A stretch of DNA of 64,000 nucleotides from Nothopassalora personata (taxonomy: Eukaryota > Ascomycota > Dothideomycetes > Mycosphaerellales > Mycosphaerellaceae), in contig CM066294.1 in NCBI GenBank assembly GCA_033816765.1, positions 2,604,001 to 2,668,000 on the forward strand. Reading direction: 5' to 3'. The notes beneath the pieces were generated by a model. It did not search any database. It was not told where the DNA came from and saw nothing but the letters and a program-made list of their open reading frames with translations. Below, piece after piece: positions 1-64,000 of this stretch (positions within the stretch are counted from its first letter, which is position 1; every line of letters begins with the position of its first letter). The position numbers and the translations under genes are program-made.

Positions 1-267
1 ATAATAGTAATCGTTACCTAGTTCATTTCTACGATTTAGATACCTATAGGCACTTTCAATTCACTATTAAGAATAGGGACTAACCATTAGTATTAGCTTG
101 CTTTAATAGCCTGCTTAGCTTCATTAATTTCATTAGGCGTAGGTTTGTTTACTTATATAGCGATAATAAAGCAGCCATTAGTACAGCCTTCCGCTTAACT
201 ATTAATAACAATTAAATTAAGTAGCATAACACTACTAACTACGCGTCTAACCAGGACCTAGTAGAAC

Positions 268-760
268 GAGCGGGCGGCGTCATTATTACGATGTCTCGCA
301 TAATCCGCATTTATGCTCGCCTACCTAAAAAGCTCTAGAATAAATGCATAGTAGCTGCCGTCTACATTCTCTAGCGGTTACCAATCCAATCAAAAGGCTA
401 GAAGACTCCCTTCGAATTGGCAATAGGCAGGGTACTAAATGTGGGCTACATGGTGGTGTACGGCTACCTAGCCTACGTATACATTCATAGCACTACTCAA
501 CTAGGCAAGACTAAGAAGCTTAAAGAACGAGCACTTATCGGATACCTTATAGGCTACGACTCTACTAACATCTATAGGGTGTGGGACCTATCGAAAGATA
601 GGGTTATACGGGTAAAGGACGTCCTCTTTAATAAGACCACGTTCTACGACCTATCAATTCTCACTACTAGTTACTTAACCCCTGTTAAGAACATCGCAAT
701 AGTAGAACCGGCTAAAGAGCCTAAACAGTACTACGACCTATATGTAGCTCACTATAAGTA
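268..760 (+). pseudogene. Copia integrase, C-terminal part
   Basis: The frame contains a copia integrase C-terminal region: a PFELAIGR-like stretch, then VYGYLAYVYIH, then a KLKERALIGYLIGYDS segment and VWDLSKDRVIRVKDVLFNK. This resembles the conserved 'G-C-x-A-Y ... K-x-x-x-R-a-x-x-G-x-L-V-G-Y' block of Ty1/copia integrases, which lies between the catalytic core and the reverse transcriptase. The clean open stretch is 417-761; upstream codons in the same frame are interrupted by TAG. It belongs to element A and is inactive. Confidence 0.8.
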
Positions 761-1639
761 GGACACAGCACAGGCCGAGGGGGTGGAAGAATAGGCTTAA
801 TAGCAGCCGCTCTATTAAAACCCTCGTTAATACGCCTATTAACAATTACTGCTTAGGCATAAACTACACTAGCTACAACACCGAGCGCTAGCAACATTTA
901 ACTAACCTAAAGGTAATAGCAGTTTCTAGCTACTTGATTGGCCATTAATAAATGACGCTATAACCCCTACACTTTCACGAGACTAGGTCAAATCCGGGGT
1001 CGAACTAGCGACTAATAAGAGCATAGAGAACTCTAACTACAACAATAACGCGGTAAACAATAGTGACGCGTCTAAACAATAGTACATTAACACACTGTAA
1101 CAGTAGTTAATGGATGCCCTTATAGAGGAAGATCGTAAGGAGCTTATAGTAGATGCTTCGACGACTTTAAATGTCGCTACCGCTCCGCCTACAATCCCCT
1201 TCGAAGAACTTAGCTAAATGAATAACTTTTCCGCTAATACTAATTACGCCCTTACCGGATCCGGCAAGAGACTTAGAACGGCCTACTTCCACCATGCTCT
1301 ACACAATATCATAGTTGCTAACGTTATTATTAGCTAGATGGCGGGCATCCGCTAGAGACCTCGTTATCTAGGCCGTAAGTACTACGATGTCCTTCGATCC
1401 GAACGCACACGCGACTTCTCTCCTCTACGCCGTGTTAATACTATTACGTCGATGTACCGCGATAACCTTCCGCCCGAACCTCTAAACTACCGTGCCGCCA
1501 TAAAGCACCGCTTCGCCTAACAATAGCGTAAAGCTATGGCTAAGGAGTTTACTAAGGCAATCTCTACTAGCACATTCAAATAGGCAACTTAGTAAGAGAA
1601 GGATTATAATACTTAGTAAGAAGAGGAGGGACTTTAGCT

Positions 1640-2815
1640 ACCACTACCGCTAAAGTAGGTGTATAAGTACAAGCTAGATAAGCATAGTATACTAAAGAGC
1701 TTTAAGGCCCGGCTATGCGTAAGAGGCGATCTATAGGGCACATACTTAGATACATACGCCGCTACACTACTAGTAAGCATGTTCCGCCTCTACTATGCTA
1801 TGGCCGCGAGCTTCGACCTAGAAGCTGAACAGTTTAATGTTATGAATGCCTTTCTAAATTCGGACCTACCGTACACTATGTACCTACAACCACCTCCTAG
1901 AATCGACCGACCATCGGATGGATCTAGCTATGCTCTTAAACTAGTTAAGGCTCTCTACGGACTTAAGGAATCCCCTCTCCTTTAGTACAACTCCCTTACT
2001 ATAACGCTCTCCTCTTTAGGCCTAGTTCCCCTATTAGACTCTAAGTATATCTATCATAACGATAAGGTTATGTTCTTCTTCTACGTAGACGACCTAGTTA
2101 TGCTCTACTATCGTAAGAATAAGGCCCATACGGCACACATTAAGTAATAGCTTCTTAACGCATACGAGATGCACGAGCTCGGAGATCTAACCTAGTTCTT
2201 AGGAATTAAGGTAACACGAGACCGGTAAAAGAGACTACTATAGCTCTTATAAGAGGACTACATAGAGAAGCTCGCCGCTAAGTTCAGCATATCTACTAGC
2301 GCACGTAAGACTAATATGCTAGTGGATCAACACCTCGACTAGACGGTGCCCGAGGGTCACGTCGTAGACGCTATAAAGATCCTTACGTACTAACAACGCA
2401 TTAGGTCTCTAAACTTTGTAGTAACGTATACACGCCTAGACATCGCCTTTTCCCTATCTATACTCTCGTAGTACCTAACTAAGCCAACGGATACACATCT
2501 AAAGCTTACGGATTAGTGCTTACGCTACCTCCTAGAGACTAAGAACCTCTGCCTTATATATAGCGCTAGTAAGTACATTACTGGCCTATACAGTTAGCCT
2601 AAACATCTCGGTAAGAACTATAAATTCTTTAGCGCATTAGATGCCTCCTACGGCATAAACGTCGATAGGACTAGCTCTAGCGGATGGATCTTTATGCTAT
2701 TTGGCGGACTAGTCGATTATAAAGCCTCTAAGCAGATTACTGTTACTAAGTCCTTAACCGAAGCCGAACTCCTTAGCCTATTACAAGCGGCATTAGAGCT
2801 GATCTAGTAGGAACG
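1640..2815 (+). pseudogene. Copia reverse transcriptase (RVT_2) and RNase H, inactivated
   Basis: This is the Ty1/copia polymerase. Near 1,690 there is a KARLCVRGD block, then FDLEAEQFNVMNAFLNSDL (normally D-V-x-N-A-F-L), ALKLVKALYGLKESP, and the catalytic box FYVDDLVM at about 2,079-2,102. Further on come LGDLT-FLGIKV and the RNase H motif ALDASYGINVDRTSSSGW near 2,640. The longest clean frame is only 68 codons, because TAG and TAA replace conserved Trp and Gln. Reaction in the living family: copying of element RNA into cDNA. This copy is dead. Confidence 0.85.
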
Positions 2816-3180
2816 CATCTTCGCCGAGATCTATCTCGAGTTTAACTAGTGTACACACCTATACTGTAACAATACCTAGACCATTCGACTTGTTAACTAG
2901 TAAGGGCAAAAGCTTAACACTAAGCTACGCTATGTTAACATCCATTACTATTAGCTCCGCTAGAGAGACTAACGAGGAGATATCGAGATTCGGTATCTTA
3001 ACACTAACGACATGCCTATAGATAGGCTTACTAAGCTACTGCTACTATAAAAGCATAAGCACTTCGTGAAGCTACTTAACATAGCTAAGGAAGGCGTAGA
3101 TCTACGCTCCTTAGCGCCTACTGTAGATGCTAACACTGGCCGCATTACCTTAGGAGGTAATAATAACGCTTAAGATGCGT

Positions 3181-4517
3181 AGGCCTACTATACTAGTGGC
3201 TCTTCTCGATAGTTACTAGTACTAGGCTTTAACTATAGAACTCCTCTTCTCGGCGCATTATAGCATACACAACATGGTAATTAGCTACCACTAAGCGCTA
3301 CTTCTATTATGCCTCTCCTTCCGCATTCGGATAGATGCGACTTCCCTATTATCCTTTTTATGCTAAAACAGGAAGGAACCAGTAGTAGGACTGTATAAAA
3401 ACACCTCTTTAGTTCTAAACCCTTCCTCTTTCTTTAACTAATATAGACCGGTAGAGGCTGTATAGTATGTTCGGTACTACTGTCTCCTCTACCGGCTCCG
3501 TACTACCGCCTAGCGCCGCTAGCGCCGCTACCGCTAGAGTAAGCGTCCACCATTTACCGGCGCTGCCCTAGTACTATTATTACTAGGTGTTTCTCGGACT
3601 CCCATTAGCCCATAGTAAAAGGACCGGAAACGCCCCTATTACTAGTAGCGGTGTAGCGCATAAGCACCTATAACGGCGTAGCTAATTATAGGCGCCGAAA
3701 CACCATCAACCTCGCTACTAGTAGTATTACTATTACTACCTCCGTTACTATATTATAACGATCGTTATAACATTATCGATGCCTCCATTATCGTCCTTAC
3801 CTTACTTAGAGACAGCATCTCTACCCGCTAGGCGTGCAGCACCTATAGCACCACCGTCGCTAGGATCACCCTTACCCTAAGTAAAAAGATAAGGCCTTCA
3901 TAAGCTTTGAAGACCTTTCATTAGGTAAAAGAGTTCCTACTAGGACGTAGCTAAATGGTAATCTCTACCTAAGGCAGGAAGCGGAGTTCTCTAAGACCGT
4001 GACCGAAGTCACATTCACGCGGTCATTAGATAGTAGTAAGGCACCCCAATTGCCGAAGCAATAGCGTACTATAACACCTAGGATTTTAATTAAGAATAAT
4101 GGAGCGAACATTGAAGCGGACGATAGGCTAAGTAATAAATTTAGTAGATATAATAACCCCTAGGACTTGAACCTACAACCTCACATGTCCGTTAAAATGT
4201 AGGGAGATAGCACGCCTTACCGTTCAGTGCTATAAGAACAGCTCAGCCACCCTACCGGACAAGATTCACATCGTTTAGAACCTATTATATAGGTTAACTA
4301 TAGTATAAGGGACTTAGTGAGATTGTGAATAGGGATGTAAGGCTAGGACAATAGCCTTACCTAAAACGCTGACTTAGCGCCCTGCTATGCAGCTCATAAT
4401 AGAGCTCTAACAAGCACGTAGCAACGAAGCCTAACGTCATGAGGTAGGTGGGTGGGGTGATGGGTAATGGATGGGGTGCACGCGATCACATACGATTAGC
4501 TTATTCACCTACAAGCC
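3181..4517. other. Inter-element DNA without a recognisable gene
   Basis: No coding block is recognisable on either strand. The stretch holds an inverted pair of ACCGGTAGAGG-like motifs (near 3,450 and 3,485), an 18-bp perfect palindrome TTATAACGATCGTTATAA at 3,753-3,770, a tRNA-like sequence (4,153-4,258) and a GT-rich patch near 4,440-4,480. From about 3,960 it keeps more CpA/TpG than the elements around it, so it may be host DNA or a younger insertion. Confidence 0.5.
4153..4258 (-). other. tRNA-like sequence (box A and box B), probable tRNA relic or SINE head
   Basis: On the minus strand, GTGGCTGAGCTG resembles an internal pol III box A, and about 75 nt later GGTTCAAGTCC matches box B (GGTTCRANNCC). 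The spacing is too long for a plain tRNA, and I found no acceptor stem pairing across the ends: 5' side GGTAGGG, 3' side GGGTTAT. A decayed intron-bearing or long-variable-arm tRNA, or the head of a tRNA-derived SINE, would fit equally well. Confidence 0.3.
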
Positions 4518-4739
4518 GCACGAGCTAAGGGGGTGTGTTACGATCTAAGCGTGCACCGGCGCTGTAGCCTAATTAAACCTGAGGTAGCAGCCGCTAAGAA
4601 TCAGGTGACATTAATTAGTCACCTATAGCGTTTTCACAAGCAGCCCCTTCAATTCTAGCTTAGACACATGCAATCTACTATCTGCTTTTAAAACACCTTT
4701 ATGAGCCCATTTCATGACTTCTAACTACTTGTAACGTGA

Positions 4740-5570
4740 TATAAAGAGCTCCTTTAGGGTACGATCCGCCCTAAAACCGACGCTCTCTAAGGAATATTAC
4801 TAGGATACGATTAATAACACCTTACTAGCGAGAGAGCGTACTAGGATACGGTACTTCTAGGATAAGGGAGACGGCGAACTTAGGAAGGACCCCGTTACTT
4901 TCTTTACGTAACTTAAGAAAGTCTTCGGTAATAGTAACGAGCGCGCTAAGGCTCTAGAGTAGCTTACTAAGATTAAATATATAAACGGTTAACCTTAGTA
5001 CAATTACTAGATAAAATTCAACGGACTCCTACTAAGCGCCGGCGGAGAGAACTAGAGCGACGACGCGAAGATTAATTACTTACGTAATACCTTCTTAAAC
5101 CCCGTTAGGATATATACGGCGGCTATACCGAAAAAGAAGGACTACTACGAGTTTACGGGTAAGGTCGAACGGATCATAACTAACCTCGAGGATATAGACT
5201 AGTTTAAAATAGCCTATAAGAGGTAGAAGGATAATAATAAGGACTCTAGTATAACCGCTATAGTTACTACCCGTTCTTTTACGAGACCTACCGGTACCTA
5301 GGTTAATACTAATAGTAATACTATTATAGCACTAAGCCGGATAAGTAGAGGCCGCTCTAGAAGTCGTAGAGATTAGAAGGAGGATAAAGGAAGGTAGAGA
5401 GTAAAATAGGTAGATACTACTAAGAGAGATCGTAGGCGCTAAGAATAGCTCTACTTCCGCTATAGAGCGAGCGGACATCGAGTAAAGGATTGCCCGTACG
5501 CCGTAGTAGTTAATCCTACTAGGATTAACGCGGCCTCGGTCGTACCGATTCTAGAGGACGACGGGTTTAA
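4740..5570 (+). pseudogene. Gag of element B with zinc knuckle
   Basis: The frame reads FF-x-LKKVFGNSNERAKALE, then FNGLLLSAGGEN and NYLRNTFLNPV, a Gag of the kind found in fungal Ty3/gypsy elements. It ends near 5,450-5,510 with FRYRASGHRVKDCPYA. This is a CCHC knuckle (C-F-x-C-x4-H-x4-C) in which cysteines have become Tyr/Phe-type codons, as RIP (TGY to TAY) would do. Gag would coat the element RNA in a virus-like particle; this copy is interrupted by stops and inactive. Confidence 0.75.
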
Positions 5571-5599
5571 GTCGGATCCCGAAGAGGTAGGAAAAGACT

Positions 5600-6308
5600 A
5601 GCTCCTAGTTAAAAGCTAGAACTAGGAGATAAAGAAGTACTAGTAAAGGGGTGGAACGTAGTTAAGAGTTCTATAAACGGGAATCTTATATATACCGACG
5701 TACTCCTAAACGAAAATTACGGAACGTTTACCCTTATCGATAAAGGATATATATACTACGCTATGATTAACGGAGACCTAGTAAAAGGCCTCGGTCTTAC
5801 GTATATTAGTAACGAGAGCCGTAAGGCTATAGGGTTTACGAAAGCGGTACGGAACTCGATCGAAGGAGTAGTCGCCTTCTATATAGAAATTGCCGGGATC
5901 TACTAGGTAGTTTATACTTACGTCGTGCCTAATCTAGATTTTCCTATAATCCTAGGGAACCTATAGAAGGCGTATAATTAGATTCGGACTACGCCTAAAA
6001 AGCGCCGGTACTACTATAGCTTAGTAAAGAAATAGGTACCCGAAGGGCGTAACTACGAAGAATATAAGTCGGGTAAGTGTTTCGCTACAATTACCGCGGC
6101 AACCGTAGAAGATATTAAGAAAGCCCTTAGTAAGAAGGAGCTACCTACGCGAGAGGAACTTAAGAAGGGCTTACCTCTAGAACTTTAGGATATACTCCCG
6201 CTATTTTCTACTAGGGAAGCTAATAAACTAGCTCTATACCGCGGCGACCTTAACTATAAGATCGAGATCCGGACGAAAGCCGACGGAAGCCCGGAACTAT
6301 TATCCTAG
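5600..6308 (+). pseudogene. Aspartic protease region of element B, up to the D1 insertion
   Basis: After gag, the frame contains the retropepsin-like stretch YTDVLLNENYGTFTLIDKGY and later VPNLDFPIILGN, matching the C-terminal 'x-x-D-x-I-L-G' flap and strand of Ty3/gypsy proteases. The usual D-[ST]-G triad is not intact. A linker toward RT follows (KADGSPELL near 6,283) and is cut by D1 at its target site GGACCGCTCTAT. Stops are frequent. Confidence 0.65.
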
Positions 6309-6320
6309 GGACCGCTCTAT
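6309..6320. repeat. Target site duplication of D1, left copy
   Basis: GGACCGCTCTAT occurs here and again at 7,085-7,096, flanking D1 (one further shared A is possible). Removing D1 and one copy restores the RT reading thread of element B. Confidence 0.85.
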
Positions 6321-6321
6321 A

Positions 6322-7084
6322 ATTGATTGATTATTCCATTAACGTGCTATTTGAGTCAAAGACTATGCAACACGGGTCTCGAGAACGAGACCAAAATTTG
6401 AGAGAAGGAGAAAAGCCCCGTCGTACCCCGGACGTAAAAACTCCTTAAAAGATGCGAGCAACGCTCGCTATTCGAACCGTAAATCGAATATATTGCGGCG
6501 TAGTACGCGCGTACCCGGTAGTCGTGTCTTGTCGAGAATTGCGGTTTGTCGCCTTGCCCCGGGCGAGACAAGTTTTGCGCCCGTGTCTCGTTCTTGTTTT
6601 AAAAAGCCAAGCCGGCCGTACCCGTACGCACCGAGCAAAATCCCAAGAAACACCCGTTGCCTCTGTTTCAAATCCAGTCGCGTTCTCCGGTCTCGAGTGT
6701 AGCTCCTCGGTCGCAGTGGCCTCGCTGTCGTCCCCCCCTCGGCCTCTCTTGGTTCCAGCCGTGCAGTATACGTGGTTTGCGCCCCTAAACGCCTCTCTTG
6801 GTTCCAGCCGGCAGTTTACGTGGTTTGCCGGGACGACAGGTAGACAGCGCCTTCGTTGTTCGAGCGACGTGTACGCTATGTACGTCGCTTTCCCTTCTCG
6901 CAGTTCCGGAGTTCTTGTTTGTAGATTTTGAGCGTATCTCGTTCGTTCGGTTCGTCCGACCTGTCTTTTCTTGTTTCGAGTCGAGTAGGCTTGTATTTTT
7001 CGAGAGAGAGAGTCTTAGTTTCTCTTCGTCGTAACGAAGATACTTACGTCGTCCGCCGCGTGAAGGCGCTCTCTATAGGACGAC
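6322..7084 (-). mobile_element. Element D1: non-coding non-LTR retroposon with 5' ribozyme
   Basis: This 0.76-kb unit is oriented on the minus strand: its 5' end is at 7,084 and its 3' end is a short simple-sequence tail (repeats of AATC) at 6,322-6,335. It is flanked by a 12-13-bp target duplication, which is long and variable as in target-primed (LINE-type) insertion. It has no long reading frame; the short frames on both strands look accidental. It contains a two-copy 49-bp-period repeat (6,742-6,828). It differs from D2 by about one base plus tail length and keeps CpA/TpG, so it arrived after the host element B was RIP-mutated, or has not met RIP. Probably mobilised in trans by a LINE elsewhere; no LINE protein is seen here. 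Confidence 0.8.
7007..7084 (-). ncRNA. HDV-like self-cleaving ribozyme at the 5' end of D1
   Basis: Read on the minus strand from 7,084 (nt 1), the nested double pseudoknot of the HDV fold can be drawn. P1 is GTCGTCC (1-7) with GGACGAC (31-37). P2 is AGAGAG (11-16) with CTCTCT (73-78). P3 is GCC (18-20) with GGC (28-30), closing a 7-nt loop TTCACGC. P4 is TCTTCGT/ACGAAGA (45-51/56-62) with loop TACG. The joining strand is GAAACTAAG (63-71), whose CTAAG holds the presumed catalytic C at nt 67. P1 and P3 positions match those of HDV itself. P1.1 seems reduced to one pair (C23-G38). Cleavage would leave nt 1 as the RNA 5' end, exactly where the element begins. HDV-like ribozymes are known at the 5' ends of several LINEs and their non-autonomous relatives. 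Confidence 0.85.
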
Positions 7085-7096
7085 GGACCGCTCTAT
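7085..7096. repeat. Target site duplication of D1, right copy
   Basis: Second copy of GGACCGCTCTAT. It starts at the base next to nt 1 of the ribozyme. Confidence 0.85.
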
Positions 7097-8345
7097 AGTA
7101 TATCTAAAGACGAGCTACTTGTCCTCCGGAAGTTACTAACGGAACTATAGCGTAAGGGTTATATTCGCCCTTCTACCTTAGAAGCGGTAGCTCTCGTCTT
7201 ATTCGTTAAGAAGCCTAGGGGAGGGCTTAGAGTCTACTACGACTATAGAGTACTAAATTTAATTACTAAGTAGGACCGTTACCCGCTACCTTTAATCCCG
7301 GAAACTATTTAAAACTTAACGGGCGCCCGATAGATTACGAAGGTTAATATTATAGCTGTATTTTATTACCTACGGATAGCGCGAGGCGAAGAGTATATGA
7401 CGGCTTTTCGAACTAGATTTAGTCTATAGGAGTAGCTAGTATACTCGTTTAGTTTATCCGGGGCCCCTATAATATTCTAGCGGTATATTAATAGTTTATT
7501 ACGGGACTACTTAGACGACTTTATCTCGGCCTACGCTAACGACGTCGTTATTTACTCTGACGGAATAAAGGAGGATTATTTCTAGAAGGTTCGAGTTGTC
7601 CTCTAGAAGCTTTAGGACGGAGGCCTATTCCTAGATCTAGGGAAGTATAAGTTTATATAGAAGAAGGTTAAGTACCTTAGGTTTATTATATATACCGACG
7701 GGAAAGGAGTAGGACCCGACCCTAAAAAGGTAGTAGTAGTAAAGGACTAGAAGATACCTATTACCTAGGAGGAGGTACGACGTTTCTTAGGCTTTACGAA
7801 CTACTACCGGATATTTATTCTAAACTATTCGAAGCTCGCCGAGCCCTTAATGTTACTAACTGGTAAGAATACGGTATTTTCCTAGGGAGATCGTTAGACT
7901 AATACGTTTAAGGCCCTAAAGGATAAGTACTATAAGGTACTAGTTTTAGCCTACTAGAACCCGGAGCTCCCTACCTTTTTAGAGACGGACTATAGCGGCT
8001 TTACGCTAGGAGGGGCCCTCCTATAAGAAAAGGACGGAGTTATAAAACTAGTAGGATTCTACTCGAAGAAGCTAAATAAGGCTAAGATTAACTACGACAT
8101 TTACGATAAGGAGATACTTACGGTAGTATTATATCTTAAGGAATAGGCTCCCGAGTTAAAAACATATAGGCCCTTTATAATCTAGACGGACTATAAAAAC
8201 CTAGAATACTTTATAACGAAGAGATAGCTTTCCAAACGGTAGATCCGGTAGGTTAAAGAAGTTATAAAATTCTAGTTTTTACTAGTATATAGGCCTGGTA
8301 CCGAAGCGATTATACCGGACGCCCTTTCTCGAAGGGAATAGGACA
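7085..8345 (+). pseudogene. Reverse transcriptase and RNase H of element B
   Basis: The frame reads ISKDELLVLRKLLTE, then [19 protein letters not shown] (normally R-x-C-V-D-Y-R), [12 protein letters not shown] and KVNIIAVFYYLRIARGEE. The catalytic box is degraded (SAYANDVVIYS near 7,530, normally Y-x-D-D). RNase H follows: LETDYSGFTLGGALL, KLVGFYSKKLNKAKINYDIYDKE, then the end motif YRPGTEAIIPDALSRRE at about 8,300. Stops are TAG in place of Trp (TGG) and Gln (CAG). Family role: copying element RNA and degrading the RNA strand. Inactive here. Confidence 0.85.
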
Positions 8346-8989
8346 CGCTTAGGTAGGACGATAAGTTATTACGGTATCGTAGGTTTCTTAAACCGGACAT
8401 CGTAAAGAATTAGCCGGGCTTAAAAGGGGGAAGCGAGGTAGTAGTAGACGCTAGCTCTACTATAAAGATTTCGTTAGTACAAATCTTAGCTATATAGTTC
8501 GAAGGGCTATCTACCGTAGAAGAGGCGGATTTACCGGACGTATTACGGGGACCCTTCTAAGACTAAGAGCTAAACGACCTCTAGGAAAGAACTATCGAGA
8601 AAGATAGTATGTTCTAGGCGGTATACCGCGCGATTAAGGTAGGAGCGCGTTTACTTCCTAGCGAGGTAAGACCTAAGGTATAAGTAGGTAACTATAGTAT
8701 CGACCGTAATAGGTATCTTCGCTACCGCAGTAGGATTTAGGTGCTTAGAGCTCCTAGTTCTACGGAGGCCGACTATAAAGAGGCGGATATAGCGATCCTA
8801 TAGAACGATATCCTTCGAACTAAGCTAATCTAATCCGTATACGATTTACCGGTATACGGCTACCCTAGCCGGGACTCTATAGTATTAATACTAAGTCGTA
8901 ACTTCTACTAGCCCCTATAATCTAAGTACATAAGGTAGTTTTTAAGGAACTACGACTACTACGGTAGGAATAAGGTATAGAGGAAATAA

Positions 8990-9090
8990 AAACACGGCCT
9001 CCTATAACCCTTACCGGTCCCCGACCGATTCTTCTAGGAGATCTCGATAGATTTTATAATAGATATACCCGAGTCGTAAGGGAATACTTA
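8990..9090 (+). pseudogene. Integrase of element B, 5' part (cut by element C)
   Basis: The frame reads PVPDRF-x-EISIDFIIDIPES-GN, the start of the integrase catalytic core (normally W-E-x-I-S-M-D-F-I). The core then breaks at 9,090, where element C is inserted; the downstream part resumes at 15,690. Confidence 0.8.
9086..9090. repeat. Target site duplication of element C, left copy
   Basis: ACTTA before the 5' LTR matches ACTTA at 15,690-15,694 after the 3' LTR. A 5-bp duplication is typical of Ty3/gypsy integrases. Confidence 0.85.
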
Positions 9091-9286
9091 TATAAGGGGT
9101 AGCCTAGTAGCTAACCCTTACATGTAGCCTTATATGTAACATACGGTCGCGACCGGCTACTAAGCCGTACGTAACACGTATACGTACACCTTACGACGCG
9201 CGATGCGTCTTAAACAAAAGGTAAGAATTAGTTCCTCTACGACTAGTAGGTCGTAGGCGTGCTATACATTGCGACATCCCTTAACA
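9091..9286 (+). repeat. 5' LTR of element C
   Basis: Starts TATAAGGGGTAGCC and ends CATCCCTTAACA. It pairs with the 196-bp 3' LTR with scattered differences, mostly C/T and G/A transitions as RIP makes. The 181-bp LTR of element H is a relative. Confidence 0.9.
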
Positions 9287-9409
9287 GTTCTAATTCTTCT
9301 CTTCGTTATAATCTATACACGCTATAGAGTCCGAACGCGACGATAGTAGCGCTACGCCTACGGCTCCCCTAAGCCCTAGGGCCTAGTAATAAGCGAGGCG
9401 TATAGCCTT

Positions 9410-10500
9410 AGTCGTAAGGAGGGATGCCCTTCGGGTAGAGGTTAAGGAGAAGGGGATATAGAGGGAGATTAAACAGTTAGAGATCTTACGGGACGTAAGC
9501 GTGCCGCCGGCGGACCCTTAGGGCGAATCCGGCGGAGAACTATCCCCTACTCCCCCTTCCCCTCCTCTATCTATAGTAACTAACGATAATATCGTAGCTC
9601 GAGGCGCGGTCGTATCGTATACGACACGTTTACGTCTTAAAGAACCTACGCCTTTTAGAGGGGACTCGATTAAGAAAGTACGGGTATTCCTAAGGGAGCT
9701 CTCTCTTATCTTTACCCTCTTAGGCGGCACGTATGCGACGAACGAGTTAAAGGTCCTATATAGGGTTATGTACCTAAGCGGAGAGGTAAGTAAGCGATAG
9801 TACGCTAACTATAGCGTCCTTAACCTTAAAGGGTATATATACTAGGACTTTAAGGAGTTCTATCGAGACGTATACGGTAACCCTATAAACCGCGTGCTTA
9901 ACGTAATGTTAGAGTATAAGGCGGTGAAATAGAAGGATAACTAGACAGTACGTTAGTTTACGGCTAAGCTAGATGTTATAGAGGATTAGTTAGGGGACTA
10001 TACGGAGGCGTAACGCGTGCGATATATGCTCGCTAAGCTTACGCCTAGCCTACGGTCCGTAATCGTTAAGTTTCATAATATCCTAACAACTAGAGAGGAA
10101 CTAGTAATCCTAGCTTCGCGTATTAAAAGCACGGAGCGTAGTAGCGGAGGGTACGACCGCGGGTAGTATAGTCGCCGTAGGCGAGAGACTAAGGGCGACT
10201 AAGGGCGAAGCGATCGTAGCTTGAAGTAGTAGAAGCATAGTTAGGCGTCGCGCGACCCGGGTACGAGTTACTAGCGGGACGCCGGCTAATCGTCTATAAC
10301 CTTCGATAGGACTAAAGCGGAGTGCTATAGATACTATAAGAAGGGTTACATTAAGACGGATTGCCCGAATAGGCACTTATAGAAGGACCGTAACGCGTAA
10401 GCGGTTCGTAGGGTAGACGCTACGAAGGCTCTAACTAAGAAGGGTAGCGACTAGGGAAAAGGTAGAGGACTAGAAGTAGGTCGCTCCTAAGTCCGAGTTT
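9410..10500 (+). pseudogene. Gag of element C with zinc knuckle
   Basis: The plus-strand frame gives a Gag core: LKEPTPFRGDSIKKVRVFL, then ELKVLYRVMYLSGEV, DFKEFYRDVYGNPINRV and SLRSVIVKFHNIL. Near 10,320-10,375 it ends in CYRYYKKGYIKTDCPNR. That is a CCHC knuckle in which the second Cys and the His have become Tyr (TGC/CAC to TAC), a textbook RIP effect. Most in-frame stops are TAG at expected Trp or Gln positions. The short minus-strand frames at 9,518-9,730 and 10,110-10,376 are shadows of this gag. Confidence 0.85.
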
Positions 10501-10539
10501 TCCTAAAGTCGACCCTTTAAGGCGAGTAGATATGTGTCT

Positions 10540-12435
10540 AGCGCGTTACTTACGAGGCGTAGTCGAGACTCGTAAGGGCTTTCGCGAGGCTACGTTTCTC
10601 CTAGATAACTATACGGATCTTAGCCTAGTGTCGTATAAGTATGTACTCCGACATTAAATGTAACCTATTAATAGGGTAAGGCTACCGAAGTTAGAGTCGT
10701 ATACGCATAACCTAGGGTATTGCTACGGCGCCTTTACGGTTCGGCTACGACTCGCTAATAACGCGGGAGTAGAGCGCGTAAGTAACGCTATCTACTATAC
10801 GGTATCTATAGGTAGGCCATTAGTAATTTTAGGTAGACCCTAGAGGTACCGTAATCGGATCGTAAAGAGCGATTGTAAGGACTAGTAGTTCTACGGCGCG
10901 GAGACGTATACGGTGAAGTAGCGTAGCGTAAGCGAGTTCCTTAAGGATCTCGGCGACTTAGAGCAGGTGTATACTATAAGTGTTCGTACGGTTACTATAG
11001 CGTCCGACGAAGGAGAAGGCTTAAACTAGCCTAAAGAGTTCGCTAACTTCTAAGATGTATACGTACCTAATAAGCGTGCGAAGCGTAAGCTACCCGACGG
11101 GGTTAAGTATACGATTAATCTCGTTAAAGGAAAGAAACCCCCCTTTAAGCCGCTATACTATTAATCCATTACGGAGTTAGAGGCTTTAAAGAAGTATATC
11201 GCCGAGGCAATAGAGAAGGGCTAGATTAAGCGGTCCGTAAGCGAGGCGGGTGCGCCTATCTTATTCGTACTAAAGAAAGACGGTACCCTTAGGCTCTATA
11301 TAGACTATAGAGGCTTAAATGAGATTATAGTAAAGAACCGATACCCCCTGCCCCTAATTAGCGAGACGCTAGATAGGCTATTAGGTTCTAGGTTCTTTAC
11401 TATAATCGATTTAAAGGACGCCTACTATCGTATCCCTATTAAGCGAGGCGATAAGTGGAAGACTACGTTTCGTACGCGATACGGACACTACGAGTACCTA
11501 GTAATGCCGTTCGGGTTAACTAACGCACTAGTAACCTTTTAAGGGTATATTAACAAGGCGCTAACCGGCTTAGTTAATAACATTTACGTAGTCTACCTAG
11601 ATAATATCCTTATCTATAGCGAGACGCGTAAGATATACGTACGAGCCGTACGCGAAGTACTTACGAGGCTACGGAAGTTTACTCTATTCGCAAACCCTAA
11701 GAAGTGTCACTTCTTCTAGGAGAGTATAGAGTTCCTTAGGTTTATCGTAAGCGCCGTAGGCGTGTCGATAGATAGGAGTAGGGTAGCCGCTATCGAGGAA
11801 TAGCCTACACCTACGACCTTTTATAAGGTCTAGTCCTTCCTTAGGTTTTGCAACTTCTACCGGCGTTTTGTAGAAGGATACTTAAGGGTCTATAAGCCCC
11901 TAACAGATCTACTAAAGGGATCTAAGGACGGTAAGAAGTAGGGCCCTCTTACGTGGACCTTAAGCAAAGAGTAGGCGTTTCGATAGCTTAAGGCCGGATT
12001 CTTAGGTATACTAATACTTAGGCACTTCGATCCTACGCTACGTACGCGAGTCGAAACCGACGCGTTAGGTTTCGCGATCGTAGGTATTATATCCTAATTG
12101 TTTAGTACTAAGTAGCATCCTATCGCGTTCTATTCACGTAAGATAATACTAGCCGAGTGTAACTACGAGACGCACAATTAGGAGCCACTTATAGTAGTTA
12201 AGGCTTTTAAGCATTAGAGGCTATACTTAGAGGGCGCTACGTATACGGTACGAGTACTAGTCGACTACGCTAACCTATAGGGCTTTATAATAGTAAAGTA
12301 GCTAAATGGGCGGTAAGCTTGATAGGCTACGTTCCTATAGTCTTTTAATTTTATAGTAGAGTATCGGCCGGGTAAGACTAACCTAGCCGACGCGCCTTCG
12401 AGACGTAGTAACTACGTAGCTATAACGTAATAAAC
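10540..12435 (+). pseudogene. Protease, reverse transcriptase and RNase H of element C
   Basis: In order: a retropepsin stretch EATFLLDNYTDLSLVS and later SIGRPLVILGRP; RT with [55 protein letters not shown] and the box VYLDNILIYS near 11,591-11,620 (Y-x-D-D with the second Asp turned to Asn); then RNase H with VETDALGFAIVGI, PIAFYSRKI and the end motif VEYRPGKTNLADAPSRR near 12,395. It is well preserved apart from TAG stops and G-to-A changes. Inactive as a protein. Confidence 0.9.
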
Positions 12436-12989
12436 TTCGAACTTGCTACCTACCTTATAAAGTAAGCTATCTTTCTAGAAGGAGTCTCTAGAAGGGATAA
12501 GCGAGCCGACGGTGAAGCGCGCGCTTACTACCTACGAGGCGATGTAGGGCGACATAGGCGCGGCAATAGTAGTACGGAGAGGTAACCTTCCCTATTAAGA
12601 TAAGCCGTCGTTACTAGTAGTAGTATGCGCTATAGTAATATAGGGTTAAGCTTATAGCTCGACGGGTAAGTTAATCCTACTCTTAATAAAGATCGCGTAG
12701 TAGTAAGACGACTAGTGTATCGTATACTTAGCGTAGGCGCTAAGTGCGAGGGACGCTAAGGGATAGTATATAAAGGATAACCTTATGTACTACGGAGACG
12801 CGATCGTAGTACCTAGGGATTACGTAATTAGGTCGCATCTAATTCGCATGTACTACGACGACGTCCTCGCGGGTTACTTTAGAAGGACTAAGACTAAAGA
12901 GCTGTTACGACGTAATTATTAGTAGGACTCACTTAGTACGGACGTAAAGTAATACGTCTAAGCCTATAGAACCTACTAGGGTTCGAAGG

Positions 12990-13870
12990 CTAAACGCTAT
13001 CGACCCTATAGTAGGCTATAACCGCTTCCTAGACCGGAGCGGCCGTAGTAGGAAATTACCATGGATTTTATTACGGACCTACCTCTAAGTACGCGAGCCG
13101 GTTACGTATATAATACGATCCTAGTAATAGTCGATCGCTACTTAAAAATGAGCTTATATATCCTAACGACGAAGACTTATATAGCCGTAGAGCTTACGAG
13201 GCTCCTACGAGACGAAGTCGTGCGACACTATAGTGTCCCGTTAGGTATAGTAAGCGACCGAGGTCCGGTCTTTACTAGTTAGTTTTAGAGTAACTTCTAC
13301 TTCGAGGCGCGTGTAAAGCGTAAGCTATCTACGGCCTTTTACCCTTAGACTAACGGCTAAACTAAGAGGGTAAACTAAACCCTCGAATAATATCTTCGTT
13401 ATTACTATAGTAATAATTAAACTAAGTAGGCTAAGTAGCTTATAGTTGCTAAATTCGTAGCTAATAATAGCATCTACCTAACACTACGGATGAGTCCGTT
13501 CGAGATAGCGTACGGTTAGCGACCTAAGATTACCCCTATACTAACTAGATCTCGAGACGAGACCTAGGGGGGGGGGAGGTACTAGTAGCGGTAATAGCTA
13601 CGAGTCGTATACGAAAACTACGCGCTACACTCGAGGAGCGATAGAAGGCTATAGTAGAAAGCTAGGCTCGCTACTATAATAAGACCTACTAAGCTAAGAC
13701 CTACCGCGTAGGTAACTTAGTCCTATTATTAACGAAGAACCTTAAGTTAGTAGTACTAAAGAAGAAGATAGGTCCGAAGTTTATCGGCCTATACCGCATT
13801 ACGGACGCTATCGGTTCGTAGGCGTACCGCCTAGCGCTACTAGCCGACTTAAGGCTCTATAACGTCTTCT
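12990..13870 (+). pseudogene. Integrase of element C
   Basis: From about 13,050 the frame reads EITMDFITDLPLSTRAGYVYNTILVIVDR and then PLGIVSDRGPVFTS, the catalytic core of a chromovirus integrase with two of its acidic residues visible. An open run of 73 codons survives at 13,061-13,282. Downstream come a FEIAYG-like region and the KKIGPKFIGLYRI-type GPY/F segment near 13,760. The family reaction is strand transfer of element cDNA into host DNA. Stops make it inactive. Confidence 0.85.
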
Positions 13871-13929
13871 ATGTCTCTCTCCTCGAGCCGTATATCGGTA
13901 GCGATAAGGATGGACCCGTACCCCCTCTA

Positions 13930-14120
13930 GCTAATAAGGACGGAGAGTATAAGGTAGAGGTAGTACTAGATAGGCGTAAGCGTAAGGGTAAGCTATAGTA
14001 TCTAGTCTAGTGGAAGGACTAGCTAGAGGAGTATAATAGCTAGGAACCGGCGGAGGGCCTCGTAAATGCGGATCGTATAGTAGCCGACTATAAGGCGTTA
14101 AGGAGAAGTAAATAAGACTA
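13930..14120 (+). pseudogene. Chromodomain at the integrase C-terminus of element C
   Basis: The frame gives VEVVLDRRKRKGKL, then YLV-x-WKD-x-LEEYNS-x-EPAEGL and ADYKALRRSK. This matches the chromodomain pattern E-x-I-L-x-x-R ... Y-L-V-K-W-x-G-Y-x-x-E-x-x-T-W-E-P, with TAG at the aromatic-cage Trp positions. It defines the element as a chromovirus, whose chromodomain is thought to direct insertion to modified histones, in keeping with nesting in heterochromatin. Confidence 0.8.
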
Positions 14121-14229
14121 ACATAGGAGCACTAGAGTATAAATAAAACTTTTCTTAACTATACATAAAACAAAAGCTAAAGAGTAGCGCGCCTACTAGG
14201 GGCTACGTAGAGTAGTAGTAGGCGAGGAG

Positions 14230-15300
14230 CCCGCGAGTAGCGTGTAAGGCGAGCGCCTCAGTTGTCGTCGTCGCGTAGTAACTTAGGTAGGAATGCCTAG
14301 TCGGCGGCGGTAGTATTAATGTTCTACGCCTATAGGAACTAGGACTACGGTTAGTAGGGTACACGTATACGAGGAACATACGACTTACGGCGCGGCCGAG
14401 TTTAAACAGCCTATTAAGGGCGCGGTTCTACTCCTACTAGAGCGCGAGGGCTACGGCGGCGGGGGCGGCGGCAGTAGTAGCGGCGGCGGGGGCACGTATA
14501 CGGGTCTCCCCGGTACGCTTGTGCCTATAGGCATTAAACTGCCTAATAGCCTATAGAAAGGGTTAGCTAAAGCATAGGAGACGTACTAGAGCCCCCCCGC
14601 GAGTAGTAGTCGACTCGTAGGAGCAAAGTAGCGACTTACCTCCGTAATATCGTTACCTAGCTAGGCATATAGGCGGATCTACTCTACTAGCTCCTACTAC
14701 TAGAGGTCTATAGGCGCCTAGCCTATTATGGCCGTAAGGAAGTTGCGCTAGGAGCGCGCGGCGCGTAGGCGGCTTACTAGCGAGGCGATAGCGTAGCTAG
14801 TATTAGGCTCGCACTTATGTCTATTACGCCTATAGCGGCCGCACTTCTTTAGGAGCTCGCCGGTAGTAATACTATTACAGTTATCGGCTTCGTCTAGTAA
14901 GTAGTTAGTATACGAATCGTAGGCGGCGCGCGTAGAGACTTACCCTTAACGAAGTATAGGAGGTACCGTATATATATGTTAATCCTCTACGAGAGCTTAG
15001 TAGCGGGTAAGGGCGTTAGTAGCTACGAGGGGGATGCTAGTTGCTTACGACTACTAGGCGTTCTAGGTACGTCGCGTACTAGAGCCGCCTAGCGGCGCTC
15101 GTCTTCTAAGGTACTAGTAGTACTATCGCTACTAATGCTACGGGAGGAGCCGGAGCGGCTAGAGGACGGAGGCGAGGAGGGCCCGTTAGATATAATAATA
15201 ATAATGCTAGCGAGGCGCTTACGGTAAGGGTACGGTACGGGTGCGTAGTAGTAGTGTAACGGAGGTAGTGCGCTAGGGAACGTACTAGGAGAATAGGGCT
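14230..15300 (-). pseudogene. Antisense reading frame in the 3' region of element C, with an apparent intron
   Basis: On the minus strand, opposite to gag-pol, a coherent frame runs between pol and the 3' LTR, broken only by RIP-type TAG/TAA codons. The N-terminal part is Ser-rich. The middle has a Cys-rich stretch (GELLKKCGRYRRNRHKC), then a basic/Trp-rich region and a Pro-rich segment. Two frames join through a candidate intron at 14,943-14,894 (50 bp): donor GTAAGT, branch TACTAAC, acceptor TAG. The splice restores ...FVK-DEADNC... in phase. I do not recognise the product. Additional antisense frames at this position are known in some plant Ty3/gypsy lineages. Ends are approximate. Confidence 0.55.
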
Positions 15301-15493
15301 AGGTTAGGCTAGAGTTTTATGCCCCTAACTAGCTACGTCGGTATAGTAACTAAGCCTTACTTACCTATACCTACATAACGATACGTACGTAACCCGCATA
15401 TAGCCGCATAGTAACTATAGTTCTAGAAGTACGTAGGAACCTCTACGTAGCAACTAGCGAGCTAAGGACAGCTCGTACGGGAGGGGAGGCAAT

Positions 15494-15689
15494 TATAAGG
15501 GGTAGCCTAGTAGCTAACCCTTATATATAGCCTTATATGTAATATACGGTCGCGACCGGCTACTAAGCCGCACGTAACACGTATACGTACACCTTACGAC
15601 GCGCGATGCGTCTTGAATAAAAGGCAAGAATTAGTTCATCTACGACTAGTAGGTCATAGGCGTGCTATACATTGCGACATCCCTTAATA
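15494..15689 (+). repeat. 3' LTR of element C
   Basis: A 196-bp partner of the 5' LTR, starting TATAAGGGGTAGCC and ending CATCCCTTAATA, followed directly by the ACTTA duplication (15,690-15,694). Confidence 0.9.
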
Positions 15690-16740
15690 ACTTACCTCTA
15701 GGTAATTAAGGATCGACTAAGTAAGACCGTCGTTTTAGAAGCGATGTCTACTATAAAGGCCGAGGACTACGCCGAAAGGTTTTTAGACTACTAGGTAAGA
15801 TACTATAGCCTACCTTAAGCTATTACAAGTAACCGGGATACTAACTAGACGAGTACCTTCTAGAGGACCTTCTATCGTTTAACCGGTATAAAATAGAGGC
15901 TTAGCTCCGCTTACTACCTATAAACCGACGGAGGCCCGGAAAGATTAAACTAGGAAGTCTAGGCTTACCTTCGTAACTATATTAACTATAAGTAGTCCGA
16001 CTAGAAACGCTAGCTCCCTACGGTATAACTTACTCTAAACGCGCGGTATTACGCTAGGCTAGAAATAAGCCCCTTCTTCGCGGTATACGGATACGAGACG
16101 CTATTACCCGTTTAGTTACAACCGGATCTAGAGACGTCTTAGCTAGACGCCGCGTAACGGGTAACGCTATTTATAGAAAGGATATAAAAGATTATAGACC
16201 TATATTAGGCGAGTATAGCGGAAGCCGCCTAAAGATAAGAGGACTACGCTAACCGGGATAGGAAGCCCGTACTAATCTATCGTATAGGCGATAAAGTTTA
16301 GCTAGATCTACGTAACTATATTACTATACGACTAAAGAAGAGTATCGACTATACACACGTAAAGTATACGGTAGTAGAAGTAATCTCGCCGTTATCTATA
16401 CGCTTATCTAGGATCCCCGACGGGATCTACCCGGTCTTCTATTCTAACTTACTATAACCTACGAGCTAAGACCCCTTACCTAGATAGGAGATCGACAATA
16501 AATAGCCGGACCCTATCTTAATTAAGTCTTACGAAGAGTAGTAGGTAGAAGAGATTCTTTACGCTAGAACTAAAGCTAGAGGTAGAGGCCGAGTACGTAA
16601 AGTCCTAGTAAAATAGACCGGATACTATAAGCCTATATAGGAACTATTAGGGTACCTCGCGGACATAGTAGCCGTAGATAACTTCGAGAAGAAATATAGT
16701 AACCTAATAACATATAATAGACCGAAGGAGGTATAGGATA
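15690..16740 (+). pseudogene. Integrase of element B, 3' part, with chromodomain-like end
   Basis: The integrase frame broken at 9,090 resumes here: VIKDRLSKTVVLEAMSTIKAED, then FYRLTGI, an ARLEISPFFAVYGYE block near 16,060, and the GPY/F-like VVEVISPLSIRLSRIPDG near 16,380. It ends with VEEILYARTKARGRGRVRKV and LVK-x-TGYYKP, a chromodomain-like tail. As in the rest of element B, Trp and Gln codons are replaced by TAG. Confidence 0.8.
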
Positions 16741-17416
16741 CGAAAAGGAAGGGGAAAACGGCGAAAACGTAAGAATTACTAAGGATTTAGCGTAGATATA
16801 GGCGTTAGGAAAAGAGTAGGCGTTTATTTTAGGCTAGGGAGACTTTTTAGAAGATAGAGAGAAGTAAGAAGGTATAGGTAAGTTTAAGGACGTTTTATTT
16901 TAGCGGCGTCCGCCGTAAAAGTAGCGGAGCCCGATTCCTTGCGAGATAGCTATATACTACAATAGCCCGGTTACGGCCCGCGCGAAAGACGAGAGTGCCC
17001 GAAGGCGAGTTAGAGGAGGCCGAGGCCTAATGTACGCGGCGCTAGCCTAGCTAGAGGTCGCGTAAGGCGCCCCTAGGACTAAAGAGGCGGTTAGCGATAG
17101 TTTTATAATAGGGTCCGTAGTATATACGTCTACCCGAAGGTAAGTTAGGTATTAGCTATAGTACCTATAACCTTAGCGGCGACCGTACTAAAAGAACCGG
17201 TAAGCGCGTATAAAGAGGCGGGGACTAGGGAAACTTACCGGGAGAGTACGCTAGTACGCTAGAGAGGCTTTAAAGCCTTCTAGGCTTTAAGGACGGCGTA
17301 GAGCTTAGTACGGGCGTCGTCGCTAAAAGACCGTAAGCCGGTAGAAAAGACGCGGAGGCCGCTAAGGAGGATACGTACGTACGGTTCTAGTTAGTAGCGC
17401 GGGTCTACTTAGCGTA
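16741..17416. other. 3' part of element B, no assignable product
   Basis: A purine-rich, RIP-mutated stretch after the integrase. Neither strand gives a frame I can recognise. It probably belongs to the untranslated 3' part of element B, but no LTR partner is visible. Confidence 0.5.
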
Positions 17417-17430
17417 GGCGGCGTAGGCGA
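17417..17430. repeat. Target site duplication of D2, left copy
   Basis: GGCGGCGTAGGCGA here and at 18,212-18,225 flank D2 (14 bp, perfect). Confidence 0.85.
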
Positions 17431-18211
17431 TTGATTGATTGATTGATTAATTGATTGATTATTCCATTAACGTGCTATTTGAGTCAAAGACTATGCAACA
17501 CGGGTCTCGAGAACGAGACCAAAATTTGAGAGAAGGAGAAAAGCCCCGTCGTACCCCGGACGTAAAAACTCCTTAAAAGATGCGAGCAACGCTCGCTATT
17601 CGAACCGTAAATCGAATATATTGCGGCGTAGTACGCGCGTACCCGGTAGTCGTGTCTTGTCGAGAATTGCGGTTTGTCGCCTTGCCCCGGGCGAGACAAG
17701 TTTTGCGCCCGTGTCTCGTTCTTGTTTTAAAAAGCCAAGCCGGCCGTACCCGTACGCACCGAGCAAAATCCCAAGAAACACCCGTTGCCTCTGTTTCAAT
17801 CCAGTCGCGTTCTCCGGTCTCGAGTGTAGCTCCTCGGTCGCAGTGGCCTCGCTGTCGTCCCCCCCTCGGCCTCTCTTGGTTCCAGCCGTGCAGTATACGT
17901 GGTTTGCGCCCCTAAACGCCTCTCTTGGTTCCAGCCGGCAGTTTACGTGGTTTGCCGGGACGACAGGTAGACAGCGCCTTCGTTGTTCGAGCGACGTGTA
18001 CGCTATGTACGTCGCTTTCCCTTCTCGCAGTTCCGGAGTTCTTGTTTGTAGATTTTGAGCGTATCTCGTTCGTTCGGTTCGTCCGACCTGTCTTTTCTTG
18101 TTTCGAGTCGAGTAGGCTTGTATTTTTCGAGAGAGAGAGTCTTAGTTTCTCTTCGTCGTAACGAAGATACTTACGTCGTCCGCCGCGTGAAGGCGCTCTC
18201 TATAGGACGAC
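17431..18211 (-). mobile_element. Element D2: second, nearly identical copy of the ribozyme-headed retroposon
   Basis: Minus-strand unit of 0.78 kb. Apart from a longer AATC-type tail (17,431-17,465) and one base in the run near 17,799 (TTTCAATCC against TTTCAAATCC in D1), it appears identical to D1. It is flanked by a perfect 14-bp duplication. It has no coding capacity and no RIP, in contrast to element B around it. D1 and D2 are 11 kb apart in the same orientation. Confidence 0.85.
18134..18211 (-). ncRNA. HDV-like self-cleaving ribozyme at the 5' end of D2
   Basis: Same sequence as in D1: P1 GTCGTCC/GGACGAC, P2 AGAGAG/CTCTCT, P3 GCC/GGC around loop TTCACGC, P4 TCTTCGT/ACGAAGA, and the catalytic strand with CTAAG. 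Nucleotide 1 is at 18,211, one base from the target duplication. Confidence 0.85.
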
Positions 18212-18225
18212 GGCGGCGTAGGCGA
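18212..18225. repeat. Target site duplication of D2, right copy
   Basis: GGCGGCGTAGGCGA, directly after ribozyme nt 1. Confidence 0.85.
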
Positions 18226-18825
18226 ACTCCGGCCTAAAACGCGCGGTTAGTAATAACTTTCCTTCGGGGTCCGCGTAGTATATATATATCCTCGCAATAC
18301 TTACGGTAAGTAGTATAGGCCTAGTAGGCGCGAGCGGTAGCGCCCTAGGAATAATTAGCGGATCCCGATAAGAATATAGCGAAGGCCGGTACTTATATAC
18401 TAGGAGACGTAGTCTACGCTAGTAGTAGCGTAGGAAACGTAGTAGATAAGGCGTTAGGCTATTTTATACTACGTTCCGGTTAGAGTATATTAGTCTCCGT
18501 TTAAATTTATTTAGACTTACTTAATAGTATTAATAGGAGATATAGTAGTAGTAGTAGTAGTTTCTATTTACGGTATACTATTAGTATCTATCGGAGCCCG
18601 CGGGGAAAATGTCGGATCCCTAAGCAGTAGGTAAGAGATACGTAACCGTAAACCCCCTAAGGCTAAGGACGCTTAGCTCGGGGGAGGGGGAGGGGCTACT
18701 TACGCTTACGGTAGGTAATAAGGAAAAGAAAGAAAGAAAAAGAGAACGAGAACCTAAAGAAATGTTCTAGGTTCCTATTATTTATATATAATAATAGCTA
18801 TTATTACTTAGTAGATAATAGTATT
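18226..18825. other. RIP-mutated DNA between elements B and K, no gene
   Basis: It continues element B for an unknown distance. It holds a short (AGT)n run near 18,545-18,560 and A/G-rich DNA near 18,720-18,750. No coding motif was recognised. Confidence 0.5.
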
Positions 18826-19189
18826 AACGACTAATGGGTTGTATTAACCTTAGGTTTAAAGGCGGTCCCTTAGGTCTAACTTGCCCTAATTTCATTTAGG
18901 TTTAATTAGACCTTTAGGTAAGCTAGTAGGACCTAGTATAGCTATTAAGATATATACTACGTAGTTAAGCATTGTAAGCGTAGCATTAAGGCAACAATTC
19001 AATTTATACCTCTTAAGTAGAGGGTATAGGGGATTAAGTCCGCTAATCCTCTTATTTTATCTAGCTACTACGCTACTTGTCACGTGACCTAATTTTACGG
19101 TCCCGGGACCGGCAAATACCCCTACTTATATAAGCACCGCTCTATACTACTATAACTCGGACGGGCCTACATAGGGTAGTTAGTAGACA
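18826..19189 (+). repeat. LTR of element K family
   Basis: Shares near-full-length similarity with 32,110-32,474 and 46,537-46,900 (both opposite strand). It contains a GC palindrome ACGGTCCCGGGACCGG (19,097-19,112) that is kept in all copies. Borders were set where the three copies stop agreeing. Confidence 0.75.
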
Positions 19190-19459
19190 TTATTTTAGTA
19201 GTTAATAAGGGGGGGTTATGAAGTGTATACCCGGTAGCGTATTAGTATCTAGTTTATAAGGTTAAACTTACGGTTTAAGATTTAAGGTTTACGGTTAAGG
19301 TTATTACTTAAGGTTAAGGTTCACGGTTAAGGTCGTTACTTAAGGTTAAGGTTTACGGTTAAGGTCGACTAAGGTCGAAAACACTTAAGGTCTAAGGTAT
19401 TTAGCAACAATTACGGTTATAAGGTCCTATTAAGTAACAACTAGTATTAGCGCATTCTA

Positions 19460-20515
19460 AAGTAAGTACTACGTAATAATAGATACGGCTACATTACTAG
19501 AAAAACTTAGTACCTTTACCGACATAGGGAGAGGCTACGAACAGCCTATAAACCCTACGAAAATAGAAGGGGTCTATATAGACTCTATCCCTTATAAGGG
19601 GATAGAGGAATCGGAGGAAGGGGAAACACCTAAATCTAGTAAAGAAGGGAGAAGCGGAACTAACGCCGCTAAATTAGGTATAGGTATAGGAACGAATAGC
19701 ACAATTAGAATAGATACTATAACTACCCTCTTTAGACGATTAGTAGTAGTAATAGAAAACGCTAGCCCTCGCTTTCTACCTCTAGGAGGTGCTAAGAATC
19801 CGTTCTTTAATAGCACTAATGCTACTAAGTTCTAGAAGCGGTTTAGCGACCTAATAGACTAGTATCCGCCTCGGGCATCTATTAAGAAGGATAATTTATA
19901 GGGCAGGTTTAAGACAATTACAAAACTACTATCCGGCGTATAGTTATAAGACTACCTAGGTAGCTTACTAACAAGGCACGTTTTAGGAGGGCGTTCTTAT
20001 TAGAGTTCTTAAGGTTTAACGCCTACTTAATATTAGGGAGTCGGGAATATCTTAAAGAGATTGTTAGGGCGTAGTAAGGCAAGAGGCCCGAAGAATAGGA
20101 TATAAAGGAATTTATCCGCCTATTTATATCCTTAAGTGACCTAATTAAACCTAAGGATTTAGATAATAGCTCCCGGAGTCGCCTCCTCCTTTAGGGATTA
20201 CTAGAGGCAGTCGCGAAAGCGGTCTATAAGGCTTACGGGCTTTACCTAAAGTAACCTAAGAAGTTTAGGGACTTTTAGAGGATTCTCGATAAAGCTACTA
20301 GTATCGTAGATAGTAAGGAGGGATAGAAAGCTATATATATAGATTTCCCTCTTACTTTACCTTAGCTATAGCGCTTAGTCGTAAAGTAGATGCCGCGCCT
20401 TAAGCCTAAGATTAACACGCTTGAGAAGGCTACCTCTAGGACTGTTATTAATAATAACTTAATCTAGAAGGTAGCTAAAATGAGTATACGTATATACTAG
20501 CGTAGTCGCGTCGCG
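19460..20515 (+). pseudogene. Gag-like frame of element K
   Basis: The plus frame reads GIEESEEGETPKSSKEGRSG, then NSTIRIDTITTLFRRLVVV, ASPRFLPLGGAKNPFFN and KRFSDLID, with TAG stops where Trp or Gln are expected. The same protein can be read in K' on the minus strand (near 46,160-45,850), which supports real coding sequence. The uninterrupted minus-strand frame at 19,592-19,816 is a shadow. The product is Gag-like by position; no zinc knuckle is visible before the break. Confidence 0.55.
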
Positions 20516-20522
20516 GACGCGG

Positions 20523-20703
20523 TATAAGGGTAGCCTATAGCTAACCCTTATATATAATACGGCTATGCCCGGCTTAGTATGCCGCACGTAACGCGTATAC
20601 GTACACTAGGAGACGCGCATAGCGTTAATAGAAGAAAGTAAGCTTTAGTTCATCTACGATTAGAAGATCGTAGGCGTACTATACATTACGACATCCCCTT
20701 ATA
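20523..20703 (+). repeat. 5' LTR of element H
   Basis: A 181-bp LTR, TATAAGGGTAGCC...CATCCCCTTATA, related along its length to the 196-bp LTRs of element C. Confidence 0.8.
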
Positions 20704-20789
20704 GCCTTACGGCCCTTATAGTTCTAAAGCTTCCCTTCGTTACAATCTATACACGCTATAGAGCCCGATCGCGACGCATACGACGGCGA

Positions 20790-21890
20790 GTCGCCTACGC
20801 CGCCCCTAAGCCCTAGAGTATAGTAGTAGGCGCGTCGTGTAGCCTTAGTTACGAGAAGAGAGGCCTTACGGGCTAAGATTAAAGAGTAAGAGATATAGCG
20901 GGAGATCGAGCGGCTAGAGATCTTACGCGCTATAAGTGTACCGCCTCTAGAGCGTATAGGAGGGAGGAGAGAAGATAACCTCCCTACTATAACCCCTACC
21001 TCTATCTCTATAACTACTAACGATAATCTCATAGTACGAGGCGCGGCCGTAGCGTATACGACGCGACCGCGTCTAAAAGAGCCGACGCCTTTTAGAGGGG
21101 ATTCGATAAGGAAGGTAAGGGTATTCCTTTAGGAGCTCTTACTTATCTTCGCTCTCTTAGGCACTATGTACGCGATAGACGAATTAAAGGTCCTATATAG
21201 GGTTATGTACCTTAGCGGAGAGGTAAGCGAGCGATAGTATACTAACTATAGCGCCGTTAACCTTATAGGGTATATATACTAGGACTTTAAGGAGTTCTAC
21301 CGAGACGTATACGGCGATTCTATAAATCGCGTACTTAACGTTATGTTAGAGTACGAGGTTACGAGATAGAAGGATAACTAGATAGCGCGATAGTTCGCGA
21401 CTAAGCTAGATGTTATAGAGGACTAGTTAGGTAACTACTCAGAAGCGTAACGTATACGGCACCTACTAGCGAAGCTTACGCCTCGCTTATAGTCCGCTAT
21501 CGTTAGCTACTATAATATCTCTACGACTAGAGAAGACCTAGTAGTCCTAGCCTCGCGTATCGAAAGCACCGAGCGCCGAGGTAGTAGCGGAGGGCACGAC
21601 CGCGGACAGTATATATATCGTAAGCGTAAAGCTAAGGGCGTACATAAGCGGGCCGATCGCCTAAAGTAATAGAAGTAGAGTTAAGTACCGGGTACCTTAG
21701 GTACGAGTTAGTAGCGAGACGCCGGTAGCTCGTCTTTAACTAGCTAGAAGTCGAAAGTAGAGTACTACGGCTACGGTAGGAAGGGTTACTATAAGACGGA
21801 GTACCGGAATAGACACCTATAGAAGGACCGCGACGCGTAAGCGGTTCGTAGGTTAGAAACTGTCGAGGCTTTAACTAAGAAGGGTAAATA
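20790..21890 (+). pseudogene. Gag of element H
   Basis: Colinear with the element C Gag: RLKEPTPFRGDSIRKVRVF, ELKVLYRVMYLSGEVSER, DFKEFYRDVYGDSINRV and AKLTPRL. The zinc-knuckle region near 21,760-21,815 is degraded (Cys and His to Tyr). Many TAG stops. Confidence 0.75.
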
Positions 21891-21959
21891 GGGAAAAGGT
21901 AGAGGACTAGGTAAGGGTCGCTCCTAAGTCCGAGTTTCTATATAGACCCCTTAAGGTAA

Positions 21960-23676
21960 GTCGATACGAGTCTAGCGCGTTACTTACGAGGCGCCGTCGA
22001 GACGCGTAAGGGCTTTCGCGAGGCTACGTTTCTTCTAGATAACGGTATAGATTTAAGCTTAGTGTCGTACGAGTATATACTCCGATACTAGATGTAGCCT
22101 ATTAGTAGTGTAAAGCTTCTAAATCTAGAGTCGTACGCGTAGGACTAGGGGCATTACTACGGCGCCTATACGGTTCGCGTACGACTAGCTAACGATATAG
22201 GAGTAGAGCGCGTAAGCGACGCTATCTACTATATAGCGCCTATAGGTAGGCCGTTAGTCATTTTAGGTAGACCCTAGCGGTATCGTAATCGGATAGTAAA
22301 GGCTAATAAGGATAACTAGTAGTACTACGGTATAGAGACGCCTACGATTTAGTAGCGTAACGCACGCGAGTTTCTTAAGGATCTCGAGAGCTTAAAGTAG
22401 GTTTATACGATAAGTGTTCGGGTTATTACTATAGTAGTACCCGAAGGAGAGGGGCCCTCGTAGCCTAAAGAATTTATAGACTTCCGAGATATATACGTAC
22501 CTAATAAGTAGGTAAAGCGTAAGATGCCCGACGGGGTTAAGCATACGATTAATCTCGTTAAAGGAAAGAAACCCCCTTTTAAGCCGCTATACTACTAGTC
22601 CTTAACTAAGCTAGAGGCCTTAAAGGAGTACCTTACGTAAGTAATAGAGAAGGGGTGGATTAGGCGATCCGTAAGCGAGGCGGGTACGCCTATTCTATTC
22701 GTGCTAAAGAAGAATAGTACTCTTAGGCTCTATGTAGATTATAGAGGCCTAAATGAGATTATAGTAAAGAACCGGTACCTACTGCCCCTAATTAGTAAGA
22801 CCTTAGATAGGCTATAGGGCGCTAGGCTCTTTACTATAATCGACCTATAGGATGCCTACTACCGTATTCCTATTAAGCGAGGAGACGAGTAGAAGACTAC
22901 GTTTCGTACGCGATACGGTTACTACGAGTACTTAGTTATGCCTTTTAGGTTAACTAACGCACTAGCTACCTTTTAGGGGTACATTAACAAGGCCCTTACT
23001 TAGTTAGTAGATAACATCTACGTAGTCTACCTAGATAACATGCTTATCTATAGCGTAACGCGTAAGGGGCACGTGCGAGCCGTACGCGCGGTACTAGAGA
23101 GGCTACGAAAGTTCGCCCTATTTACGAACCTAAAGAAGTGTAGCTTCTTCTAGGAGAATGCCGAGTTCCTAGGATTTATCGTAAGTGTCGTAGGCGTATC
23201 GATAGATAGGAGTAGGGTAGCCGTAATCGAGGAATAGCCTACGCCTACGAGTTTTTATAAGGTTTAATCCTTCCTAGGATTCTATAACTTCTATAGGCGC
23301 TTTATCGAAGGATACTCGAGGATTACGAAGCTATTAATAGACCTACTAAAGGGATGTAAGAACGGTAAGAAGTAGGAGCCTCTTATATAGTCCGCTTACG
23401 AGGAGTAAGCGTTCTAACGGCTAAAAGCCGGGTTCTTCGGAGTACCTATCCTAAGGCACTTCGATCCTTCGTTACGTACGAGGATTAAAACGGATGCCTT
23501 AGGTTTTACAATTATAGGCATTATCTCTTAGCTATTTAGGACTAAGTAGCATCTAATTGCCTTCTATTCTCGTAAGATAATACCTACCGAGTGCAATTAT
23601 AAGACCTATAACTAAGAGCTACTAGTAGTAGTAGAGGCATTTAAGTATTAGCGACCGTACCTCGAAGGCGCATCGT
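21960..23676 (+). pseudogene. Protease, RT and partial RNase H of element H
   Basis: Protease stretch EATFLLDNGIDLSLVSYEY near 22,020. RT contains [35 protein letters not shown] and VYLDNMLIYS near 23,020-23,052. It then runs to the RNase H strand VVEAFKY-RPYLEGAS, where element E cuts it at 23,676. The matching region of element C continues past this point, so the end is a real truncation. Confidence 0.8.
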
Positions 23677-24078
23677 TGTTAGGTTTAGTATAACCTAATA
23701 ATATCACAAGTTAAGAAGATAAGCTTAATTAGTTTTATTCTTGGCCGATAAGAAGTTAAGGGAGAGTAATAAAGTAGTAGCTGTCTTATCTTATAAGACT
23801 AAGTAGTAGTAAGGTAGAGGTTAGGTTATAGTATATTCTAAATAGTAATATTAAACAGTAAGTTAAACGCCTCGAAACTATAAGGGGTTCTTAGCGTTCC
23901 TAAATATAAAGGAGATTCGTAGATCTCGGTAATTAGTCTAATCATTCTAAGTATAAGCAGTCTAATTAGTCTAAGTATAAGCAGTCTAATTGCCCTAAGT
24001 CTAAGCGCTTAGGTAGGATAAGTTACGTGTTTGTCTTATCGTTATAATTCTAGGGTCTATAGGAATTATTCCGTAATA
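23677..24078 (-). repeat. 3' LTR of element E
   Basis: A 402-bp LTR. Its minus-strand start TATTACGGAAT resembles the F LTR start TGTTACGGAAT, and its end is CTAAACCTAACA. The U3 part has the same 'TTAGACTAATTAGACTGC'-type tandem motifs as element F, unlike the other LTR of E. Confidence 0.8.
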
Positions 24079-24151
24079 CTATCCCCTTCTTAGCCTAGCT
24101 TCGTCCCGAAGCTTCTTAAGCCGTTATTATCTCTTGTAGTAATAGTTAACT

Positions 24152-24736
24152 ATGTCTTCTTCTTCCTATAAACGCCGTTAACGACTTACTTAGGATACTA
24201 AAATTTCTAGTATCGAAATGGCTCTATACACGAATTGTCGGAAGTCTCGATCCTCGGGCGTAGTAATAAAGTGTATCGTAGGTTCTCGGTCTAGAAAGTG
24301 TTCGGCCTATATTCGAAAAGGCTATAAAGATTACGATGTGCGTCTTTCTCGTCCGGAGTAGGAATGTCTTCGCGATTCGCGCGATAATCTTAAGCTAGAG
24401 CTCGAGAGGATTAAAGAGGAGGAGGTACGGCTAAAGATACGTAAGATCCGTCTTCGGAAATAGCTTCGATTAGCTAAGCGTCGCACCGACGATGCCGTCG
24501 CTAAGGAGTTAGAGGAGCTCGAGGAGGAAGAGGCGCGCGAGGAGTTAGCGTCTCTTAAGCGGGCGTCGGGGGTAGAGGTATCGCCTTCGCTAGTTTCTTT
24601 CTTAGATATTCTAGAGATGCCCGTAAATGACTAGGCGGCGCTTTCTAGAGCGGAGCCTTAGGGCGAGTCCTTTGGGGTAGAGACTTATTAGGGTATTTAT
24701 TTATAAGTTATGTCCCTATTCTTATTAATCGGCTAG
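24152..24736 (+). pseudogene. Antisense frame of element E: Cys-rich, coiled-coil protein
   Basis: The frame opens at ATG 24,152 and, through a few TAG/TAA codons, runs 195 codons to a TAG at 24,734-24,736. It begins MSSSSYKRR. A Cys-rich part follows (ALYTNC ... KCIVGSRSRKCSAYIRKGYKD), then a highly charged helix with heptad-like Leu (RIKEEEVRLKIRKIRLRK, then ELEELEEEEAREELASLKR), then SGVEVSPSLVSF and a conserved tail. Element F holds the same frame with the same length (42,338-42,922). I know no name for it; a zinc-binding plus coiled-coil nucleic-acid-binding role is a guess. Its end overlaps the tRNA-like gene. Confidence 0.65.
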
Positions 24737-24804
24737 GTAGCTTAGTAGTAGAGCGTAAGCTATCTACACTCTTAAGGTCGTAGGTTCGATTCCTACCCTA
24801 GTCG
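24731..24804 (+). tRNA. tRNA-like gene inside element E (Lys-like body, odd anticodon arm)
   Basis: The 74-nt sequence pairs GGCTAGG with CCTAGTC as a 7-bp acceptor stem. It has a D arm GCTT/GAGC (loop AGTAGTA), a perfect T arm GTAGG-TTCGATT-CCTAC and a discriminator G. Box A (TAGCTTAG) and box B (GGTTCGATTCC) are intact. The anticodon arm is abnormal: a 4-bp stem TAAG/CTTA closes an 11-nt loop, 2 nt longer than a standard tRNA, so no anticodon can be assigned. The homologous copy in element F argues that it is a standing part of this family rather than a chance insertion. It lies between pol (minus) and the antisense frame (plus). Confidence 0.6.
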
Positions 24805-24879
24805 CTCGTCGGCCGAGAGATCGATTGTCGTTAGTTATATCGGCGGACCTATTTTTAGTATTGTCGGATTTTTTGCTAA

Positions 24880-27800
24880 CAGTTTTGTAGGTTTTATTTT
24901 AGTTCCTAGGTATTTTCTAATTCGTCGTATCCTTTCTACTTAACAAGGTATCGCTAACCTTTCTTATCTAGGATTTTTTCGACTTTAAATTCGTTTTCTA
25001 CTTCTAGCTCGAAATAGAAGCTTTCCTAGTAGGGTGTTTCAGCGTCTACGGGTTCTAACTTAGAGATGTAGAAGACTAGGTAGATTTTTGCGTCTAGTAG
25101 TAGTCGTAGGCGGCAATTAACTAGTCCTATAACTTTATCGATGAAAAATAGTCCGACCTTAACGTAATCTAGTTTCTTAGTCTATCTTCTTATTCTTAAG
25201 TTTTTTATAAGGAGATAGACCTTATCCCCCTCTTTTAGTAGAGGTGCCATTTTTCTCGTGTTCTACCGTTATCGAGACAGTTTTTATTATACATCTTCGA
25301 TCGCCTTACGTGTTTCTTTATGCACTTCCCTAAGAGTATCCGTCGTTACGATTGCTCTTTCGGCCTATAGGTAAGATCTAGGTGTTCTAAATAGGTTAGG
25401 ATCTTTACTAAAGTTCGCATAGAATAGTGTCGTTAAAGTTGTCTCTAATTTGTAGTTGTTTAGTACAATCTACGCCATTATCAGTAATAAGACCTAGTTG
25501 TCTTATGCATAATTGATGTAGTGTCGTAGGTATTGTTCTAGCGTTTAATTTATCCTTTCGGTTTGTCCGTCTATTTCCGGATAATATACAGTTAACAGCT
25601 TATGTTTAATTCCGATCGTTCCTATAAGCGTCTTCTAGTAATTTAATGTGAATAGCTTATCTCTATCCGTTATAAACGCTTAAGGGAATCCGTAGTATCG
25701 GATAAGTCTATCTAGTACGAGGTATCCGAGCTGCTCTACATTGTACGTTTCCGATGTAGGAATGAAGTGTACGTATTTCGTGAGTCTATTAACTATAACT
25801 AGTATTATGTCGTATAGTTGTTTCGTAACTTAGTCTTTTAACGGTAGGAGTTTCGTAATAAAGTCTATTGTAACTTCGTCCTATGGTTTTATTGGTAGTA
25901 TCCTAAACTGTAGGTAACCGTATTTTACATGTCTCGTAGCCTTGTTTCGTTAGTAGTATACGTATTATTTAATATAGCGTAACACCTTAAGTCTTATCTA
26001 TAGGAATTAGAAACTGCGTTATATTAGGTCTATTGTCTTTAAAGTTCTAGGGTGTCTATAAGTTAGTCCGTCGTAATGTTATCGTATACATTCTTCTTCT
26101 CGATCCTTTAGTACCTAGTATTTTCCTTACGATATAGGGAATTGTTCGTCCTTGTCGCCTAATATCCGTACAATGTTATTAAATTCTCTCGTATTAGCGC
26201 TAAGACTTCCGTCGGGGTTCGTTTTTAGTACTTTGTGTTACACTAGTTCTTTTCCTTCTATATAGTTGCTTCTTCGGCTTAGCGCGTCGGCGCGGCTATT
26301 CTCTCGTCCTAGAGTATATTTAATTTCGAACTTATACTGTCCTAGCAGCTCCGACTAGCGGGCTTGCCTTCGGGTAAGTTCTTTTATCGTCGTAAAGTAC
26401 GTAAGATTCTTATAGTTAGAAAGAATTGTTAACTTCGGTAGGCCCTCGACATATACTCTCTAATGTTATATAGTAGTAACAATAGCTAGAAGCTCTTTAT
26501 TATAGATGTCGTAGTTCTATTCCGCTATAGTTATTTTCCGGGAGTAATAGGCTACTAGGTATCTCTATCTATCGTATGTCTATGTTAGATACGCGCCTAT
26601 TGCTATATTAGACGTATCGGTCTCGATGTAGACTTCCTTACTACTATCAAATAGTCAAAGCGTAGGGGCTAAAGCGCATTGTTCCTTAAGTTTCTTAAAC
26701 GCTTTAATCTGTTCCTTTCCCTATTTCTAGGTAACGTCTTTTCTTATAAGCATCGTTATTAGTACTACTATCTTTACGTAGTCCTTAATGAATTTCCGGT
26801 TATAGTTCGCTAGTCTAAGGAATAATTGTACGTCCTTAACTGTTTTTAGTTCTAGCTATTCTCTAATTAACTATATCTTCGTAGGGTCGATTGTTATCCC
26901 TATAGTGCTAATAATAAAGCCTAAGAATTTAACTTCTTTCTTATAGAATTCGCATTTCTCGGGTACTGTCTTAAATCCTAAACGCGTAAGTCGTTTAAAT
27001 ACGTCCTAGACTTGCTTTATGTAATTCTAAAGGGATCCTTTCGTATAGACTAATATGTCGTCTATGTAAGCGATAACGCATACGTCGAGTAGGTCTCTAA
27101 GTGTCTCATTAATAAGGTCCTAGCAGGATGCGGGTGCGTTAGTTAATCCTATTAGCATAACTAAGAATTCGTAGAGTCCGTATCTTATTCTAAAAGCGGT
27201 TTTCTATTCTTCTCCTTCTACTATTCGTATAGCATAGAAGGCATCTCGTAGGTTAATCTTCGTATATTAGTCCGATCCGGTTAATCTATCTTATACTTCT
27301 TCGATGTTAGGTAGCGGGTATCGGTTCTTAATCGTAATCTCGTTTAACTTCCTATAGTCTTATACGAGTCGTAACTTCCCGTTTGCTTTTAGAACGAACA
27401 CACATAGAGTTCCTACACTCGAGGTGGATCTTCTTATCTATCCTTTAGCTAGCTTCTCCTTTAGCTATTCTCGTAGGGTCTATAGCTCTTTCTTAGACAT
27501 TTAATATAGGGGTCCCTATAGAGGCTCTTTCCCTAGCTAAATGTTTATCTTATAATCCTATAGTTAGTACTTAGGTAAGGCATCCTTACCTCTTTCCTCT
27601 TTAAAGAGTCGCGACTACTTACGATACTCTTTAGGAATACTTAACTCTAAGATGTTAGTATCCTTCGATAGTGCGTTACTTCTATTACTACTAGTAACTT
27701 CGTAACCCGGCGGCCCTACGCTAGTGTCTATTCCGGTCGAAGGTAGTTCTTCTATCCTTCTAGTCGGCGTAAGCTATATCCTATTTAGCTGTCTCTTTAC

Positions 27801-28330
27801 CTTATCTACTAGCGAACGCTACCGCTACGTAGGCTAAATGTCGATAACGTAGTCGCATTCCCTAAATGTAAGTACTCCTCTTCTCTAGTCGATTACTAGA
27901 TTGTGCTTTCTTAACTAAGGCATACCTAGTACGATGTTATAACTGGCTATATTAGTAACATCTAAGATAATCTCCTCGTAGTACCGTTAGATAGTAAGTG
28001 GTAGCGGTATCGTCTCGCGCTCTATACTAGGTAAGGATAATCCGTCTACCGCGATTAATTTATAACCCTCTTTCTTCTTATAGGTAGCGATCCTATGTCT
28101 TATAATAAATAATTCGGAGGTAAAGTTCCCGCTTACTCCGGAATCTATTATAGCATCTATCTTGTGCCCGTTAACGATAATCTTAGTTCAAAATACTGTT
28201 ATCGTTAGTAATACTTAAGCCTTTTCTATGTCGTATAACTCCCTTCGGTCGCTTATTCCTAGGGAGTTAATCCTTTTCCCTATTCGTATATAGAACGTCG
28301 TGCTTCGTATCTCGAGGCCTCCGCTTAAAC
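24880..28330 (-). pseudogene. Pol of element E: protease, RT, RNase H, integrase, chromodomain
   Basis: Minus strand, from right to left. Protease IDAIIDSGVSGNFTSE near 28,140 has an intact D-S-G. RT includes a TLRVYDYRKLN-like region and VIAYIDDILVYT near 27,050. RNase H follows near 26,640. The integrase occupies about 26,100-25,300. A chromodomain with RYLVK-KGYDELENT lies near 24,930. All match element F in order and spacing. Stops at Trp and Gln positions make it inactive. Confidence 0.8.
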
Positions 28331-28399
28331 CTAGCGCGAGCCTTTCTATATCTACACCTACATTCGGTAACGTTCCTAGATCTTCTACGTCTCTAAGTA

Positions 28400-30270
28400 G
28401 AGTACGCGTGCGTATTGTACTACGTTACGTAATTTATTCGATATAAATGTTCCTAACGGTATAAGATATCCGGTTCCTATTATTCGGCTCCCTATCGGTA
28501 GTCGTTCTAGAATAGCGGTTACTAGATTCTCGGTTGTTTCTATAAGTAGGTATCCCTAGGCTATGCCTCGTAGGGTGTCGAGTGTCTTATTAAACTTAAT
28601 AGAGTGTAGCATCCTTCGTCCGCCTATCTTAGGTAGGAATTCCTCGTGCCTTCTTTATAGGTATGCGATTATGTTATATAATTTCTTAGGTACATTAATC
28701 GTAAAGGTTAGTTGTTTATTATCGTCGTTAGTGTCGCTCTCTTCTCCTTCGGAGGAATCTTCTTTGCTTAATTCTTCCGGATCCTAATCTTCTTCGATAG
28801 TATCTAGCCCGGTAGTTTCTTAACTTTCTTCCTATGGTTCCGGTAACTATAATCCGTTCTATCCTAGGTCTTAGTTTTCTTTATCGCTTCTATTATTGTT
28901 AAAGTAGGATTCGTCGATGTCTACTTCTCGGAGCGTAGCATTTTACCTATACGTTACTCCTAAGGTTCCTCTCGGTTATTAAGGCTAATACCCTACGCCT
29001 AACTTCGCGGCGTAGTAAACTTAACACGAGTCTTAGTAATAGAATTGCTAATAAAGGCTTCTATAACCATTTCGAGATTCGGATTCAATCTCGTAGTCGA
29101 CTCTTCGTATTATTATGTTAAACTGTCGTAGTTGGCTCTTTGCACTAAATGGAATAGCTACTATCTACTACCTATAGTATCCTCCTCGTCCTTCTAAGGG
29201 GTCTAGGAGAGGCGTCGTGCTTCTATTACTAGCTCTCTCCCCTAATCTCCGAGTATAGTCGGTATCTCCTCGAGATCTAACGCTACTCTTAGATTTACTA
29301 GTTCGGGGTTGCATTATGTTAAACTGTTCGCGGCGTACTATATTCTTACCGCGGCAGTCCCTTACTAGGTAGCTAGGTTTACTATATCCGTAGTAAGTTC
29401 GTGTTTCTTTTAAACTCCGGGATGCTCTATTCCCGTTACTATTCCTAATCTTACGACCTTTCTCGGTAACGTCGAGTTCTATTAGCTATAGTCCGTAGTA
29501 CGGTTTGTCCCTAGGCTTACTATTATAGTTATCGTAGAAGCCTCTATTACGGTTATTATAGCCCGGTGTGTATCTAGCCTTTCCGGATACCTTAGAGTCG
29601 AATCGTCGTTCTATAGCTCTCTCGTAGAGCTTATCGTTAAGATTAATCGTGACTCTAACGAGGTCGCCTAAGCTATCGATCTTCCGACCGTCCCTTATTA
29701 ACTCGTCCTTAACATGCTCCTTTAGTCCTCTTCGGTACATAACTTAAAGTGCTTCGTCGTCCTAATCGGTAAGTTACGCGTATTCCTAGAATTTAGTAGT
29801 ATATTCGGTAGTAGATGTCTTCTAGGTTAAATGCTAAATAACACGAACGGTAGTAGTAATCTTATTAGAGACACTAAAGACGCTCTTTATAGCATACTTA
29901 AGATAGTTATATAACCTAAAGATTCCGTCGGCATTGTCTTCTCCGTTACTGTCTAGGTATTTCCTAAGGAATGGTTTAACCTAATACTATGCTCGTCCTC
30001 TTAAAAAGGTAGTAGTAAAGATAGGCTTAAGGTTCTTATGCATAGAGTTAAATAAGAAGTATATGTCTATCTAAGAGACCTAAGTGTCGAACTTGTCTCG
30101 GTCGCTATAGTAGTATTCTAGCTTACTAACCTTAAGGGTGTCGTTACCTATATAAGTAGCTAAGGCATTAATAGCATCGTTTACGGTCTAAGGTCGTCGG
30201 GCTCTACTTACTTCACTAGGGGCGGGTGTTCCCCGTTTACTCTATCGGTCTCCTATCGTAGAGGGCGTTT
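28400..30270 (-). pseudogene. Gag region of element E with zinc knuckle
   Basis: Minus strand. The zinc knuckle near 29,345-29,405 reads YYGYSKPSYLVRDCRGK, that is C-x2-C-x4-H-x4-C with three of four ligands turned to Tyr. The Gag core lies to its right (YRRGLKEHVKDELIRDGR and LYERAIERRFDSK at 29,740-29,600, an uninterrupted 84-codon run). An acidic linker follows the knuckle on the protease side near 28,750. Confidence 0.75.
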
Positions 30271-30275
30271 AAAGC

Positions 30276-30733
30276 TATTAGGTTTAGTATAACCTAATAA
30301 TATTACAAGTTAAGAAGACAAGCTCAATCGGGTTTATTCTCGGGCCGATAGGAAGTTAAGGGAGAGTAATAAAGTAGTAGCTGTCTTGTCTTATAAAGAT
30401 TAAGTAGCAGTAAGGTAGAGGTTAGGTTATAGTATATTCTAAACAGTAATATTAAATAGTGAGTTAAACGCCTCTAAACTATAAGGGTTTTTAGCGTTCC
30501 TAAATATAAAAGAGACATTGCTAGTCTTAGTCTTAATCACTTAATCATTAGTAAGCGAGTGATCTTAAATCACTAAGTCGCTAGTAAGCGAGTAATCTCG
30601 AATTACTAAGTCGCTAGTAAGCGAGTGATCTCGAATTACTAAGTCGCTAGTAAGCGAGTAATCTCGTGCGGCGCACGTAATCTCTATAGCTAATAGTTAG
30701 GCGTGCCGTCGTAGCCTAATCCGAACCGTAACA
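30276..30733 (-). repeat. 5' LTR of element E, with different U3 repeats
   Basis: 458 bp. The half next to gag (30,276-30,515) matches the other LTR closely; the outer half does not. The outer half carries four tandem units of 33 bp from 30,550 (each starting AGTAAGCGAGT). It ends CCGTAACA. Tandem repeats in U3 often hold enhancer sites. Confidence 0.75.
30550..30667. repeat. 33-bp tandem repeat in the U3 of the right LTR of E
   Basis: AGTAAGCGAGT starts at 30,550, 30,583, 30,616 and 30,649, a period of exactly 33 bp. Units differ at RIP-like positions. Confidence 0.85.
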
Positions 30734-31900
30734 CTAGCGCGCTAGTAAGCTTCACTTATCGACCCCTTAGGTCATGAGTAAGAAGTAGTACTCGGACCCC
30801 GTCTAGGTGCATAAAAATAGATACCTCCTAGTTACGCGCGAAGCACTTAGTAACTAGATCGAGGCTAGAGTAACGAGGGCACCTCCTAGCTCTAAGACGG
30901 TTACTAAGTTTCTATATAAGGATGTCTTCTATAGGCACGGCTACTATACTAAGATTATGCTTAATAACGCTACGGTTTATACGGCTAAGGTTAAGCAATT
31001 ACTCGTAGGACTTAGTGTTCGAAGAATCCGAATATTACCGTACTATCCGCAATCTAATGCTCCGGTCGAGGTTAGATACCGTCCGATTCTTATAGCGTTA
31101 GTAAAGCTTATAAGGAACATATACCGTAGATAGGAGTAATAGGTACCCGCTGTATTATAGGCTAATAGGACCACGACCTATCGTACTACTAGAAGAACGC
31201 TAGCTTAGGTCCTATATAGCTATCGTACGATTCTACCAATTGAGGTTTAGTACCCGACGTAGGCTAATTATTAATAGGGATCGGTAAGGACAACTAAGGA
31301 CCTCCTTACTATACGTGCGCGTTAACTCTAGGCTCGAGACCTTAGTTTAGAAGAGCTACATGCTCGAAGGAAGCGACTAAGAGAACTTAGTAAGGACTAC
31401 TTTAATTCTTACCGGAATATTAACTCTATTAGTTTCTAGAAGGGTAACCTTATTATAAGGTTCGATAAGCTATATAAGGATAACTTCTTACGCAAGATCG
31501 GTTACCGATAGTAAGGTCTATATCGGGTGTCTAGTGTCTCTAGGGAGTTTAGTACCTATATTCTTAAGGAACTTAATAGTACGCTAATAAAGGGTGTTTA
31601 GGCACGAGAAAACCTTAAGCTAGTTCTAGAGCTTCGCCCGGATAACATAGGAGTATAAGGCCTAGATAATAGGATTAATCTCGTAATAGGGGAGGGAGAA
31701 ATCGCTAATAGCGAAGATAGTAGTAATTCGAACGAGATCGAGCCTATCGCCGACGAAGACGTGCTACCTATAGGAGTTAACGAAAGGGGATCGGATCCTA
31801 AACCGGAATCTAAGAAGCTATAGGTTAGGCCTTATAACCTTTCTATAGCCGAAATTTCACAGTTTAGTAGGATCGAGGCTAAGAACTAATTAGTTAGCAA
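30734..31900 (+). pseudogene. Relic of a Ty3/gypsy integrase and C-terminal region
   Basis: The plus frame reads KFLYKDVFYRHGYYTKIML, NNATVYTAKVKQLL, RRIRILPYYPQSNAPVEV, then an LYSYRTILPIEV stretch. This is the D-N-G ... Y-H-P-Q-S-N-x-x-V-E core and FELV-type region of a gypsy integrase, different in detail from B, C and E/F. A later KVGNLI-type strand (SFWKGNLIIRF-like, near 31,435) and a linker follow. It has no LTR of its own. It is the flank that element E or its recombinant joined. Confidence 0.7.
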
Positions 31901-32109
31901 TAGCGTACGGAGTTTACTTCCCTTAGGTATGTGTTACGTATGCCCTTTAGTTTAGTAAGCCAATTCGGTTATCTAGACTTTACTTTATAGGGTGTTCTTA
32001 CCTTAGTTAGACCTTAGTTAGTAGAGTTACATTTACCGGTCCCGGGACCGGTAAATCGGATTACGTAATAGTATAGCATGCCTCTACCGAATGCTTACCT
32101 AGGTAGTAA
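31901..32109. other. Diverged LTR-like fragment with a 26-bp palindrome
   Basis: It carries a perfect 26-bp palindrome at 32,031-32,056, centred on CCGGTCCCGGGACCGG, followed by ACGTAA. This is the arrangement seen in the K-type LTRs, so it looks like an older, diverged relative lying directly next to the solo LTR. Confidence 0.5.
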
Positions 32110-32474
32110 TGTCTACTAACTACCCTATGTAGGCCTATCCGAGTTATAGTAGTATAGAGCGGCGCTTATGTAAGTAGAGGTATTTGCCGGTCCCGGGACC
32201 GGGAAATTAGGTTACGTAACGAGTAGCGTAGTAGCTAGATAAAATAAGAGGATTAGCGGACCTAAACCCCTATACCCTCTACTCGAGAGGTATGAATTGA
32301 ATTGTTGCCTTAATGCTACGCTTACAATGCTTAACTACGCAGTATATATCTTAATAGCTATACTAGGTCCTACTAGCTTACCTAAATGTCTAATTAAACC
32401 TAAATGAAATTAGGGTAAGTTAGACCTAAGGGACCCCCCTCTAAACCTAAGATTAACATAACCTATTAGTCGTT
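32110..32474 (-). repeat. Solo LTR of the K family
   Basis: Reverse-complement match to 18,826-19,189 over its length, including the GC palindrome (32,187-32,202). No K gag follows on either side, so it is solo, the usual product of recombination between the two LTRs of an insertion. No target duplication is evident. Confidence 0.75.
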
Positions 32475-35056
32475 CATATATCCTCCCCTATTACGAACCT
32501 GTCCTTAGGTTCTAAAGTAGTGAGCCCGGGTACTATAGGTAGCGTAGTTAGTCGCTATAAGCTAAGGTAGTCTTATAGTAGCATAATAGCTTACCCTATT
32601 ATTTAGCTTAATATATAAGATGTTAGGTAATCCTAGGGCCTACTAGCGATAGTTTATAAAGATCGAAAGGATTCTTCTAATAGAGACCGTAATGAAGGCG
32701 TTAATAACCGCGACTCGTACCCGTCGCACTATATTAACGTATACTACGAAACTAGCGAGGGAATAGGTAGCTATATTAGCATTAATCGAACGGGCTAGAT
32801 AGTCGAATAATGTAAACGCCATTTATAAGACAAGTAAGTGTTAGTACTAGTAACCTAATAAATCTAAAGACGAGTCTATCGCGTAGCTAGAAAGTAAGTT
32901 AAGGGAAGATAAGTAACTATAAGAAACAAGTAAGATCTAAGGACTAGAAGCACCCGTACCCGAAGCATTAACTAGAATTAGAACTAGAATTAGAACTAGA
33001 ATTAGAACTAGAATTAGAACTAGAATCAGAACTAGAATTAGAACTAGAAACCTATAGGCTATAGCTATAGCCGGAAATTTAACTAGAAACTAGGAGCCTA
33101 TAAACCCGTAATAACTACTTAGTTCTACTTATTCTTATATAACTCCTTTGTCTAGACCTACTCGTTATCGTAGCTAACACTAGTCTTACTAGACGCGTCC
33201 CTAAGTAGCTAGCTAGTAAAGTTCCTATAGTAGTTACGGAAGAAGCTCTTATTACGCCCTTCGCTTATAAAGCACATCTGCTCGAGAGTAGTAACTAAGC
33301 TAAGCTACTTGTCTATTAATTTTATAGCTCGGACGCGCTAATTATATATCTTCTTATAGAAGAGCTCCGAGTCTAGGCGGACCGTAGTATTAAGCTACCT
33401 TCTAGCATTAAGGATGACTTCGTTATCGTTCTAAGACTTTAAAGCCGCTAGGGCATCGGATAGAGGGCTAATGCTACTAAGGTATATAGCCGTAGGGAAA
33501 GGATAGCTAGGTACTAGGCGTCGATACTTAAACCCTATAGCGCTCTCGCTTAGCGTCTTAAAGTTACGATAGAGGTCTATTACCTAGTGCATACTCTAGC
33601 TTCTCTAGAGTTTAAGATAGTTATCGTCGCGGATCTCGATAAAGTAAGGGTTAATCTAACGTAGCGTCTTCTTATGTACGGCCTACCTTATTAGAACGCC
33701 TATAGTAGTTACCCGCATCTACCTAGCGCTTAGGTCCTCTCTAAACTAGCTAATGCTATTCTTGCTTAGGTAATTCTAAACCCTAACCGAGAAGAAACGC
33801 TTAAATCGGCCGTCTTCTATATAGTCGTTAGTCCGGTACTACTAGATAAACTCTATAGCATTCTCTTACTTATAGAAACCGTATAAAAACTCCGGCCTAC
33901 TAGTACCCTCTAAGTTAAGAGAGTATAGTATATTAAGCCGGTTACTAGTCTAGTAGTTATTAACTTCGAGGTTTAAGTCGATCCTAGCATACTGCACTAT
34001 AGCGTTCGCGTTACCCCCCTAATAAGCCCTATTAAAGCTAAAAATCGTAGGCCTAGGGAAGGAGATAAACCGAGTGTAGTATTAAGGGTGTAGCGCCACT
34101 TATAAGAGCTATAGTTCGGGGTCTTATCGTATAATCTATTAGCTTAGAGAATATTATATGTTCTAGTAGACGCCGCCGTTACTAACCTTATTCAATTCTC
34201 GTAGGTACTATCGGTACACGTTAAATTCTCGACTTATTATTTCTCTAACTGTTTTAACCCGCGGCGCCAGTTTAGCGTTATTGTACTAGTATAGTATATT
34301 GCTATTAATGTAGGTACCGGTACTATTAAGATCGGCTTAGTTAGCTTTATTAATACTAAATTTATCGAGGATCTAGTTATAGTTAGTATACGTAACGATA
34401 CTACTCGTAGTGCCGATTTTGCCTCGAACGCGGAGGTAGCTAAGCGGGTTAATAGTCTTCTAACTACGCTTATTAGGGCGAAACTACGACCTATTTTTCA
34501 CCTTAATAGCTAAAAAACTCTTACCTTTAAAGAGCTAGTCTTAGACCTTAAGCGTACGCTTACATAGGGTATTAGCGGTAATACCGGGATTCGTAATAAA
34601 GTAGAGGGCCTTATAGTAGAAATCTCGAATATACTAATCGCACATTATAGCGCTAACCTTACTATCCCTCTTAAGAACCTACAAGATAGCATGTTCGAGC
34701 ATCTTAAGGCCCGCTATCCGGTACTTAGGTAGCTAGTTAATGCTATCTACATTAATCGAGTTTCTAAACTAAACGCTATAGTACCGCTTATTGTAGGTGT
34801 AGTTAGCGCGCTTAATCCGGAGGGCCTCGTCTTCCTATAGGATCTAATCCTTAAAGACTAATATATCCCTAATTATAGCCGAAGGTAACATAGTAAGTAT
34901 CGGATTACTATTCTTAGTTAGGGCCGGAGTAGATCGTAGGGTACTAACCGGTATACCTAGCGGACTGCCCTCGCGTATAGGTACGCCGTCTAGCGTTCGG
35001 TTAGGCGAGGATCGAGTAGGCGTAGTTATGCCCTTACCTATACTCTCGCCTATACG
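32475..35056. pseudogene. Decayed coding DNA of unknown family
   Basis: Three stretches look like former coding sequence because stops are mostly TAG/TAA and the rest reads smoothly. (1) Plus, 32,640-33,060, basic then coiled (VMKALITATRTRRTILTYTTK). (2) Minus, about 34,110-33,130, with ISQFREDLSARQMRVTTIGV and PYFIEIRDDNYLKL. (3) Plus, 34,280-34,870, with ASNAEVAKRVNSLLTTLIRAK and NLQDSMFEHLKARYPVL. I recognise none of them. They could be parts of one unknown element or several. Confidence 0.4.
32970..33048. repeat. 12-bp tandem repeat (AACTAGAATTAG)n
   Basis: About six and a half imperfect units of AACTAGAATTAG; one unit has a C for T. In one plus frame it would code alternating charged and aliphatic residues. 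Confidence 0.85.
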
Positions 35057-35139
35057 TGTTACGGAATAATTCCTAGGGACCCTAGAATTATGACGACAAG
35101 ACGAACACGTAACTTATCCTACCTAAGCGCTTAGACTTA

Positions 35140-36490
35140 TTACCTTAGTAAACTTAGACTCGCCGTAGGAATTGGCTTTAGCTTCGCCTAGCGCACGCGC
35201 TAGGCTCGCTTAAGCTCGCTTTAGCTCCGTTAAGCACGGTTCTGTACCGTTTAGCTAATTAGAGGGCTAGGAGTGCCAATTCGCGCGGCGAGTCTAAGAC
35301 TAAATGGGGCTGTTTTAGTGTATACGAATTCAGCCCTGTATATAAATAAGCACTATTACATTCGAAGGCATACATCTCTATTACTACGTTTCTCTACCGC
35401 CTTAATAACTACTACATTCGACAGCGCACGCTCGGCGCTTTCAATTGAATTAACAATGGCGTCTACTACCTATTAGAACGTCCTATAATTACCGTCCGCG
35501 CAACACTACTCCTTATTGTACGCATTCGAAGACGTAGAGTTAGAAGGATTATCCGAGGGCTACTCCGACGTCGACATTAACCCTCTAGATAGCGATGAAG
35601 AGGAGGATTATATCGGATTCCCTCTAAGTATACTAGCACGCCCGCGCCTACGCCCGACGTCGACATAAATACAGGTAGTACGCGGACCGACTAGACTAAC
35701 GAGGAGGTACATACAACGGTAGGATAATAGTATACCGGCGTAGGAGAAGTTATAGTCTATCGTATATAGCACCTAGCGCTACGCTCTCATTAGCTAAACG
35801 GTGTAAAAGGGTACTAACCCGTTAAGACCCGTATAGATAGTAGTAAATAGAGTGTCGAAAACACGGCGTACACTACGCTCTACGACGACATAGCTACACT
35901 AGTGCGACTACGATGCGCACAATTACCTAAGAGGGTGTAGGTACAGTATACGATACGATAGGCAATTGCGCGCTATATAATGGACTTGATAGGTGTATAT
36001 TCGACTTGTTTCGGGTCTTAACGCGCTAACTCGCCATAGTACAGGGCTTTTGCTATAGGCAAATCTTGCTTATTTACCCTTACGCATCGAACAAAAGTAG
36101 TTATAGAGGTGTAGCGTACTCTACTCGGCCGGTAGACAATATTCGATCGAGGTAGGCGATGTTAGATTTTGCATTCGAGGATGTACTTCGTATATAACGC
36201 GCTACCGTATAATCTTGATGTTAATGCCCTCGTAATCTCTACTATCGGCGCTCTTATTTAAATCTGTAGGAGCTCGTTCGGAGGTAGTAGTGAGTTACTA
36301 TCGCGTCGTGAAATCTAGTAGTGAGGCTATATTAAAATGAGGTACACTAAAACACGCCCCATTCGATCTTAGACGCTTCGCTAAGGCTCGCTAGGGCGGA
36401 ATTACCCGATTAGCTAAACGGTGCTAAACCGTGCTAAACGGAGCTAAAGGGTACCGAGCCGAGGAGAAGCGTCTAAGCTTACTAAGGTAA
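35140..36490. mobile_element. Element G: hAT-like terminal-inverted-repeat element in the 5' LTR of F
   Basis: It is bordered by 20-bp inverted repeats TTACCTTAGTAARCTTAGAC and a perfect 8-bp direct duplication TAGACTTA (35,132-35,139 and 36,491-36,498). The intact 3' LTR of F has this site once (TAGACTTG), so it is the empty site. Inside the ends lie inverted subterminal motifs of the CGTTTAGCACGG type (35,215-35,265 and 36,405-36,450). An 8-bp duplication fits hAT transposases. At 1.35 kb it cannot encode a full transposase and is probably non-autonomous. A plus frame from 35,273 (67 codons, then a TAG and an acidic continuation) may be a remnant of captured or transposase sequence. Confidence 0.75.
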
Positions 36491-36829
36491 TAGACTTAGA
36501 GCGATTAGACTACTTATACTTAGACTAATTAGACTGCTTATGCTTAGAATGATTAGACTAATTACCGAGATCTACGAATCTCTTTTATATTTAGGAACGC
36601 TAGAAACCCTTATAGTTCTAATACGTTTAACTTATGTTACTATCTTACTAATTGGAATACAACTCTTATTCCTATCATTCATCTTCGCTTAGCTTACTTT
36701 AGCCTCTCTAAAGAATACCGCTACGTGACTTAACTTATCTCTCTTTTAAGACTAGCCCTAGAACGAGATAATAACACTTTAAACGCCCTTAGGATGAGCG
36801 CTACTTAAGCAGCTAGTAGGGGAACACCC

Positions 36830-37910
36830 GCCCCTAGCGAAGTAGGAAGCATCCGCCGTACGCTACTATAATAGACTACTACGAAGGACGATAAGTCTAA
36901 TGACGATAACGAGCCTACTCTAAGGAAGAACGACGTTAAGGCTACTAAGCTAGACCTCTTCTATAGAGACAGGGCTAAGTTCGACGACTGGATCAATTAG
37001 ATGGATATGTATCTCATGTTCAACCTAGTCGATGCCGATAAAAGAACTATCTTCGCTATTACGTACCTTCGCGGAAGTGCGTAGAACTGGATTAAACCTT
37101 ACCTTAAGGAATACCTCGAAGGTATAGGACGATTAGACCCTACTGGAATGTTTAGGAGCTATACCCTTTTTAAAGAAAAGATGAAATTAATCTTTAGAAC
37201 CTCGAACGAAGTCTAATAGGCCATACGAATCATTTAATACCTAAAGTAGAAGACGTCTACTTTAGAGTATACCGCTAAATTCGAAGAGTACGGACAAATT
37301 ACTAGATGGAACTAGACGGCGTTAATAACTATGTTCCGACGTGGACTTAAGGACTCCGTTAAGGACGAGTTAATAAGACCCGGGGGACGGATTACTAACC
37401 TCGAAGAGCTAATAAAGGCGTCGATTAACATCGATAACTAGCTCTAGGAACGACACTAGGAAAAGAAATACGACTCTAAAGTAGGAGGAATAGTAGGATA
37501 CGCTCTAGACCGTAGACCCTTAGGAGGATACGTTACGAAGGGAGAATTCTTACGATAAAGCTAGCCCTACTATAGACTATAGCCAATGGAACTAGACGTT
37601 ACCTAACGAGGACGGAGGATCGATAAGAGTAGGGGCTACGGAAAGCCCTTTAAAGGAAAAGGAAAACTCATATACTATACCTATAGTAAGGAAGGCCACA
37701 TGGCGCAGGATTGCTACGGTAAGAATATAGTGCGCCGCGAGCAACTTAATATAATGTAACCCCGAACTAGTAAATCTAAGAGTAGCGTTAGATCTCGAGG
37801 AGATACCGACTATACTCGGAGAGTAGGGGAGAGAGCTAGTAATAGAAGCACGATACCTCTCCTAGACCCCTTAGAAGGACGAGGAGGATACTATAGGTAA
37901 CAAATAGTAG
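36830..37910 (+). pseudogene. Gag of element F with zinc knuckle
   Basis: Gag core with KLDLFYRDRAKFDDWINQMD-like residues near 36,950, then YLRGSAQNWIKPYLKEYL, MFRSYTLFKEKMKLIF and TSTLEYTAKFEEYGQIT. The zinc knuckle near 37,670-37,725 reads YYTYSKEGHMAQDCYG, with the His and last Cys intact and the first two Cys turned to Tyr. A few TAG stops interrupt the frame. Confidence 0.8.
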
Positions 37911-38869
37911 TCATTCTATTTAATACGAAGAACCAACTACGACAGTTTAACATAATAACACGAAGAGTCGACTACGAGATCGAATCCGAGTCTCGAAATG
38001 GTTATAGAAGCCTTCATTAGCGATTCTATTACTAAGACTCGTGTTAAGTCTACTACGCCGCGAAGTTAGGCGTAGGGTATTAGCCTTAGTAACCACGAGG
38101 AACCCTAGGAGCGACGTATAGGCAAAACGCTACGCTCCGAGAAGTAGACATCGACGAATCCTACTTTAACGAAGATAGAAGCAATAAAGAAAATTAGGAC
38201 CTAGGATAGAACGGATCATAGTTACTAGAACTATAGAAAGAAAGTTAAGAAACTACCGGGCTAAATACCATTAAGGAAGAATAGGATCCGGAGGAATTAA
38301 GCGAAGAAGATTCCTCCGAAGGAGAAGAGAGCGACACTAACGACGATAACGAACAACTTACCTTTACGGTAGATGTACCTAAGAAACTGTACGATATAAT
38401 CGTCTACCTATAAAGAAGGCACGAGGAATTCCTACCTAAGATAGGCGGACAAAGGAGGCTACACTCTATTAAGTTTAATAAGATACTCGACACCCTACGA
38501 GGCATAGCCTAGAGATACCTACTTATAGAAACAACCGAAAATCTAGTAACCGCCGTTATAGAACGACTACCGATAGGAAGCCGAATAATAGGAACTGAAT
38601 ATCTTATACCGTTAGGAACATTCATATCGAATGAATTACGTAACATAGTGCAACACGCACGCGCGCACTCTACTTAGAAACGTAGAAGATCTAGGAACGC
38701 AATAGACTACAAGTGTAGACATAGGGTAACGGGCTACAGGTTCTAGCCGAAGCCTCTAGGCACGAAGTATAGCGAACTATATACTATTCGGGAAAAGGAT
38801 TAGCTCCCTAGGAATGAGCGACTAAAGGGAGTTATATAACACTTAGGCTTACGTATCGACATTAAGCAT

Positions 38870-41800
38870 AGTTTTCTAGACATAAGCAATCGTTAACGGA
38901 CATAAGACTAGTGTTATAATCGACTTAGGAGTAGCGGGGAATTTCATCTCCGAGTCTTTCGTAAGAAGAAACGGGTTCGCTACCCTAAAGAAGAAATAGG
39001 GTTACGAGTTAATCGCGGTAAACGGATTATCGTTACCTAGCGTAGAATAGGAGACGATACCATTGCTACTAGCTATCTAACAGCACTACGAGAATATTAC
39101 CTTAGATGTCACTAATATAGCTAGTTATAACATAGTATTAGGTATGCCTTAGTTAAGAAAGCATAATCTAGTAATCGACTAGAGAAGAGGAGTACTTACA
39201 TTTAGGGAATGCGACGGCGTTATCGACATTTAGCCTACGTATCGACAGCGGACGATAGTAGATAAGGTAAGGAAACAGCTTAACGCATTTGAGCTTACGC
39301 CGACTAGAAGGATAGAAGAACCACCTTCGACCGGGATAGACACTAGCGTAAGGCCGCCGGGTTACGAAGTTACTAGAAGTAATAGAAGTAACGCACTATC
39401 GAAGAATACTAACATCTTAGAGTTAAGTATTCCTAAGGAGTATCGTAAGTGGTCGCGACTCTTTAAAGAGGAGAGAGGCAAAATCGCCTTACCTAAGCAC
39501 CGCCTATGGGATTATAAGATCAACATTTAGCTAGGGAAAGAGCCTCTATAGGGGCCCCTATATTAAATGTCTAAGAAAGAGCTATAGACCCTACGAGAAT
39601 AGCTAAAGGAGAAGCTAGCTAAAGGATAGATAAGAAGATCTACCTTAAGTGTAGGAACTCTATATATGTTCGTTCTAAAAACAAACGGGAAGTTACGACT
39701 CGTACAAGACTATAGGAAGTTAAACGAGATTACGATTAAGAACCGATACCCGCTACCTAATATCGAAGAAGCATAAGACAGATTAACCGGATCGGACTAG
39801 TACACGAAGATTAACCTACGAGATGCCTTCTATGCTATACGAATAGTAGAAGGAGAAGAATGGAAAACCGCTTTTAGAATAAGATACGGACTCTACGAAT
39901 TCTTAGTTATGCTAATAGGATTAACTAACGCACCCGCATCCTACTAGGACCTTATTAATGAGACACTTAGAGACCTACTCGACGTATGCGTTATCGCCTA
40001 TATGGACGATATACTAGTCTATACGAAAGGATCCCTATAGGAGCATATAAGACAAGTCTAGGACGTCTTCAAACGACTTACACGTTTAGGATTTAAGACA
40101 GTACCCGAGAAATGCGAGTTCTACAAAAAGGAAGTTAAATTCTTAGGCTTCGTTATTAGTACTATAGGGATAACGATCGACCCTACGAAAATACAGTTAA
40201 TTAGAGAATGGCTAGAACTAAAGACAGTCAAGGACGTACAATCATTCCTTAGACTAGCGAACTACAACCGGAAATTCATTAAAGACTACGTAAAAATAGT
40301 AGTACTAATAACGATACTTACGAGAAAAGACGTTACCTAGAAATAGGGAAAGGAACAGATTAAAGCGTTTAAGAAACTTAAGGAACAATACGCTTTAGCC
40401 CCTACGCTTCGACTATTCGATAGTAGTAAGGAAGTCTACATCGAGACCGATGCGTCTAATATGGCAATAGGCGTATGTCTAACATAGACATACGATAGGT
40501 AGAGACACCTAGTAGCCTATTACTCCCGGAAAATAACTATAGCGGAATAGAACTACGACATCCATAATAAAGAGCTTCTAGCTATTGTTGCTACGATGCA
40601 ACATTAGAGAGTATATGTTGAGGGCCTACCGAAGTTAACGATTCTTTCTAACTATAAGAATCTTACGTACTTTACGATAACGAAAGAACTTACCCGAAGG
40701 TAAGCCCGCTAGTCGGAGCTGCTAGGATAGTATAAGTTTAAAATTAAATATACTCTAGGACGAGAGAACGGCCGCGCCGACGCGCTGAGCCGAAGAGGCG
40801 ACTATATAGAAGGAAAAGAACTAGTGTAACACAAAATATTGAAAACGAACCCCGACGGAAGTCTTAGTACTAATATAAGAGAATTTAACAATATCGTACG
40901 GATATTAGGCGATAGGGACGAACAATTCCCTATATCGTAAGGAAAATACTAGGTACTAAAGGATCAAGAAGAAGAATGTATACGATAACATTACGACGGA
41001 CTAACTTATAGACACCCTAGAACTTTAAAAACAATAGACCTAATATAACGCAGTTTCTCATTCCTATAGATAAGACTTAAGGTGTTACGCTATATTAAAC
41101 AATGCGTATACTACTAACGAAACAAGGCTACGAGACATGTAAAATACGGTTACCTACAGTTTAGGATACTACCAATAAAACCATAGGACGAAGTTACAAT
41201 AGACTTTATTACGAAACTCCTACCGTTAAAAGACTAAGTTACGAAACAACTATACGACATAATACTAGTTATAGTTAATAGACTCACGAAATACGTACAC
41301 TTCATTCCTACATCGGAAACGTACAATGTAGAGCAGCTCGGATACCTCGTACTAGATAGACTTATCCGATACTACGGATTCCCTTAAGCGTTTATAACGG
41401 ATAGAGATAAGCTATTCACATTAAATTACTAGAAGACGCTTATAGGAACGATCGGAATTAAACATAAGCTGTTAACTGTATATTATCCGGAAATAGACGG
41501 ACAAACCGAAAGGATAAATTAAACGCTAGAACAATACCTACGACACTACATCAATTATGCATAAGACAACTAGGTCTTATTACTGATAATGGCGTAGATT
41601 GTACTAAACAACTACAAATTAGAGACAACTTTAACGACACTATTCTATGCGAACTTTAGTAAAGATCCTAACCTATTTAGAACACCTAGATCTTACCTAT
41701 AGGCCGAAAGAGCAATCGTAACGACGGATACTCTTAGGGAAGTGCATAAAGAAACACGTAAGGCGATCGAAGATGTATAATAAAAACTGTCTCGATAACG

Positions 41801-42225
41801 GTAGAACACGAGAAAAATGGCACCTCTACTAAAAGAGGGGGATAAGGTCTATCTCCTTACAAAAAACTTAAGAATAAGAAGATAGACTAAGAAACTAGAT
41901 CACGTTAAGGTCGGACCATTTTTTATCGATAAAGTTATAGGACTAGTTAACTACCGCCTACGACTACTACCCGACGCAAAAATCCACCTAGTCTTCTACA
42001 TCTCTAAGCTAGAACTAGCGGACGCCGAAACACCTTGTTAGGAGAGCTTCTATTTCGAGCCGGAAGTAGAAAACGAATTCGAAGTCGAAAGAATCCTAGA
42101 TAAGAAAGGTTAGCGATACCTTATTAAATGGAAAGGATACGACGAATTAGAAAATACCTAGGAACTAGAAAAGAACCTACGAAACTGTTAGCAAAAAATC
42201 TAGGAATACTACAAAACTAAAAATG
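38870..42225 (+). pseudogene. Pol of element F: protease, RT, RNase H, integrase, chromodomain
   Basis: Protease TSVIIDLGVAGNFISE near 38,910 (D-S-G changed to D-L-G). RT has [20 protein letters not shown] and VIAYMDDILVYT near 39,990-40,026. RNase H has VYIETDASNMAIGVCL near 40,440 and a KYTLGRENGRADALSRR-like end near 40,745-40,800. The integrase core runs about 41,150-41,560. The chromodomain reads RYLIKWKGYDELENT near 42,120, with its last Trp as TAG. This is the best preserved pol in the window, but stops and the lost protease residue still inactivate it. Confidence 0.85.
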
Positions 42226-42268
42226 GCTAGCTAACTAAGTTACCGATTAGCGACTAGTCGGCCGGGAG

Positions 42269-42343
42269 CGGCTAGAGTAGGAATCGAACCTACGACCTTA
42301 AGAGTGTAGACAGCTTACGCTCTACTAACTAAGCTACCTAGCC
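42269..42343 (-). tRNA. tRNA-like gene inside element F
   Basis: A 75-nt homologue of the E copy: acceptor GGCTAGG/TCTAGCC, D arm GCTT/GAGC with an 8-nt loop AGTTAGTA, T arm GTAGG-TTCGATT-CCTAC, boxes A and B intact. The anticodon arm again has TAAG/CTTA around an 11-nt loop. It reads opposite to gag-pol, between the chromodomain end and the antisense frame. Confidence 0.6.
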
Positions 42344-42922
42344 GATTAATGAGAATAGGGACACAACTTATAAATAAGTACCCTAATAAGTCTCTATCCC
42401 TAGGGACTCGCCCTAAGGCTCCGCTCTAGAAAGCGCCGCCTAGTTATTTACGGGCATCTCTAGGATATTCGAGAAGGAGACTAGCGAAGGCGACACCTCT
42501 ACCCCCGACGCCCGCTTAAGAGACGCTAGCTCCTCGCGCGCCTCTTCCTCCTCGAGCTCCTCTAACTCCTTAGCGACGGCATCGTCGGTACGACGCTTAG
42601 CTAATCGAAGCTGTTTCCGAAGACGGATCTTACGCATCTTTAGCCGCACCTCCTCCTTTTTAATCCTCTTAAGCTCTAGCTTAAGCTTATCGCGCGAATC
42701 GCGAAGACGTTCCTACTCCGGACGGGAAAGACGTACATCGCAATCCTTATAGCCTTTTCGAATGTAGGCCGAACACTTCCTAGACCGAGAACCTACGATA
42801 CACTTTACTACTACGCCCGAGGATCGAGACTTCTAACAATTCGTGTATAGAGCTATTTCGATACCGGAAATTTCAGTATCTAGAGTAAGTCGATAACGGC
42901 GTTTATGGGAGGAAGAAGACAT
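42338..42922 (-). pseudogene. Antisense frame of element F: Cys-rich, coiled-coil protein
   Basis: Same frame and exactly the same length (585 nt) as in element E. ATG is at 42,922 and the TAG at 42,340-42,338. It begins MSSSSHKRR; the Cys part reads ALYTNC ... KCIVGSRSRKCSAYIRKGYKDCDV, followed by the charged coiled-coil region and ...LFSLIG at the end. Only about five in-frame stops, all explainable by RIP, break it. The clean run is 42,440-42,649. Function unknown. A C-x2-C ... C-x2-C-type pattern, with one Cys turned to Tyr, suggests metal binding. Confidence 0.65.
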
Positions 42923-42995
42923 AGTTAACTATTACTATAAGAAATAATGACGGCTTAAGAAGCTTCGGGACGAAGCTAGGCTAAGAAGGGGATAG

Positions 42996-43355
42996 TGTTA
43001 CGGAATGATTCCTAGGGACCCTAGAATTATAACGATAAGACAAACACGTAACTCATCCTACCTAAGCGCTTAGACTTGGAGCGATTAGACTGCTCATGCT
43101 TAGACTAATTAGACTGCTTATGCTTAGACTAATTAGACTAATTACCGAGATCTACGAATCTCCTTTGTATTTAGGAACGCTAGAAACCCTTATAGTTCTA
43201 ATACGTTCAACTTATGTTACGATCTTACTGATTGGAATACAACTCTTATTCTAATTATTCATCTTCGCTTAGCTTACTTTAGCCTCTCTAAAGAATACCG
43301 CTACGTGACTTAACTTATCTCTCCTTTAAGACTAGCCCTAGAACGAGACATAATA
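42996..43355 (+). repeat. 3' LTR of element F
   Basis: Starts TGTTACGGAATGATTCC and ends near GAACGAGACATAATA. It matches the two halves of the 5' LTR on either side of G. U3 holds about 24-bp tandem motifs (TTAGACTAATTAGACTGC type) at 43,080-43,140. Confidence 0.85.
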
Positions 43356-46300
43356 CCCTTCTATTTCCCGACGCTTTTAATAGTTCCTAAAGGGTCTTAT
43401 ACCTATCCGAGCTAACTAGGGCAGTAAACATAATACTTTTACCTTTACGGCTAGTAATAGTCCCCTCCTATAAACTATTATCGTAGTTACGGGTAGTAAG
43501 CCGCACCTTACGGGCCTACGGACGTCCTAGGATTATTAGTAAGTTTAGATCCGAGGAGATAAATATGTCTACCTAGTAGTGAACCCTAAATACCTAAATA
43601 TCTAAATTGCCTATAATACCTTTAAACTAGGCCCGCCCTCTAGCACCTCGGAAGGTAAGCTAAGCACTCGACATTACTAGTAACCTAAACCTATAAGCGT
43701 TCCTCTAGCCGATGATATTTACCTCGGAACCTTTAGTAATTAGGCACCTAATCTAGTTCTTATTTATCCTAAACTCCGCTACTACCTAAGGACTAGGGAC
43801 TATAGTAAAGTTATTAAGGACACTAGAGAGCCCGATTTTCTTAACGTCCTTATATAGCTTAGTAGTAGGGACCGCACCTTTAGAGCAAAGTATAGTTAAA
43901 TACACTCCGACATACTAGGCCTAACTATCTTCGCGGAAGACCTCCTTATTATACTTAGGTTTATCTTTATAGGTAACTACTTATCTAGTACGAACCTTAG
44001 GGTCCTTTCCTATAAGGCGTCGTACTGTAGCGAGCTTCTCCTAAAGAGCGGGGGTGTTAGTAACGCGACCGAAGAGGGTAGCCTCGAACTAGTAACTATA
44101 TCGAAACTAATCCTAGGCATTTACATTAGGAAACGTCGTCTAGAGGATCTAATCAATCTAGTAGATAATACCCTCTTCCTTTATAACCGGGCTATTACTA
44201 GCTAATCTATATTGTCGGACGTAGTTATTAATCCTTATAGTCTTAGCATTCTATATACGCTTCCTTTATACGAAGGGGGCGTTCACGGGACTAATAGGCA
44301 TATCCTTAGGCAGTCCTTTATTAGCATCGTTCCCTAGTTTATTTACTTAGGTATCCTTTCCCCTTCCTAGGGTTACCCCGGATTTAGCTAATAATTAAGT
44401 TTCGCTTATTTAAGCACTAAATTCGTTAATCATTTCAACCTCCTACTAGTTAATCTTAGCTTACCGGATCTCCTATTCTAACTAAAGGCGAACTTTCTTA
44501 GTAGCCTTAGCTCGGGCTCGTAGATCCTAGGCTAAGGACCGGGTCCTCGGGTACGGATTCTTTAGAATGCCTACGGGTGCCTTCCCTTTTACTTTATTAG
44601 ACTATATAGGATAGGTAGATACCTCGTTAAGCTCGCCTAAGTCGATCGCCTACTCCGCTTTACTTTCTCCGAATGAGACCTAATATGTCCTAGTAGCCTT
44701 GTCCGTTTAGCTAGACCGTGCGTCCTAATGTCCTAAGGGCTATACTCTATTAAATGCCTAAAGTTAGGAGGGGGCTTAGAATAGTTAGGAGGCGTAACCT
44801 TTATTACCCTAGTGTAGTCCCTACCTATCTATTACTTACGTAGTACGGGAATTTTATACTAGTTATTAAACTCGATCGGCCTATAATGTTCTTCGAGTAG
44901 AGGGAGTATATAGAGCAGTTTCGGTTTACTATAGTCCCTCCGAAAGTTACACTTAGTAGGACGCGGATCGCCTTCTTTCCCTAGATACTACTAGTTGTTT
45001 GGGGCGAGGTATACGTAGCCCCGGGATATTAAGGACCTTATCGCCCTACAATTGCTAGCCTAGTACTTCGAACTACTATAGTTGTAGTAATAACTATCTA
45101 TCGCTTTAGACTGTTCGCGATACTAGGATAGGGGACGCTATATTGCGTAAACCTATAGTTTAGTATCTAGGTCGTGCCTCTCCGGTTATATAGAGCGTTA
45201 ATTCTCGCTCGGGTAGAAGGCACCCGCGTCCGCGACGCGACCGCGCTAGTATATACGTATGCTTATTTTAGCTACCTTCTAGATTAGGTTATTATTAATA
45301 ACAGTCCTAGAGGTAGCCTTCTTAAGCGTATTAATCTTAGGCTTAAGGCGCGGCATTTGCTTTACGACTAAGCGGTATAGCTAAGTAAAGTAAGAGGGAA
45401 ATCTGTATATATAGCTTTCTATCCCTCCTTACTATCTACGATGCTAGTAGCTTTATCGAGGATCCTCTAAAAGTCCCTAAACTTCTTAGGTTACTTTAGG
45501 TAAAGCCCGTAAGCCTTATAGACCGCTTTCGCGACTACCTCTAGTAATCCCTAAAGGAGGAGGCGACTCCGGGAGCTATTATCTAAATCCTTAGGTTCAA
45601 TTAGGTTACTTAAGGATACAAATAGGCGGATAAATTCCTTTATATCCTATTCTTCGGGCCTCTTACCTTACTGTGCCCTAATAATCTCCTTAAGATATTC
45701 CCGACCCCCTAATATCGAGTAGGCGTTAAACCTTAAGAACTCTAATAAGAACGCCCTCCTAAAACGTGCCTTGTTAGTAAGCTACCTAGGCAATCTTATA
45801 ACTACGCGCCGGATAGTAGTTTTGTAATTGCGCTTAAACCTGCCCTAGAAATCATCCTTCTTAATAGATGCCCGAGGCGGATACTAGTCTATTAGGTTAC
45901 TAAACCGCTCCTAGAACTTAGTAGCAATAGTGCCGTTAAAGAACGGATTCTTAGCACCTCCTAGAGGTGGAAAGCGAGGGCTAGCGTTTTCTATTACTAC
46001 TGCTAATTGTCTAAAGAGGGTAGTTATAGTATCTATTCCAATTGTACTATTCGTTCCTACACCTATACCTAATTTAGCGGCGCTAGTTCCGCTTCTCCCT
46101 TCTTTACTAGATTTAGGTGTTTCCCCTTCCTCCGATTCCTCTATCCCCTTATAAGGGATAGAATCCCTATAGACCCCTTCTATTTTCGTAGGGTTTATAG
46201 GCTGTTTGTAGCCTCTACCTATGTCGGCAAAGGTGCTAAGTTTTTCTAGTGATGTAGCCGTATCTATTATTACGTAGTACTTACTTTAGAATGTGCTAAT

Positions 46301-46900
46301 ACTAGTTGTTACTTAATAGGACCTTATAACCGTAATTGTTACTAAATACCTTAGACCTTAAGTGTTTTCGACCTTAGTCGACCTTAACCGTGAACCTTAA
46401 CCTTAAACCTTAACCTTAAGTAATAACCTTAACTATAAACCTTAGACCTTAAACCGTGATTTTAACCTTATGAACTGGATACTAATACGCTACCGGGTGT
46501 ACACTTACTACCCCCCCTTATTAACTACTAAAATAATGTCTACTAACCACCCTATATAGGCCTATCCGAGTTGTAGTGGTATAGAGCGGTACTTACGTAA
46601 GCAGGGATATTTGCCGGTCCCGGGACCGGGAAATTAGGTCACGTAACGAGTAGCGTAGTAGCTAGATAAAATAAGAGGATTAGCGGACCTAAACCCCTAT
46701 GCGCTCTACTCGAGAGGTATAAATTGAATTGTTGCCTTAATGCTACGCTTACAATGCTTAACTGCGCAGTATATATCTTAATAGCTATACTAGGTCCTAC
46801 TAGCTTACCTAAATGTCCAATTAAACCTAAATGAAATTAGGGCAAGTTAGACCTAAGGGACCCCCTCTAAACCTAAGGTTAACACAACCTATTAGTCGTT
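43356..46900 (-). mobile_element. Element K': minus-strand copy of K (LTR, gag and beyond)
   Basis: LTR at 46,537-46,900, leader with AACCTTAACC repeats (46,330-46,460), then the Gag-like frame on the minus strand and a further 1.9 kb that K has lost. That part reads through stops without a domain I can name; it should hold the rest of gag and perhaps protease. It ends at the 3' LTR of F. The plus-strand open run at 45,930-46,154 is a shadow of the gag, matching the shadow in K. Confidence 0.7.
46537..46900 (-). repeat. LTR of element K'
   Basis: Reverse-complement match to the LTR of K and to the solo LTR, including the palindrome CCGGTCCCGGGACCGG at 46,614-46,629. Confidence 0.78.
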
Positions 46901-48123
46901 AATAATATTATAGTAGCTAACGATAGTAGACCGAAAGCGAGGCGTAAGCTTTACTAGTAGGTACTATATACATTACGCTTCCGAGTAGTTACCTAACTAG
47001 TCCTCTATAATATCTAGCTTAGTCGCGAACTATTGCGCTACCTAGTTATTCTTCTATTTCGTAACCTCGTACTCTAATATAATATTAAGCACGCGATTTA
47101 TAGGATTGCCGTATACGTCTCGATAGAACTCCTTAAAGCCCTAGTATATATACCCTATAAGGTAAACGGCGCTATAGTTAGTATACTATTACTCGCTTAC
47201 CTCTCCGCTAAGGTATATAACCCTATATAGGACCTTTAATTCGTCTATCGCGTATATAGTACCTAAGAGAGCGAAGATAAGTAAGAGCTCCCGAAGAAAT
47301 ACCCTTACCTTCCTTATCGAATTCCCTCTAAAAGGCGTCGGCTCTATTAGACGCGGTCGCGTCGTATACGCTATGGCCGCGCCTCGTACTATAATATTAT
47401 CGATAGTAGTTATAGAGATAGAGGTAGGGGTTATAGTAGGGAGGTAATCTTCTCTCCTCCCTCTTATACGCTCTAGAGGCGGTACGCTTATAGCGCGTAA
47501 GATCTCTAGCTGCTTAATCTCCCGCTATATCTCTTACTCTTTAACCTTAGCCTATAAGGCCTCTCTTCCCGTAACTAAGGCTATATAACGCGCCTACTAC
47601 TATACTCTAGGGCTTAGGGGGGCGTAGGCAACTTACTATTACGCGCGTTATAATTAGGCTCTATAGTATATATAGATTATAATAAGGAGAAGCTTTAGAA
47701 CTATAAGGACTATAAGGGTATATTATAATATATAGTACGTCTATAATCTTCTAATCGTAGATAAACTAAAGCTTACCTTCTTCTATATACGCTTTACGCG
47801 TCGCTTAGTATACGTATACGCGTTACGTGCGATTTACTAAGCTAGGCCTAACTATATATTATATATAAGGGTTAGCTATAGGCTACCCTTATATATACGC
47901 GTTACGTACAACTTACGAAGTTAGGCCTAGCTATATATTATATATAAGAGTTAGCTATAGGTTACCCTACCTATAATCTTGTAATTATAGATAAACTAAA
48001 TCTTACCTTCTTCTATAGACGCTATACGCGTCGCTTTATATATAGATATATATTACGTATAGCTTACTAAGTCGGGCCTAGCTATATATTATATATAAGA
48101 ATTAGCTATAGGCTACCCTTATA
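46901..48123 (-). mobile_element. Element M: gag and LTR fragment of the H/C family, minus strand
   Basis: The minus strand of 46,960-47,660 reads as the H/C-type Gag (the DFKEFYRDVYGNPINRV block reversed near 47,090-47,130, and the TPFRGDSI region near 47,320). It is followed by an expanded LTR-like region ending CTACCCTTATA at 48,123. Pol is absent; the unit is truncated at the border with K'. Confidence 0.7.
47702..48123 (-). repeat. LTR-like region of M with internal duplications
   Basis: About 420 bp, twice the length of the H LTR, because the segment containing CTAGCTATATATTATATATA and the TAGCTATAGG...TACCCT motif occurs three times (near 47,850-47,891, 47,930-47,972 and 48,078-48,123). 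It could be tandem LTR fragments or internal duplication. Confidence 0.6.
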
Positions 48124-48542
48124 CCTAACTAATTAGCTTACTATAATACGATAATTAGTACTAGCTTAAATAACTTAAATAGGCCTAATAGAAGTTTCTT
48201 ATAGGTCTACTAGAGATAGTATACTACTATATAATAGGTATTTAAAAGGGATAGAGGTATATCCCTCTATTTTTTAACAATAATATAGACTACGCTTTAG
48301 AGAAGTTATTTCTAGACTATAGTAAAGTTAAGTAAGCGCTAATTAGGCTTATATCTATAATGTTATAATAAGTTAATTAGTCTACTTAATTTAGACTTAT
48401 ATATTAGGTGTTTTAAAAGTAAGAAGTATATTATATATCTCTATCTAGGATTAAGGGTTACTATAAATAAAAGGCTATAGGTATTTTATCCAAGTTACTT
48501 ATTTCTTAGTAGTAGATACCTTAGGTCTAATAGGCTATAGCC
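48124..48542. other. AT-rich RIP-type DNA without a gene
   Basis: Very AT-rich, no coding motif on either strand, no recognisable LTR. Confidence 0.6.
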
Positions 48543-48554
48543 TAATTATACTTA
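48543..48554. repeat. Target site duplication of D3, left copy
   Basis: TAATTATACTTA here against TAATTGTACTTA at 49,416-49,427. The single difference is a G/A transition, of the RIP type (TG to TA). Confidence 0.75.
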
Positions 48555-48943
48555 TAATAATAATAATAATTCTATTAACGTACTATATAAGTCTAAGACT
48601 ATATAACACGGCTCGTAAAACCTAGGTCCGAATACCGAGATAAAACGACCGAAATTCGAGAGGAGAAAAGCCCCGTCGTACCCCGGACATAAAAACTCCT
48701 TAAAAGATACGAGCGAGGCTCGCTATTCGAGGCGTAAGTCGAATATATCACGGCGTAGTACGTCGCGTACCCGGTAGTCGTGTCTTGTTTCGAGAGTTGC
48801 GGTTTATCGCCTTACCCCGGGTATCGGACAAGTTTTATACCCGTGTTTCGAGAGCGACCGACCGACCGGTTGGTCGTGCTTCGAGATTACGACCGAGAGC
48901 TGTTTCTTCGCCTTACCGCGACTCGCGGCCCCGACGCACGCCG

Positions 48944-48948
<5 letters not shown>

Positions 48949-49005
<57 letters not shown>
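48949..49005. repeat. (GA)n microsatellite inside D3
   Basis: About 28 uninterrupted GA units. It explains the Arg/Glu-repeat frames around it, which are not genes. Confidence 0.95.
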
Positions 49006-49008
<3 letters not shown>

Positions 49009-49338
49009 GTATCTCGAATAGCCCGTCCCCTCCGTAGAAAGTCTTCGACCGCCTTCTTCGTACGTAGGTACGAGGATATCCCTTCCTCGTAGGCTCGTAG
49101 CGAGAATGCCCGCCCGCTTTAAACGGTCGTCGTTATTCGAAGAGAGAGTCCGCCGCGTTCCCTCTTCTTTCGAGCGGTTTCGAGGTCTTCGTTAATAGAT
49201 ATCCGGGCGCGTCCTATCTTCTCCTCTCTTCTATTCTCTTCTGCGTATCGTGTTTCTAAGGTCGTCGTCGCGTTTAGGCTTCGAAATCGGCGTCGCTTTT
49301 CGAGAATTATTCGAATTTCGAGCGGGAGTTTTCGAGAG

Positions 49339-49415
49339 GGAGAGTCTTAGTTTCTCTTCGTCGTAACGAAGGTACTTACGTCGTCCGCCGCGTAAAGGCG
49401 CTCTCCGAGGACGAC
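49339..49415 (-). ncRNA. HDV-like ribozyme of D3 (variant)
   Basis: From 49,415 on the minus strand: P1 GTCGTCC/GGACGAC unchanged; P2 GGAGAG/CTCTCC, where the outer pair is G-C instead of A-U (a compensatory change relative to D1/D2); P3 GCC/GGC; loop TTTACGC (C to T relative to D1, RIP type); P4 CTTCGT/ACGAAG; catalytic strand with CTAAG kept. The linker between P1 and P2 is one nucleotide shorter. Activity may be weakened by the loop change, which touches the P1.1 base. Confidence 0.75.
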
Positions 49416-49427
49416 TAATTGTACTTA
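49416..49427. repeat. Target site duplication of D3, right copy
   Basis: TAATTGTACTTA, adjacent to ribozyme nt 1. Unique DNA begins after it. Confidence 0.75.
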
Positions 49428-49780
49428 GAATATAATAGAAAGTACTTAAGATAATACTAAAGAACATGATAACGATTACATTAAGTTAAATAGGCTTTTA
49501 TTATTTTGTATAAAAAGTTTCACTCTCGTGGTGTGGGCATGTGAATGCCAAGACTTTTACAGTCGTGCGATGCTACCTATGGGTCCGCGACCGCGCTACA
49601 ATCAATATGAAGCCTAACTGATAAGATTGTGTTGTCGCCTATGCCTCGCGGCCTCTTCTCCGTCCGACCGTCATCCGGAGTAGCATCAGTTTGGTGCATT
49701 ATTGATAGTGACTTGGCCTGTAGAGGCATTATCTTTTTTGAGGAGAGGGGAGGAGAGTCCTTTGCGAGGTGACTATATCC
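49428..49780. other. Transition into unique gene-bearing DNA; no gene seen
   Basis: The first 70 bases are AT-rich. From about 49,520 base composition and CpA/TpG content become ordinary. No reading frame I would defend. Confidence 0.6.
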
Positions 49781-50278
49781 TCAAGTCACAAGCGCAGCAT
49801 CATCCTCCGTCGGATCCATCCGCTCAATCACAGTCTCGGGACGCAAGGCTGTACACTCGAGGAAGCGAGTCTTCAACGCGGCGATCTGCGCCCGATGCTG
49901 TCCCACTGCCGGATCGATACGATCGAATCCATCTTGGAGAAATCATGTTGTGTAGATCTGCTCGTTCATTGATGCCATGTCTATCCAGCAAAACCTGACA
50001 GAACATTGACCTCTGCGGTGAGCGCAAGTCGACCATCGAGAGCCCTCAGGCAGAAAGCCCTTGACGTCGAGCACTCCTCGATCCATGCCGCCGACGCTCA
50101 CTGCTGAAGTTGAAAGATTCCAAGAAGCGACGTCTTCGCGAGCGAACTGTCGTGCGGTGACCGTTTGCGATGACGTAAGTAGGGGTAGCTCGCGCGCACG
50201 ACAAATCTCGATGACCCCCTTGTGCATTCCCAGCACAGCTGTTGATGGCTTCACAGCGTTCAGTGGCCGGCATGACAT
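49781..50278 (-). pseudogene. Possible small hypothetical gene, interrupted by one stop
   Basis: A minus-strand frame opens at ATG 50,278 (MSCRPLNAVKPSTAVLG), runs to a TGA near 49,943 after NEQIYTT, and continues in the same frame to TGA at 49,783-49,781 (FLQDGFDRIDPAVGQHRAQI...). The continuation has the look of a real helix, so this may be a broken gene or a gene with an unseen intron. I found no good splice pair that removes the stop. The product is not recognised. It lies about 320 bp downstream of the Rab-GAP stop, same strand. Confidence 0.25.
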
Positions 50279-50596
50279 TCGCCGTCTGTAGTGAACAATT
50301 TCGAGCTTGTCCTGCAGGACTCGTTGGTCTGATTCGTGCTGTCTAATCTGTTGACGTGGGCTTGAGTCTACAGAGGTCCGTTGGAAGCGCGTCAATCAAC
50401 TCTTCCGCAGCCGCGACTGGCAATCTTGGGTGTGGGCTCTATTGTCAAGTTGATGCTGTGAGTGCCTGGTTGTGCATTGCGGAGTGCTGTACATACCGGC
50501 TGACAATCTGCCGTAATCGCCGCGTGGCTCTATATGGCAGTCAAGATCACTTCCATCCTTGGCGCCTGTTCCAGCGCGGGTAGATCACCACTACCC

Positions 50597-53125
50597 TCAC
50601 CCAATGAAAGTCTTACTAGTCCTCGCTCTAAACCTGCCCCTCAATCTGTGCAAAGCCCCCTCATCTGTAGCAGCACTAATCCCATCCTTCACCAACCTCC
50701 TCCTCTCCGCCCGTCTCCTCTCCACAAGCCCTTGACTAACACCACCAAACCCACCTCGTCTCTTGAAGCAAATTTCCATCAATGCGTTGATATCCAGCAT
50801 ACTCCGCGGAATCGTCTGCACCACCTGAAAGACTTCCATGGAATCCGTGACTTTCAGGATCTGCGGCTCACCGAACTTGAAGATGGCTAGGGCGATCCTA
50901 AAGAGCGTTTTGCTGCCTTCGAAGAAGAGGCAATCCCAGACGCGGAGGACGCTTTCGATGGGGAGCGTGCCGATGAAGAGTGACATGAACCATGCGGTAG
51001 TGGCGAGACTTACAGTGGGTAGTCGTAGTGCGCCGCCGACTGGGTTGAGTGCTGCGCTGATTCCCGTACCGCCTTGGTCGTCGAGCTTTTTCCAGACTGC
51101 TGGCAGCGAGTCTTTGACGCAGGACATGAGTACGGCAATGTCGATGTTCGCACCTTCCAGTGCAAGGCCATGTGTTCCGGGCAGATGCAGTGATGTGACT
51201 ATGTTCAGAAGCACGAAAGCTTTTTCTTCGTCTTCGTCGAGGAAGAGTAGGAGTAGGCCAGCGATGAAGTTCAAGGACTGGCAGTATCCGATCTGCGGAT
51301 TGTGGACCGCAAATGCTTGTAACAGTCTGCGCAACGCCTTGACGATTGGTGTTTCGAGTTCTTGAGTCTGCCGTTTCGTCTTCTCGTCATCGCCGCCTCC
51401 AGCACCCGCCTGTGCATCGTGTAGGGTCGACGGATCCGGCTTGAAGCGTATGTTGTCAGGAAATGTGCGATTGAGATCGCGCTCAATATGTTCGCGGTCA
51501 TTGTCGCTGAGCTCACCTTCCTCCACTTTCACCAGTAGCTCAGCATAAAGTGCAGGTTCTTTCGCCAGCTTTCCAGGACCCCCAGCATACCAAAACCAAG
51601 CAGCACCACGAAACTCCGGTGGGATCCCCTTTCTCACGTAGCGCTTGATCTTGTCACCCTTCGCCGGAAATCTCGACGCTGGTGATGTAGAAAGTCCAAA
51701 CGAGTCCAGTAGCGCGTGCCATTTCTTCGATCGCCTCTCGATGTGCTTGGCGTATAATCTATCCCAGGCATCATATTGCTCCACAGTAATGTGATGCGAC
51801 GCTTTCTTAAAGCCGTACCTGTCGCGAGGCACGGCATCCCGGGCAGTCGCCACAACAGGAGTCGGTGGCGCAACATTCTCATTGCTGGCGATCTGCATGG
51901 ACGTTCTCTGCTTCGATTCATTCTGCGTGGGCGCTTGTAGACTCCGGCGCGGACTGGTGCCTGGTCTCATTGTCTGCGGGACATTCAAGACCAGGACGCT
52001 AGCGCTGTGGCTTCGCCGATGGGCTGCAGCCGGGCGCTTTGTCGTCGGCGTGCTTGGCTGAGACGTCGCTTGCGACAGCTGTGAAGGTGGCAGCACTTGT
52101 GGTTGCGAGACCGGTCTCTCGAGTTGCAGCGATCGGATAGAGCGGACTTCTGGAGTGAGACGTCCCGCCGGGTCCACTGATCGTATTGACCTGATGTCGA
52201 TGCTGTTCTTTGCGCTACCAGGCACACTCGAGAACCCACACTCGTACATGCCCATTATGTCTTCGACATCCGAGTAGTTGTTCCCTTCGTCGTAGTGCCC
52301 ACTCGTTACCTTCACAAACGAGTCGGGTCTCGAGCTCACACTCGTTCGGATAGTGTTGACACTGCTCGATGGCTCCAGGCTGGAATTGCTGGTCACAGCA
52401 CTTCGGGAGGAGTCTGTGACCTCGTCACTCATCGGAATCCTCGGCCTGTCTGTCAAGCTATCCGGCGTCAGTGGGCCATTCGCATCCCGGTGCTTGCTTG
52501 ATAACGGTGACTCTGCGCTTCGCAGGCCGTTGCCGACACTTCTGCTGCCCTTCAATGCCTTGCTCTTCTTGTCCGGCGGAGCACACGGCAGACGTTCCCT
52601 CGATGGCCGGTGTTGGAGCGGAGGCGGAGGCGGAGGCGGTCGAATGGCCTCCCGTTCGTAGTATGTCGTGTCCCTCCAGTGTGCATGCCGCAGCGCCGAC
52701 TGGTTCTCCAGCACGCCCACAGCGTTTGGATGTTGCCTTCTCGATTCTCGCCCGGCAAACGCATGCTCTGAACTTGCTTGCACGCCGAGCACGTGTGGGA
52801 CTGGCGGCTGCACCGGTACTGGGTGGAAGCCCTTCACGCGGTGCGGGCTCGGCTGCTGAGAGGGTATGAACAGCGGCGTGAGGACAGTGCCGGGGCGCCT
52901 TTGCATGCGGCCATGCGTGGATGCCTTCCTCAGCGGGAGGTGCGGTTCGGGCGCAGGTAAATCTCGCGGCGACTCGACGCTCGGTCTGGCGGTGGAGCGC
53001 GAGGCGGAGTGGCTCCTCCCGGCGACGCTCGCGCTATGATGGGTATCCATGGCTTCTCTGACGGCCTCGGCAACGCTCAAGCTGTGCTCGGGACGCCATC
53101 CACGCTGCTGCTCTGCTATATGCAT
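50597..53125 (-). CDS. TBC-domain Rab GTPase-activating protein (Gyp3/Msb3-like)
   Basis: 842 residues from ATG 53,125, without introns. Residues 1 to about 450 are low-complexity, rich in Ser, Pro and Arg, and probably disordered. The TBC domain spans about 499-790. It begins GIPPEFRGAAWFWYAGG, like the Msb3/Gyp3 group. It carries the arginine finger in IERDLNRTFP (R553; motif I-x-x-D-x-x-R) and the glutamine finger in NPQIGYCQSLNF (Q616). Both catalytic residues are present, so it should be active. TBC proteins speed GTP hydrolysis by Rab GTPases and so switch off vesicle-traffic steps; Msb3/Gyp3 relatives act on Sec4 and other Rabs in polarised secretion. The exact Rab cannot be read from sequence. 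Codon use is normal and there is no RIP. A housekeeping gene, probably unrelated to the metabolite genes upstream. Confidence 0.9.
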   Translation of the reverse strand: MHIAEQQRGWRPEHSLSVAEAVREAMDTHHSASVAGRSHSASRSTARPSVESPRDLPAPEPHLPLRKASTHGRMQRRPGTVLTPLFIPSQQPSPHRVKGFHPVPVQPPVPHVLGVQASSEHAFAGRESRRQHPNAVGVLENQSALRHAHWRDTTYYEREAIRPPPPPPPLQHRPSRERLPCAPPDKKSKALKGSRSVGNGLRSAESPLSSKHRDANGPLTPDSLTDRPRIPMSDEVTDSSRSAVTSNSSLEPSSSVNTIRTSVSSRPDSFVKVTSGHYDEGNNYSDVEDIMGMYECGFSSVPGSAKNSIDIRSIRSVDPAGRLTPEVRSIRSLQLERPVSQPQVLPPSQLSQATSQPSTPTTKRPAAAHRRSHSASVLVLNVPQTMRPGTSPRRSLQAPTQNESKQRTSMQIASNENVAPPTPVVATARDAVPRDRYGFKKASHHITVEQYDAWDRLYAKHIERRSKKWHALLDSFGLSTSPASRFPAKGDKIKRYVRKGIPPEFRGAAWFWYAGGPGKLAKEPALYAELLVKVEEGELSDNDREHIERDLNRTFPDNIRFKPDPSTLHDAQAGAGGGDDEKTKRQTQELETPIVKALRRLLQAFAVHNPQIGYCQSLNFIAGLLLLFLDEDEEKAFVLLNIVTSLHLPGTHGLALEGANIDIAVLMSCVKDSLPAVWKKLDDQGGTGISAALNPVGGALRLPTVSLATTAWFMSLFIGTLPIESVLRVWDCLFFEGSKTLFRIALAIFKFGEPQILKVTDSMEVFQVVQTIPRSMLDINALMEICFKRRGGFGGVSQGLVERRRAERRRLVKDGISAATDEGALHRLRGRFRARTSKTFIG

Positions 53126-53895
53126 TTCCTCTTAAGATGCACAGGACCCAGCCGAGCAGCAGCTTCCGGAGAGCTTGGAGCGGCGCGTGGTGGGTGGTGG
53201 GTGGTGGGTGGTGGGTGGTGGGTGGTGGGTGGTGCGTGGTGCGTGATGGAATTGTGTAATAATCTGCAGTATATCGCAGGAGCGTTATTGCCTGTCGTGC
53301 AACGTGAGACAGCCTTGGCGCAGGTCGTGGGTGATTGATGTTCGATGCCCGCGGCTCCTGCTCATTTCATGCTTCAGGATTCCTACTCACCTACTGCAGC
53401 TCGAGTCTCCCGTCGGCTGCCCGTCGTATCCCGTGTTACAGTATTGCGATGATGCTGCCTCATTAGTCATGTCGTCTACTCAATCTGCCGCGACCTGTGT
53501 CCCTCTTCCTTGTCGACTAATCTTATTAGCGATGCAGCCCAGCGAGTATCATCAGCGAGGTTCGTCGTATCAGTCAGTAAATGATTCTACTATATCCTTC
53601 AATGCGATGTGGTCGTCGACTCAACGCAGCTGTCCGCCTGATCATCACCGGCGGCTGCTCCGGCCTTGCAAGTCGAACTACAGAGTGTGGTAGAAGTCCT
53701 GCGCGGGGTAGGTTCCATACCACTCACCTCCTCCACTAAACTTAGCGCAGTGCGGTCAAATATTGATTGACTGAGAACATCTGGACAACAGCTGACTTTA
53801 CTGTACGTGGCTGAATACATTGATTTCTCAAACACCCAATGACTCTCCAGAAACTCTACCTCGAGGAGAATCGTTCTTCTACTCTGCACAACGTG
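53126..53895. other. Intergenic region: promoter of the Rab-GAP and 3' flank of the transporter
   Basis: 770 bp. Contains a GGTGGGT repeat (53,187-53,244) about 60 bp upstream of the Rab-GAP start codon. Short frames here lack any family feature and are not annotated. Confidence 0.6.
53187..53244. repeat. (GGTGGGT)n microsatellite in the Rab-GAP promoter
   Basis: Seven-base units GGTGGGT repeated about six times, then two GGTGCGT variants. G-runs of this spacing could form a quadruplex on the plus strand. Confidence 0.85.
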
Positions 53896-55518
53896 TCAAC
53901 AAACGGCACTCTTGGACCTCAGCCATGGACCAAGCTTCCACAAGCCTGTCGAAAGACACCCCGCAATAGCAGCAGCGAGGGCTAACAGCGACACGCCCCA
54001 ACCCAGTCCCAGCGAGGCGAACATGACATCGGCAAAGAGCGGGAAGCCGAATGCAGCCAAGAAGCGCGCCACGTTCATTCCAGCGAGCGCCGAAGCTGCG
54101 AACCCCGTCTTCGAATAGCAGTCCAGGATATAGTGCTGCACTGCCGCCAGAGGAGCCATAATGCCCATTCCGACCAGAAACAGCCCGATATCAGGGACGA
54201 ACCAGAAGACGTGCTTCTGAGCACTCCATCCGTACAGGAGAAGTCCTGCCGGGAGCACAGTGGCACTAGCGGCGAGAAATGGAATGCGAGCCTCGACGAA
54301 CTCTTCGTCATCGCCACCGTATCTGTCCTTCAATGTTCGGTAGATCCGGTCCATCGGCTTTCCAGTGACCAGCACGCCAACACCGAAGCCAAGAAGTAAT
54401 GCGACGTAGTGAAGAGATGAGACTCCAACCGACTGGTCATACACGGATGTGAATGTGCTGGAAATGGTAGTGAGGAAGAGGTAGAATGTGCCAAATACCA
54501 CCGCGGCATAAAGTGCCAGGACCTGAATGATGGGTTGAGTTGCGAGAAGCGTAATCGGTCGTCGAAGGGAGTACATGCAATTGCGCGTTACTGCGCTCCA
54601 TCCAGGCACTTGTTCGCGATTGAGCTTTGGAGCGTACGTCTCGGGCAGTGCAATCACACCAATGGCTAGGACCACCGAGCTTGCGATGGCACAGACATAA
54701 TTTGTCCAGCGCCAACTGTCAATGGTCTGGGCGATCCATCCCCCCATTATCGGTCCTGTCTGCCAATTCCATGTCACTGGTCTGCACGTATGACAATCAG
54801 TACACAGACTGGGACTTACTGCAGGTCCAGCAAGTTGCAACCCAAAGTACAACGCCATGGCCGAGCCACGCTCGTCTGGGGAGTACATATCGCCGATCGT
54901 CGCTGCCCCAATCGCCAACGGAACACACCCGCCCAAGCCCGAGAACACGCGAAATACAATCAGTTGTGCAGAGTTCTGAGCAAATCCACAGCCAAGAGTG
55001 ACAGCCAGGAATACCGCTGCAGATACCAACATCACCGGTCGACGTCCGACAGATTCGGAGATTGGGGCGAGCAGAAGGGTCCCTGGGGCATAGGGAAGGA
55101 CAAATGCAGACAGCACGAGCTGTTTTGATTCTGCAAATCAGCTTCTCTGCAAAATCCTCTGGCGGACTGCTTGGTGCATTTGACATACATTTCGCTCCAC
55201 GGAAGATGAGAGATGGAAGTCTTCAGCTATCAGGGACAGAGCTGGGGCAATCATTGAGGACGCGAAGGGTTCCAGGAACGCAAAAAGTCCGACGCATATC
55301 GCTACTTGTCGTCGCCTGGAATTGGGCCATTGGCGGGGATCGATGGCCGTTTGTTTCGTCAGCTGCAGAGAGCGGCTGTCTGTTTTTTCATTGGGATTTC
55401 CGTCGGACATGAAGGATGAAAGAAGGTGTTGTCGGTGTTGTACGTGTCGTTGTGGATCCAGCGGGTTTAGGGATACGTCAGACGAAGTACGACCAAAGTG
55501 CTCCGACGTCAATTCCAT
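53896..55518 (-). CDS. MFS transporter, DHA1 (drug:H+ antiporter) family
   Basis: Three exons: 55,518-55,189, 55,119-54,820 and 54,759-53,896, giving 497 residues. Intron 1 (55,188-55,120, 69 bp) has donor GTATGT and acceptor CAG; its removal joins SSVERN to LVLSAFVLPYA. Intron 2 (54,819-54,760, 60 bp) has donor GTAAGT and acceptor CAG, with CTGAT as likely branch site. It is a multiple of three without a stop, so it can be misread as coding; removal restores motif C, LAGPATGPIMGG, typical of antiporters. The first membrane segment is near residues 72-92, and the loop motif SESVGRRPV corresponds to MFS motif A. Twelve segments are expected. The N-terminal 70 residues are a polar cytoplasmic tail. 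Substrate unknown. It lies on the same strand as, and downstream of, the amidotransferase gene, next to an NRPS-like gene, which suggests export of their product. Confidence 0.88.
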
Positions 55519-55882
55519 CTGATCGACGGCGCGGCCGAAAAATAGGCTTCGGCCACGCCAAATATCAACCGCTTAAGCTGCTCAAAGCCGAGAGAAATCC
55601 TCTGGAAGCACCTAAGTTTGAAGCCGTTAAGTTTGAAGCCGTTAAGTTTGAAGCCGTTAAGTTTGAAGCCGTTAAGTTTGAAGCCGTTAAGAAGCCGGTG
55701 TGGTGGGAGGTCGAATGAGCGATGGTGGGGAGACTCGAAATCACTGCTACCTGCATGCAAGCAAAGTCTCCCTGCGAGTACATGTACGGCACACGGAATG
55801 CAGAACCACTTGCAAGACTCACTGCATTGCGCAAGTGGTACAGCGATGCCTCGTTCTGTCCAAGCGAGAGGAAAAATTCTCA
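55519..55882. promoter_or_regulatory. Promoter region of the transporter with a minisatellite
   Basis: 364 bp between the amidotransferase stop and the transporter start. Its main feature is a five-fold 15-bp repeat 95-175 bp upstream of the transporter ATG. No TATA or factor site could be assigned with confidence. Confidence 0.5.
55613..55691. repeat. 15-bp minisatellite (TAAGTTTGAAGCCGT)n
   Basis: Five perfect units of TAAGTTTGAAGCCGT followed by a partial one. It produces repeated short peptides in all six frames, none of which is a gene. Perfect identity means recent expansion and likely length polymorphism. Confidence 0.95.
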
Positions 55883-57928
55883 TCACTGTTCACCCGGCAT
55901 CCAAGGCCGTACACCAAACTGCTGCCCTATCGACACAATCTGCGCAAGCCAGAGAACATTCCTAAAACAGAACTCGTCCTTCTCCTCGAAAGACTTCCGC
56001 AGCATATCCAAAGCCTTTTCACAATCTACGAATCCCATCGGTCTGAGAGACTCCCGATTGATCAACGAAGCCATCTTGCGATGCATAGGCCCATCAACCT
56101 GCCATCTAAAGGGTGCCGCAAAGGTCTTCTTCCGTCGTTTGTACACTTCATCCGTTACGAACGGTTGCACAGCTTCTCGAAAAAGCCACTTCTCGGTGGC
56201 ATCGCGATTGCCATCGAGGTGCACGAGCATGTCGACTGGTAATGAATTGGCGAACTCTGCGACTACGTGGTCCAGTAAGGGCGGTCTCGATTCCACTCCG
56301 TGTGCCATCTCTGCTCCGTCGGAGATGGCTGAGATGACCACGTTCGGTAGAACGGTCTTGTTCCATGCCAGCATTGCTCGACGCATGGGGTGGTAAGCTT
56401 TCATTTCTTGGACTTCGTCCTGGGTGAAACAGTCGTATATCCCTTTGAAGGGGTTACTTAGGGTACGGACTTCTTCGGTTAGCCAGTCTTGATACCATGC
56501 GACTGCGAGCTTGGAAAAGAAAGGTGGCAGATTGAGCGTTGAAATGTATTCAGCGCTGCTCCCTGTTGGGGCTTCTTTCTTGCCGAACCATGACGTTGAT
56601 TCTGAAATCTGCTCTTTCAATGCCTTGCGATCTTGTGAGGTAGCAGAGCAAAGGCGATCATCGCGAAGGCTGTCATCCTGAATAAGTCGATCGAGGACGA
56701 AGAATGGGTAGCCTCCGAACGATTCGTCACCTCCATCACCGTTCAGTACCACCTTCAGGCCTGCGTTATTCGAGATATGTCGACTAAGAGCCTTCTTGGC
56801 AATGTGCTGCAAGTCCCACATCAGGTTCTCATTGAGCCAACAAGATTCATCGAATTCGTTGACCAAAAGGTCTTCAGTGACAACAATCTTCTCGATGGGC
56901 AGATCTAGATGATCCGCCGTTCTTTTGGCGATCGAAGATTCGTCCAGATCATCGTCGTCCGGGAATGCTATTGTGAAGCAGGTTGGGACTGGCGGCGCTT
57001 TACCGGCGGTGGACTCAAGTCTCTTCCGTGCCAAATGTGCAGCCATCCCAGCAACAGCACTACTGTCCACACCGCCACTGAGCAGAATCCCAACCTGCAC
57101 GTCCGTCAATTCCAAACGAAGTCGCACAGCCTCCAGTAGCAGTCTCCGGGTTTCGAGTGTCAACTCTTCAGCAGATCGCGAGTCTTTGACACCACCTTCG
57201 GCACGATACTTCAGCCTCCAATAAGGCTCGAATGCGATTGGATCCGTCTGCGCGTATCGGACGATGGCCATGTGTCCTACAGGGACCTTGGAGATGCCCT
57301 TGAATAGTGTTCGGCTGTCATAATGTCCGCCGCCCTGCGCAAGACACGTCAAATCCCATTCCAGGGGCCTCTCGTGTTGCATCAGCTTTGCGATTCCTTT
57401 GCATTGTGTCGCAATTAGGAGCTTGTTGTCGAGAATCGCGAAATGCAACGGTTTCACGCCAAACCGATCCCGTGCGATGATCATGGTCTGATTCCGGCCA
57501 TCGTAAATTACCAGAGAAAATTCGCCTCGCAAACGATGTATGAAGTCTTTTCCGTAGCGCTTGTACAGAGGAATGACCATTTCGGAATCAGAAGTAGACT
57601 TGAAAGGATACCCATGGCCGAGGTCATCACGGAGGCTGGTGTCGTAGTAGAGCTCGCCGTTGACGATGCAATGGATGTCGTCGTCCATTGGGCTATGGAG
57701 CGGTTGATGGCCGGCTTCACTCAAGTCCCTGGTCGACAAGCGAACATGTGCAAGACCAACCGAAGCGTCTGAAGAGATCCATGTGCCTTCAGAATCAGGG
57801 CCGCGATGTTGCTGGCATTTGATGGACTCGTCGAGTTTGGCGGCCAAGGCAGCCCTTTGCTGCACAACGCCGCCGTTTTGGTATTGCTTCGCTTCTCGGT
57901 ATTCGAAGTACGCAGTGATGCCGCACAT
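55883..57928 (-). CDS. Class-II glutamine amidotransferase / asparagine synthetase (AsnB-like)
   Basis: 681 residues, intronless. I start it at ATG 57,928 because the second residue must be the catalytic Cys (MCGITAYF), exposed after Met removal. The open frame extends 58 codons upstream but those have no family match. Glutaminase domain about 1-235: Cys2, R63 in HVRLST, NGELY at 90-94, and STSDSE with D114. The synthetase domain starts near 255, with the ATP-pyrophosphatase loop SGGVDSS at 284-290, then NGDGGDESFGGYPF and GVESRPPLLD further on. All key motifs are present. Reaction: glutamine-derived ammonia plus an acyl-adenylate gives an amide; with aspartate this is asparagine. It is longer than primary AsnB proteins (about 550-590) and sits head to head with an NRPS-like gene, so an amide-forming role in a specialised pathway is as likely as asparagine supply. 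Confidence 0.9.
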   Translation of the reverse strand: MCGITAYFEYREAKQYQNGGVVQQRAALAAKLDESIKCQQHRGPDSEGTWISSDASVGLAHVRLSTRDLSEAGHQPLHSPMDDDIHCIVNGELYYDTSLRDDLGHGYPFKSTSDSEMVIPLYKRYGKDFIHRLRGEFSLVIYDGRNQTMIIARDRFGVKPLHFAILDNKLLIATQCKGIAKLMQHERPLEWDLTCLAQGGGHYDSRTLFKGISKVPVGHMAIVRYAQTDPIAFEPYWRLKYRAEGGVKDSRSAEELTLETRRLLLEAVRLRLELTDVQVGILLSGGVDSSAVAGMAAHLARKRLESTAGKAPPVPTCFTIAFPDDDDLDESSIAKRTADHLDLPIEKIVVTEDLLVNEFDESCWLNENLMWDLQHIAKKALSRHISNNAGLKVVLNGDGGDESFGGYPFFVLDRLIQDDSLRDDRLCSATSQDRKALKEQISESTSWFGKKEAPTGSSAEYISTLNLPPFFSKLAVAWYQDWLTEEVRTLSNPFKGIYDCFTQDEVQEMKAYHPMRRAMLAWNKTVLPNVVISAISDGAEMAHGVESRPPLLDHVVAEFANSLPVDMLVHLDGNRDATEKWLFREAVQPFVTDEVYKRRKKTFAAPFRWQVDGPMHRKMASLINRESLRPMGFVDCEKALDMLRKSFEEKDEFCFRNVLWLAQIVSIGQQFGVRPWMPGEQ

Positions 57929-58334
57929 CTCGACTTGGTAATTAAGGAAGGTTATTGAGGCTGGTCTGAATTGGTTGATGGATGTTGTTGAAATCACACA
58001 TTCTTGATCAATATGCGCCGCCTTTGCTGCTTGGCGACTGGAAGAGCGGTTCGATTCGGGCCAAACAAGCTGTAGTCTGAACCTTCCTCTGCACATCATC
58101 ATGCCATGATCACGATCCTCAGGACTCCCTTCATTTTGCCGTTTTAGGAAGTTCCAGTTGCAGTGAGGTCATATCTCCACACCGGCAGCACAAGGTACGG
58201 TAAAAGCATATCGTTCGATCGCAAGACTGGCCGTTCTTTCCACAATGCCTTATTATTAGTCTGGGAATGATACGTTAACAAAAGTCTACACATGTGACAC
58301 AGTCAGAGCAAGAATCACCAACTACTGACGCACA
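57929..58334. promoter_or_regulatory. Shared divergent promoter of the amidotransferase and NRPS-like genes
   Basis: 406 bp separate the two start codons, which point away from each other; this suggests co-regulation. No known regulator site was identified. Confidence 0.55.
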
Positions 58335-61300
58335 ATGCCATCTGCTCGAAACTTATACGACGCGGTCTTTGACAAAGATGCGGTCAGCGACTTGCCGGCA
58401 GTCGTCAATCCTGATGAGACAATCACATATGATCAGCTACAGGCTCTTATTGATGCGGTCAGATCGAAAGCAGAGGTCGAAGCTGGACAGACGATAGCAA
58501 TCGTCATGCCTAACAGCATCGAATTCATTGTGTCTTTCCTGGCCATCTGCGCTGATGGAGGTGCTGTTGCTCCCCTCAATCCAGCGTATACTGCAGCTGA
58601 GTTTAAGGTACGTACGTTCATTGATATCCCGCACGAGTACACCAAGCTACATTCACTGAACACATCAAGACCGCTCTGGATGACCTGGGCATAACGAAAG
58701 TATGGGTTTCAAGCGATGACCTAGAGCAGAAGCTGAAGGAAGCCAATTCCACTCTTCATATCAATACAATCACTTGTGATCTGGAGCAACGGGAAAAGGC
58801 CCTTCGGAAGCCAACAAATCAAGACAACGGCGTTGCCCTCTATCTTTCCACCTCGGGAACAACTGGCAAACCAAAGGCGGTGCCATTAAAGCATTCAAAC
58901 CTGCTACGTGGAGCTCGGAACGTAGCAGAAACCTACAATCTGGATGTCAAGGATCGGACTTATCTTGTACAAGTTCTATTCCACATTCATGGCATCGTAG
59001 CGGCAATGCTAGCACCCTTGATGACTTCAGGCAGTCTTGCGATTCCGAGAGGCGGAAGCCTCGACGCCTCGCAGGCATGGTCTGACTTCAGCAAACATGG
59101 CTGCACATGGGTGACGGGAACGCCATCAATTCTGCAGACGCTTCTGGCAGCTCCGGCTCCAGAGAACTTGAAGATTCGGTTCATTCGGTCATGCTCAAGT
59201 CCGCTACTCCCAGCCGTGTTTAATGCACTCTGCAAGAGATTTGCGACTGTCGTTGTCGAAGCCTACGCCATGACAGAAGCATCGCATCAGATGTGCAGCA
59301 ACAGATTGGATCGATACTCGTCTGGAACGGTGGGTCCGGAATCTGGAGGCACGAAAATATGTATTTGGGACAGCGGAGATCGTGGGTGTCAGTTAGGAGC
59401 AGAAGGAGAAGTGTGTGTCTCTGGAGACAACGTAGGGACGGCTACATGGGTGTCAGCAACGAGACGAACGAAAAGTCCTTCTGGCATGGATCCGATGAGA
59501 GGGGAAATGTTGCACGATGGTTCCGCACTGGCGATCGTGGCATCCTATCCACCGATGGCGAACGCCGGCTGATACTCACTGGGAGATTTTCCGAAATAAT
59601 TAATCGCGGTGGAGAGAAGATCTCTCCCGTAGAGGTCGATGAGGCAATCATGGTGGCAAGTGACGAAATCAGAGAAGCTGCATGCTTCGCGATTGAAGAC
59701 GAATTCTATGGACAGGAGGTTGAAGCAGCTGTCGTGATCAAAGACGGCTCATCACTGACGCAGGAAACCGTACAACAACTTCTGCAAAAGAAACTTGCAC
59801 GATTTAAGATCCCGAAGAGAATACACTTCTGCGATGGAAAGATTCCAAAAGGTGTGCCAGGCCTAGCAAGAACTTTGGCATTGTGTACTAACGTGAGCAG
59901 GTCCAACTGGCAAGATACAGAGGAAGAATTTGGCCCACATCTTCCGGGATGCAGGAAAGTCCCCGAATGGTACTCAGGAATCATCAACGGACAAGGACTT
60001 GTACGACGTAATCGATCGCGCTGTCGGCCTGGCCCCTGGGACTGCGGCAGCCAATACAGACAAAACACTACTACAGCTCGGTGCAGACTCGATGGCTTTG
60101 TCCAAGATCGCTAGTGAAGTCAAGAAGGCCACTGGAGCTAATCTGGATACTGCCCAACTCTTCTCGTTCCCTCGAGTCTCTAACGTTGTTGACTTGGCAA
60201 TGGAGGGGAAATCTGGCATCGATCACGTTGAAGATACCATACCACGCCCCGAACCCTTTTCGTTGCTGCAGTTCGACGAAGACGAACGTATGCGAGTGGC
60301 CCAGGAAGCAGAGGTATCGTCCGACGATATTGAAGACATGTTTCCTTTGTCTGCTTGCCAATCCTCCTTTCGTAGTGCATTCCTCGGCGAGTCGCCTAAC
60401 ACTGATCGAGTTTGGATGTGGACGCGCTACAGAATACGACAAGACGTGGATCCAGATCGACTTCATCGTGCTTTGAAATCACTTCAAGAGCACGAAGAAT
60501 CCCTTCGCTGGGTGCTGGCGCGCTCTGAGAAGACTACAAATCCATGGGTCACAATTCAACTTCGTCCTGGCGTCGAGGACCGTGTGAAAGTTCTCGATTT
60601 TGACTCTAAGCAGCAAGCTGATAAACATATCCAAGAAATGCTTTCCACATGTCGTCACTACCCTGGTCTCCGGACGGCACAGTTGTACATTATCACGATC
60701 GGAAAGGAAGTGCAGTTGGCCTTTAATCAATCCCACATCTTCACAGAGGGTCAGGCACAGAGTCTCATCCTCGAGAATCTGAACAAGGCGTTCGCTGGAG
60801 AGCCAATGGAACCCTATACTCCCTACTCTTCCTTTGTGAAGAGAGCAGCAGCGGACGATCAATCGCGGCTGGACTTCTGGGCAGCAGAGGGAGCTGCCCA
60901 GCTTCAATCTGATGGACCACACCACAGTCTAAAGAGTCTCACATTGCTCACTCCGCCAGCCTTCATCGAAGACGACCTCCAGCCTCTGGGAGTCCAGAAC
61001 ACAGTGCATGCACCTTTGAGCAAGCTCAGCGTTCGACTTAAGATGACCTTCCCACTGATGGTTGAAGCAGTTCTCCCGCTCACACTCGCATTGTACTTCG
61101 GCCAGCAGGATCCAACCTTCAGCGTCGGACACACAGTCTACGATCGGGGAGTTTCAGTCAGGACAGAAGATCACACGTTGAGCAACGTCCGAGCTATGAC
61201 CGGTGCTTATCATCCAAACTACATATCGCTTGACATTGCGCGACGCAGTCTGTGGTAAGTCGAAGCTCCTCAAACGGCAGAAGAAGCACTGTACGTAACT

Positions 61301-61803
61301 CTAACGCGTCTGCGACACAGGTCATATTTCCACTACTTCCAAGCCATCACCCAAAACCGGCAACAGAAGACGTGCCTCGTAAGTTCGAACCCCTCGCAAG
61401 ACTCCCTCTGGCGCAAAAGTCTACTGAGAATCTGCAACAGAACTATCCAGACATCGCACGCCACAGCGTGGCCTTCACATGGCGATTCCACAACGACGAA
61501 GCTGTAGAAGGCAGCCAGAATATCATCGCCGGTATCGAAGATGAAGCATGCGGGATGCGGGCGTTCAAAATGTGCTACATTAATGCGAACCGAGCAGGCT
61601 CCGACGGGGTCACGATAGCAATCGGCTTTCATCAGCAATGGGTCGAGGAGCGACGACGAAACGGCTGCAAGGTTGAATTGATTGACATTTACAGTAGCGC
61701 GGTGAGATTTATTGCAGAGCAAGGAGATCGATTGGAACAGTTGAGTTTCGAAGATTTGGAGCGAGCGGTTTGTGGTAATGGGGTGGACTCTGTAGAGCTG
61801 TAG
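58335..61803 (+). CDS. NRPS-like enzyme A-T-C with acyl-CoA-ligase-type adenylation domain; one frameshift
   Basis: Five exons: 58,335-58,607, 58,670-59,851, 59,901-61,254, 61,321-61,378 and 61,441-61,803. All introns are GT-AG; the second has a TACTAAC branch site. The intact product would be 1,076 residues. The adenylation domain resembles Pcs60/oxalyl-CoA synthetase-type ligases (GAVAPLNPAYTAAEF, STSGTTGKPKAVPLKHSN, YAMTEASHQM, FRTGDRG, INRGGEKISPVEVDEAI, PKGPTGKIQRK). The carrier domain has LGADSMAL, with the phosphopantetheine Ser at 60,089-60,091. A condensation-type domain follows (about 60,300 to the end), with SHIFTEG where HHxxxDG is expected, so the first His and the Asp are replaced. 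At about 59,435 (after GEVCVSGDNV, before DGYMGVSN) one nucleotide is missing, breaking the frame: a real mutation or an assembly error. Likely role: activation of a carboxylic acid and transfer to an amine. Substrates cannot be read. Confidence 0.85.
58608..58669 (+). other. Intron 1 of the NRPS-like gene
   Basis: 62 bp, donor GTACGT, branch CACTGAAC, acceptor CAAG. It joins ...AEFK to TALDDLGITKVW in phase. Confidence 0.8.
59435..59436 (+). other. Frameshift site in the NRPS-like gene
   Basis: After the GTA codon at 59,432-59,434, two G bases precede the GAC GGC TAC ATG codons of the next frame. One base is missing (or two are extra). The adenylation-domain sequence fits the family on both sides, and no intron fits between. 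Confidence 0.8.
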
Positions 61804-62265
61804 AAGGCGCCCATTTTGAGCGCTGGGGGAAAAGATGTGTAGCCTCTCTCATTCATTCGTGGTAGGGATTTTATGTGGTAACATCAACGAGTTGGCTGAA
61901 GGTCGATGATGGCAAAGAGGTCTTGAGTCGCCGGGCTTCATGTCAGCAACGTGATTATTGAGGTCCATTGGATGAACAGTCATTGCTAGGCTCGGGCTGC
62001 CGATCCGTAGCATGTCTTCCAGATTCGGTGCAAACATGGGCCCATGGGCAGAAGTTCAGACTTTCCAGATGGTATTGATTTTGTCAACTTGTCTATGCGG
62101 CGCCGAACGCCATCGCTATGCTGTCGAATTTCAGTATGCAGCGCTTGTCGTGCATGTTCATGTAATGTGGTCTGCAGCCGCTCATCCCCAGCGCAGCCAG
62201 TGCCCTAAGTTGTATGCCGTGAAGCGCTTGCGCCCTCCAGTCTCATCTATCTCGCGCATCTCCCT
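61804..62265. other. 3' intergenic region between convergent genes
   Basis: 462 bp between the NRPS-like stop (+) and the E2 stop (-). It holds the two 3' ends. No gene or repeat seen. Confidence 0.6.
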
Positions 62266-62852
62266 CTACTGCTTCGCATATTTGCTTGTCCACATCTTCG
62301 CCTCCTTCTCGAAGCTCTTGAAGTCGTTCTTGTACTGGTCGGCAATGGCCGTCTCGATGGCGTCGTCCGGTTGCGGCGCCGCAAGGACAGCCTTGACCAG
62401 CTTCAGCACATCCGCGATCTTGTTCGGTGGCTTCCACTCTTCTGCCTTCAGCATGCCCAAGCACATCGCGCCCTTGTCGTCGTTGCTCACGTTCGGGTGG
62501 TAGATCTTGGTGCGGAAGGCGACGACGGGAGGCTTGAACGGGTACTCCTTGGGCAGTGTGACTTGGATGTGGAAGCGGCCGCCCTATTGGCATGTGTCAG
62601 GCAGTTCCACGAGTGAGGCGGGTAGATGCAAACGGCTTACGACGTAGACGGATTCCTTAGGGCCGTCCATGTAGACGTCCCAGATGTTCATGTCGCTCTC
62701 GTTGGGCTCGATGGAGCATCCTGCGATTGGGTTGGCGGCATTCTCCTGTAGCTCCTGCAATTTGTCAGTTCTATACTCGGGCGGCGTCATAGCATGTGGC
62801 ATATAGCATGTTTGAGTGACTGCACCTTCTGGAGGCGTTTGTTGGCGCTCAT
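62266..62852 (-). CDS. Ubiquitin-conjugating enzyme E2
   Basis: Three exons: 62,852-62,826, 62,754-62,641 and 62,583-62,266, giving 152 residues, the standard size of a bare UBC fold. Introns of 71 bp (donor GTGCAG, branch CTGAC) and 57 bp (donor GTAAGC, acceptor TAG). The protein starts MSANKRLQKELQE. It has the HPN motif (H76-P77-N78) and the active-site Cys C88 in GAMCLGML, followed by the W-K-P-P-N-K-I helix region. E2 enzymes carry ubiquitin as a thioester on this Cys and pass it on with an E3 ligase in cytosol or nucleus. The overall pattern is Ubc4/Ubc14-like; the exact orthologue is not assigned. Housekeeping gene, unmutated. Confidence 0.9.
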
Positions 62853-63579
62853 GCTGGCGGACGCGGCACGGTGTAGTGTAGATGGTGCTCGCGGCTATGT
62901 CTATGTTATGTACAGTCGGAAGCAGTCCGAAGGAGTGTCGCGCGTGTAGTCAAGTGTCGTGTGTGAGAGAGATGGCAGAGTGCACGTTGAAACCCGAATG
63001 ACGGAGCTTAGAATTAGCTCTAAGGCAGCTATCGATAGCAGCGACCTTAATGACGAGCCGGATATTAAGCGGCAGCAAGCACGCTAATAGAACTAATAAA
63101 GGCGCGCCAAGCGGAGTGAATCAAGACTTGCATGCTTCGTACATTGATCCTATTTCACATGCTGATTCGACACTCGCACCAGGGCGAGCCATGCGTCATG
63201 TGACTCTGCGTCTGTTGCAATCTCGCATATGCTGCTACATTTAGAGTTGCCGTGGCGACGAGCTGCCCAATCGAGCCGTCCACGTGAGTTGGCGCCGCTG
63301 GGGCCTGCCGATCAAATCTGGGGCCCAGGAACAGGGACGGTAGTTGGGTAGGTACAAATATCGCGACGTGCCCGCCTTCTGTGCTTCTCTGATCGTCACC
63401 GCTGCAGTCAACACCACAAGGCCGCGTACACTTCGTCCTTCGAAGCGTCGCGACTCTTGTCCATGCAACGCGCGTCGATCCTCTAACCACCTCACCCTCA
63501 CCCTCCTACTCGAAACGCTCATTTATCGCCACCGTCCATCACTCGTTTGGGAAGCGAATCGTCGAGATAATCCTCAACC
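62853..63579. promoter_or_regulatory. Divergent intergenic region between the E2 and BTB genes
   Basis: 727 bp holding both promoters. Short frames on either strand lack family features. A GGCGCGCC site lies near 63,101. No regulator site could be named. Confidence 0.5.
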
Positions 63580-64000
63580 ATGTTCAAGCGATCCTTCGTC
63601 TCCCAGGACGACCGCGCCGGCAAGGCGAGGAAGATATCGAAGCGATCGTTCAGAGATGACGCGAAACAGAGGCTCCGCGAGCACTTGAACAACGCCAGTC
63701 CCGACACATCGCTTTCGATAAGCAGCACGTGCTCACCCAAGCTCAACTCTGCCATCGTCACGATCGCAGTTGGCCAGGACCGGCGTCTGTTTGCCGCGCA
63801 CGAGGATGTGCTATCGAGATCGCCTTGGTTCGCTGAGGCGTGTCGTGCACAATTCTTCGACTCTCCTGGCCAACGAGTCATCTCTCTACCAGACGAGGAG
63901 CCGGAGATCATGTCAGCAGTCCTCGAATACCTCTACAAGGGCGACTACTACCCGCGCCTTCTCCACGATCGCAAGCGGAACACGTGGGCGCTCGAGGATT
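63580..64000 (+). CDS. BTB/POZ-domain protein, N-terminal part (runs off the window)
   Basis: From ATG 63,580 an open frame of 140 codons reaches the window end. Residues 1-50 are basic and Ser-rich (MFKRSFVSQDDRAGKARK). From about residue 57 a BTB fold is recognisable: SAIVTIAVGQDRRLFAAHED (the usual 'D-V-x-V-x-V-G ... F-x-V-H-k-x-v-L'), then LSRSPWFAEACRA, ISLPDEEPEIMSAVLEYLYKGDY. This is the pattern of fungal BTB proteins, which mediate dimerisation and, in some families, link substrates to Cul3 ubiquitin ligases. The C-terminal part, which would decide the subfamily, is outside the window. The start is the first ATG in frame. Confidence 0.8.
   Translation, partial: MFKRSFVSQDDRAGKARKISKRSFRDDAKQRLREHLNNASPDTSLSISSTCSPKLNSAIVTIAVGQDRRLFAAHEDVLSRSPWFAEACRAQFFDSPGQRVISLPDEEPEIMSAVLEYLYKGDYYPRLLHDRKRNTWALED

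Follow-up and report, generated by a model that had tools for sequence, protein, structure and literature searches.

A dispersed fungal retroposon whose 5′ end is very probably an HDV-class self-cleaving ribozyme

The element described here is very probably a SINE-like retroposon mobilised by a LINE, and its 5′ end a self-cleaving ribozyme of the HDV class, more precisely of the loop-E variant type of fungi. It is non-coding, is flanked by target-site duplications (TSDs) and has its 3′ end in common with a LINE, which are all three of the marks of a LINE-mobilised SINE-like retroposon. Family e1 is about 765 bp long, the putative ribozyme being its first 78 nt, and a 159-aa ORF antisense to the element has no Pfam match. 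With up to 3 mismatches allowed, the genome (54.5 Mb in 40 contigs) has 280 matches to the 5′ 50-mer of e1 and 291 to an internal 50-mer; exact matches to the ribozyme head in viral contigs number 0. That the ribozyme defines the exact start of the element, as the first-pass annotation had proposed, is supported by TSDs that abut G1 in families e1, e2 and e3, by two-sided changes in P1, P2 and P4, and by the raggedness of LINE 5′ ends. The window, meaning the whole stretch of 64,000 nucleotides that was analysed, contains two e1 copies and an older relative, with features as follows.

7007..7084, minus strand: HDV-like ribozyme, from sequence, descriptor and alignment (numbering: nt n = 7085-n)
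7007..7084, minus strand, helices: P1 1-7/31-37, P2 11-16/73-78, P3 18-20/28-30, P4 45-51/56-62
7007..7084, minus strand, joints and loops: J2/3 C17; L3 21-27, UUCACGC (7 nt)
7007..7084, minus strand, presumed loop E: AGUA 41-44 with GAA 63-65
7018..7018, minus strand: putative catalytic C67 in J4/2, first base of CUAAGA (C in 43/45 aligned copies)
6322..7084, minus strand: element copy A, family e1, full length, non-coding, with TSD TATAGAGCGGTCC on both sides, the 5′ one abutting nt 1
7085..7097, minus strand: 5′ TSD of copy A, 13 bp, immediately before G1
6309..6321, minus strand: 3′ TSD of copy A, 13 bp, immediately after the (AATC)n tail
6322..6377, minus strand: LINE-like 3′ tail of copy A, 56 bp, 94.6% to L077:6834-6889, with (AATC)n at its end
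6343..6392, minus strand: two adjacent 3′ hairpins of copy A, GGUCUCG/CGAGACC, then CGUGUUG.../...UAGCACG (folding z -3.96)
17431..18211, minus strand: element copy B, e1, with ribozyme 18134-18211, 5′ TSD 18212-18225 and 3′ TSD 17417-17430
48555..49415, minus strand: older related copy, family e2, with TSD 49416-49427 and 48543-48554, one C/T difference between them

The second ribozyme that had been pointed to, at 18,134-18,211, is as claimed, its 78 nt being identical to 7007-7084. The e2 copy has P2 as GGAGAG/CUCUCC in place of AGAGAG/CUCUCU, and is depleted in CpA/TpG. Elsewhere in the window, positions 50597-61258 hold ordinary genes (RabGAP-TBC, an MFS transporter, and asparagine synthase with glutamine amidotransferase), with an NRPS-type condensation/PCP fragment at 59930-61258.

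Read from the sequence, helices P1, P2, P3 and P4, the 7-nt L3 and the strand with C67 all lie at the positions first given for them. The nested double pseudoknot P1-P4 of the HDV class is present, and its pairing is kept through sequence changes. AGUA and GAA together are presumably a loop E, and four bases of loop E and joint separate P4 from C67. P1.1, also as read from the sequence, is weak (C23-G38 plus U22/U39). A descriptor of the double pseudoknot, the kind of search that had been recommended, picks exactly three places in the window, which start on the minus strand at 7084, 18211 and 49415 and are all of the same family. This is a version loosened only after a stricter one had missed the element, and its background is 16 matches in 168 dinucleotide-shuffled windows, or about 0.1 per window. 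The strict version, with 0 matches in the window and 4 in 294 shuffles, missed the element because it disallowed the longer joint from P4 to the catalytic C; the loosened version misses the diverged copy L013b, though that copy was among the loci scanned. The stronger argument for the ribozyme is that TSDs set the 5′ end of the element at ribozyme nt 1, and this is independent of the descriptor.

Recourse to the HDV-like models of Rfam, also recommended at the outset, was less favourable, none of the HDV-type models attaining gathering score for the ribozyme; over the whole window, two tRNAs and nothing else do so. The gathering cut-off is a detection limit and no defining feature of the HDV class. 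Below it, the HDV-F-prausnitzii model aligns in register from the same G1 (E 0.09, 19.9 of 44 bits), and the CPEB3_ribozyme model aligns full-length and in register with the related copy L106 (E 0.044, 19.4 of 35 bits). The mammalian CPEB3 ribozyme is intronic, and is not known as a retroposon head or to contain a loop E. The consensus L3 of its family (RF00622), UUCACGU, is identical in L106.

Among 31 distinct e1 copies, 26 have an exact TSD of 10-15 bp, with its 5′ copy directly before G1 and its 3′ copy after the (AATC)n tail. The script first used could detect abutting TSDs only, and the count was repeated with displacement allowed, by the same rule as for the LINE: 26 of the 31 are at 0 nt and one is at 1 nt, with four lacking a convincing TSD (one has none at all, and three have short distant matches). 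The copies were collected with a query that included nt 1-78, and the sample is on that account biased to intact 5′ ends, a bias that leaves the presence of extra bases before G1 unaffected. In the older families e2 and e3, 6 of the 8 copies with both ends have a recognisable, partly mutated TSD that ends within one base of G1, and in the other 2 a recognisable TSD is absent. Depletion like that left by RIP is marked in the flanks, where CpA and TpG are at 0.16 of expectation, and is less in e1 (0.54/0.70, in the one copy measured). The presence of some 280 near-alike e1 copies with little RIP marking, in a genome that has RIP-like marks, implies either that the burst is recent or that RIP is inactive.

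The families are modular in construction. Between e3 (L013b, L097-L103, L106 and others) and e1/e2, only the head, with matches inside nt 1-86, and 33-100 bp of 3′ tail are in common at E <= 1e-3, the bodies having no match at that level. The P1 of e3, GCCGUCU/GGACGGU, is different in sequence and still pairs, and the same holds for its P4, which in L106 is different in length also. Further subfamilies (L116, L105, L107, L108) have other P4 or downstream sequence beneath a similar ribozyme core.

Covariation was assessed in an alignment of 44 matches, 43 of them distinct, fitted to the structure model. In it 90.7% of cells are paired, and 63 cells have both sides changed; shuffles average 30.2 such cells, and slid controls reach 12 at most. 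Illustrations are pair 2 of P1 (UA 28, CG 13), two pairs of P4 (UA 30, AU 13; CG 21, UA 12) and a pair of P2 (GC 25, AU 5). On the other side of the ledger, two of five measures (pairs in which both sides change, and pair types) are below shuffle means, the two-sided changes lie mostly between e1/e2 and e3 and so represent few independent events, and in a smaller alignment of 12 sequences covariation did not exceed that of shuffles. Taken together, covariation gives good, not overwhelming, support for the predicted fold.

Single positions that would matter for activity are conserved to differing extents. The catalytic position in J4/2 is C in 43/45 copies, J2/3 is C in 43 and T in 2 of 45, and the two strands of loop E are AGTA in 40/45 and GAA in 41/45. 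Base pair 1-37 is G1-C37 in 25 of 43, G-U in 11, A-U in 4 and unpaired in 3. The third base of L3 (C23) is C in only 4/45, U in 40/45 and A in 1/45, L3 in the four rows with C being UUCACGC or UUCACGU. A change of C to U at this position is the CpA to TpA change that RIP makes, which suggests that the older copies have probably lost P1.1 and that most are probably dead.

A search of the genome for the LINE endonuclease domain (PF14529) gave 18 places. One LINE copy, L077, has a first ORF of 412 aa and a second of 1076 aa that encodes EN and RT domains, and the 3′ end of this copy has 56 bp in common with e1 at 94.6%, plus the (AATC)n tail. The layout of its 3′ hairpins is as in the element, with a different first stem (GGUAGG/CCUACC in the LINE, GGUCUCG/CGAGACC in the element) and the second hairpin in common; folding z is -2.82 for the LINE and -3.96 for the element, and the e2 3′ stretch that was tried gave no significant fold of this kind (z -0.47). 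By descriptor or ribozyme model, no ribozyme head was found in the LINE loci searched (0 at E <= 5 in 13 LINE-type loci).

The 5′ ends of the LINE were sampled in 11 copies, of which 6 have their 3′ end in the stretch retrieved and 5 of these have a scorable TSD. The distances from TSD to a marker, GGCGGAC, are 14, 19, 45, 50 and 98 nt, of which about 13 nt are common LINE sequence; all five being different, the five scorable copies have five different starts. By the same rule, 27/31 e1 copies begin within one base of G1. For 27/31 uniform starts against 0/5, the hypergeometric chance, worked by hand, is about 3e-4; a comparison of 26/26 with 0/5 gives 5.9e-6, but omits every e1 copy that lacks an exact TSD abutting G1. 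Uniform starts in e1 and ragged ones in the LINE tie the uniform start to the ribozyme-bearing element rather than to the machinery of the LINE in itself. Element, with ribozyme, and LINE, with none found, are alike in tail and in TSD length, and uniform 5′ ends in the element only make the pair a natural control.

Two places, C6:757474 and C16:9862, resembled 7.1-kb elements with head and tail, as for an autonomous ribozyme-bearing LINE. The C6 copy, the one of the two read at full length, proved to be short and old, with an opposite-strand retroelement inside it, and so is no autonomous LINE. The insert has 75% protein identity to open frames of RVT_1 loci, from a search in which 30 of 150 scored places were examined, and these loci were called Ty3/Gypsy by eye from their domain order.

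The probable cycle would begin with transcription of the element by read-through from any host promoter. The ribozyme would then cut the transcript just before G1, the site at which inserted copies begin, leaving an RNA whose 5′ end is exact. The 3′ tail of this RNA, which is common to the two-ORF LINE of the genome, would be recognised by the EN-RT protein of the LINE, and target-primed reverse transcription by that protein would presumably leave the 10-15-bp TSDs that are seen. No promoter of its own would be needed, because the head would travel with the element and cut itself out in each round. More broadly, it is about an even chance that fungal HDV-variant ribozymes generally are interchangeable 5′ heads for a superfamily of LINE parasites that lack promoters. 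If they are, a self-cleaving head does the job of the Pol III promoter of ordinary SINEs, the body of an element is freely replaceable with selection acting on head and tail alone, and the 'gene associations' scattered among the published fungal ribozymes are mere insertion sites.

Other explanations of a conserved head can be set against a ribozyme that trims the transcript. It might be an internal promoter with its start exactly at G1, the fold being secondary, and the 77-nt Pr77 head of trypanosomatids, which serves as promoter and as HDV-like ribozyme at once (PMC4035085), is a pertinent precedent. Also in its favour, e1 and e3 have nothing but head and tail in common. However, a DNA promoter does not predict that P1 and P4 should differ in sequence between families with pairing kept, nor do the CUAAG strand, L3, loop E and the J2/3 C, all at ribozyme positions, fit with it, and the start follows G1 of P1 in e1, e2 and e3 alike. 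Covariation thus argues against promoter activity as the sole function of the head, an explanation that is improbable, though by analogy with Pr77 both functions could reside in one head. With the ribozyme as relic, active in a donor element and now a passenger, the changed L3 of most old aligned copies, and the changed P1 of some, would be explained; the young e1 copies (280 matches to the 5′ 50-mer), which have an intact core and still begin at G1, make this very improbable.

A classical SINE, with a Pol III transcript, a head derived from a small RNA and mobilisation by a LINE, would also be non-coding, below 1 kb, LINE-like in its tail and flanked by TSDs. It is disfavoured, and very unlikely, for several reasons: the box B consensus used is unmatched in the element (a one-mismatch box B, GTTCGAATA, is visible by eye), the single box-A-like match, at nt 207, is isolated, six internal runs of at least 4 T would stop Pol III, and at Rfam gathering score there is no tRNA, 5S or 7SL part. 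Scarcely probable at all is a retrozyme, an element bearing a ribozyme and spreading via circular RNA from tandem copies. Plant and animal retrozymes are likewise small and non-coding with a self-cleaving motif (PMC7761336), but the copies here are single units between TSDs with a tail at the 3′ end, and no tandem copies occur among the loci examined, where the window alone has two exact same-strand e1 cores, and these are 11 kb apart.

For the ribozyme that the preferred reading places at the start of the element, the closest published material is the set of fungal HDV variants, comprising 230 representatives from 26 fungal species, with two cleaving in vitro (Li & Breaker 2017, PMC5640933). 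Their marks are an E loop that replaces part of P4, one added nucleotide, usually C, between P2 and P3, and a C-G pair at the cleavage site (PMC5640933). The first two are also in this ribozyme, whereas the correspondence of the third with G1-C37 is uncertain. With both the loop E and the additional C between P2 and P3 that those variants have, the ribozyme itself is not of a new kind. The suggestion of a family new to fungi has accordingly to be narrowed, the ribozyme class being known there (Li & Breaker 2017, PMC5640933) and its place as head of a LINE-mobilised retroposon being what is new. The gene associations reported for the variants are widely variable (PMC5640933); in the present case the ribozyme sits precisely at the start of a retroposon. 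The strings 'transpos' and 'retrotranspos' do not occur at all in the main text of that paper, and a link of the variants to retroposons was not seen in the main texts of the literature searched.

The resemblance to trypanosome relatives that was first drawn holds for a ribozyme-headed non-autonomous element and fails for its partner. The NARTc, RIME and SIDER elements of trypanosomatids are non-autonomous with an HDV-like ribozyme of about 77 nt at the 5′ end, as here, but their partner LINE carries the same head (PMC4035085), whereas here none was found in the LINE loci searched. The R2/R1 hybrid SIDEs of Drosophila, as here, combine an HDV-like ribozyme head with a 3′ end taken from another LINE; they have the 14-bp TSDs of the tail donor, which is believed to mobilise them (PMC3414825). 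They sit in rDNA with a head from the R2 of the same genome (PMC3414825), in contrast to the dispersed copies here, about 280 in e1. Also unlike them, the present elements have two unrelated bodies, and no head-donor LINE was found (13 LINE-type loci, E <= 5). A point that counts against the ribozyme reading is that R2 elements cleaving exactly at their own 5′ end have variable reported junctions (PMC3774820), whereas those of e1 are uniform. What is new is spread to many dispersed copies in a fungus, the exchange of bodies, and a LINE partner in which no ribozyme was found. The range of ribozyme-headed non-autonomous retroposons, so far insect rDNA and trypanosomatids, would thereby grow to include dispersed high-copy fungal elements, and a fungal self-cleaving ribozyme class whose role was open would acquire a likely job.

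The sequence on the far side of 5′ junctions has features of its own. At -1 of G1, the 31 e1 copies have A in 13, T in 11, C in 6 and G in 1, and the scarcity of G could reflect either choice of insertion site or a -1 preference of the ribozyme itself. Several e2-type copies (L112, L113, L118-L122, L126, and also L014 and L015) have 5′ flanks that are identical or almost so (...gtaagtagtcgggctacc), from which it appears that the element probably spread to many places inside another repeat. Among LINE 5′ junctions, that of L081 has no match among the loci examined. The extra DNA at that of L077 (L077:1508-1544) includes a 27-29-nt piece found also in L006, in L026 and at 43613-43641 of the window, and that of L079 (L079:305-397) has two adjacent pieces of about 23-29 nt from other repeats; patching of this sort in L077 and L079 suggests template jumps or filler DNA.
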